From Candidatus Zhuqueibacterota bacterium (GTDB lineage: Bacteria > Zhuqueibacterota > Zhuqueibacteria > Zhuqueibacterales > Geothermadaptataceae), in assembly GCA_015485525.1 (NCBI GenBank), contig WFTM01000226.1, positions 1-38,124 of the forward strand: a stretch of 38,124 bases of DNA, given 5' to 3'. The number at the start of each line of letters is the position of its first letter. Position 1 is the stretch's first letter. Shown piece after piece: positions 1 through 38,124 of the stretch. Below the pieces are notes generated by a model. That model ran no database searches and was not told the DNA's origin. It saw only the letters and a program-made list of their open reading frames with translations. The translations under genes were made by a program, and so were the position numbers.

Positions 1-620
1 AGGGCATTCTCAGCGATAAATTTCGTCTCATAACTGATCACACAGACGCCCGGGTTTAAGTCGTGTACGAACCGGCGCGCAGAGGTGAGTTTTGAGCTGC
101 CGACAAGAGAATTGGAGTGAATCACCTGGCGTTGCAGGTTTGAGGTATCGATACGGTCGTCATCGACGATTCCGATCGTGCCAACCCCGGCTGCAGCCAG
201 GTACATCAGTACCGGAGAGCCCAGCCCGCCGGCTCCGATGACCAGGACTTTGCTTTTTCTTAGCTTTCTCTGGCTTTGCATGCCGAATTCGGGCAACGTC
301 AGGTGGCGGATATATTGCTGGATTTCCTCACGGGTGAGCTCAGGCAGGCCGTCCTCGCCGGTATTTTTTTCCGCGAGGGTGAGTTCGATGATGTCGTCTT
401 TTCTCAGGATGGTGTCCGCTCGTGTCAGCGATTCACCGCCGCGGTAAAGAGAAAAGTGATGCCGGATCAGGCCGGAATCGGAGCCCACATTGACAGCCAG
501 TTGCGGATATTCGGCGTAAAGATGCTCCAGCGCAGCCTCAAGAGTTGTGTCCGGCAGCTGGAGTTTATGCGTGTTGCCGGCAAGGTAGTGAAGGATGGGC
601 GGCAGCAGAAGTGTGGCCAT
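1..620 (-). CDS. MoaD/ThiS-like domain fused to MoeB/ThiF-type adenylyltransferase (3' end cut by window edge)
   Basis: The reading frame runs leftward from an ATG at 620 and is open to base 1, giving the first 206 residues. Residues 1-85 look like a MoaD/ThiS ubiquitin-like fold. Residues 97-206 are the start of an E1-like ThiF/MoeB domain: the family signature IQQYIRHLTLPEFG (about 100-113), the ATP-binding glycine loop GAGGLGSP (129-136), and VDDDRIDTSNLQRQVIH (152-168) with the usual acidic and Arg residues. MoeB and ThiF adenylate the C-terminal Gly-Gly of MoaD or ThiS for molybdopterin or thiazole sulfur transfer. Here no Gly-Gly stands at the end of the N-terminal domain before it runs into the E1 domain, so that domain is unlikely to be a self-substrate. 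The catalytic Cys and the zinc CxxC pairs would lie beyond the window. Family assignment is firm; pathway (molybdenum cofactor, thiamine or another sulfur carrier) is open. Confidence 0.85.
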   Translation of the reverse strand, partial: MATLLLPPILHYLAGNTHKLQLPDTTLEAALEHLYAEYPQLAVNVGSDSGLIRHHFSLYRGGESLTRADTILRKDDIIELTLAEKNTGEDGLPELTREEIQQYIRHLTLPEFGMQSQRKLRKSKVLVIGAGGLGSPVLMYLAAAGVGTIGIVDDDRIDTSNLQRQVIHSNSLVGSSKLTSARRFVHDLNPGVCVISYETKFIAENA

Positions 621-927
621 TTAGTTATGTCCGTATCGTTTTATCGGGAAGTGGTGGTAAGTTTATGCACAGAAATTTATTGGCAAAAGAAAGAAATTTC
701 TGTCTGCAAAAGGAGCGAAAAAAACGAAAGCAGCCGGGCTCCAAAAAGTACAGACATACGATTTTTCAATGACAAACGCAAGCAAGAGTGTGCCAGCGCG
801 TGTGCCACCGGTGTTGATGATTTTGTTTTCGGTGTATGGTTGAAATGCGTATATTGCATTCTTTGTTGGAAACCTCGTTGCCATAAGCGGCAGCGGGCAA
901 TCAGAATAGAAAATCATGAGGTGACCC
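621..927. other. Divergent intergenic region between moeB-like gene and small membrane gene
   Basis: About 300 bp separates the divergent genes and should hold both promoters. The reading frames crossing it are not convincing as genes. A clear Shine-Dalgarno (GAGGTG) sits 6-7 bases before the ATG at 928. No repeat or convincing operator was found. Confidence 0.4.
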
Positions 928-1149
928 ATGTTGAAGTTTGTCGACCATCTGTCCTGGCCTGTGCTCATCCTTGTCAGCATCTTCATGCTGCTGGCTCCTT
1001 TTCAGCCGATGCCGCATTTTCTTGAAAAGCTGATCATGCTGAAAAATGGCACACTGACCCGCCCGATCGATATATTCGATTTGTTTTTTCACGGTTTTCC
1101 CGCATTCCTGCTGGTGCTGAAAATCGTCCGCAGCCGGAAGAGTGCATGA
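928..1149 (+). CDS. Small two-helix inner-membrane protein (family often annotated 'RND transporter')
   Basis: A 73-residue protein with a hydrophobic segment near residues 9-25, a short loop with PMPHFLEKL and GTLTRPIDIFDL, and a second hydrophobic segment near 50-66 ending in basic residues. I recognise the pattern (hydrophobic start, 'P.PH..EK..ML..G.L.RPIDIFDL', second helix) from small conserved membrane proteins that databases often mislabel as RND transporters; it is far too short to be a transporter. Function unknown. The start is supported by GAGGTG just upstream. The stop overlaps the ATG of the Nudix gene (ATGA, 4-base overlap), which suggests translational coupling and a shared role. 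Confidence 0.75.
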   Translation: MLKFVDHLSWPVLILVSIFMLLAPFQPMPHFLEKLIMLKNGTLTRPIDIFDLFFHGFPAFLLVLKIVRSRKSA

Positions 1150-1607
1150 TGCACCTGCGCCTGGTACTGATGGGGATCATTTTTCGGGGCATGCGCGTGC
1201 TGCTCGGTTTGATGCAGCGCATTTTTAATCTGCTGGCTCTGGGCGAATGGCCGCCCTTTGCCGGTGTCGCTGTAATCCTGCGCGACGGTGACCGTGTTCT
1301 GTTCATCGAGCGCAGCGATGGCAATGGATATGGCCTGCCCGGTGGTTTCGTCCGGCTGGATGAAACGGCCGAGGCAGCGGCTATCCGGGAAACGCTGGAA
1401 GAGACCGGCCTGCATGTTGAGCTCGAGGGTATTGTCGGGATTTTATCGGGCGAGCGGGCGGATACCCTGGTGCGCACCGTGGATGTCGTTTACCGGGCCC
1501 GCATTATCGCCGGGGACGTACGGCCGTCGCGCGAGGGCACCTGCTTGTGGTTGGAGCCGGATACGGTCCGCGATGAGATCGCCTTTGGCTACGGCCGGCT
1601 GTTGTGA
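1146..1607 (+). CDS. Nudix hydrolase with hydrophobic N-terminus
   Basis: A 153-residue Nudix protein. The Nudix box G-x5-E-x7-REUxEExGU is present at about residues 67-89 (GGFVRLDE, then AAIRETLEETGL), including the metal-binding glutamates of the RExxEE core. Enzymes of this family hydrolyse nucleoside diphosphates linked to another group (oxidised dNTPs, ADP-ribose, NADH, CoA); the substrate cannot be read from the sequence. The first 35 residues are strongly hydrophobic and Met-rich, with two basic residues, and could be a membrane-associating helix; this is unusual for a housekeeping Nudix enzyme. It begins inside the stop codon of the preceding small membrane gene, so the two are probably translated together. 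A later Met as the true start is possible but would separate it from this coupling. Confidence 0.85.
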   Translation: MMHLRLVLMGIIFRGMRVLLGLMQRIFNLLALGEWPPFAGVAVILRDGDRVLFIERSDGNGYGLPGGFVRLDETAEAAAIRETLEETGLHVELEGIVGILSGERADTLVRTVDVVYRARIIAGDVRPSREGTCLWLEPDTVRDEIAFGYGRLL

Positions 1608-1627
1608 AGAGGTAGGGCTTGCCGGCT

Positions 1628-2080
1628 TCAGTATTCGGTATAGGGCTTGCCGGGGAAGCCGTTTTTGTGCAGAACTTTGAGGCTGTATCTGAGCTGCTTG
1701 TGGCTGCTCAATGGGCCGACGAGCAGCAGATAATTGCTGCCCATGGGATGGATGTTTGAATGGATGCGTCTTTTTTTGAGCCTTTTTTGCATCGCGATGG
1801 CCTCGCCGATGTCGTTGTATTCACCGACGACGATGTTGTACTGGGATGGTGAATGGCCGGGCAGGATGAGCTCACCGCCAGGAGCTTCGAAATGGTCGGG
1901 GTCCGAGCCCTTAAATGATTCGACAAAGTCATGAAAAGCATGCCACAGCCGCGGAAAATAAGCTTTTTCTCCCGCCTTAAAGAAAAATCCGGCAATAAAA
2001 AGCAACCCCAGAACGATCAGAAATTTTCCGACCCCTTCGTTGAACTGGGCAAGAGAAGTGTGTTCATTCTGCGGTGGCAT
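1628..2080 (-). CDS. Membrane-anchored SPOR-like domain protein, paralogue 1
   Basis: A 150-residue protein: a short polar N-terminus, one membrane helix (about residues 18-36), a 40-residue linker, and a C-terminal domain (about 80-146) with the beta-alpha-beta-beta-alpha-beta pattern of SPOR domains: YNIVVGEYNDIGEA, then a basic helix (MQKRLKKRRI), then NYLLLVGPLSSHKQL. The match to SPOR (strand 'VQVGSF', helix, 'YRVxVGPF', helix) is by eye. SPOR domains bind denuded peptidoglycan glycan strands, so a periplasmic or septal role is plausible. The start is supported by AAGGA seven bases upstream. Two further proteins with the same layout follow upstream on the same strand (3257-3778 and 4335-4886). 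The three do not form a tight operon because repeat-rich gaps separate them. Confidence 0.7.
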   Translation of the reverse strand: MPPQNEHTSLAQFNEGVGKFLIVLGLLFIAGFFFKAGEKAYFPRLWHAFHDFVESFKGSDPDHFEAPGGELILPGHSPSQYNIVVGEYNDIGEAIAMQKRLKKRRIHSNIHPMGSNYLLLVGPLSSHKQLRYSLKVLHKNGFPGKPYTEY

Positions 2081-2225
2081 GTGTAAATCCTTTTTTCACT
2101 GATGCGACAGGGCCGGGTGCTTCCTCGCTCTGGTTCTGATACTGAAAAATTTATGAATCTGGTACAAGGTTGGCCCAACTGTATTTTTGTTAGAAGGTTA
2201 CAGTAAGGCCTGCCGTGGGGTAAAA

Positions 2226-2481
2226 TTTTTCAGTTATCCCGGTTTTCCTCGTGCGCAGCGCTCATTGTATGAATGAATCGGGATAAATTGCGACAACCTC
2301 AGTCCCTGGGTTGTCTTCTCTCTCGGGTTATATATTTATCAGAACGGAATCGTGTACCAGGTGTGGATTCCTGTATCGATCAGGCTGCGCTGTTTACTCC
2401 ATGCGCGCCGGTTCTTATCTTTTTCCCGATTTCTCTTGGCACATGGTATTACACGCACGGGTAATCGGGAGAACTGAAAAA
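2226..2481. repeat. Composite palindromic element with TTTTTCAG-TTATCCCGG termini
   Basis: The left end reads TTTTTCAGTTATCCCGG (2226-2242). The right end reads AATCGGGAGAACTGAAAAA (2463-2481), close to its reverse complement. Inside are an inward-facing AATCGGGATAA (2276-2286) and CCCGATT (2425-2431), so the unit is two hairpin modules back to back. The left module (2231-2288) closely resembles 34585-34640. No coding capacity. Probably a nonautonomous or palindromic intergenic repeat. Confidence 0.6.
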
Positions 2482-2740
2482 TGCAACAGGGGGTGTTCGG
2501 CTAATCTCATGGTTTCGATTGATTGATGCGGAAAACTTCCGAATTTATGAATTTTCAGATTATCAGCGGATATGGTCCACTTTTCCGGATGCCGTGCACA
2601 AAGCCGGGTTTGTCTGGAGGGAAAGGCATCAGGCCATGAAGTTCCTGCGTACGTATTGCTACCCCGGTTTCTTCAAAGATGAACACTTTTCTCCGTAATG
2701 CGGGATAGCTGAAAAACTTTGCTCTGTGATGTGTTTTGTC

Positions 2741-2971
2741 TGGTTATCCGCTTAACTCAGCGCGGTTGCATCTTTTCAATCAGACCACCTGAAACAGCAC
2801 ATGCCTGCACCAGAGCTGTCATTCCGGTTTCCGCGCAGCGCGGGAACCGGAATCTTCCAGACTCCGGCATGTGCCAGAAAAGATGAGATTCCGGCACTGC
2901 GCTTCGCCTGGCCGGAATGACAAATGTCGGAATCTGGGTCAGGCCTGGTTTGCTGAGTAACTGGATACCCT
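2741..2971 (-). repeat. MITE-like element, copy A (full length, inverted relative to other copies)
   Basis: About 230 bp bounded by imperfect ~20-bp terminal inverted repeats, consensus GGKTATCCASTTAACTCAGC: left end 2742-2761, right end 2952-2970. The interior contains CCGGAATGAC-type and GAATCTC/GAGATTC nested inverted repeats and would fold into a long hairpin. Its reverse complement matches the copy at 20442-20675 over nearly its whole length, including the segment around 'CCGGAATCTCATCTTTTC'. An 8-bp TGTTTTGT lies at both flanks (2732-2739 and 2976-2983), offset a few bases on the right; it may be a target duplication but could be chance. Confidence 0.75.
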
Positions 2972-3256
2972 GATATGTTTTGTTCTAACGTCTTAATAAG
3001 ATTAAGGTTATAGTGAGATTATCCAGAGCTTGAAAAATTTTCAGGCTAAATGTAGTAAAAACATACAAGATGTTGCAAGAAAATTCTCCGTAACTCTTAT
3101 TTTTCGCATTGTTTATCCCAGTTCATTTACGAGTTTAAGCTGGCCGCCGGGGAAGCCAGGGCAGTACAAAATTTTTGCTCAACGACGTACTTTTCTGCAA
3201 CCGCCGGGAAAAATACAGTTAATCCGGCCCGTTGAGACGTTTTCGGGTTTTTCAGA

Positions 3257-3778
3257 TTACTTGCACATGTCTTTGAGCAATGGCGTCATCAAAGCAGCAC
3301 TCAGATAGCCATCGATAGCCTTCATGGTGGCAACGTTGACGATCATGGTTCTGCGCCGGCCGACATGTTTTTCAACCGCCTCCAGTAACTGGCGTGCACC
3401 AGCCAGAGTATTTCTCGGCCCGACGTAGAGGTAGTAGCGCCCGTCCTCTCCATGATAGCGCAGAAGGTTGATGCGGCTTTTTTTGAGTTCATATTCGAGC
3501 CGAAGACTGGTATGTTCACTGGTGATATCGTAAACGAGAACCACGTAGCATCTGCGGATTGCCTCATCCGGAAAGGCGGTTGCCTGCTGGACCGGCTGCT
3601 CCCTGTTGTCGTATGGCTCATGGTACAGATTGTCCAGAAATGGAATGGGAAAAGTATAGTTGAAGCCGAATCGGACAACGATGATGACAAATACCACCAG
3701 AACCACGATTTTCAGCGCTAACAGCAAAAGGAATTCGATGAAAAACAGCAAAGGATTCTTTTTCGCGTCAAAAGTCAT
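3257..3778 (-). CDS. Membrane-anchored SPOR-like domain protein, paralogue 2
   Basis: A 173-residue protein. Residues 9-40 form a very hydrophobic membrane segment (LLALKIVVLVVFVIIVV). A linker follows, then a domain at about 78-145 alignable by eye with the other two paralogues: YVVLVYDITSEH, a helix ending ELKKSRI, then RYYLYVGPRNTL and an AGARQLLEAV helix. The YxVGP signature of SPOR domains is kept. Unlike its neighbours it carries about 30 extra C-terminal residues (AIDGYLSAALMTPLLKDM) that form a possible amphipathic helix. Shine-Dalgarno support for the start is weak (GAGGAC about 11 bases upstream). Role probably envelope-related, by analogy with SPOR proteins; no enzyme domain is present. 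Confidence 0.6.
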   Translation of the reverse strand: MTFDAKKNPLLFFIEFLLLLALKIVVLVVFVIIVVRFGFNYTFPIPFLDNLYHEPYDNREQPVQQATAFPDEAIRRCYVVLVYDITSEHTSLRLEYELKKSRINLLRYHGEDGRYYLYVGPRNTLAGARQLLEAVEKHVGRRRTMIVNVATMKAIDGYLSAALMTPLLKDMCK

Positions 3779-4334
3779 TTCTTTTGTTAGTCCTCGTCAC
3801 GTGCTGCTGCCGTGTTATGTCCATCCTGAAAATTCACAAACCTGATAAAAATTCGCTTCAACTCTGTCGTTTCTGTCGAGCTCCACTAACGGCCGCGCCA
3901 GACTACGCTGTAGTCTTGGCTTCTCTGTTTATTCGCATGACGCGCTAATTTTGTGAATGCATCCCTTCTCGTGACACCGCGGCAGCACATAAGCGAAACC
4001 AGATTCCGCCAGTACCGGCCGCACCCCTACTGAGGCGATTCCGGCACGTACATGGCTTGGGCTGGAATCCCATCTTTTTTGGCACGTGCCAGAGTCTGGG
4101 AGATTCCGGTCTTCCCCTGTGGGGGAACCGAAATGACGGTTCGGGAGCAGGCACGTGCTGTTATCAGGCGGTCTGGTTGTCAAGATGCAACCGTGCTGAG
4201 TTAAGTGGATAACCAGACCGAACATCGCCTTAATTTTATTTTATCATGAAGTTACGATGATAAACCCCGCGGCGCAATATTTTTCGGCCTTACCTGCTTC
4301 TTTTGTACAAAGCGCATATTACGAAGGCTCCGGG
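3779..4334. other. Noncoding gap between SPOR-like paralogues 2 and 3
   Basis: About 550 bp without a credible gene. It carries MITE-like copy B (4037-4219). The remainder shows a small hairpin near 3901-3921 (GACTAC...GTAGTC) and nothing else recognisable. Confidence 0.5.
4037..4219 (+). repeat. MITE-like element, copy B (left end missing)
   Basis: Aligns by eye with the copy at 20442-20675 from the GATTCCGGC segment through GGCACGTGCC, GAGATTCCGGTCTTCCCCTG and the AAGATGCAACCGTGCTGAG segment to the right terminal repeat GCTGAGTTAAGTGGATAACC (4196-4215). The left terminal inverted repeat found in the full copies is not recognisable, so this is a truncated or diverged copy. Confidence 0.7.
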
Positions 4335-4886
4335 TTAATGACCCGGTGACAGAATACGCGCTTCTTCATAGCCTGCAGATTGCACGATCTGCAGAGCCCG
4401 CCTGGCCTGTGACCGGCTGATGAGATCGCTGACAAGAACAAAATAACGCCCCTGCCGGTAAACGGATGAAGCCCAGAGCCTGTTTTGTTTCAGCTTGTAG
4501 ATTGCCCGCGTCGCCGCTGTCCGATCCGCTGTAGTGAAAACCAGAATCCGGTAAGTTGACAGGCGCAGTGATTCGATGGTTTGCGTTGACAGACCGGTTG
4601 GCAGCTCGGGAAAAGCCGTATCCGGAAGCGAAGTGCCGTATGAGTGCAGGCGCTCAGTATTGCCCGGGATGTGTTGGATGAGCCATCCGGGCAAAATTTG
4701 TTCGAGGGGGTTACGTCCGGCTGCGATTTCGAGAGTACAGTAGATGATCAACAACGCCGCACCGGCAGGTACGAGGAAGGCCTTGATGAACTTCCCCAGT
4801 AATTCCCAAAAAGCATCAAACGGAGGTTTGGGTTTTGGTGGGTCTGGTTTGAAGACGTACTTGAATTCACCTGTTGGTAGTAACAT
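4335..4886 (-). CDS. Membrane-anchored SPOR-like domain protein, paralogue 3
   Basis: I start it at the ATG at 4886, preceded by AAGGGGAG at four bases, giving 183 residues; an upstream in-frame start would add 24 residues with no ribosome site. The N-terminus has a proline-rich stretch (DPPKPKPPFDAF), then a membrane helix at about 44-64, a linker of about 55 residues, and a C-terminal domain (about 112-178): YRILVFTTADRTAAT, a helix (YKLKQNRL), RYFVLVSDLISR, and a final QARRALQIV helix. It is the most diverged of the three: the VGP of the second strand is VSD. The shared layout with 1628-2080 and 3257-3778 points to duplication. Molecular role unknown; peptidoglycan binding is the analogy. 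Confidence 0.65.
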   Translation of the reverse strand: MLLPTGEFKYVFKPDPPKPKPPFDAFWELLGKFIKAFLVPAGAALLIIYCTLEIAAGRNPLEQILPGWLIQHIPGNTERLHSYGTSLPDTAFPELPTGLSTQTIESLRLSTYRILVFTTADRTAATRAIYKLKQNRLWASSVYRQGRYFVLVSDLISRSQARRALQIVQSAGYEEARILSPGH

Positions 4887-5239
4887 ATGGCTCCCCTTGG
4901 ATTTGAGTGCAGAACGGTCGTTTGCACATCCTGTAGCGAGACCACGTTGTGCCGGCAAGCTGGAGTCGTCGTGAAGATACTGCCGTACCTCAAATATGGA
5001 AAGTCGTGCCGGTTAGCCCGTACCGGCAAAGCCCGGGGAAGAGGGAGATACAGCATGATGCGGACTCAGGAACGTACCGTGTGATGATCCACGTCCGGAG
5101 TCGAATCCAAACAGGGCGAGGTCAGGATGATTGAATTGTGTAAAATATACGTTTTTTCGATCATTTTCACAAGAAATTTTCGAATTTGCAATGTTTTGCA
5201 CATCTGCACAGAAGCAGCACGACGGCCTGCATCCCAATA
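4887..5239. other. Noncoding gap between SPOR-like paralogue 3 and GH113-like gene
   Basis: No credible gene. A hairpin lies at 5007-5028 (TGCCGGT ... ACCGGCA, 7-bp stem, 8-nt loop), followed by a purine-rich stretch. It lies downstream of the minus-strand glycosidase gene and could end its transcription, but there is no clear T-run. The AT-rich part (5127-5200) may contain the promoter of the minus-strand gene at 4886. Confidence 0.35.
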
Positions 5240-7555
5240 TCATTCCCCGCTGATTTTCGCATACCACTTTTTAACCACGTTTTCCGCCAGCTTGCCGTTG
5301 GGGGTAAAGCCGCTGTGGCTGCCGCCGCCAGACTCCAGGACTGTGGGCCATTTCCAGAGGTAAATGCCGGCGAGCCACGGCCGCCGGTAAAATGCTCTGA
5401 AAAAGGCGTCGTAAGCCCGCATTTGTGCCTGTTCGTCAGCCGGCTGGCCGCGACCATCGCGATGCGGTTCGATCCACGGCGCGGGTCTGCTGGCATAGCC
5501 TGTCTCTGTTAACAGCACCGGTTTCTGAAATTTTTTGCTGACTGCACCGATACGTTCTGCGACCTGGCGCGCGCCTGCGAGCAGTTCCGCGTCCGAGGCG
5601 TTCGGATTGTCGCTCAAGGGGTAATAGCTGTTGACGCTGATGGCGTCGAGGGCATCCCAGAACGTGATGTTTTCAAACTCCTCTCCCCAGTTGGCGGAAT
5701 AGAGCAGCTTGCCGTGGTAAATTTTCCGGATCCGTCCGATCAGCTCCCGCCATTCCTGTTCATGGCCGATGGTGGTCCTGGCCAGCTCGACGCCAATGCT
5801 GAAACTTTCGGTCTGCAGCATTTCAGCGAGTATGGCGTAGTGCATGATCCAGTCGCTGTAATAGACGAAAAAACGCTGCCAGTCCTGTGCGTTGTTCATG
5901 GCGATGTCTCCGGGCCAACTGCTGTGGGAGACCCAGAGGTGTGGTTTCATCATGATGCGCATGTTTTTCCGCCGCGCCCGGGCAATGGCGACGATCAGGC
6001 TTTCGTCGTTTTCAGAGCCGGCACCGGTGCTCAGGCCGATGGGAACCGGCCGGTTTTTTTCGCGCAGGAAACCGAAAGGGGTGATGGAGATGGCGTTGAC
6101 GTTCAGCTCCTGCAGGCGTTGCAGTGCAGCCTCGGCAGTTGAGCCCATGTAGCCGTTGTAAACCGCATAACCCTCGTGCGCAAAGCAAAAACCGCGGGCA
6201 AACTGCCAGACCGTAGGTGCCCTTCCCGTTTGCGGCCTGGGCAGCATGGCGCGGCTCCAGGTACGCCACTGCTGGATCAGTTTGGGAGAAAAGTAGCGCG
6301 GAAATGTGGCGGCGTCCAACCTGGCCGGCGTTTGTCTGAGAAATTTTTTCAGTTCCTGGGGTGAGTAGTGAAAAAGTACGAGCTGCAGCAGAGTCGCAGC
6401 CTGCACCTCGCTGACGTAGCGGCTGATGCGGCGCTCCGCCGGAGCGAAGATCAGCTCGAATGGCGGAAAGATGGCGTTGTGGAAAAACATCCCCGCCCAT
6501 ACCGGATATCCTTTGCCGCCCCAGGCATCGGAGAACAGCACACCGGCGCCGCGCAGCAGCAGGGGGTTGGGTACCTCTCCGGCAAAGTGCCAGGTGATGT
6601 ATTCAGCGATGGCTGTGTAATCCGCGCCGACCGCATTTTCACTGAACACGATGTGCACGACAGAGCTGCCCGTTTGCCAGTGTGAAAGCCGTGAATTGCG
6701 TGTGGCAATGGTTTTGCTTTCCGAGCTTTCGTAGAGTTTCAGCCGGATCGGCAGGAAACGTCTCCTTTGCTCAGCATCGATTTGCAGGATAGCGCACTGT
6801 TCTTCCACGAGCTGCTTTTGCCGGGCCAGAAAAGCCCGGATTTTTTCCCGGTCAGGTGATCTGCCGATGTAATCTACGATAAATATCGAATCAGCTGAAA
6901 CTCTGCGCAGCGAATGCAGCAGGTTGATTTCCCGGTTCCTGCTGATCACCCAGGGGGCGGAGGGGCGCGGTTGGGACAAAAAACCATAAGCGAGCAGTTC
7001 CTGCCCGCGGCGGATGGTGTAGTCTGCAATCAGCTCAGGGCTGCGCCTGCCGGGTTGAAATTCTGCCAGGATTGCCTGGTCTGAGTTGCCGGTGATGATC
7101 TGCAACCATTGCCCGGGCCGAAGAGGATTGGGCATGCGCAGCAGCAGGCGATCGCCCCGGTTGTCATAGGTGTGACCATTGATGCGAAAACTGTCCCGGT
7201 TCATATCAAAAGGGAGCGCAGGCAGAAGGCGTTGCAGCAGGGGGTTGTTCCCGGGGCGTCCGACCAGTGTTATGGGAGTGTTTGCAGGCAGGGAATCAGC
7301 AGCCGAAACCGGGATGGCTGTAGTGCGGATGTACCGTCCGCGTCGCATCTGACCGAGCCGCTGCTCGTAGAGCGCCGCTGTTTTACCCTGATCCGGGTAC
7401 AGATAAACGATGCGGCGATGTTGCCACAGGCGTGATTGCAGTTCCTGCTTGTCCGGCCATAGGGATGTTTCGCCCTGTCCGCTCAGGAGCGGAGACAGCG
7501 ATGATGAGAAAAACAACAGCCACGAAACGAGGCTGCTTCGATAAAATCGTGGCAT
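5240..7555 (-). CDS. Secreted GH113-like glycoside hydrolase with N-terminal peptidase-like region
   Basis: About 771 residues. A signal peptide (SSLVSWLLFFSSSLSPLLSGQ) opens the protein. The C-terminal ~315 residues resemble GH113 (beta-mannanase-type TIM barrels): MRIMMKPHLWV, SIGVELART with the candidate acid/base Glu, YSANWGEEF, FWDALDAISVNSYYPL, LLTETGYASRP with the candidate nucleophile Glu, and GIYLWKWP. These match the usual 'GTEL' and 'TE.GY' positions. The preceding ~400 residues are not typical of the family; the part around EYITWHFAGEVP...LLRGAGVLFSD looks like a gluzincin (MA clan) fold in which the HExxH zinc site is lost. Two starts are possible: ATG at 7555 or TTG at 7561; I use the ATG. 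The gene starts within a few bases of the membrane gene's stop (7563), so they probably form an operon. Mannan cleavage is a family-level inference. Confidence 0.7.
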   Translation of the reverse strand: MPRFYRSSLVSWLLFFSSSLSPLLSGQGETSLWPDKQELQSRLWQHRRIVYLYPDQGKTAALYEQRLGQMRRGRYIRTTAIPVSAADSLPANTPITLVGRPGNNPLLQRLLPALPFDMNRDSFRINGHTYDNRGDRLLLRMPNPLRPGQWLQIITGNSDQAILAEFQPGRRSPELIADYTIRRGQELLAYGFLSQPRPSAPWVISRNREINLLHSLRRVSADSIFIVDYIGRSPDREKIRAFLARQKQLVEEQCAILQIDAEQRRRFLPIRLKLYESSESKTIATRNSRLSHWQTGSSVVHIVFSENAVGADYTAIAEYITWHFAGEVPNPLLLRGAGVLFSDAWGGKGYPVWAGMFFHNAIFPPFELIFAPAERRISRYVSEVQAATLLQLVLFHYSPQELKKFLRQTPARLDAATFPRYFSPKLIQQWRTWSRAMLPRPQTGRAPTVWQFARGFCFAHEGYAVYNGYMGSTAEAALQRLQELNVNAISITPFGFLREKNRPVPIGLSTGAGSENDESLIVAIARARRKNMRIMMKPHLWVSHSSWPGDIAMNNAQDWQRFFVYYSDWIMHYAILAEMLQTESFSIGVELARTTIGHEQEWRELIGRIRKIYHGKLLYSANWGEEFENITFWDALDAISVNSYYPLSDNPNASDAELLAGARQVAERIGAVSKKFQKPVLLTETGYASRPAPWIEPHRDGRGQPADEQAQMRAYDAFFRAFYRRPWLAGIYLWKWPTVLESGGGSHSGFTPNGKLAENVVKKWYAKISGE

Positions 7556-7562
7556 AGGCAAG

Positions 7563-7964
7563 TTATCCCATTTGTGCAGCAGTACGCATTCCGAAAACCG
7601 TGGCGAGGGGGAAGACAGCGATACCTAGGAACCAGAACCAGCCCGGGTGCGGCAGCATGATCATATTGGTGATACCGGCGATGAGCAAAATCAGGCCGAC
7701 CAGCAGCGCAGGCCTGCCGTTATCTTTACCAGCGATGCGCACTGCCAGCCAGGTTCCTGTAAATGTCCCCAGCCCCCAGCCGGCCAGGACGATAAGAAAC
7801 GCAGTCATCGGCAAGTTATCTATGTGCTTCTGCATCGCAACCGTGTCGTTGATGTCGATGTCTTTTGGCAGAGGGTAGGCCTGGTGCCCGAGCATTTCCA
7901 CGAACATGATGATGATAATTGCACTCAGTGTCCCGGCAAAAGCCGCCATCAGGGAGCGACTCAT
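7563..7964 (-). CDS. Conserved four-helix membrane protein
   Basis: A 133-residue protein with four predicted membrane segments: about 5-25 (AAFAGTLSAIIIIMFVEML), 52-74, 83-103 and 107-128. A conserved-looking periplasmic loop follows helix 1 (GHQAYPLPKDIDINDTVAM), and the C-terminal half has the pattern LPHPGWFWFLG. I recognise this arrangement from a widespread family of small uncharacterised membrane proteins; no function is known to me. The start at 7964 has AAAGGA nearby as a ribosome site. It is the first gene of a two-gene minus-strand unit with the glycosidase, the intergenic distance being only a few bases. No transport motif is visible. Confidence 0.7.
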   Translation of the reverse strand: MSRSLMAAFAGTLSAIIIIMFVEMLGHQAYPLPKDIDINDTVAMQKHIDNLPMTAFLIVLAGWGLGTFTGTWLAVRIAGKDNGRPALLVGLILLIAGITNMIMLPHPGWFWFLGIAVFPLATVFGMRTAAQMG

Positions 7965-8511
7965 GGTGATTCCTTTCGGATAAGATATTCAAAATAGGAT
8001 GGATCGGTTTTTATTTACCGTTATGTGCTCTTGTTTTTCTGAGTATAAGCAAGTCCGGGCGCTTTGTCAAGAACGGTTCACCGTTCTGTGGGCCACGCGG
8101 AGCAGGCAGGAGAAAAATACCGGGAACGGGTTCGGGTTTGTTTAAAAAACTCTGTCGCTGTTGTCATGAAGATGCGTGCCCGCAAAATTCACCCTGAAAA
8201 AATTATGATGCCGGGGCAGGGTTTTGTAATTTTTTGATTTACAATTCATGCGCGTTTTTACGACATTCCATAGCCTGAAAAATTCATGTCGCGATGCACG
8301 GCTGTGGGCAAAATTCTTCCGCATTCTGACGCTCCCGGCGCGAAATACTCTTTTATCCCGATTTACAGTGATCGTGGTAAGAATCGGGATAAGCCGTATA
8401 TTGCACAGTTTGTGAGTTACACAGGCAATAGGCTTGTGTTCGGCTTTATCAATTTGCAGATTCATACATGCCATGCCCGCAGCAAATCATATCTGAAACC
8501 GGAGAATAACG
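7965..8511. other. Divergent noncoding region upstream of tryptophanase
   Basis: About 550 bp between the minus-strand membrane gene and tnaA. It has a hairpin AGAACGG/CCGTTCT near 8070-8087, a CCTGAAAAATTCATG motif near 8273 lying between CGACAT and ATGTCG, and a palindromic element at 8353-8392. I looked for a TnaC-type leader peptide with Trp codons and a FNR box (TTGAT-N4-ATCAA) and saw neither. The tnaA start has a good GGAG ribosome site. Confidence 0.45.
8353..8392. repeat. Perfect 11-bp inverted repeat TTATCCCGATT / AATCGGGATAA
   Basis: Left arm at 8353-8363, right arm at 8382-8392, 18-nt loop. This is the cleanest copy of the palindromic family also seen at 2226-2481, 20839-20885, 33701-33755 and 34585-34640. 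It lies 120 bp upstream of tnaA and would form a stable hairpin in the mRNA leader if transcription starts before it. Confidence 0.65.
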
Positions 8512-9885
8512 ATGCGAACGATAATCGAACCCTTTCGAATCAAGATGACGGAGGAAATCAGGCTGGTTCCGCGCGAACAACGCGAGAAAGCCCTGAAAGA
8601 GGCGCACTACAATGTCTTTCTCCTCGATGCTGAACTCTGCCCGATCGATCTGCTGACTGACAGCGGCACGGGCGCCATGTCAGCAAAGCAATGGGCAGCA
8701 CTCATGCTCGGCGACGAGAGCTATGCCGGTAGCAAATCGTGGAAAAAGTTCGAGAATGCCGTCCGTACGATCACCGGCTTTAAGCACATCCTGCCCACTC
8801 ACCAGGGGCGGGCTGCTGAGGGCATTCTGGCGCAGACGCAGATTCGTGAGGGGGATGTCATCCCCAACAACAGCCATTTCGACACCACGCGCGCAAATTT
8901 CGAATTTGTTGGCGCCACGGCCCTGGACCTGGTGTGCGATGAAGGTATGCAGCCGGGGTTGGATGCTCCTTTTAAGGGCAATATGGATATCGAAAAACTG
9001 CGTACCTGCATCGAAACCCATGGCAGGGAGCGCATCCCCTTTTGCATGATCACGGTGACCAACAATACCGGTGGCGGCCAGCCGATCTCGATGCAGAATA
9101 TCCGTGAGGTCAAAGCTGTGCTGAAGGAATACGGCATACCGCTGGTGATCGATGCCTGCCGTTTTGCAGAAAACGCCTATTTCATCCGCGAGCGGGAGCA
9201 CGGCTACGGCGATAAATCGTTGCTGGAAATTGCACAAGAGATGTTTTCCTATGCGGATGCTGCCACGATGAGCGCGAAGAAAGATGGCCTGGCGAATATC
9301 GGCGGTTTTCTTGCCTGTCATGATGATAGCTGGGGTGAAGCCTTCCGCAATGCGCTGATCATGCGCGAGGGGTTTCCAACCTACGGCGGGCTGGCCGGCC
9401 GTGATCTCGAAGTCATCGCTGTCGGCCTGATGGAAGCGCTGGAGTACGATTACCAGGTCTATCGCCACGCGACGATCACTTACCTCGGGAAAAAGTTTGA
9501 AGAGCGGAATATTCCTTTTGTCAAACCCGTAGGTGGGCACGCGCTGTTCATCGATGCAAAAGAATTTTTACCGCACATTCCCCCACTGCACTATCCGGGG
9601 ATCGGCCTGGTGAACGCGCTCTACGTCGATGGCGGCATCCGTGGTGTTGAGCTGGGCAGTGTCATGTTTGGTAAAAAAGATGACCAGGGTGTTGAAAAAC
9701 CGGCCCGTCTCGAACTGGTGCGGCTCGCTTTCCCGCGTCGTGTTTACACACAGAGCCATTTCGATTATATCGTCGAGGTCATCGATGATGTTTTGCAGCA
9801 CCGGGATCAGATACCCGGCTATCGCATCACCAGACAACCGCAGTACCTGCGCCATTTTACCTGCCATTTTGAGCCGATGAAGTGA
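8512..9885 (+). CDS. tnaA: Tryptophanase (L-tryptophan indole-lyase)
   Basis: A 457-residue PLP enzyme of the beta-eliminating lyase family, normal length for tryptophanase (EC 4.1.99.1), which splits tryptophan into indole, pyruvate and ammonia. The PLP lysine is in MSAKKDGL (Lys257, second of the pair). Two residues that separate tryptophanase from tyrosine phenol-lyase both point to tryptophanase: Asp124 in SHFDTTR (Asp137 in E. coli TnaA, Thr in TPL) and His448 in YLRHFT (His463 in TnaA, Phe in TPL). Other family motifs: THQGRAAEG, NNTGGGQP, DACRFAENAYFI. GGAG sits ahead of the ATG. A 48-bp gap leads to the NnrS gene, so they may share transcription. No TnaB-type permease is adjacent. Confidence 0.95.
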   Translation: MRTIIEPFRIKMTEEIRLVPREQREKALKEAHYNVFLLDAELCPIDLLTDSGTGAMSAKQWAALMLGDESYAGSKSWKKFENAVRTITGFKHILPTHQGRAAEGILAQTQIREGDVIPNNSHFDTTRANFEFVGATALDLVCDEGMQPGLDAPFKGNMDIEKLRTCIETHGRERIPFCMITVTNNTGGGQPISMQNIREVKAVLKEYGIPLVIDACRFAENAYFIREREHGYGDKSLLEIAQEMFSYADAATMSAKKDGLANIGGFLACHDDSWGEAFRNALIMREGFPTYGGLAGRDLEVIAVGLMEALEYDYQVYRHATITYLGKKFEERNIPFVKPVGGHALFIDAKEFLPHIPPLHYPGIGLVNALYVDGGIRGVELGSVMFGKKDDQGVEKPARLELVRLAFPRRVYTQSHFDYIVEVIDDVLQHRDQIPGYRITRQPQYLRHFTCHFEPMK

Positions 9886-9933
9886 GACAGAGACAGAACA
9901 GGAAGGGCAACGCCGCAGCGCTGCGCCCGTGAG

Positions 9934-11385
9934 ATGAAAAATTCAGTCGGGACAGATATCATGCAGAGTGATGACAAATTGGGTGCATCCCGGATCGGGG
10001 CGGGGTATGCAGAATTCCACTTCGGTTTTATCAAAGCAGCAATCCTGCTGGCGTTCTGGGGCGGTTTTGCTGTCGGTGCACATTCCATATCTGTGATGGG
10101 GCTCGGCTTTGCACCCGGCCCCGGATTTTTTGCCTTCAACCAGGTGCACGGGCAGCTCCAGCTCATGGGGTGGGTCGGCTTGTTCGTCATGGGCATCAGC
10201 CTGTTCTTTCTGCCGCGTTTTGCCGGCGTGCCGCTGGAAGAACCGCATCGCCAGGGCCAGATCCTCTGGCTCATGGTCAGCGGCCTGCTGTTGCGTTATT
10301 TTTCCCAGTCCCTGCTGCCCTACTTTGATGATCCGCTCTATTGGAATATCCTCGGATTTCTCGCTGTCCTGTCGGCGTTTTTCATCCTTTTTGCTGTCGC
10401 TCTCTATGTGACCACGCTGTTGATGACCATGCACACGGTTTTTGCCGGCAAGGCCCGTCCGGCGGTGCACACGGTTGCGCCTTTTTTTGCAATGATGCTG
10501 GCCGGGTGGTTGCTCTATGTCATGATCAATTTCGCCCTCGTGGCCCTGATGGTCGCCCAGAAAAAAGTCGTTCTGCCCTATGGATGGAACCAGTTCATGA
10601 TCGACCTTTTTGTGCTGCTCTCTCTGGTGCCGATCAGTTTCGGCGTTGGCCTGCGCACCTTGCCTCTCTACATGCGTTTGCCGTCGCAGAACTGGCCGGT
10701 TCGCCCGGCAGCCTGGGTATATCTTGCCGGGGTGGCGGTCAAGCTGCTGGCTGACCTTTTGTTGCTGCTCGGTTGGGATAGCATGGTGCTGCTCTATGTG
10801 AGCCGTGCCGGCACGATTGCATACAGCGCTGTTGTCGTGCTGCTGATCTGGAAGCTGGATGTCCTCACCCGGCTGCAACAACCCTGGACAGAAGGCCGAA
10901 ACGAGCCCGTTAAGCCGGACCGAAAGCCCACCCGCCCGGGCATGCCGGACTATGGCGAATTCGGGGCTTTTGAAAAGCTCATCCGTGCCGCCTTTTTCTG
11001 GCTGCTGTTTGCCGCGGTCTCGGAACTGACGGTGAGCATCGCATGGCTGCTCGGCCACGAACCCATGGCGAGCCGTGACGCTATACGGCACATGTATCTC
11101 ATGGGCTTTATCACCCACCTGATCTTCGGAATGGCACCGAGGATGATCCCCGGTTTTCTGCACAAACGTGCGGTTGCCCGCCCGAGGCTGGTGCAGTTTT
11201 CTTACTGGCTGCTGCTGATGGCCGCTGTTTTCCGCATCATTCCTCTGCTTTTGCCCCTTTCCCTCGAGGAAATGTTGCCTGTGTTGTTTAAATTCCTTAA
11301 AATAGGTCTCTCTTTTTCCGGAGTGTTTGCCATGCTCGCTGTGGCCGTGCTCTGGGTTAATCTACGCGATACCGCGCGCTCTTGA
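9934..11385 (+). CDS. NnrS-family polytopic membrane protein
   Basis: A 483-residue protein with about 12 membrane helices. It shows NnrS signatures: an early HGQLQLMGWVGLFVMGISLFF segment with FLPRF, and a late RHMYLMGFITHLIFGMAPRM segment. NnrS is a haem- and copper-containing membrane protein tied to nitric oxide metabolism and protection from nitrosative stress in denitrifiers. A cytoplasmic or loop insertion rich in Arg, Pro and Lys occurs near residues 315-345 (PVKPDRKPTRPG). ATG at 9934 follows directly on a GTGAG; ATG at 9961 has GGGACAG at a better distance and may be the true start. The gene ends 19 bp before haem A synthase, suggesting one operon. No nitric oxide or nitrite reductase is in the window. 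Confidence 0.85.
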   Translation: MKNSVGTDIMQSDDKLGASRIGAGYAEFHFGFIKAAILLAFWGGFAVGAHSISVMGLGFAPGPGFFAFNQVHGQLQLMGWVGLFVMGISLFFLPRFAGVPLEEPHRQGQILWLMVSGLLLRYFSQSLLPYFDDPLYWNILGFLAVLSAFFILFAVALYVTTLLMTMHTVFAGKARPAVHTVAPFFAMMLAGWLLYVMINFALVALMVAQKKVVLPYGWNQFMIDLFVLLSLVPISFGVGLRTLPLYMRLPSQNWPVRPAAWVYLAGVAVKLLADLLLLLGWDSMVLLYVSRAGTIAYSAVVVLLIWKLDVLTRLQQPWTEGRNEPVKPDRKPTRPGMPDYGEFGAFEKLIRAAFFWLLFAAVSELTVSIAWLLGHEPMASRDAIRHMYLMGFITHLIFGMAPRMIPGFLHKRAVARPRLVQFSYWLLLMAAVFRIIPLLLPLSLEEMLPVLFKFLKIGLSFSGVFAMLAVAVLWVNLRDTARS

Positions 11386-11404
11386 ATGAACATGTGAGAT
11401 ACCT

Positions 11405-12442
11405 ATGGATAACAAAAAAGTCGCCCGCTGGATGTTCTGGCTCGCAGGACTCGCGGCCGTGATGGTCGTGCTCGGCGGGCTGGTCAGGTTGACCCAGTCC
11501 GGTCTGTCGATGACCGACTGGGATGTATTGATGGGGATTGTCCCGCCCATGACCGAGCAGGGCTGGCAGCAGGAGTTCGAGCAATATAAACAGTTTCCTG
11601 AGTATAAGCTGGTTAACAAGGGGATGGCGCTTTCTGAGTTCAAGTTTATTTTTTATATGGAATATCTGCACCGCATGCTCGGTCGGGTAATCGGCCTGGT
11701 TTATTTTATCCCGCTGGTGATTTTCTGGCGCAGAGGCACAATTCCAGGGGAGCAGCGCCTGGCGTTTTTGGGTATCGGGGTGCTGCTGCTGTTTCAGGGG
11801 CTGTTCGGATGGTATATGGTTAAAAGTGGCCTGGTGGACCGGCCGCATGTGAGCCATTTTCGCCTCACCGGACACCTGTTGCTGGCCATGGCGTTCATCG
11901 CCGCTACCCTGTGGATGGGCATGCGCTGGCTGTACGATCAGACTGCATCTGCTAAGCGTGTGTTTTCAGCGCAAGCTGAGAAAACCACGCGAATCTTTCT
12001 CTGGGTTCTTATCGGACAGGTCGCTCTCGGTGGTCTGGTTGCAGGCCTCAAAGCCGGGTCTGTCTCACCGACTTTCCCCCTCATGCACGGCACATGGATT
12101 CCGCCGCTGGCCTGGTCTTTCGAACCATGGTATATGAATTTTTTTGAAAATCCTGTCATGATTCATTTTCTGCATCGCTGGAATGCTTTTGTCGTCCTCT
12201 TCTTTGCTTTTTATCTCGTCAGGCTGTTGTATCGCGAGCAGCACTTTGAGCTGATAAAGATGCCCGTCATCGTGCTCAGTGTATTGATCAACCTGCAGCT
12301 TCTGCTGGGCATATTCACCGTGTTGATGAACGTCCCGGTTGCGCTGGCGTCGCTGCATCAGGCCGTGGCTCTGCTGTTGTTCGTTTTTACGATAATACTG
12401 CGCTATTCTGTTCGCGCAGAGAACACCGTGTCTGTCAAATAA
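11405..12442 (+). CDS. ctaA: Haem A synthase (Cox15/CtaA family)
   Basis: A 345-residue protein with about eight membrane helices in two homologous halves. It carries the expected motifs: GGLVRLTQSGLSM in helix 1, EYLHRMLGRVIG (His89), HFRLTGH, FLHRWNAF and SLHQAVALLLF, covering the four haem-ligand histidines. Length and the longer loop after helix 1 suit the Cox15-like type. The enzyme oxidises the C8 methyl of haem O to make haem A. It lies 19 bp after the NnrS gene and 9 bp before a thioesterase gene. cbb3 oxidase contains no haem A, so this gene predicts an aa3- or caa3-type oxidase elsewhere in the genome. Haem O synthase (CtaB) is not in the window. Confidence 0.93.
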   Translation: MDNKKVARWMFWLAGLAAVMVVLGGLVRLTQSGLSMTDWDVLMGIVPPMTEQGWQQEFEQYKQFPEYKLVNKGMALSEFKFIFYMEYLHRMLGRVIGLVYFIPLVIFWRRGTIPGEQRLAFLGIGVLLLFQGLFGWYMVKSGLVDRPHVSHFRLTGHLLLAMAFIAATLWMGMRWLYDQTASAKRVFSAQAEKTTRIFLWVLIGQVALGGLVAGLKAGSVSPTFPLMHGTWIPPLAWSFEPWYMNFFENPVMIHFLHRWNAFVVLFFAFYLVRLLYREQHFELIKMPVIVLSVLINLQLLLGIFTVLMNVPVALASLHQAVALLLFVFTIILRYSVRAENTVSVK

Positions 12443-12451
12443 GGATCATCG

Positions 12452-12919
12452 ATGTCGCAAAAAGCCTTTCAGGACTACTACCCCGACCATCTCAGCCATT
12501 GCTACGGTTGTGGCAGGCTCAATGAACACGGCTTGCAGATCAAAAGCTTCTGGCGCGGCGAGGAGGCGGTGTGCACATTTCAGCCGCGGCCCTATCACAC
12601 CGCGGTACCCGGTTATGTTTACGGCGGGCTGATCGCTTCGGTGATCGACTGTCATGCAACGGGCACGGCTGCTGCAGCAGCCTATCGTGCAGCCGGGCGG
12701 GAGATGGGCTCAGAGCCGGCGTTTCGTTTTGTCACAGCTTCGTTAAAGGTCGATTACCTCAAACCAACGCCCATCACCACGGAAATGCAACTGGTCGCTC
12801 GCATTGTTGAGGTTAAGGCGCGCAAAGTCAGAGTTGCTATTGACCTCATGAGCGGCGAAGAGCTCTGCGCCCGCGGATATGTTGTGGCTGTGCAGGTGCC
12901 GGAAGAATGGGGCCTGTGA
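12452..12919 (+). CDS. PaaI-like hotdog thioesterase
   Basis: A 155-residue single hotdog-fold protein. HCYGCGRLNEHGLQIK at residues 16-31 is the N-terminal 'C.GCG..N..GL' motif common in this family, and YVYGGLIASVIDCHATGTA (about 57-75) is the helix that carries the catalytic acid and glycine-rich turn. A later SLKVDYLKPTPITTEM strand is also typical. Such enzymes hydrolyse acyl-CoA or aromatic-CoA thioesters; the substrate cannot be given. AAGGAT lies six bases before the ATG. It follows haem A synthase by 9 bp and is likely co-transcribed, but I see no functional link between the two. Confidence 0.8.
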   Translation: MSQKAFQDYYPDHLSHCYGCGRLNEHGLQIKSFWRGEEAVCTFQPRPYHTAVPGYVYGGLIASVIDCHATGTAAAAAYRAAGREMGSEPAFRFVTASLKVDYLKPTPITTEMQLVARIVEVKARKVRVAIDLMSGEELCARGYVVAVQVPEEWGL

Positions 12920-13128
12920 TAGGCCGGCAGGAAGGTGGTTTGACGAGTCAGCGAAGAAATTCCCTCGTCCCGTCTGCCTTTGCAAAAAGCGCCGCGTTGT
13001 CAGTCGAGTGTTTAATGTTTGCTTTATTTGAAATGATCGGGTAGTCCATGCAGGGGCCTGCAATGAACAATACGAACGCGTCGCTGGAGCGGCGCATGGT
13101 TTCAGGATCAAGAGAGAGGAAATGCACG

Positions 13129-15204
13129 ATGAAATTCAACCCGAAAAATGTCAGGTTCTCCACAGCGGCCGGTACAGGCCTCTGGCTTGTATTGCTGTTG
13201 TGGGCGGCCAGCCTTGTCGCCGGAGATGTGCTGTCGCCGGATGATCTGCTGCGCATCCGTTCGGTCACTTCAGCGAGCATCAGCCCGGATGGCCAGTGGA
13301 TCGCATACACGGTCTCTGTCCCGCGTGAGGCGGACGAGCCCGCTGGCGGGGCCTGGAGCGAGCTGCATGTTGTTTCCACCCGCAGCGGAGAGTCACGGCC
13401 GTTCATCACCGGTAAAGTATCCATCCGCGCCCTGGCCTGGAAGCCCGATGGTTCGGCTATTTCGTTTCTCACCCGCCGGAATGGTGGCCTGACACAGGTT
13501 TGGATGATTCCGATGGCTGGTGGAGAAGCGCAACAGGTGACCCACGCAGATAATCATATTTTCAGCTATGCATGGCATCCCTCCGGGGAAAAGATCGCCT
13601 GGCTGGCGACACCGCCGAAGAGCGCGCGCCAGCGTGCCCTGGAGAAAAAAGGCTACGGCTTTATCTATTTCGAAGAGAATCTGCGTCACCGCAATCTCTA
13701 CATCGCTGATGCAGGCAGTGCCGCAAGTGAACAACTGACCAAAGACATCACGCTGTGGGATTTCACCTTTTCGCCTGACGGTAACACGATCGCTTTTTCC
13801 GCTTCGCCGCAGAACCTCATCGACCAGCGCTACATCGGCCAGAGTATCTATATCCTGAATCTCGCAGACAAATCCGTACGCCGTTTGACGGATAATCCGC
13901 GCAAGTTGGGCAATTTTCGCTTCAGCCCTGACGGCAGGCAGCTCGCTTTTGCCGCAGCGCTGGACCGCAAAGACAACGCCATCAGTCAGGCTTTTGTTAT
14001 CCCCGTCACCGGTGGGAAGGCCCGCAACCTGACACCGCCGAATTTTCGCGGCCATATCAACTGGGTTGGCTGGAAAGATAAAAAGACGCTGCTGTACATG
14101 GCCGGCGAAGGCACGATGACGACGCTGAGCACGGTGAAAGCCAGCGGCGGCAAACGCAAGGTCATCCTGCATTCAAAGGACAGCGGCATCGTCACTGCGC
14201 CGCCGTCCTACACCCGTGACGTCCGCCATTTTGCCTTTGTTGGCCAGTCACCGCAGATTCCGCGCGACCTGTTTTACTGGCAGCCGGGCAAAGCGCTCAA
14301 GCGCCTGACGACGGTCAACCCCTGGCTGGCCGAGCGTGAACTCGGCAAACAGGAGGTGATCACCTACAAGGCCAGCGATGGCCAGGCCATCGAAGGTATT
14401 CTGATCTATCCGGTCGGCTATGAAAAAGGTAAGACGTATCCGTTGATCGTGCTGGTGCACGGCGGCCCGGAGACGCACTATTCCAATGGCTGGCTGAGCC
14501 GCTATGCAACGCCGGGACAGGTTCTGGCCGGAAAAGGATACGCCGTATTTCATCCCAATTATCGCTCGAGCTCTGGCTATGGCATCGAATTTTCTGCAAC
14601 AGGCTATAACGACGCTGCCGGGCGCGAATTCGATGATATCGCTGATGGTATCGACCACCTCATCGCCATCGGGCTGGCGGATAAAAAACGGGTCGGAATG
14701 GGCGGAGGCTCCTATGGCGGCTATGCTTCCGGCTGGTTTGCAACCTATTACACGGACAAGGTTCGTGCTGTGTGTATGTTTGTCGGCATCAGCGATCTGA
14801 TCAGCAAGCGCGGTACCACGGATATTCCTTACGAAGAATTATATGTCCATTCCGGCAAGAAATTGGAAGAAATGTGGCAGGAAAGCCTGAAGCGCAGCCC
14901 GATCTACTGGGCGCACCAGAGCAAAACCGCGACGCTGATCTACGGCGGTACTGCCGACACGCGCGTGCACCCATCGCAGAGCCTGGAGCTGTACCGGCGC
15001 ATGAAAATGAACGACCACCCAGCAGTTCGCCTGGTGCAGTATCCGGGGGAACCCCATGGCAATCGTAACCAGACCGGCCAGCGCGATGTGGTGTATCGTA
15101 TTCTCGACTGGTGGGACTGGTACGTACGCGATCTCAAGCCTCTGGATGGCCCCAAGCCGCCGCTTGATATCAGCGCACGCTATGGCATAGAGTTGCCACA
15201 GTAA
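13129..15204 (+). CDS. S9 family prolyl-oligopeptidase-type serine peptidase, exported
   Basis: A 691-residue protein from ATG 13129, chosen because AGAGAGGA precedes it and a signal peptide follows (GTGLWLVLLLWAASLVAG); an upstream in-frame ATG would bury the signal behind 27 extra residues. Residues about 35-420 form a WD40-like propeller (repeated 'SPDG..IAF' units: ISPDGQWIAY, FSPDGNTIAF, FSPDGRQLAF). Residues about 425-675 are the alpha/beta hydrolase domain with the triad Ser528 (GGGSYGGY), Asp610 (GTADTRVHP) and His643 (PGEPHGN), and the oxyanion HGGPE. This is the acylaminoacyl-peptidase/dipeptidyl-peptidase branch and probably degrades peptides in the periplasm or outside. It is followed after 16 bp by a radical SAM gene. 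Confidence 0.92.
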   Translation: MKFNPKNVRFSTAAGTGLWLVLLLWAASLVAGDVLSPDDLLRIRSVTSASISPDGQWIAYTVSVPREADEPAGGAWSELHVVSTRSGESRPFITGKVSIRALAWKPDGSAISFLTRRNGGLTQVWMIPMAGGEAQQVTHADNHIFSYAWHPSGEKIAWLATPPKSARQRALEKKGYGFIYFEENLRHRNLYIADAGSAASEQLTKDITLWDFTFSPDGNTIAFSASPQNLIDQRYIGQSIYILNLADKSVRRLTDNPRKLGNFRFSPDGRQLAFAAALDRKDNAISQAFVIPVTGGKARNLTPPNFRGHINWVGWKDKKTLLYMAGEGTMTTLSTVKASGGKRKVILHSKDSGIVTAPPSYTRDVRHFAFVGQSPQIPRDLFYWQPGKALKRLTTVNPWLAERELGKQEVITYKASDGQAIEGILIYPVGYEKGKTYPLIVLVHGGPETHYSNGWLSRYATPGQVLAGKGYAVFHPNYRSSSGYGIEFSATGYNDAAGREFDDIADGIDHLIAIGLADKKRVGMGGGSYGGYASGWFATYYTDKVRAVCMFVGISDLISKRGTTDIPYEELYVHSGKKLEEMWQESLKRSPIYWAHQSKTATLIYGGTADTRVHPSQSLELYRRMKMNDHPAVRLVQYPGEPHGNRNQTGQRDVVYRILDWWDWYVRDLKPLDGPKPPLDISARYGIELPQ

Positions 15205-15220
15205 CCATGAGGGTATTCCG

Positions 15221-16126
15221 GTGTATCGCTCCCTGAAAAATGACCTCATCAAACGGTTCGGCGAGCCGGTGTTGAAAATCCCCCTCAACGCCGGCTTCAC
15301 CTGTCCCAATCTCGACGGCAGCAAAGGACGCGGTGGGTGCATCTATTGCGACAACGCCGCGTTCAGCCCGGTGGCCCGCAACCGTGATGATGTCATACAG
15401 CAAATGCACGCCGGAATTAAGCGGGCCGGAGACCGTTTCCGGCTGTTTGTTGCTTATTTTCAGCCTTACTCGAATACCTATGCTGCGGTGGACTATCTGC
15501 GGCAAACTTTCGAGCCGGTGCTGCAGATTCCCGGAGTTGTCGGCATCAGTGTTGGCACGCGGCCGGACTGTTTCAGTGCGGAAATTTATGATTATCTGCA
15601 GGAGCTGGCGGAAAAAACCTGGCTCAGTGTGGAAATTGGCGTGCAGAGCGCTCATGAGCCCACATTGCAGAAAATCAACCGCAAGCACACCTTTGCCGAA
15701 AGCGTTGCTGTCTTCCGGGAACTGGCGGCGCGCAACATCGAGAGCGTTGCCCATGTGATGTTCGGGTTGCCGGGGGAGAGCCGGGAACAGATGCTGGAGA
15801 CAGTGGAAAGGCTGGCAGAGTTGCCTGTAAAAGGCCTGAAGTTTCACCAGCTCATGGTCATCCGCAATACAGCGCTGGAGCACATGTATCGGCGCGGGCA
15901 GTACCAGCCACTGGCTGAAGAAACCTACATCACCCTGGTCGCAGAAGCGATCCGCAGGATGCGACCGGACCAGGTCGTGCATCGCCTGATGGCTGACTGC
16001 CGGCCGCAGGACGGTCTGCTGGCACCGCTGTGGAGCATGCAGAAAAAACGTGTTTTAAACGCCATACAGGTGTATTTACAAAAAAATCATATTCAACAGG
16101 GTGAGTATTTCGCCGCCACACCCTGA
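15221..16126 (+). CDS. Radical SAM protein, TIGR01212/YhcC family
   Basis: A 301-residue protein starting at a GTG (GAGGG eight bases upstream; the nearby ATG at 15207 is out of frame). Residues 1-45 carry the family-specific start: RFGEPVLKIPLNAGFTCPN and RGGCIYCDN, giving Cys28, Cys40 and Cys43, i.e. the longer first spacing (CX11CX2C) of the YhcC-like group. YFQPYSNTYA, SVGTRPDC, WLSVEIGVQSAHE and HVMFGLPGE follow as in family members. The full length of about 300 is normal. The proteins bind one 4Fe-4S cluster and SAM; their reaction is unknown to me, though an RNA-modification role has been suggested by resemblance to Elp3-type enzymes. Co-transcription with the S9 peptidase is likely from spacing. 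Confidence 0.9.
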   Translation: MYRSLKNDLIKRFGEPVLKIPLNAGFTCPNLDGSKGRGGCIYCDNAAFSPVARNRDDVIQQMHAGIKRAGDRFRLFVAYFQPYSNTYAAVDYLRQTFEPVLQIPGVVGISVGTRPDCFSAEIYDYLQELAEKTWLSVEIGVQSAHEPTLQKINRKHTFAESVAVFRELAARNIESVAHVMFGLPGESREQMLETVERLAELPVKGLKFHQLMVIRNTALEHMYRRGQYQPLAEETYITLVAEAIRRMRPDQVVHRLMADCRPQDGLLAPLWSMQKKRVLNAIQVYLQKNHIQQGEYFAATP

Positions 16127-16156
16127 AACCCCCAAACCCAAGTTCTGGAGACCGAT

Positions 16157-17911
16157 ATGATTCGGCCAAACAGTACGCTATCCGCATTCTTCGTTTTATC
16201 CCTGTCTTTTGCTGCCGTTTCTGGGCAGGAAAAGAGCGCCGCCTCGATCCGCTTTGTCAATGTGCTGGAAAAAGCAGAGATTGATTTTGAACACTTCGGT
16301 GAGCGCCACCGCTGGTGCGAAATAGGCCCGCAGGTCAAAGGCGTTGCCACCAATGAGGAGATCATGCTCGAACTGTTCGACAAGCCGTTTGAATTTGCTG
16401 AACGTCACCTCATCCGCATGAACGGTTCAGGTGCCGCCTGGCTGGATTATGACAACGACGGTGACTGGGATTTATATCTCGTCAACGGTGCCGGCGGAGA
16501 AAACATCACCAATGCGCTGTACGAAAACGACGGTGACGGCACCTTTACCGTGCGGCGTTCTGACGCCGGCGTGCTCGACAAGGGCGAGGGCATGGCCGTT
16601 TCAGTGGCGGATTACGACAACGACGGCTATACCGATATTTTTGTCACCAATTTTGGCGGGTTCGTGCTGTATAAAAACGATGGCGACGGCACTTTTACAG
16701 ACGTTACCAGCAAGGCCTTTGATAAGGTCGATGATATCTGGTACGGCGGCTCGGCATGGGGGGATTTCGACCATGACGGCGACCTCGATCTCTATGTCGC
16801 CGGCTATGTCGATCTGCACAAGCGCGAGAAGCAGACCAGCATGCGCTTCCCTATGGATTTTGGTGGCTTTCCCAACAAACTCTATTTCAACAACGGGGAT
16901 GGCACCTTTACCGAGCGCGCCCATGAGCTGCACGTCAGCGACGGCTTCCGAAAATCCATGCAGGTGCTGGTCGCGGATTTCAATGAAGATACCTGGCCGG
17001 ATATTCTCGTGGCAAATGACACCGATCCGAACTCGCTCTATCTCAATACCGGCGGTGGAAAATTCAAGGAATTTTCCGGGCCGAGCGGCGTCAGCAGCAC
17101 CGATGGCTCTATGGGGCTGGCATACGGTGATTACAACAATGATGGTAAGCTCGACCTGTTTATCTCCAACTACACCGGCGAGGCAGATATTCTGCTGACT
17201 CTGGTCGATAATGAAAGTTCTAATGATGGCAAGCTCAGAAATGCTCTGTTCATCGCAGATTTCAACTCGCCGATCATGCAGAAAAAAACCTGGGGTAAAG
17301 TCGGCTGGGGCACAGGATTTTTCGATTTCGATAACGACGCTGACCTCGATCTCTTTGTCGCCAACGGCCACCTCAACGCCATCAGCGGTGACAACCGCGA
17401 TGACAACCTGGTTTTTGAAAACCGCGGTGACGGGACATTTCGTGATGCGACCGCTTCATCGGGCGTGCTCGATGCCGGCAAGCGTATCTATCGCAGCGCG
17501 ATTTTTGCCGACTATGATGGGGATGGCAGGGTGGATATCTACGTCGTCAACAATGGTGAGAAAACCTACGACGCTTCAGAAGACCGGCGAGGTGTATTGC
17601 TGAAGAATATCAGTCCGGCCAAAAACGCCTGGTTGCACGTCCGCTTACAGGGCACGAAGTCAAACCGGGACGCCTACGGTACGCGGGTGTGGGTGACCGC
17701 TGGTGGCAAAACCCAGGTCCAGGAGCTGGTATCCGGAGCCGGCTATTTTTCTGCAGATGCGCGTGAGCTGTATTTTGGCCTCGGCAAAGCTGAAAAAGTG
17801 GATGAACTGCGCATCCGCTGGCCCCTGGGCAGCGAGCAGGTATTCTCCGATATCCCGGTGAATCAGCGTATCCTCATCGTCGAGGGCGATAAGAAGATTC
17901 TTAAAAAATGA
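16157..17911 (+). CDS. CRTAC1-like exported protein with FG-GAP/VCBS repeats and ASPIC/UnbV domain
   Basis: A 584-residue protein with a signal peptide (LSAFFVLSLSFAAVSGQ). At least seven FG-GAP/VCBS-type calcium-binding units follow, each with a DxDxDGxxD loop: DYDNDGDWDLYLVN, DYDNDGYTDIFVTN, DFDHDGDLDLYVAG, DFNEDTWPDILVAN, DYNNDGKLDLFISN, DFDNDADLDLFVAN and DYDGDGRVDIYVVN. Between them lie 'NxGDGTF' turns. The C-terminal 80 residues (DAYGTRVWVTAGGKTQVQE, SGAGYFSAD, ELRIRWPLGSEQ) are an ASPIC/UnbV domain. The whole is a beta-propeller found in secreted or surface proteins that bind calcium or other proteins; a precise role is not known. CTGGAGA supports the ATG. The first ~80 residues after the signal contain no repeat. 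Confidence 0.93.
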   Translation: MIRPNSTLSAFFVLSLSFAAVSGQEKSAASIRFVNVLEKAEIDFEHFGERHRWCEIGPQVKGVATNEEIMLELFDKPFEFAERHLIRMNGSGAAWLDYDNDGDWDLYLVNGAGGENITNALYENDGDGTFTVRRSDAGVLDKGEGMAVSVADYDNDGYTDIFVTNFGGFVLYKNDGDGTFTDVTSKAFDKVDDIWYGGSAWGDFDHDGDLDLYVAGYVDLHKREKQTSMRFPMDFGGFPNKLYFNNGDGTFTERAHELHVSDGFRKSMQVLVADFNEDTWPDILVANDTDPNSLYLNTGGGKFKEFSGPSGVSSTDGSMGLAYGDYNNDGKLDLFISNYTGEADILLTLVDNESSNDGKLRNALFIADFNSPIMQKKTWGKVGWGTGFFDFDNDADLDLFVANGHLNAISGDNRDDNLVFENRGDGTFRDATASSGVLDAGKRIYRSAIFADYDGDGRVDIYVVNNGEKTYDASEDRRGVLLKNISPAKNAWLHVRLQGTKSNRDAYGTRVWVTAGGKTQVQELVSGAGYFSADARELYFGLGKAEKVDELRIRWPLGSEQVFSDIPVNQRILIVEGDKKILKK

Positions 17912-17995
17912 TGGCCTGCACCAGCTTCAGAGTGAGGCAGGGGGCTGCAATCCCGCGGGAAGATACAGTTAGACTCCTGCTCGGTCACCGGTCCC

Positions 17996-18018
17996 CGGGC
18001 ATGCGCGACAGATGCCCG
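17996..18018 (+). other. Hairpin between CRTAC1-like and small membrane genes
   Basis: CGGGCAT and ATGCCCG form a perfect 7-bp stem with a 9-nt loop in the 168-bp gap. There is no T-run after it, so it is a weak terminator candidate. The flanking GC-rich sequence has further pairing potential. I could not match it to a riboswitch consensus. Confidence 0.3.
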
Positions 18019-18079
18019 CACTTCAGCGCGGGGAATGAAGACGCGCGGCAGGTTACTCCTGTGATGAAAGGGAAAACAA

Positions 18080-18508
18080 GTGAACTATTACGCTTTGCTT
18101 GCTGGAATTGCGATTGCTGTATTTGTGGTAGCCCGATTCAAGAAAACAAAACTTGAAAAAAGAAAATGGGTTTACCCGGTATTGCTTGCAACATTCCCGA
18201 TCTACTACTGGGCATTTGCTCTCTATGCTGCAGACTATGGGGCACTCATTTCTGAAGTTGGAATTGGGCTCGCTTTCTTCTTCGTAGCCATTATCGCGTA
18301 CAGGCTGAACAGCGTAACAGGACTCATATTATTGGCCATTGGATACATCCTTCATGGGGGATATGATGTCATCCACAATTCATTTTTCATCAACCCGGGC
18401 ACACCGGTGTGGTGGCCGGAGTTCTGTGGCGCTGTCGATGTGTTCATCGGTGTTTACTTGCTGTATTTCGGGGTTTCGGTCAAAGGGCGTGCCCCAAAAA
18501 TTGCATAG
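18080..18508 (+). CDS. Small four-helix membrane protein
   Basis: A 142-residue protein starting at GTG, with AAAGGGA seven bases ahead. Four hydrophobic segments: about 3-18, 32-50, 58-86 and 110-133. Between helices 3 and 4 is HGGYDVIHNSFFINPGTPVWWPEFCGAVD, with two His, an Asp and Trp-Trp, a pattern that looks conserved and could bind a ligand; I cannot name the family. Wording such as ATA, TTA and CAA-type codons and lower GC set it apart from the GC-rich genes around it, which could mean recent acquisition. It converges on the minus-strand gene ending at 18612. Confidence 0.7.
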   Translation: MNYYALLAGIAIAVFVVARFKKTKLEKRKWVYPVLLATFPIYYWAFALYAADYGALISEVGIGLAFFFVAIIAYRLNSVTGLILLAIGYILHGGYDVIHNSFFINPGTPVWWPEFCGAVDVFIGVYLLYFGVSVKGRAPKIA

Positions 18509-18611
18509 CAAACGCGTCGAGACGGCCTGGCAACCTCGCAGTGTTTCGTTGCCGGCCGGCCATGCGCAGCGATAGCAGGGAAAAGAGTATCGCGCATATC
18601 GCCGGGCAGTT

Positions 18612-19916
18612 TCAGCGGGTGCGGCTTGCTTCGCCCGAGGTCGTGATGCCTGAATTTTCGGGGTAAATTTTTCCCATGCAGTGGGCGGCAAATTGGGATT
18701 CGAACTGATCATTGGAAGCGAAAACACGCCCGAAGGTCTGTTCCCAGATTGCCGCCTTTTCCATGCAGAGATACATGAAAACATGCTCCTGCCACGGCTC
18801 AAAAGCAGAGTACATGGCGCGGAACATGGTCACTTTGATATCGTCCGGATAGGTCAGTTTGCCGTGCGGATCACGGACCAATGCCATCTGGGTGATCTTT
18901 GTGGGGAAGCCTTTGCGGCGTATTTTTTTCAGCACCGGTCTGATGAACGTTACTGATCCGAACGACAGGAACAGCACTTCCTCAGGGGAAAAGAGGCGCA
19001 GCAACCGCTCCGCGAGTGCGGTGTAGTCGGCCTGCCAGGTGTCGTACCAGACCATCGGGTGAAAATGGAAAGCGACTTTGATGCCCTTGTCTGCAACCGC
19101 GCGGGCGGCGGCAATGCGGCGATCGAGGTCTGCGGTAAAGTGTTCTTCGTTGCTGATAATCGTGTCTGTATTCATCGACCAGCTGCAGACGACGTTGGCA
19201 GGAACCGGGTTGTCGAGCAACCAGCGGATATTGTCCGACTTGGTTTTGAATTCCAGCAGGACGTTTGGGTGAGCCGCAGCAAAAGCGCACAGAGCCTCGA
19301 GATTGCCGTTGCGGTTACCCCAGGCGAGGGAGTCAGACGACTGTCCGGTGCCGATGTGGTAATACCGCTCCGGATCGAGCTCGATCTGTGCCAGTTTCTG
19401 CGCCAGCCCGGCGTCGAACACGATAGTGTCCCGGTAAAAAGTCTGGATCGTGCAGTAGCTGCAGCCGAAAACACAGTTCTCCACCGCATCGATAGTGCGC
19501 AGATTGCAGCACACGGTTTTTTCCGAAGCTACCGGGCACATGCCAAAAACATCCTTATCAGACTGTTCTACTACAACCCGGCTCTTTTCCCTTTTTTTGG
19601 GACGTTTTAGCCCGTGCTCGGGATAGTGTTTCGCACTGCCCGCAAGGGACAGCATGAACCGGCGCAAAGTGTCCAGAAGCTCTGTCTTATCCTGGTGTGC
19701 CTGCCCCTGCTTGTGCCACCAATCCTGCAGCGTTCCCTCTCCCCACATCTGCAGATCTCTGCTCGCTTCGACGACCTGGCGGAACTCCTGGAAGGTGAAT
19801 TTTTTTTCAAATGCCAGCCAGCGGATGAAGCTTTGTTCAGCCGGGTCGATGTCTGCAAATAATGTTTGCGGGACAAAGCTTTCGAATTTTTCCTGATATT
19901 CCTTTTCTGTGATCAT
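18612..19916 (-). CDS. Spore photoproduct lyase-like radical SAM protein
   Basis: A 434-residue protein. Residues 1-100 are a charged helical region. The radical SAM core starts near 130 with ENCVFGCSYCTIQTFY: Cys148, Cys152, Cys155 (CX3CX2C). Further features resemble the SplB branch: RYYHIGTGQSSDSLAW, a LLEFKTKSDN strand, SWSMNTDTI and AFHFHPMVWYDTW. Spore photoproduct lyase repairs thymine dimers in spores, but SPL-like proteins also occur in non-sporulating bacteria with unknown substrates. The MCPVASEKTVCCNL segment just before the core contributes three more Cys, which may bind metal. The ATG has GAGAGG directly upstream. The gene stands alone and is followed upstream by the repeat-rich island. 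Confidence 0.8.
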   Translation of the reverse strand: MITEKEYQEKFESFVPQTLFADIDPAEQSFIRWLAFEKKFTFQEFRQVVEASRDLQMWGEGTLQDWWHKQGQAHQDKTELLDTLRRFMLSLAGSAKHYPEHGLKRPKKREKSRVVVEQSDKDVFGMCPVASEKTVCCNLRTIDAVENCVFGCSYCTIQTFYRDTIVFDAGLAQKLAQIELDPERYYHIGTGQSSDSLAWGNRNGNLEALCAFAAAHPNVLLEFKTKSDNIRWLLDNPVPANVVCSWSMNTDTIISNEEHFTADLDRRIAAARAVADKGIKVAFHFHPMVWYDTWQADYTALAERLLRLFSPEEVLFLSFGSVTFIRPVLKKIRRKGFPTKITQMALVRDPHGKLTYPDDIKVTMFRAMYSAFEPWQEHVFMYLCMEKAAIWEQTFGRVFASNDQFESQFAAHCMGKIYPENSGITTSGEASRTR

Positions 19917-20069
19917 AGCCTCTCATGCAGTGAGCCGGTGTCTGGGTCAAGTCGGATTTCCTGCGGCATTCCGATTACTTCTGCGTAGCCAGCAGATAGC
20001 AGGGGGAATGTGTCAATAAATCGTGAAAAAAACAAGGGTGCATGTCCGGGAATGCGACGGGTATGACGC

Positions 20070-20217
20070 TATCTCATCTTTTCCGGCATGTGCCTGAGTC
20101 CGGGGCAGCGGTCTCCCCCTGCGGAGAAGCCGGAATGACGATTCTGGGGTAGGCATGTGCTGTTGTCACACGGTCTGGTTGAAAAGATGCAACCGTGCTG
20201 AGTTAAGTGGATAGCCA
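20070..20217 (+). repeat. MITE-like element, copy C (left part missing)
   Basis: Homologous by eye to copies B and D from ATCTCATCTTTTCCGG through GCCGGAATGACG and GAAAAGATGCAACCGTGC to the right terminal repeat GCTGAGTTAAGTGGATAGCC (20197-20216). The left terminal inverted repeat is absent. It lies in the same direction as B and D. Confidence 0.65.
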
Positions 20218-20393
20218 GTATACTGCTGAGATAAAATCAATGTAAAATATAAATTAATGCTTTTACTCCACAGGTTCTGTTTATATATTAGCGGATTGTC
20301 AGGTCGCCTGAATCGTGTCGGGCTTGACTTACAAGTCTGTACAGACAAGCAGACCCCGATGCCAGCAGCACATGGTTGTCAGGAATGACGTAA

Positions 20394-20411
20394 CTCGACA
20401 TTTATGTCGAG
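20394..20411. repeat. Hairpin CTCGACATTTATGTCGAG
   Basis: Perfect 7-bp stem with TTTA as loop, preceded by GTCAGGAATGACGTAA. The same 18 bases recur at 20769-20786 after nearly the same leader (GTCAGGAGTAGCGTAA), so the repeated unit is about 35 bp. Confidence 0.65.
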
Positions 20412-20441
20412 CGCAGGATAGCGCATAAAACAGTTATTCTC

Positions 20442-20675
20442 AGGGTATCCAGTTAACTCAGCTAGCCGGTTCTAATCCAGAAATTGACATCTGTCATTCC
20501 GGCCAGGTGCAGCGCCGTGCTGGAATCTCATCTTTTCCGGCACGTGCCCGAGTCAGGGAGATTCCGGTCTTCCCCTGCGGGGAAACCGGAATGACGGTTC
20601 TGGTGCAGGCATCTCCGTGCTCTGGCGGGCTGGCAGTAAAGATGCGACAATGCTGAGTTAAGTGGATAACCAGAC
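20442..20675 (+). repeat. MITE-like element, copy D (full length)
   Basis: Left terminal repeat GGGTATCCAGTTAACTCAGC (20443-20462); right terminal repeat GCTGAGTTAAGTGGATAACC (20652-20671), its imperfect reverse complement. Nested inside are GTCATTCCGG (20493-20502) against CCGGAATGAC (20586-20595), and GGAATCTC against GAGATTCC. The ~230-bp unit is too small to code for a transposase, so movement would need a transposase in trans. Confidence 0.75.
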
Positions 20676-20704
20676 TGTTATCCCAACAAATCGGAGTTGC
20701 GTAC

Positions 20705-20722
20705 CACGACACTTATGTTGTG
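20705..20722. repeat. Hairpin CACGACACTTATGTTGTG
   Basis: Diverged relative of the CTCGACATTTATGTCGAG hairpin 60 bp downstream. The stem is kept by paired changes (CTCGACA to CACGACA, TGTCGAG to TGTTGTG), which suggests selection or mechanism for the fold rather than chance. Confidence 0.55.
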
Positions 20723-20768
20723 ACCTTCCCGAGATATCAGGTGCCCACGGTCGTCAGGAGTAGCGTAA

Positions 20769-20786
20769 CTCGACATTTATGTCGAG
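20769..20786. repeat. Hairpin CTCGACATTTATGTCGAG, second copy
   Basis: Identical to 20394-20411 over the 18-bp palindrome, with a shared leader of about 15 bp. Confidence 0.65.
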
Positions 20787-20838
20787 CCGAGATGGCACTC
20801 AAACAAGCTGACGCTGAGATGCCCGTGTGAAAAATCTC

Positions 20839-20885
20839 TTATCCTGATTTTGCTGACATACAGCTCGGGACATAAATCGGGATAA
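20839..20885. repeat. Palindromic element TTATCCTGATTT / AAATCGGGATAA
   Basis: Left arm 20839-20850, right arm 20874-20885; one mismatch. Member of the same family as 8353-8392. The right arm is followed by ATTCAG, matching the GGGATAACTGAA ending seen in other copies. Confidence 0.6.
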
Positions 20886-21158
20886 TTCAGCCTGATTTCC
20901 CCGGATTTATGGATTTCTCAGACCATGATGATTGGTGTACACAATATGTCCTTCGTCGCCTCGCCACACATGTTCTTCAGGATGAGGGAAGTCCGCATCC
21001 CCTGAAACGATTATCTTTTCGACTGCCCACATTTCGGACTTTCAGTTCTTGAATGTAGGAATTTTAACATTTTTTTTATCAATGCTGAGAAAAAATCTCC
21101 CTGGCTCGCTGTCATGATATGCAGACTAATAATCTGTTTTTATACTGCAATAGCGCTA

Positions 21159-21176
21159 TATAGTGATTTCACTATA
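21159..21176. promoter_or_regulatory. Perfect 8+2+8 palindrome upstream of ccoI, candidate operator
   Basis: TATAGTGA-TT-TCACTATA lies about 210 bp before the ccoI start in an AT-rich stretch. It is not a FNR box (TTGAT-N4-ATCAA) nor a CRP box. It could bind a dimeric regulator controlling the cbb3 operon. It is a single site, so chance is not excluded. Confidence 0.4.
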
Positions 21177-21385
21177 CCTGTGGCATGATTTTCGTTAATT
21201 CACATCCCATTTTAGTCCGGTTTTTCGGAAAGAATTTCAACGGGTGCCTTTTTCTGTAACTGCGCTGCGCGCAAAAACACTCCGGTTACCTGAAAAATGT
21301 TCGAATTTCGGGATAATGCAGTTTTCGATCTTTGGCCCGCCAGCCGGGTGCAGAGCTGATTGACCGTTCATACGCTGTGGAGAAT

Positions 21386-23854
21386 ATGCGCACGACAGAT
21401 GTCAACAATATGGCCGAAGACACGATAGAGCAGGCTGAGCAGACACGATGCTACCACTGTGGGGAGCAGTGTCCGGATCTCTCGCTGCATATCGAGGACA
21501 AATATTTTTGTTGTCAGGGTTGCAAGGTTGTGTATCAGATGCTTTCTGAGAGCGACCTCACCTGTTACTACGGCATTGAGCAGCATCCGGGGGTAACCGC
21601 CCGTGAACCGGCGGATGATGCCCGTTTTGCCTGGCTGGATGAAGCAGAAGTGAGCGCCAAAATTCTCGACTTTGCAGATGGCGAGCGAGCAAAAACGACT
21701 TTTTACATCCCCCTCATGCATTGCAGCGCCTGCATCTGGCTGCTGGAAAATCTTTACAAACTCGATGCAGGTATTCTCGTTTCGCAGGTCAACTTTCCGC
21801 GCAAAGAGCTCACTCTGACTTTCAACCCGCAGAAGACGACGCTGCGCCGCATCGTGACTCTGCTGGCTGCGATCGGTTACGAACCGCAAATTACCCTGAA
21901 TGATATTGCCGGGCGCAAAGAACGGAACAGCAGAAAAAGCCTGTATATGAAACTGGGTGTTGCCGGTTTTGCCATGGGCAACATCATGCTGCTCAGCCTG
22001 CCGGAATATCTCGCCTGGCAAATGGAGCTGCCGGAACATTTTAAACGTTTTTTCGGCTATATCAACCTGCTGCTTGCCCTGCCGGTTCTGTTGTACAGCA
22101 GTACGGACTATTTTAACTCCGCCCTGACAGGGCTGCGCCAGCGCATGCTCACGATCGACGTGCCCATCGTCATCGGTATTCTGGCCCTGTTTTTTCGCAG
22201 CAGCTATGATATCCTGACCGGCAGCGGCGCCGGCTATATGGATTCGCTGGCAGCTTTTGTCTTTTTCCTGCTTCTGGGCCGGTTGTTCCAGCAGAAGACC
22301 TACGAGACGCTGTCCTTTGAGCGCGATTACAAGTCATATTTCCCGGTTTCCGTCACCCGGCTCGAACGCGAGGGCGAGAAAGTCATTTCCATCTCGCGCC
22401 TTCAGGTGGGCGATATTCTGTTGGTCCACAATCATGAGATCATCCCCGCCGATGCGGTGTTGCTCTCCGATACCTGCGAAATCGACTATAGCTTTGTCAC
22501 CGGCGAGGCCAGGACGGTTACAAAACACAACAGCGACCTGCTCTTCGCCGGTGGAAGGATCGTTGGGCCGGCAGCAAAAGTGCAGACCATTAAGAAAGTC
22601 TCACAGAGCTATCTCACCCAACTGTGGAACAACGACGTTTTTCAGGGCAAAAAACAGAGCCGCCTGAAATCGATTTCAGACCGCGTCGCGCAGAATTTCA
22701 CTCTGGCGGTTTTGTTCATCGCTCTTGCCGCAGCGGCATACTGGGCGCGCGTCGATTATCGCAATGCCGTCGATGTTTTTACCGCAGTTCTGGTTATCGC
22801 CTGCCCATGTGCCCTGGCCCTGTCGATTCCGTTTTCCCTCGGCAATGCCCTGCGCATTTTTGGGCGCAATAAGTTTTACCTGAAAAACAGTGATACCGTC
22901 GAACGGCTTGCCGGCATCGACAGTATCGTTTTCGATAAAACCGGTACCCTGACTGAACAGGGCGAGCAGGAGATGCATTTCCTGCGTCTGGATGGCCGGG
23001 GCGACAGGCTGCGGGATGAGGAAGCCGAACTCATTGCTGCTGTGACTCGCCATTCCACGCATCCGTTGAGCCGAAAAATTCGGAGTCTGCTCGCAGGGCG
23101 CGAACAGGAGCTGCTGCCGGTCACACACCTCACGGAGACAGAGGGGAGTGGGCTCTCCGGCCATGTGGGTGGCCACGGAATCCGTATCGGTTCAGCGTCA
23201 TGGACAGGCGCGGGCACGGAGCTCACCGAAAAAATTAAAGGACAAAACGGCTCGCGTGTGTTCGTCGCCATAGACGGAACCGTGATCGGCGTATTCCTGA
23301 TTCACCAGGCCTTCCGCAGCGGCATGCATGAGCAGATCAGACATTTGCAGCAGCAGTATCCTGTCCAGTTGCTTTCCGGAGATAATGACAGCAGCCGGGA
23401 GGAGTTTGAACGCATTTTCGGGCATGGCAGTGTTTTGCATTTCAACCAGAGCCCGGAAGATAAGCTGAGTTTTATCCGTGCACTGCAGCAAGAGGGCCAT
23501 TTCGTCATGATGGTCGGCGACGGCCTGAACGACGCCGGTGCGCTGAGGCAGAGTGATGTTGGTGTTGCCATAGCAGAAAATACTTCGGCGTTTTCGCCGG
23601 CCTGTGACGGCATCCTCGAAGCCGGCTCGTTCCGGCGGCTGTCCACATTTCTGAAGTTTGCCCGCAAGACAGTGCACGTAGTCTATGTCAGTTTTGGGGT
23701 ATCGTTTTTTTATAATATCATCGGTTTGAGCTTTGCAGTAACCGGCAATCTCGCGCCTGTTGTAGCGGCGATTCTCATGCCGATCAGTTCCATTTCGGTC
23801 GTGGCTTTCACCACCCTCGCGACCGGCGCACTCGCAAAAAAGTACGGGATTTGA
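21386..23854 (+). CDS. ccoI: CcoI/FixI copper P1B-type ATPase for cbb3 oxidase assembly
   Basis: An 822-residue P1B-ATPase from ATG 21386 (GGAG just upstream; an upstream TTG at 21332 is unlikely). Order: a Cys-rich N-terminal domain (CYHCGEQCPD and YFCCQGCKVVY), an HMA-like domain with MHCSACIWLLENL, eight membrane helices, the actuator loop TGEA, the CPC copper site in VIACPCALALSIP, the phosphorylation site DKTGTLT, the HP motif (STHPLSRK), and the hinge VGDGLNDAGAL. The Cys-rich N-terminal domain and the location before ccoS and ccoNO identify CcoI rather than a copper-detoxifying CopA. It exports Cu(I) across the inner membrane for the CuB site of CcoN. It is the first gene of the operon here, whereas in many genomes it is downstream with ccoGHIS. 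Confidence 0.93.
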   Translation: MRTTDVNNMAEDTIEQAEQTRCYHCGEQCPDLSLHIEDKYFCCQGCKVVYQMLSESDLTCYYGIEQHPGVTAREPADDARFAWLDEAEVSAKILDFADGERAKTTFYIPLMHCSACIWLLENLYKLDAGILVSQVNFPRKELTLTFNPQKTTLRRIVTLLAAIGYEPQITLNDIAGRKERNSRKSLYMKLGVAGFAMGNIMLLSLPEYLAWQMELPEHFKRFFGYINLLLALPVLLYSSTDYFNSALTGLRQRMLTIDVPIVIGILALFFRSSYDILTGSGAGYMDSLAAFVFFLLLGRLFQQKTYETLSFERDYKSYFPVSVTRLEREGEKVISISRLQVGDILLVHNHEIIPADAVLLSDTCEIDYSFVTGEARTVTKHNSDLLFAGGRIVGPAAKVQTIKKVSQSYLTQLWNNDVFQGKKQSRLKSISDRVAQNFTLAVLFIALAAAAYWARVDYRNAVDVFTAVLVIACPCALALSIPFSLGNALRIFGRNKFYLKNSDTVERLAGIDSIVFDKTGTLTEQGEQEMHFLRLDGRGDRLRDEEAELIAAVTRHSTHPLSRKIRSLLAGREQELLPVTHLTETEGSGLSGHVGGHGIRIGSASWTGAGTELTEKIKGQNGSRVFVAIDGTVIGVFLIHQAFRSGMHEQIRHLQQQYPVQLLSGDNDSSREEFERIFGHGSVLHFNQSPEDKLSFIRALQQEGHFVMMVGDGLNDAGALRQSDVGVAIAENTSAFSPACDGILEAGSFRRLSTFLKFARKTVHVVYVSFGVSFFYNIIGLSFAVTGNLAPVVAAILMPISSISVVAFTTLATGALAKKYGI

Positions 23855-23859
23855 GCTTT

Positions 23860-24027
23860 ATGGAAGTCTTGTTTTTGCTCATCGCTGCCAGCCTGACCGT
23901 GGCAGCCGGATTTCTCGTCGCCTTTATCTGGGCTGTACGCAATGGCCAGTTCGAAGATCGATATACACCATCAGTAAGAATCTTGATAGATGACAAGGAA
24001 CAAACGAACCAAACCGTGGAGAAGTGA
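23860..24027 (+). CDS. ccoS: CcoS, cbb3 oxidase assembly protein
   Basis: A 55-residue protein. Residues 2-26 form a single membrane helix (VLFLLIAASLTVAAGFLVAFIW), followed by AVRNGQFED, the family hallmark (W.v..GQFdD), and a polar tail. CcoS is needed for insertion of haem b and copper into cbb3 oxidase. It starts 5 bases after the ccoI stop and ends 3 bases before the ccoNO start, so translation is probably coupled. The tail of about 22 residues (PSVRILIDDKEQTNQ) is a little longer than usual. Confidence 0.92.
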   Translation: MEVLFLLIAASLTVAAGFLVAFIWAVRNGQFEDRYTPSVRILIDDKEQTNQTVEK

Positions 24028-24030
24028 TGT

Positions 24031-26172
24031 ATGGCTGTGGAAACCTTTTATTATGACAACCGGATCGTAAGGAATTTTACGATCGCGACTCTGTTCTGGG
24101 GAGTCGTGGGCATGCTCGTCGGGTTGATCATTGCTATCCAGCTCTATTTGCCCGATCTGAGCTTCGGAATCCAGTATCTGACCTTTGGGCGATTGCGTCC
24201 GCTGCACACCAATGCGGTAATTTTTGCCTTTGCCGGTAATGCTATTTTCATGGGTGTGTACTATTCCCTGCAGCGTTTGTGTAAGGCGAGGATGTACAGC
24301 GACCTGCTCAGCAAGCTGCACTTCTGGGGCTGGCAGTTGATCATCGTGCTTGCAGCCGTCACCCTGCTGTTGGGCTATACCTCGAGCAAGGAATATGCTG
24401 AGCTGGAATGGCCGATCGATATCCTGATCACAGTAGTCTGGGTGATCTTTGCGATCAACATGTTCGGCACGATTTTCAAACGCCGTGAGCGGCACATGTA
24501 TGTTGCCATCTGGTTTTATATCGCAACGGTCGTGACTGTGGCGGTGCTGCACATCGTCAACTCGTTCGAGATTCCGGTGACCTTCTGGAAAAGTTATTCT
24601 CTCTACGCCGGCGTACAGGATGCCCTGACGCAGTGGTGGTACGGGCACAACGCCGTGGCCTTTTTTCTGACCACCCCGTTTCTCGGGTTGATGTACTACT
24701 TCCTGCCCAAAGCGGCTGACCGGCCGGTGTTCTCCTATCGCCTGTCCATCGTGCACTTCTGGGCGCTGATCTTTCTGTATATCTGGGCAGGGCCTCACCA
24801 CCTGCTCTACACCGCTCTGCCGGACTGGGCACAATCTCTCGGGTCGGTTTTTTCCGTCATGCTGATCGCACCCTCATGGGGCGGTATGCTCAATGGCCTG
24901 CTCACTCTGCGCGGCGCCTGGGATCGCGTGCGTGAAGACCCGGTGCTGAAATTCATGGTCGTTGCCGTGACCGCTTACGGTATGTCAACCTTTGAGGGCC
25001 CGATGCTGTCGGTCAAGAGCATCAACGCACTCTCGCACTATACGGATTGGACCATCGCGCACGTGCACATCGGTGCCCTGGGATGGAATGGTTTTCTTGC
25101 TTTTGGTGTAGCATACTGGCTGATCCCGAGAATTTATAACACCAAACTGTACTCGGTCAGCATGGCAAATTATCACTTCTGGATCGGGACGATCGGGATT
25201 CTGTTTTACGCGGTGCCCATGTACTGGGCCGGAATCACCCAGGGTCTGATGTGGAAACAGTTCACCCCGGAAGGTTTTCTGGTCTATCCGAACTTCCTGG
25301 AAACCGTTGTGCAGATTCTGCCGATGTATGTGATTCGCTCCTTTGGCGGCCTGTTGTTCCTGACGGGTATCTGCATCGGAGTGTATAACCTGATCAAAAC
25401 GGCTGCCAGCGGCTCTCTCGTTGCCGAAGAAAAAGCTGAGGCCCCGGCGCTGACCAAAGAGCCGGAAAACAAAGACGATGTGTACTACTGGCATCGTTGG
25501 ATCGAAAGCCGTCCGGTACAGTTTCTCGTGCTGACGCTGATCACGATCCTCATCGGTGGTGCGGTGGAGATGATCCCGACGTATCTGGTCAAATCCAATG
25601 TACCGACCATCGCCAGTGTGCGCCCGTACTCCTCGCTGGAGCTTCAGGGCCGCGATATCTACATCCGTGAAGGTTGCAACAACTGCCATTCGCAGATGAT
25701 CCGGCCTTTCCGCTCTGAGACGGAACGCTACGGTGAATATTCCAAAGCCGGCGAGTTTGTCTATGATCACCCATTTCTGTGGGGGTCAAAGCGTACCGGC
25801 CCGGATCTGCACCGTGTCGGCGGCAAATATCCCGACGCATGGCACTATAACCACATGATACAGCCGACGTCGATGTCACCGGGGTCAATCATGCCGACCT
25901 ATCCCTGGCTGGCGGAGCAGAAGATCGATATTGCGACGACGCCGGCGAAAATCCGCGCCATGCAAACTCTCGGTGTCCCCTATCCGGAAGGCTATGATCA
26001 GAAAGCCAATGATGACCTGATGAAACAGGCCAGGAAGATCGCCGCCGGACTGAAAGAGCAGGGTATCGACGTGGAGGCTGATGCTGAAATTATTGCACTC
26101 ATCGCCTATTTGCAGCGTCTCGGAACGGATATCCGTGGCCTTGCCCCGGAGGATAACACAGCCTCCGAATAG
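24031..26172 (+). CDS. ccoNO: Fused cbb3 cytochrome oxidase subunits I and II (CcoN-CcoO)
   Basis: A 713-residue fusion. Residues 1-455 are CcoN with about 12 helices: His59 (RPLHTN) and His346 (HVHIG) as haem ligands, His206 (WYGHNAV) and His256-His257 (AGPHHLLY) as CuB ligands, His344 also near haem. A charged linker (about 460-485, EEKAEAPALTKEPENKDD) joins to CcoO: one membrane helix (about 497-520) and one haem c site, GCNNCHSQMIRPF (Cys549, Cys552, His553), with Met in SMSPGSIMPTYPWL as axial ligand. CcoN reduces oxygen at high affinity and pumps protons; CcoO passes electrons to it. The fusion is in one continuous frame and matches ccoNO genes in Bacteroidota and some other phyla. GGAG lies about 11 bases before the ATG. 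Confidence 0.97.
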   Translation: MAVETFYYDNRIVRNFTIATLFWGVVGMLVGLIIAIQLYLPDLSFGIQYLTFGRLRPLHTNAVIFAFAGNAIFMGVYYSLQRLCKARMYSDLLSKLHFWGWQLIIVLAAVTLLLGYTSSKEYAELEWPIDILITVVWVIFAINMFGTIFKRRERHMYVAIWFYIATVVTVAVLHIVNSFEIPVTFWKSYSLYAGVQDALTQWWYGHNAVAFFLTTPFLGLMYYFLPKAADRPVFSYRLSIVHFWALIFLYIWAGPHHLLYTALPDWAQSLGSVFSVMLIAPSWGGMLNGLLTLRGAWDRVREDPVLKFMVVAVTAYGMSTFEGPMLSVKSINALSHYTDWTIAHVHIGALGWNGFLAFGVAYWLIPRIYNTKLYSVSMANYHFWIGTIGILFYAVPMYWAGITQGLMWKQFTPEGFLVYPNFLETVVQILPMYVIRSFGGLLFLTGICIGVYNLIKTAASGSLVAEEKAEAPALTKEPENKDDVYYWHRWIESRPVQFLVLTLITILIGGAVEMIPTYLVKSNVPTIASVRPYSSLELQGRDIYIREGCNNCHSQMIRPFRSETERYGEYSKAGEFVYDHPFLWGSKRTGPDLHRVGGKYPDAWHYNHMIQPTSMSPGSIMPTYPWLAEQKIDIATTPAKIRAMQTLGVPYPEGYDQKANDDLMKQARKIAAGLKEQGIDVEADAEIIALIAYLQRLGTDIRGLAPEDNTASE

Positions 26173-26244
26173 GACACTCGCTGATCAATAACCTGAGACA
26201 GACATGGCTGGTGCCCGGCGCCGGCCATGCTGCCGGAGGAAACC

Positions 26245-26424
26245 ATGTTTTCACAAATTTTATCACATATTGCAGAAATCGAGCTGTTCCCGATCATCGG
26301 GCTGGTGATATTTTTCACCTTTTTCATCGGCGTGATCATCTGGACCGTGCGGCTCGACAACAATGTTGTGGACCACATGAAGGAACTGCCGCTTGAGCCG
26401 GATTCCCCGGAAGACAGCTTGTAA
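26245..26424 (+). CDS. ccoQ: CcoQ-like small cbb3 oxidase subunit
   Basis: A 59-residue protein starting at ATG 26245, six bases after GGAGG. One membrane helix (about 14-36, LFPIIGLVIFFTFFIGVIIWTV) is followed by RLDNNVVDHMKELPLEPD, the typical acidic tail of CcoQ/FixQ proteins. CcoQ stabilises the interaction of CcoP with the CcoNO core. Position between ccoNO and ccoP supports the call. A longer reading from 26227 lacks a ribosome site. Confidence 0.88.
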   Translation: MFSQILSHIAEIELFPIIGLVIFFTFFIGVIIWTVRLDNNVVDHMKELPLEPDSPEDSL

Positions 26425-26692
26425 CCAGAAAAGTGTACTGCTGCGGATGTAGTCTGAATAACATTTTTCAGGCCCCGGATAACCTGGCGCGATGTGTTGC
26501 ACGAGCCTCAGACCGGGGTAAGGAGCTGTCAGGGCATGTGGCCCGTACACCGGAGCTGCTCTGGTTTCTGAAAAACATAAAGCCTGAAAATTCATCATGC
26601 CGGATGTATTCATGAATCAACCGGCACAATGAGCAGCCCGGGGATAGTCAGAATGAATAAATCGTGACAATTAAACTGTGGAGATGCAGACA
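26425..26692 (+). other. Structured gap between ccoQ and ccoP
   Basis: 268 bp with no gene, inside an operon where these genes normally touch. Several pairings are visible: CCCCGG (near 26473) with CCGGGG (near 26513); GCTGCTC (26555-26561) with GAGCAGC (26631-26637); GCCGG (near 26599) with CCGGC (near 26621); TTTTTCAG (near 26465) with CTGAAAAA (near 26568). It resembles the other palindromic insertions. In the transcript it would give a multi-arm fold. Real GGAG for ccoP follows it. Confidence 0.5.
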
Positions 26693-27367
26693 ATGGCCGA
26701 TCAAGTCGATAAGCTGCTTGACCATAATTATGATGGCATTCGCGAGCTGGATAACAAACTGCCACCGTGGTGGCTGAACCTGTTCTATGTCACCATCATC
26801 TGGGGTGTCGGTTATATTTTCTATTATCATGTTCTGGGTATCGGTGATCTGTCCTATGCGGAATATCAGAAGTCGATCGATCCGAACTGGCAGGAGACGA
26901 CAGACCCGACCTACCGCCCGATGCGGATGGCAAAAGGCTACCATTCGCCATTTTACACCGGCGGAAAAGAGATCACTCCGAAGATGCTGGCAGAACAGGG
27001 AAGCCAGGAAAAAGAAGCTGCGGCAGTTGAGAGCGGGCCTGTTGAATATACTGCTCTGACCGATGCCGAGAGCCTGGATAAGGGGAAAGCGATATTCACG
27101 ACGAATTGTGCCAGTTGTCATGGTATGGCCGGAGAAGGAGGCATCGGGCCGAACTTGACGGATGACTACTGGATTCACGGTAACGGAGATATCAATGGTA
27201 TCGTCGATGTTATTCAGAATGGCGTGCCCGCCAAAGGTATGATTGCGTGGAAGAATTTTCTCCCCGCGGATCAGATTCTGCAGGTTGGCAGCTATGTTCT
27301 GACACTGCATGGTACTAACCCTCCAAATGCCAAGGAGCCGCAAGGCAAAAAAGTATCAGGTGAGTAA
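26693..27367 (+). CDS. ccoP: CcoP, cbb3 oxidase cytochrome c subunit III (single haem)
   Basis: A 224-residue protein from ATG 26693 (GGAG nine bases upstream). Residues 1-25 are cytoplasmic, including the LDHNYDGIRELDNKLPPWW motif typical of CcoP. A membrane helix follows (about 27-47). The periplasmic part contains one haem c site, NCASCHGMAGEGGIGPNL (Cys139, Cys142, His143), with GMIAWKNFL supplying the axial Met near residue 182. Proteobacterial CcoP has two CXXCH sites; here a linker region (residues 60-125) occupies the place of the first haem domain and has no Cys. A one-haem CcoP is known in Bacteroidota and some other groups. CcoP receives electrons from the bc complex or soluble cytochromes. 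Confidence 0.93.
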   Translation: MADQVDKLLDHNYDGIRELDNKLPPWWLNLFYVTIIWGVGYIFYYHVLGIGDLSYAEYQKSIDPNWQETTDPTYRPMRMAKGYHSPFYTGGKEITPKMLAEQGSQEKEAAAVESGPVEYTALTDAESLDKGKAIFTTNCASCHGMAGEGGIGPNLTDDYWIHGNGDINGIVDVIQNGVPAKGMIAWKNFLPADQILQVGSYVLTLHGTNPPNAKEPQGKKVSGE

Positions 27368-27369
27368 CG

Positions 27370-28812
27370 ATGGAGACGACTGAAGGAGCTCAAAAGGCTG
27401 CCATAAAAAACGAAAACCAACAACACCAGCCGGATCAGTCTTACCGTGACTCAATTGCAACGGTGGACAAGGCTGGCAAGCGGATTTGGATCTATCCCAA
27501 AAAACCGAAAGGAGACCTGTACAGGGCGCGGACCTGGTTTTCTTATCTGCTGCTCGCCATCCTGTTCGGCATTCCTTTTGTCAAAGTGGGAGGCCAGCCG
27601 CTGCTTTTGTTGAATGTCATCGAGCGAAAATTCATCATTTTCGGCCTGGCATTCTGGCCGCAGGATTTTCATCTTTTCGTTCTGGCGATGATCACGCTCA
27701 TCATTTTCATCATTCTGTTTACCGCTGTGTTCGGTCGTGTTTGGTGCGGCTGGGCCTGCCCGCAGACCGTGTTTATGGAAATGGTGTTCAGAAAAATTGA
27801 ATATCTGATCGAGGGTGATGCCAACAAACAAAGGGCGCTCAATGCATCGCCATGGACGGGTGAAAAGATTCTGAAAAAGGGCTTGAAGCTGACCATTTTC
27901 TATGCGATTGCTTTTCTCATCGGCAACACACTCCTGGCGTACGTTGTCGGTGTTGATCGTCTGGCGCAACTGGTCACACACCCGCCTGCGGAAAACATCG
28001 GATTATTTATGGCAGTCTTCTTCTTCAGTCTGGTCTTCTTCTGGGTTTTTGCCTGGTTTCGCGAGCAGGCTTGTGTCATCGTCTGCCCGTATGGCCGTTT
28101 CCAGTCTGTTCTGCTGGATAAAAGCTCGATCGTCGTGTCCTATGATTTCAAACGCGGAGAGCCCCGCGGCAAGCGTTCGAAAAAGCAGGAGCAGAACCTG
28201 GGCGACTGTGTTGACTGCAAGCTGTGCGTCGCAGTCTGCCCCACCGGTATCGATATTCGCAACGGTACACAGCTCGAATGCATCAACTGCACGGCCTGTA
28301 TTGATGCATGCAATGGCGTGATGGATAAAATCAAAAAGCCGCGAGGCCTGATCCGGTATTCATCGTACACTGCCATCGCAGAAGGGGCTAAAAAGCTGAT
28401 AACGCCAAGAGTGATCGGCTACACGGTCGTGCTCGCTATTCTCATCGTCGCGCAAATTTTTCTGTTTGTGCACCGCAGCGATGTCGAAAGCACGGTGCTG
28501 CGGACACCGGGCGTGCTGTACCAGGAGCTCGACGATGGCTACGTCAGAAATTTGTATAACATCAAGGTCGTGAACAAAACTTTTGCTGCCATGCCGCTTT
28601 CGATCCGCCTGAAAGATCGGGAGGGGCGCATCAAAATGATCGGCAGCGATCAACTCACTCTGCCTTCAGATGGCATCGCTGAAGCCGCCTTTTTTATCGA
28701 TTTGCCCCGTGAAAAACTGGGCAGCGCGAGCAATAAGATCACTCTGGAAGTACTCAGTGGTGATAAAGTGCTCGAGGAACTGAAGACAACCTTTATGGCA
28801 CCGAGGAGATAA
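27370..28812 (+). CDS. ccoG: CcoG/RdxA/FixG ferredoxin-like membrane protein
   Basis: A 480-residue protein. After a polar N-terminus it begins with RIWIYPKKPKGDLYRAR, characteristic of the family, then helices with VWCGWACPQTVFME and CVIVCPYGRFQ (Cys pairs in the membrane part). Two 4Fe-4S sites follow: CVDCKLCVAVCPTGIDIRNG and CINCTACIDACNGVMDK. Another helix (about 350-370) precedes an Ig-like periplasmic domain (390-480, C-terminal FixG domain). CcoG reduces copper during cbb3 maturation, cooperating with CcoI. Its start lies 2 bases after ccoP stop; the ribosome site GGTGAG is inside the end of ccoP. Confidence 0.96.
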   Translation: METTEGAQKAAIKNENQQHQPDQSYRDSIATVDKAGKRIWIYPKKPKGDLYRARTWFSYLLLAILFGIPFVKVGGQPLLLLNVIERKFIIFGLAFWPQDFHLFVLAMITLIIFIILFTAVFGRVWCGWACPQTVFMEMVFRKIEYLIEGDANKQRALNASPWTGEKILKKGLKLTIFYAIAFLIGNTLLAYVVGVDRLAQLVTHPPAENIGLFMAVFFFSLVFFWVFAWFREQACVIVCPYGRFQSVLLDKSSIVVSYDFKRGEPRGKRSKKQEQNLGDCVDCKLCVAVCPTGIDIRNGTQLECINCTACIDACNGVMDKIKKPRGLIRYSSYTAIAEGAKKLITPRVIGYTVVLAILIVAQIFLFVHRSDVESTVLRTPGVLYQELDDGYVRNLYNIKVVNKTFAAMPLSIRLKDREGRIKMIGSDQLTLPSDGIAEAAFFIDLPREKLGSASNKITLEVLSGDKVLEELKTTFMAPRR

Positions 28813-28814
28813 CA

Positions 28815-29282
28815 ATGCCTGAGGAAAAAAAATCTGCAAAAGGCTGGCCCATCGGCATCGCCGTTTTCTATGCTTCTTTCGTCCTCTTCCTGCTGGCGGC
28901 TCTTTTTCTGACGGCAATGGATCAGGATGATCTCGTTACGAAAGACTATTATGCTGCCGAGCAGCGTTATCAGGAGCAAATTTACCGGCAGCAACGCACG
29001 CGTTCCCTGCATGAAAAACCGCGCCTGTTTTTTTCAGACAATGAGCAGCTGCTGACCCTGTCTTTCCCCGAAGAATTCCCGGCCAGCAGCGTGAGCGGGA
29101 CGATTACTTTCTTCCGGCCTTCAGAGGCAGATCTCGACCATACGATCGCCATCGAGCTGGACGATTCCGGCGTACAGCTCATCGAGACCGCACAGTTGCA
29201 AAAAGGGCGCTGGAAAGTCAAGATGTTGTGGCAGGCTCGCGGTCTTGAATACTATCAGGAAGAGGTCATCGTCGTCAGGTGA
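28815..29282 (+). CDS. ccoH: FixH/CcoH family protein
   Basis: A 155-residue protein: basic N-terminus, WPIGIAVFYASFVLFLLAALFL as one membrane helix (about 11-33), then VTKDYYAAEQRYQEQI, the classic FixH signature (D.V..dYY...l.Y...I), and a beta-rich domain (about 65-155) ending in WKVKMLWQARGLEYYQEEVIVVR. CcoH stabilises CcoN-CcoP assembly. The ATG lies two bases after the ccoG stop with GAGGAG in the overlap region, so coupling is likely. Confidence 0.92.
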   Translation: MPEEKKSAKGWPIGIAVFYASFVLFLLAALFLTAMDQDDLVTKDYYAAEQRYQEQIYRQQRTRSLHEKPRLFFSDNEQLLTLSFPEEFPASSVSGTITFFRPSEADLDHTIAIELDDSGVQLIETAQLQKGRWKVKMLWQARGLEYYQEEVIVVR

Positions 29283-29385
29283 GAACTGTGGATGGTTTGT
29301 CGGTCTTCTGGCCTCTGCAGCAACTCACAGCTTCTCACGGGAAAGGGCGGGATAGAAAACAAGAACGAGAGAACCGGGATAAAGC

Positions 29386-30099
29386 ATGATCAACGACTAC
29401 TGGACAGCTCTGGCACTCGGCTTTGTCGGCAGCATCCACTGTATCGGCATGTGCGGGCCGATCGCCATCTCCCTGCCGGGAACCGCGCACTATTTTAACA
29501 TGCAGTACGCACTCAACCGCGTGCTGTACAATCTCGGGCGCATCATCACGTATGCTGTTCTCGGTGCTGTGATGGGAGCTGTCGGGCATGCGATTATTCT
29601 TGCCGGCTACCAGCAGTCTCTTTCGATTACCCTGGGTGCGGTGCTCCTGCTGTCCTTAGTGCTCCCGGCACGCTGGAGCAGGCGTTTTACCGGCAGACTG
29701 ACGTTTTTTTCGTCTCGTATCCAGTCCCGTTTCAGATCTCTGTTCCGCCAGCGCGGCGGTGGCGCCTTCCTGTTGATCGGCCTGCTCAATGGTCTGCTAC
29801 CGTGCGGCATGGTCTATGTCGCCCTTGCCGGTGCCTCTGCCACAGGAGGTGCGACGGCAGGGCTGACCTATATGGTTTTTTTCGGCCTTGGCACAGTGCC
29901 GGCGCTGCTCACCATTGCTCTGATGGGACGGCTGTTGCGTCTGCGCTTCGGCAGGCTCATGCCCAGGATGATCCCGGTCGCTACTTTTTTGCTCGCCATC
30001 ATCTTGATCCTCCGCGGTCTGTCTCTCGGAATACCGTGGGTCAGTCCGAAAATTTCCGCTACGCCTTCTGCCTCGCATCAGCACCACATGGCACACTGA
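29386..30099 (+). CDS. TauE/SafE-like (DsbD_2-type) membrane protein of the cbb3 cluster
   Basis: A 237-residue protein with six to seven helices. It has paired signatures GFVGSIHCIGMCGPIAI (about 12-28) and GLLNGLLPCGMVYVAL (about 133-148) seen in proteins named 'sulfite exporter TauE/SafE' that sit at the end of cbb3 clusters. These conserved Cys and His residues suggest copper or thiol handling, as in DsbD/CcdA relatives. The C-terminus ends SHQHHMAH, a His-Met-rich tail suited to metal binding. The gene starts 103 bp after ccoH. A role in delivering copper or reductant for oxidase maturation is inferred from location and residues; sulfite export is unlikely. Confidence 0.85.
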   Translation: MINDYWTALALGFVGSIHCIGMCGPIAISLPGTAHYFNMQYALNRVLYNLGRIITYAVLGAVMGAVGHAIILAGYQQSLSITLGAVLLLSLVLPARWSRRFTGRLTFFSSRIQSRFRSLFRQRGGGAFLLIGLLNGLLPCGMVYVALAGASATGGATAGLTYMVFFGLGTVPALLTIALMGRLLRLRFGRLMPRMIPVATFLLAIILILRGLSLGIPWVSPKISATPSASHQHHMAH

Positions 30100-30525
30100 C
30101 CCTCCCGGGGGTTTGTACGCAGCGTGCCATTCCTGTCCCTTCCTCCTGAAACAGCTTGACTTTAGGGGCGTGAATGAATAATTTTTCCACCACTAATTTT
30201 TTCAGTAGCTTAACCTGAAATCTCACGCGTGATCTAACCTGAAAAAATCTCAAATTTTACAAGAATCAGGCTGGTTATGCTGTTCTCACAGCTTTTGGGC
30301 TGAAGACGGGTTTCACCGCAAAGGCGCAAAGTGCGCGAAGAAAGCTGGGCTGAGGGAAAAATCATTGCCGCACTTCCCGCACGGTGATTCTGTTTTTTCG
30401 TCTGAGGCATTTCATGTCAGTCAGCGAATATCACCTTGCTTTGCGTGTTCAAAACATTCGCCCGTGCATCTGACGGATTGGGCTTCCTGCCGGTAAATTC
30501 CGGATAATTTGAAAAGGTTTTATTC
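30100..30525. other. Noncoding gap between the cbb3 operon and the two-component genes
   Basis: About 425 bp, no gene. It has CCTGAAA motifs at about 30214 and 30237, a CACGCGTG palindrome near 30224, and a TTTCACCGCAAAGGCGCAAA segment (30311-30330). The last resembles a short dispersed sequence widespread in bacterial intergenic DNA. The promoter of the kinase operon probably lies in 30400-30500. Confidence 0.4.
30311..30343 (+). repeat. Dispersed 'CACCGCAAAGGCGCAAAG' repeat
   Basis: TTTCACCGCAAAGGCGCAAA followed by GTGCGCGAAG. Recognised from memory as a degenerate form of a repeat commonly found between bacterial genes, built from 8- to 9-base units of the form GCAAAGGC. Only one copy is in the window. 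Confidence 0.35.
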
Positions 30526-32079
30526 ATGAAACAGGCCACAGCAGATTTGCTGGTCAAGAACAAGAGCGTTATTCTGCAAAAATGGGTAGAATCAATCCGG
30601 GAGAATAACGCCGTCCGGGCGACGATTCCATCGGCGTCCCTGGCCCAGGTCGTTGAGGAGCTCTATCTGTATGTGCTGGAATCGTTCCGGCAGGAGAAAA
30701 ACGCAAGCAAGCGCTTTGATCGGGTTCTGACTTTGGTGCAGAAGCCGGTGTTGCCGGAGACCCGCTTCGGCTTGCAGGTGTTGCTCAATCATGGCAAGAG
30801 AAAAATGTTTGACCTGCTGGAGCAGGCGCTGCCGGCAGGTGGTGATCTGGCCCGTGTCTTTCGCGCCATCGATGCCTGCTTTGATGATATCTCGCTGCAC
30901 GTGGTCTCGGAATGTGAAAAAAGCCAGGTCACCGAGGACGATGGCACTGCTCACGCCGGTGAAGACGAGCTGACGCCGCACTCCCGTCTGAACTTGTTTT
31001 ACAGCGCTTTTCTGAACAGCACAGATGCGATCATCATCACCAACCTGCATGGGAAAATAACAGAAGCGAATACCGCGTTTCTGGAGTTGTTCGGCTACAG
31101 CCATGACGAAGTCATTGGGCGCACGACCAGCTTTTTGCGATCGTCACGTACCAGCGACGAGCTTTACCGCCAGATGTGGACGTCACTCGAGGAAAAAGGC
31201 GAGTGGAAGGGAGAAATCTACAACCGCACGAAGCACGGTGAGGAGATCCCGGTATGGTTATCGATTACCTCTGTTTATGAAGACGACAAGCGGGTTGGCT
31301 ATATGGGCTTTGAGATCGACATGCGCCCGCAGAAAAAATTGGAAAAACGCATTTTACAGAGCGAAAGGCTGGCTGTGATCGGCAAGATGGCAGCAAAAGT
31401 TGCCCATGAAATCCGCAACCCCCTTTCTTCTATCAGTTTGAATACAGAACTTCTGGAGGACGAAATCCGAACCGAGTTTGGCGGTCTGCCGGAAGAGGCT
31501 GAGACGCTGCTGAAAACGATCATCGGTGAAGTGGATCGGGTGGCGAATCTTTCGGAAGAGTATCTGCAGTTTTCACGCCTGCCCGAGGCAGAAATCACCC
31601 TGTGCCATATAGATGACCTGGTGCGCGATGTGGTAGAATTCATCGAGCCAGAAGCCAATACTGTCGGTATCCAGATCATCACGAAAATACAGGATGATAT
31701 TCCTCCTTTTCCTTTTGATTATCAGCAAATCCGCCGTGTGTTGCTCAATCTGTACCGCAATGCCATCGAAGCGATGAAAAATGGCGGGCTGATCCGCACA
31801 GAAGTGAACCTGCTCGGTGACGATGTGGAAATCCGTATCGCTGATACCGGGGATGGAATACCTGATGAGTATGGTAAGAAGATTTTTGATCCCTTTTTCA
31901 CCACTAAAGACCTTGGTACAGGCCTTGGCCTGGCTATCACCAAACAGATTATCACCGAACATGGTGGTAAAATATCTTATGAGAGTCGGCTCAAAAACGG
32001 GACGACTTTTATCATCCGTTTACCTTTGAATGCCTCGGAAGAAGGCCAGGAAACCCGGGAGAACCAGAGTGTCAGATAA
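30526..32079 (+). CDS. PAS-domain sensor histidine kinase (NtrB-like)
   Basis: A 517-residue cytoplasmic protein with no membrane helix. Residues 1-125 are helical and look like an RsbRD-type N-terminal domain ([20 protein letters not shown]). A PAS domain spans about 160-280 ([48 protein letters not shown]). The kinase core has the phosphoacceptor His294 in [12 protein letters not shown] box [25 protein letters not shown] and GTGLGLAI. The lack of membrane segments suggests it senses an internal signal, perhaps redox or a small ligand via PAS. It overlaps the response regulator by 11 bases, so they form a two-component pair. The stimulus and targets are unknown; proximity to the oxidase operon makes oxygen or redox a guess only. 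Confidence 0.92.
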
Positions 32080-33460
32080 CAGCCAATATACCATCCTCGT
32101 CGTCGATGATGAAAAGAGTGTGCGCGAGTCAATCGGCAGGGTTTTAAAGAAAGAGGGCTACTCCGTCAGCCTGACGTCCAACGGCCACGAAGCTCTCGAT
32201 ATACTCGAGAAAAATCATATTTCTGTAGTCATGACGGATCTGCGCATGCCTGAGATGAGTGGTATCGAATTGCTCGAACATGCGAAGAGGGAATTTCAGG
32301 ACATCGAGGTGATCCTGATCACCGGGCACGGTACTATAGAAAAGGCTGTTGAGGCCATGAAGTTGGGTGCCTATGACTTCATCACCAAGCCATTCAAGCG
32401 TGCTGAAATTCTCAGCTCAGTGCGGCGGGCTATTGAGAAACATACACTGGCTTCGGAAAACAAATTTTTGCGCGAGCAACTGGAAAAGACCAATGAATCG
32501 CGTCTGGTTTTTATCGGCGAAAGCCCGCAGGTTCAGAATGTTATCAAGCTGGTTGATAAAGTTGCACCGCTGCCCTCAACCGTGCTGATCACCGGCGAGA
32601 GCGGCACAGGTAAGGAGATCATCGCACGCATGATCCACAACAAGAGCCCGCGCGCCAATCGCCGTTTCGTTGCTGTCAACTGTGGCGCCATATCGGAAAA
32701 TATCATCGAAAGCGAGCTGTTCGGGCATGTGAAAGGGTCCTTTACCGGCGCGACACGCGACAAGGATGGACTGTTCAAAATCGCATCCGGAGGCACGCTT
32801 TTCCTCGATGAAATCAGTACCCTGCCGTTGAATATGCAGGTAAAGCTGTTGCGAGCCCTGCAGGAACAGGAAATTCGCCCTGTCGGCTCTACACGTTCTA
32901 TCTCCGTTGATGTTCGCATCCTCGCAGCCAGTAACAGGAATTTACAGGATGAGATGGAAGCCGGAAATTTCCGCGAGGACCTGTATTATCGTTTGAATGT
33001 CGTTGCCCTCAATATCCCCCCCCTGCGCGAACGCCGCGATGACATTCCCCACCTGATCAAGCATTTCATCGCAAAGTTCAACCACGAGCTGAACAAATCT
33101 GTTACCGGAGCCAGCCCCGAGACGATACAGATGCTGATGAACTATTCCTGGAAAGGCAACGTCCGTGAGCTGGAAAATGCCATCGAACACGCGATGATTC
33201 TGTGTGATACCGAAGAGCTGCGTCCGGAGAATCTGCCACACCATTTTTTTGCAACCAAAGTCAGTCAGTTGACTCACCAGCAGGGTCTGAAAGAATCGGT
33301 CATGGAGTTCGAACGCTTGCAGATCACCAACACCCTGGCGCGTGTGGATGGCGATAAAAAAGCTGCAGCGGAGTTGCTCGGTCTCAGTCTTTCTTCCCTG
33401 TATAGGAAAATGTCTGAGTTGCAGCTGGATGTCAAAGAATACGGTCACAAGGATTCTTGA
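32069..33460 (+). CDS. NtrC-family sigma-54-dependent response regulator
   Basis: A 463-residue protein from GTG 32069 (GGGAG eight bases upstream; an upstream ATG at 32030 has none). Receiver domain, residues 6-120: DDE, phosphoacceptor Asp57 (MTDLRMPEMSG), ITGHG, and TKPF. AAA+ domain, about 140-380: Walker A GESGTGKE (176-183), sigma-54 contact loop GSFTGA (223-228; the consensus is GAFTGA, and Ser is a common variant), FLDEIS Walker B, and RxDLYYRLN. C-terminal Fis-type HTH, about 415-455 (KKAAAELLGLSLSSLYRKM). On phosphorylation by the overlapping kinase it should drive sigma-54 promoters. A candidate promoter lies 165 bp downstream of its stop. Confidence 0.95.
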   Translation: MSDNSQYTILVVDDEKSVRESIGRVLKKEGYSVSLTSNGHEALDILEKNHISVVMTDLRMPEMSGIELLEHAKREFQDIEVILITGHGTIEKAVEAMKLGAYDFITKPFKRAEILSSVRRAIEKHTLASENKFLREQLEKTNESRLVFIGESPQVQNVIKLVDKVAPLPSTVLITGESGTGKEIIARMIHNKSPRANRRFVAVNCGAISENIIESELFGHVKGSFTGATRDKDGLFKIASGGTLFLDEISTLPLNMQVKLLRALQEQEIRPVGSTRSISVDVRILAASNRNLQDEMEAGNFREDLYYRLNVVALNIPPLRERRDDIPHLIKHFIAKFNHELNKSVTGASPETIQMLMNYSWKGNVRELENAIEHAMILCDTEELRPENLPHHFFATKVSQLTHQQGLKESVMEFERLQITNTLARVDGDKKAAAELLGLSLSSLYRKMSELQLDVKEYGHKDS

Positions 33461-33626
33461 AAGTGAGAATCACCTGCTGGCCATTTGCCATTATTGGGAA
33501 AGGCTATTAACAATATTTCTAATAACTTGCAGGCATGTTACCGTGCTATAATTTTTTCTTATGGTGGTAGGCAGCTTTGTTTATCGGCGCGGGCGCTTTT
33601 ATTCCATTTGCTCAATCTTGGGGCAG

Positions 33627-33642
33627 TGGCACTATAATTGTA
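33627..33642 (+). promoter_or_regulatory. Candidate sigma-54 promoter (TGGCAC-N5-TTGTA)
   Basis: TGGCAC at 33627-33632, five bases, then TTGTA at 33638-33642; the consensus is TGGCAC-N5-TTGCA. The spacing is exact and only the -12 C is changed. It lies between the NtrC-type regulator and the stand-alone receiver gene, 344 bp before the latter. Confidence 0.5.
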
Positions 33643-33700
33643 TTAATTGCCACAATTCTTATTTCTCGTACACAATAATTTTGACGATAGATGTGATATG

Positions 33701-33755
33701 AGTTACCCCGATCTATTCGAAATGTACGTACCGGCCAGGGTAAATCGGGATAACT
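33701..33755. repeat. Palindromic element AGTTACCCCGAT / ATCGGGATAACT
   Basis: Left arm 33701-33712, right arm 33744-33755, with one mismatch, 31-nt loop. Same family as 8353-8392. It lies about 60 bp after the sigma-54 promoter candidate and could terminate or stabilise a short RNA. Confidence 0.6.
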
Positions 33756-33985
33756 GAACCTTCCTTCCGGAGTGTGTGTTACACCAGGAGTTGTATCCCG
33801 CATGGTGCACAAAAAGAATGTTTCGCGCGGGATGGCTGAAAAATTTTGCTCGACGAGATATTTCATAGTAATGGTCTCATAAAATGTGGCTTACGGCAAA
33901 TTTTTTCGGGTTCGTGAATTTTTCAGGCAAGAACGTGTGTTATGAAGAAGAGTCTCCGGATTAACGAGCTTTTCAGGTTAAGGCC

Positions 33986-34438
33986 ATGGTTATGCATACA
34001 GGAGTAAAAACACGAGAGCCTTATGACGATGGATTACCACCCCAGGGATATGAAGCAAAGAGCATGAACGCCAAATCGGAGCACAAGCGTATCCTCATCA
34101 TCGGAGACGAGTCTGTTTTTCGCCGCACGCTGTTCAAAACCCTTGCAAAAGACGGCTACAATGTCTTTGCATCAGTCAACATCGCTGAAGCCGCCGAATT
34201 CCTCGATTCATTGGACTTTTCACTGATTCTGGTCGATATCGCTGATATCTACAACGGTGGTCTGGATCGGCTGCGGCATATCATGGATATGGCGAAGCAG
34301 GCTAAAGTGATCGTTTTGATTCCTTTCACCAACCAGAAAGCGAAGAAAACCATCGATACTCTCGGGGCGGTGACCAGCCTGGTCAAACCGATCCGCAAAA
34401 AAGTTCTGCTGCGTACCGTCGCCCGCGTTCTGCAATAG
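33986..34438 (+). CDS. Stand-alone response-regulator receiver protein
   Basis: A 150-residue protein with a single receiver domain at about 35-150. The start of the fold is RILIIGDESVFRRTLFKTL with the acidic pair Asp-Glu, the phosphoacceptor candidate is Asp84 in LILVDIAD, and the conserved Lys134 is in LVKPIRK. The Thr/Ser position after strand 4 is hydrophobic (VLIPF), which is unusual, so signalling by the usual Thr-Tyr switch may be changed. There is no output domain. The first 26 residues (TREPYDDGLPPQGYEAKS) are polar; ATG at 34064 (MNAKSEHKR) is an alternative start, but AAGG precedes the first ATG more closely. It may be an intermediate or phosphate sink for the NtrB/NtrC-like pair nearby. 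Confidence 0.75.
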   Translation: MVMHTGVKTREPYDDGLPPQGYEAKSMNAKSEHKRILIIGDESVFRRTLFKTLAKDGYNVFASVNIAEAAEFLDSLDFSLILVDIADIYNGGLDRLRHIMDMAKQAKVIVLIPFTNQKAKKTIDTLGAVTSLVKPIRKKVLLRTVARVLQ

Positions 34439-34584
34439 TTCCTGCCGCTTTTCTCACCGAATTAATCCAGAGCATTACTGGACGCCAGCACGATCATCCG
34501 CACTCGCGGTGCTGTCATCGCGTGCTGCTTTGTCTGGTACATGGTTTGCTTTCTTGCTGGTAATGAAACCCGTATTCTGCGCAC

Positions 34585-34640
34585 CAGATATCCCGGCTTC
34601 CCCTGTGCGCGATGCTTATTTTGAAATGAATCGGGATAGT
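34585..34640. repeat. Palindromic element, near-copy of 2231-2288
   Basis: TATCCCGG (34589-34596) faces AATCGGGATA (34629-34638). It shares most of its 56 bases with 2231-2288, including the internal CCT-GTGCGC-GCT-ATT and the GAATGAATCGGGATA end. It lies about 90 bp before the Pat-like gene. Confidence 0.65.
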
Positions 34641-34726
34641 ACGCTTCGAAAAGCACTGCAGAAGTAAACGGTCCCGCACAATTGCGCCATTTTACCGAAG
34701 GATTCGATCCCGTACCGGGAGGCGGC

Positions 34727-37177
34727 ATGAAAAAGCGAAGAAAAACCCGTGAAGTTCTGAAGGCTTTGTTTGCACCCCGTGGTATTGCTGTAATCGGCAG
34801 CTCATGGCAGTCGCCGTTATTTTTGCAAGTCCTCAATAATCTCGCCGCCTCCAGGGGGAAATCCCGGGTCTGGCCTGTCATTCTCGGGCCTGAACGGCAG
34901 ATGCCGCCGGAAATTTTTGCTAACGAAATCGATCTCGCGATCCTCGTGATACCCGTTTCAGAAACCCTGCCTGTGCTGCGGAGCTGTGATGCGGCAGGTG
35001 TCGCAGCAGCCCTTCTCATCCAGAGCCCGGAAGGAACAAGCCAGCAACGTGCTGATGCATACACCGCGTTGCGTGAGGAGCTCACAGACCTGTCTATCCG
35101 CGTTCTTGGTCCCAACAGCGCTGGTCTCATGCTACCCGGCGAAAAATTCAACGCCAGCGTGATCCCCGGCACGGCCCTGACCGGGTCTGTCGCGTTTCTC
35201 AGCCAGAGCGGTGCTCTGTGCAATGCTATTCTCGACTGGAGCCTGTGCGAGCAGATCGGCTTCAGCGCCTTTGTCTCTGTCGGTGCAATGGTTGATATCA
35301 GTTGGGGCGAGCTGCTCACCTGGCTGGGGGATCATGCGGCAACCCGCAGCATCATCATTTATATGGAATCCATCGGAGAAGCGCGCGCTTTTCTGTCGGC
35401 TGCCCGCGAAACGACCTTGAGCAAACCGGTGATCGTGATCAAAGCAGGCAGGACGGAAACAGCAGCCCGTGCCGTGGCCGCACATTCTTTTCATCCGGCC
35501 GGAGACGACGCTGTGCTCGAGGCGGCGTTCAGAAGAATCGGGGTGTTATGGGTCGAGAGTATCGCCGAGCTGTTTTATATGGCCGAAGTGCTCTCCCGGC
35601 AGCCGCTGCCCTCGGGCAACCGGCTGATGATCGTGAGTAATTCCGGCAGTGCGGGTGTGTTGGCTGCAGACTCGCTCACGACCAGAGGCGGTGCGCCCGG
35701 TCATGTGCCGGAAGGAATTGCCGCCGAGCTGCGCGATCGCGTTCTGGTCACCGGTTTCGTCGATATCGGTGAAGACGCCGATGCAGAGCGCTATTCTGAA
35801 GTGCTGGGTGTGCTCCAGGCAGATGCAGATACTGACGGCACTCTGGTTGTTTATGCGCCGACCATTTTTACCCCGGCAGAAGAGGTTGCAGGTGAAGTTA
35901 TCCGCTTTGCACATTCGCAGCAGAAACCGGTGCTGGCAAGCTGGATCGGAGGCAACAGCGTACAGAAGGGCACGGCCATGCTCGAGCGCGCCGGAATCCC
36001 GACGTTTCCCTATCCGGATACGGCCGCGAAAATTTTCAACTATATGTGGCGTTATGCCTATAATTTGCGTGCCCTGTACGAAACCCCTGCTCTGGTTGAT
36101 TCAGAGGAAAAAGCCGGCGAGCGACGTGCATGTGCAGATGAACTGCTGCAGAAAGAGCTCGAACTCGGGAGGGAAGAGCTGAGTGCCGATGCTGCTGCCC
36201 GGCTTCTGGCCGCCTATGGCCTGGATGTATCAGATGAAAAGCCCGCAGGCGGTCAGAGTTATCCCTGCGCCATGGGGTCTTTCGTGGATGCCGAGTTTGG
36301 GCCGGTGCTGTATTTCAGTGCCACAGCACAGGGCCCGGTACCGGCAAGCGACAGAACTCTGGCACTTCCTCCCCTGAACACAACCCTGGCCCGGCGTATG
36401 TTGGAACAGACACGGTTTTATCAGCAGATGCAGGCAGAGGGCAGGGTTGATCTGAATAAACTCGAGCAGGCTCTGGTGGGATTCAGCAGGATGCTGGTCG
36501 AATTGCCGAGAATTCACGAAGTCAGGCTCGATCCTCTGTTTCTGCACATCGACGAAAGCGGAGATGCACGGCCTCTGGTCGCAGCCTGCCGGATTCGTCT
36601 GTTTGGCAAAGAAGTCCCGGACGCCCGCTTGCCACGCCCGGCCATCCGTCCCTATCCGATTCAGTACGTCGGCGAGTGGCACCTGCGGGATGGCACACCT
36701 GTGCTCATCCGTCCGATTCGCCCCGAAGACGAACCTAAGTTCGTCGCTTTTCATAAGCACCTCTCGGACCAGAGCGTTTATTTTCGCTACTTCCACACGA
36801 TTCAGCTCGACCAGCGCATTGCGCACGAGCGCCTGAGCCGAATCTGTTTTGTCGATTATGACCGGGAGATGGCGTTAGTGGTTGAAATTGCCACCGCCGA
36901 TCCCCGGGAAATTATCGCTGTCGGCAGGTTGATCCGCGCCCACGGCGATGATGAAGCCGAGTTTGCCATCCTGGTGGCTGATAAATACCAGCGTTCCGGG
37001 ATCGGAACCGAACTGCTGCGCCGTCTGGTTGCCATCGGTGCCCGGGAAGGCCTGGCACGGATTACAGCGAAAATTCTGCCGGAAAACAGCGGCATGCTGC
37101 AGGTTTGCCGTAAGATCGGTTTTGATGTCCGCTTTAATGCCGATGAGGAAGTGTATGATGCCGTGATTGCGTTATGA
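34727..37177 (+). CDS. Pat-like acyl-CoA-synthetase/GNAT fusion with truncated ATP-grasp domain
   Basis: An 816-residue protein from ATG 34727 (GGGAGG just upstream; the TTG at 34682 is not needed). Layout: CoA-binding domain (about 10-120, FAPRGIAVIGSS), succinyl-CoA-synthetase-like domains (about 130-430; LGPNSAGLMLP, FLSQSGALCNAI, VIVIKAGRTETAARAVAAHSF with the His kept but the following TGALAG lost), an ATP-grasp remnant (about 485-620), and a GNAT domain (about 655-816, VLIRPIRPEDEPKF, VADKYQRSGIGTELL). The full set is the layout of Pat/PatZ protein lysine acetyltransferases, which acetylate metabolic enzymes. In the ATP-grasp part, only about 24 residues lie between AAYGLDV and FGPVLYF, where relatives have about 85-110; the ATP-binding strands and glycine loop are missing. 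Synthetase activity is therefore unlikely; the GNAT part looks intact. Confidence 0.88.
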   Translation: MKKRRKTREVLKALFAPRGIAVIGSSWQSPLFLQVLNNLAASRGKSRVWPVILGPERQMPPEIFANEIDLAILVIPVSETLPVLRSCDAAGVAAALLIQSPEGTSQQRADAYTALREELTDLSIRVLGPNSAGLMLPGEKFNASVIPGTALTGSVAFLSQSGALCNAILDWSLCEQIGFSAFVSVGAMVDISWGELLTWLGDHAATRSIIIYMESIGEARAFLSAARETTLSKPVIVIKAGRTETAARAVAAHSFHPAGDDAVLEAAFRRIGVLWVESIAELFYMAEVLSRQPLPSGNRLMIVSNSGSAGVLAADSLTTRGGAPGHVPEGIAAELRDRVLVTGFVDIGEDADAERYSEVLGVLQADADTDGTLVVYAPTIFTPAEEVAGEVIRFAHSQQKPVLASWIGGNSVQKGTAMLERAGIPTFPYPDTAAKIFNYMWRYAYNLRALYETPALVDSEEKAGERRACADELLQKELELGREELSADAAARLLAAYGLDVSDEKPAGGQSYPCAMGSFVDAEFGPVLYFSATAQGPVPASDRTLALPPLNTTLARRMLEQTRFYQQMQAEGRVDLNKLEQALVGFSRMLVELPRIHEVRLDPLFLHIDESGDARPLVAACRIRLFGKEVPDARLPRPAIRPYPIQYVGEWHLRDGTPVLIRPIRPEDEPKFVAFHKHLSDQSVYFRYFHTIQLDQRIAHERLSRICFVDYDREMALVVEIATADPREIIAVGRLIRAHGDDEAEFAILVADKYQRSGIGTELLRRLVAIGAREGLARITAKILPENSGMLQVCRKIGFDVRFNADEEVYDAVIAL

Positions 37178-37345
37178 TCAGAAAAGCTCTCGCCTGCTGG
37201 TGTTCTGTAAACACGCGTGCAGGAGGATTTTCGGCATGTCCCGCTTCCATGCCCGGCGTTAATCTGTACGACAGGAACCGTAAGCTTTGGAATACCATAT
37301 TTCACTAAAATTCGACGGGGTGTACTTTCAACCGGGAGAAGTGAG

Positions 37346-37816
37346 ATGAAAAAGATGACAGCACATGACATCATGAACAAAAACATCATCGTCGTGCCAC
37401 AGAACTGGACGATTGCCGAACTGGCCAGGTTCTTTCTGGAAAAAGCGATCACCGGCGCACCAGTTGCAGACGGGGACGGGAAACTGGTCGGCGTGGTTTC
37501 TCTGATGGATATTGCCCGCTATGAAAGCTACAGCGCGCGCAAGGCAAAGTCAGAAAAAACACACCATTATTATCTCCATGGCTGGGAAGATGCCATGGAC
37601 AGCGACGACATGCGCGCGTTCCACGTCGAAGACTATCCTGATACGACCGTTGAACAGATCATGACGCCGATGATTTTCAAAGTCCCGGCAGAAATGGCCA
37701 TCCCTGATGTCGCCAGAATGATGGTGATGGGGCGCATTCATCGCGTTCTTGTCGTCGATGAGGATAAGCCGGTGGGCATCATTACCACGATGGATTTGCT
37801 CAAGCTGCTGTATTGA
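37346..37816 (+). CDS. Two-CBS-domain protein
   Basis: A 156-residue protein of two CBS domains (about 4-58 and 93-156): TAHDIMNKNIIVVPQNWTI, ITGAPVADGDGKLVGVVSLMDIA, then VEQIMTPMIFKVPAEMAI and IHRVLVVDEDKPVGIITTMDLLKLL. CBS pairs bind AMP, ATP or SAM and regulate partners or act alone as sensors. Between the domains is a 35-residue, His- and acid-rich insert (SEKTHHYYLHGWEDAMDSDD). GGGAG and GTGAG lie before the ATG at 37346; an upstream GTG reading frame has no support. It follows the Pat-like gene by 168 bp on the same strand; a link through adenylate energy sensing is possible but not shown. Confidence 0.9.
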   Translation: MKKMTAHDIMNKNIIVVPQNWTIAELARFFLEKAITGAPVADGDGKLVGVVSLMDIARYESYSARKAKSEKTHHYYLHGWEDAMDSDDMRAFHVEDYPDTTVEQIMTPMIFKVPAEMAIPDVARMMVMGRIHRVLVVDEDKPVGIITTMDLLKLLY

Positions 37817-37870
37817 GTCGCTGCCTGCGTCAATGGTTGTGGGGACAGGCCCCCGGATACCTGCTTTTCA

Positions 37871-38124
37871 GTATCCGTCCAGTGCCCCCCACCTTTCTTC
37901 AGTATCTCCCCTTCACGCTGGCTCGAATGCAGCCATGAGTCAGGTACTGCTACGGAAGAGAAGTAGCCGAAGTGGCAACACTTCGGGCGCCCGGGAGGCC
38001 GGAACTCTTGCGAGTTCCGCTACAGGATGCAAAGTGTTTGCTCGAGCACGGTATCCGTTCGGTTACCCCCGCCTTTCTTCAGTTTCTCCCCTTCACGCTG
38101 GCTCGAATGCAGCCATGAGTCAGG
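37871..38124. repeat. Direct repeat of period 180 bp with hairpins, running off the window
   Basis: The 74-bp segment 37871-37944 recurs at 38051-38124 with few changes, the shift being exactly 180; it includes CTTCACGCTGGCTCGAATGC and GCAGCCATGAGTCAGG. The second copy ends at the window edge, so further units may follow. Between copies lies a double hairpin (37949-38023). No coding frame seen. Confidence 0.75.
37963..38023. repeat. REP-like double hairpin closed by GTAGC/GCTAC
   Basis: First hairpin CCGAAGTG-GCAA-CACTTCGG (37967-37986, perfect 8-bp stem, GNRA-type loop). Second hairpin GGAACTC-TTGC-GAGTTCC (38001-38018, perfect 7-bp stem). The pair is bracketed by GTAGC (37963-37967) and GCTAC (38019-38023). 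Similar twin palindromes are common REP-type intergenic repeats. Confidence 0.65.

Follow-up and report, generated by a model that had tools for sequence, protein, structure and literature searches.

What the dead synthetase half contributes to PatZ-type acetyltransferases is the question raised by a gene for a Pat-like protein in the window, that is, the whole stretch of 38,124 nucleotides that was analysed. Type I lysine acetyltransferases (type I KATs) are regarded as ligase-dead enzymes with a regulatory N-terminal region (PMC8556138), a region held to be inactive, to bind acetyl-CoA and to be required for activity (PMC8556138; PMC6456759). The gene opens with an ATG at 34727 and its frame stays open for 816 codons (coding part to 37174). 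The features of the locus are as follows:

30526..34438 (+): PAS histidine kinase, NtrC-type regulator and single-domain receiver, upstream of the acetyltransferase gene (Pfam; synteny)
34727..37177 (+): lid-less Pat-like protein of 816 aa and 89 kDa, with ACD subdomains 1-2-5-4, lacking 3, followed by a GNAT domain (ORF, Pfam and NCBIfam domains, mass)
34760..35176 (+): subdomain 1, CoA-binding Rossmann-like domain, strongly diverged (CoA_binding_2; position retention)
35177..35596 (+): subdomain 2, Succ_CoA_lig domain (Pfam, 163.8 bits, residues 153-289; alignment)
35618..36061 (+): subdomain 5, ligase-CoA domain (PF19045, Ligase_CoA_2, 20.5 bits, just under the cut-off; alignment)
36170..36601 (+): subdomain 4, ATP-grasp remnant (ATP-grasp_5 match to profile positions 110-209 of 221 only; FGxGG and metal-site Asn altered)
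36227..36262 (+): junction at the missing lid, subdomain 3, about 75 aa (alignments, residue counts, identical junction in a congener)
36644..37174 (+): GNAT acetyltransferase domain, intact (Acetyltransf_3 and Acetyltransf_1, Pfam; 40/40 conserved positions)
37346..37816 (+): CBS-domain protein, directly downstream (Pfam CBS, two stretches)

A preliminary description, whose coordinates proved right, had proposed that this enzyme lost the ATP-binding half of its ATP-grasp domain, leaving about 24 residues between the AAYGL helix and the FGPV strand where relatives have about 85-110. The finding was confirmed, and the estimate was close: this spacing is 24 residues in the window protein (about 36227-36298) versus 93-127 (median 98) in 57 lid-bearing, GNAT-fused relatives, which come from a family survey seeded with the window protein, so that rarity figures are rough. 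Loss of ATP binding is supported; what is gone, however, is not an arbitrary half but a discrete inserted module, since the excised stretch corresponds to the whole of subdomain 3, which in ADP-forming acyl-CoA synthetases forms the lid of the ATP-grasp fold. Nmar_0206, a single-chain synthetase, has its lid (residues 503-577) inserted within subdomain 4; there, His535 of the lid accepts phosphate from ATP and hands it on to the swinging-loop His256 (PMC11494057). When a lid-bearing relative was aligned to Nmar_0206, His535 matched the His of HKTDVGG (the HKTD motif), and the lid edges fell just past the GIPxP turn and just ahead of VQPM, which identifies the missing piece as the lid as a module. 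Both the ATP lysine and the first phospho-histidine lie in this lid. Relocation of the ATP-binding residues elsewhere in the protein was rejected, as the sole ATP-grasp match is the C-terminal remnant, and no free-standing lid gene was found in the window's genome.

The remaining ligase active site is also altered. After FGPV, the FGxGG glycine loop is replaced by FSATAQG, as had been noticed before. The DRTLALPPLN segment is indeed kept, but the LDPLF segment, first read as kept too, is an altered active-site motif: it corresponds to INPL, with the Asn changed to Asp. We take this Asn to be the metal ligand, as established for ATP-grasp enzymes. The swinging-loop His still aligns, within a motif eroded from SHTG to AHSF, and the subdomain 5 motif TNAGGPGV reads SNSGSAGV. 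In contrast, the 57 lid-bearing relatives keep the lid Lys (57/57), the lid His (56/57), the loop His (56/57) and the metal-site Asn (57/57); the lid-less proteins have all lost both the lid residues and this Asn. Set against an ADP-forming synthetase, the window protein thus lacks one of the five subdomains, has lost one relay histidine with the lid and holds the other in an eroded motif, and carries Asp at the INPL position, where the second lid-less lineage described below carries Ser. With lid, metal-site Asn and FGxGG loop all absent, ATP would be unable to bind and to pass phosphate to the histidine relay by the known mechanism. By every sequence criterion, the ligase chemistry of the window protein is judged to be dead.

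The rest of the protein retains the architecture of its family. By sequence, the nearest solved protein is E. coli PatZ, with an alignment split at the missing piece (query residues 10-501 to PatZ 5-497; query residues 521-810 to PatZ 592-874). The AlphaFold2 model, which had been suggested as a check, showed a confident fold (pLDDT 85.3, pTM 0.84) with lower local confidence at the junction (68) and at the former glycine loop (54), and its best PDB match was liganded PatZ (9it0, TM 0.82). PatZ is therefore the closest PDB match by both sequence and fold. Structure prediction and PDB matching of the second lid-less lineage gave the same picture. The GNAT domain, reported as kept in the preliminary description, is conserved at all of the highly conserved positions; its acetyl-CoA P-loop, (R/Q)xxGxG/A, reads QRSGIG, and the equivalent of PatZ Glu809 is present within EAEFA. 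This Glu809 equivalent is absent in 17 of the 57 lid-bearing relatives, many of them from Chloroflexota.

These properties agree with a type I (class I-alpha) KAT, in which an NDP-forming acyl-CoA synthetase region precedes a C-terminal GNAT domain in a protein of more than 80 kDa: the window protein, at 816 aa and 89 kDa, has PatZ as best match over both halves, its ATP-grasp part being incomplete; it carries the P-loop and the Glu809 equivalent; and its ligase half appears inactive, as read from sequence alone. The window protein is most likely a PatZ-like lysine acetyltransferase of type I, with a working part of the GNAT kind and a catalytically dead ligase half that has been retained as a scaffold, structural or allosteric. 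The four remaining ligase subdomains would serve in folding, in oligomerisation and as an allosteric scaffold positioning the GNAT domain. From what is known of the family, the protein may acetylate lysines of Acs-like targets on this non-catalytic scaffold. A candidate target is encoded in the window's genome, where a clear Acs bears the acetylation motif PKTRSGK; AcuC-type deacetylases are encoded there as well. No sirtuin (SIR2) was found in the whole genomes of the window's organism and its congener (G000 and G001), and one is present in 12/15 genomes of the order.

All domains of the window protein are under purifying selection. Comparison with the congener HyVt-473 (L005/L034; 94% identity) gave an overall dN/dS of 0.18, and values of 0.09 for subdomain 1, 0.14 for subdomain 2, 0.32 for subdomain 5, 0.25 for the ATP-grasp remnant and 0.12 for GNAT; the per-domain values rest on small counts (5-28 changes) and are read only as being all well below 1. 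The corresponding ATP-grasp region in a lid-bearing pair also gave 0.25. Retention was scored at positions at least 90% conserved among the lid-bearing relatives: GNAT keeps 40/40, subdomain 2 keeps 82%, subdomain 5 keeps 75% and subdomain 1 keeps 49%, while the ATP-grasp remnant, with the lid left out of the count, keeps 55%. The earlier suggestion of an acetyltransferase on a vestigial scaffold was half right: the ligase is dead as far as its sequence tells and survival of the acetyltransferase is supported, but the scaffold is still under purifying selection (dN/dS 0.09-0.32) and has a confidently predicted fold.

A second lid-less lineage was found in two KSB1-type genomes from another family of the same order (G010, KSB1 J3, L035; and G011, L006), with 23 residues remaining at the lid position, the loop His changed to Gln and the metal-site Asn to Ser. 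In a tree built without the columns of the deletion, these proteins nest with those of the lid-bearing congeners G007 and G009 (support 100/100), and the window protein joins a lid-bearing relative of its own family (93/94) on a long branch. Forcing the lid-less proteins into one clade was rejected by the AU test (p=0.0004). The trees, unlike gene order, are open to long-branch effects. The G011 gene adjoins hydrogenase-maturation and 2-oxoacid:ferredoxin oxidoreductase genes, like the gene of lid-bearing G009, and the hydrogenase-maturation side of that neighbourhood is visible on the G010 contig; the histidine kinase, NtrC-type regulator and receiver upstream of the window gene also precede the lid-bearing orthologue in the same-family genomes G003 and G005. 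The tree, the AU test and the different conserved neighbourhoods together give good support to the independent loss of the same lid in two lineages.

The two lineages also differ in the CoA-binding domain. The CoA_binding_2 match of the window protein (20.2 bits) lies under the cut-off of 22.8, versus 81-82 bits in relatives, whereas the KSB1-type proteins reach 81 bits and retain 81-83% of the conserved positions of subdomain 1. The gap between 49% and 81-83% retention implies that the lineages differ in likely CoA binding: the KSB1-type proteins no longer use ATP but have probably retained CoA binding, and CoA binding by the N-terminal region is doubtful in the window lineage. With a CoA-binding domain so diverged, acetyl-CoA sensing of the kind known from Salmonella Pat may no longer operate, and the cooperative oligomerisation that acetyl-CoA binding by the N-terminal region drives in type I KATs may be absent. 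The nature of the excised module, its independent loss in a second lineage and this strong divergence go beyond the preliminary description.

Several other explanations were weighed against these data. An assembly deletion or a decaying pseudogene might be suspected, given that the window comes from a fragmented assembly of 493 contigs and that a same-family orthologue has an in-frame stop. Nevertheless, the congener has an identical junction, likewise in frame, and differs by a few nucleotides in the surrounding sequence, as would be seen if the deletion were common to close relatives, a check proposed at the outset; this identical junction at 94% identity excludes an assembly error. With 816 codons open, an overall dN/dS of 0.18 and a perfectly conserved GNAT domain, such an artefact is highly improbable. 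A single ancestral lid-less gene, inherited by or transferred between the two lineages, would account for the near-equal residual lengths (24 versus 23 residues) and for their occurrence within one order, but it is very unlikely in view of the nesting of the second lineage among lid-bearing congeners, the AU rejection of a single clade, and gene neighbourhoods that each lineage has in common with its own lid-bearing relatives. 

As for function, the ligase might still work with ATP binding supplied in trans, given that a separate ADP-forming synthetase with a lid, or the full ATP-grasp domain of one, is encoded in all four lid-less genomes, and that the window protein keeps the loop His. However, this protein has also lost the metal-site Asn, the FGxGG loop and the SHTG motif, and the lid is an insert within subdomain 4 with no free-standing version found in the genome, so we consider this reading barely credible. 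Less remote, though still improbable, is that the remodelled ligase cleft binds a different ligand, such as another acyl-CoA or a signal tied to the adjacent two-component or CBS genes, and confers new regulation. It would fit a CoA-binding domain that is heavily remodelled yet has a dN/dS of only 0.09 between congeners, and a CBS gene lying directly downstream only in the window's genus. Against it, nothing points to such a ligand, the CoA-binding domain has been retained in the second lid-less lineage, and the stretch examined at that lineage's locus showed no CBS neighbour. Neighbouring CBS and acetyltransferase genes are reminiscent of AcuB beside AcuA. As a general partner the CBS gene was rejected, as it occupies that position only in the window's genus; in same-family G003 an FHA-domain gene is found there. 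Further downstream, at the window end (37871-38124), a 74-nt repeat occurs twice with a spacing of 180 nt; when 111 nt of this region served as query, the genome gave 76 matches, some likewise about 180 nt apart, and the repeats belong to a dispersed family.

Returning to the dead ligase on a retained scaffold, its relatives suggest an order of events. The same-family lid-bearing genes (G003 and G005) both have Asn at the lid phospho-histidine and SS for GG, and in a planctomycete relative (L046, 4001-6748) the lid is present but the swinging-loop phospho-histidine is gone (NPLG for SHTG), by its sequence another, separate instance of a ligase inactivated through point change. From the same-family His-to-Asn change and this planctomycete case we infer that point inactivation came first and that excision of a then useless lid may have followed. 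The G005 orthologue (L119, 4880-7681, minus strand) contains one in-frame stop in the ligase-CoA domain and may be a decaying gene or carry a sequencing error. Redundancy with a separate synthetase was considered as the cause of decay and judged not decisive, since lid-bearing G007 and G009 have such a synthetase too and the two same-family genomes with broken lid motifs show none.

With E. coli PatZ (YfiQ, Pka) and Salmonella Pat, the window protein shares the ACD-like N-terminal region, the C-terminal GNAT domain and a broken ligase active site. Still, PatZ keeps its lid (with an HKSE motif), has lost the swinging-loop His and reads IHPL for INPL, whereas in the window protein the entire lid is missing and the Asn has become Asp; PatZ thus appears to have come to a similar ligase-dead state by point changes with the lid retained. 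The ADP-forming synthetases Nmar_0206 (8WZU) and Ca. Korarchaeum ACD1 (4XYL series) have subdomain 3 and no GNAT domain, the reverse of the window protein, in which subdomains 1, 2, 5 and 4 are ordered as in Nmar_0206. Type III and IV KATs likewise acetylate without a working ligase, but they have small sensor domains or none, whereas a large former ligase is kept here. The lid-bearing relatives from Chloroflexota, Acidobacteriota, Cyanobacteriota and other phyla, which NCBI names 'bifunctional acetate--CoA ligase family protein/GNAT family...', have the same domain order and the same GNAT, with 43-49% identity to the window protein; because their synthetase active site is nearly always complete, many (e.g. 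L089, L054 and L052) may, unlike PatZ, be working ligase-acetyltransferase fusions. 

A literature search, with most subscription journals beyond its reach, found no paper describing lid-less Pat proteins. The dead ligase half itself is already known for type I KATs, and what is new is the route, a clean loss of the lid that occurred twice. It is conceivable, as a tentative wider view, that in many phyla the type I acetyltransferases are intact fusions with a ligase and that lineages repeatedly become pure acetyltransferases by breakage of the histidine relay followed by clean excision of the lid, after which the leftover ligase fold could evolve into a scaffold under different regulation, with CBS or two-component signals as possible inputs in the present case. 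Relatives with complete sites offer a contrast through which one can test whether many proteins annotated as 'Pat' are working ligases. Two independent excisions of the lid, with the rest of the fold under selection, amount to a natural deletion experiment, which suggests that subdomains 1, 2, 5 and 4 are required for acetyltransferase function, with ATP and the lid dispensable.
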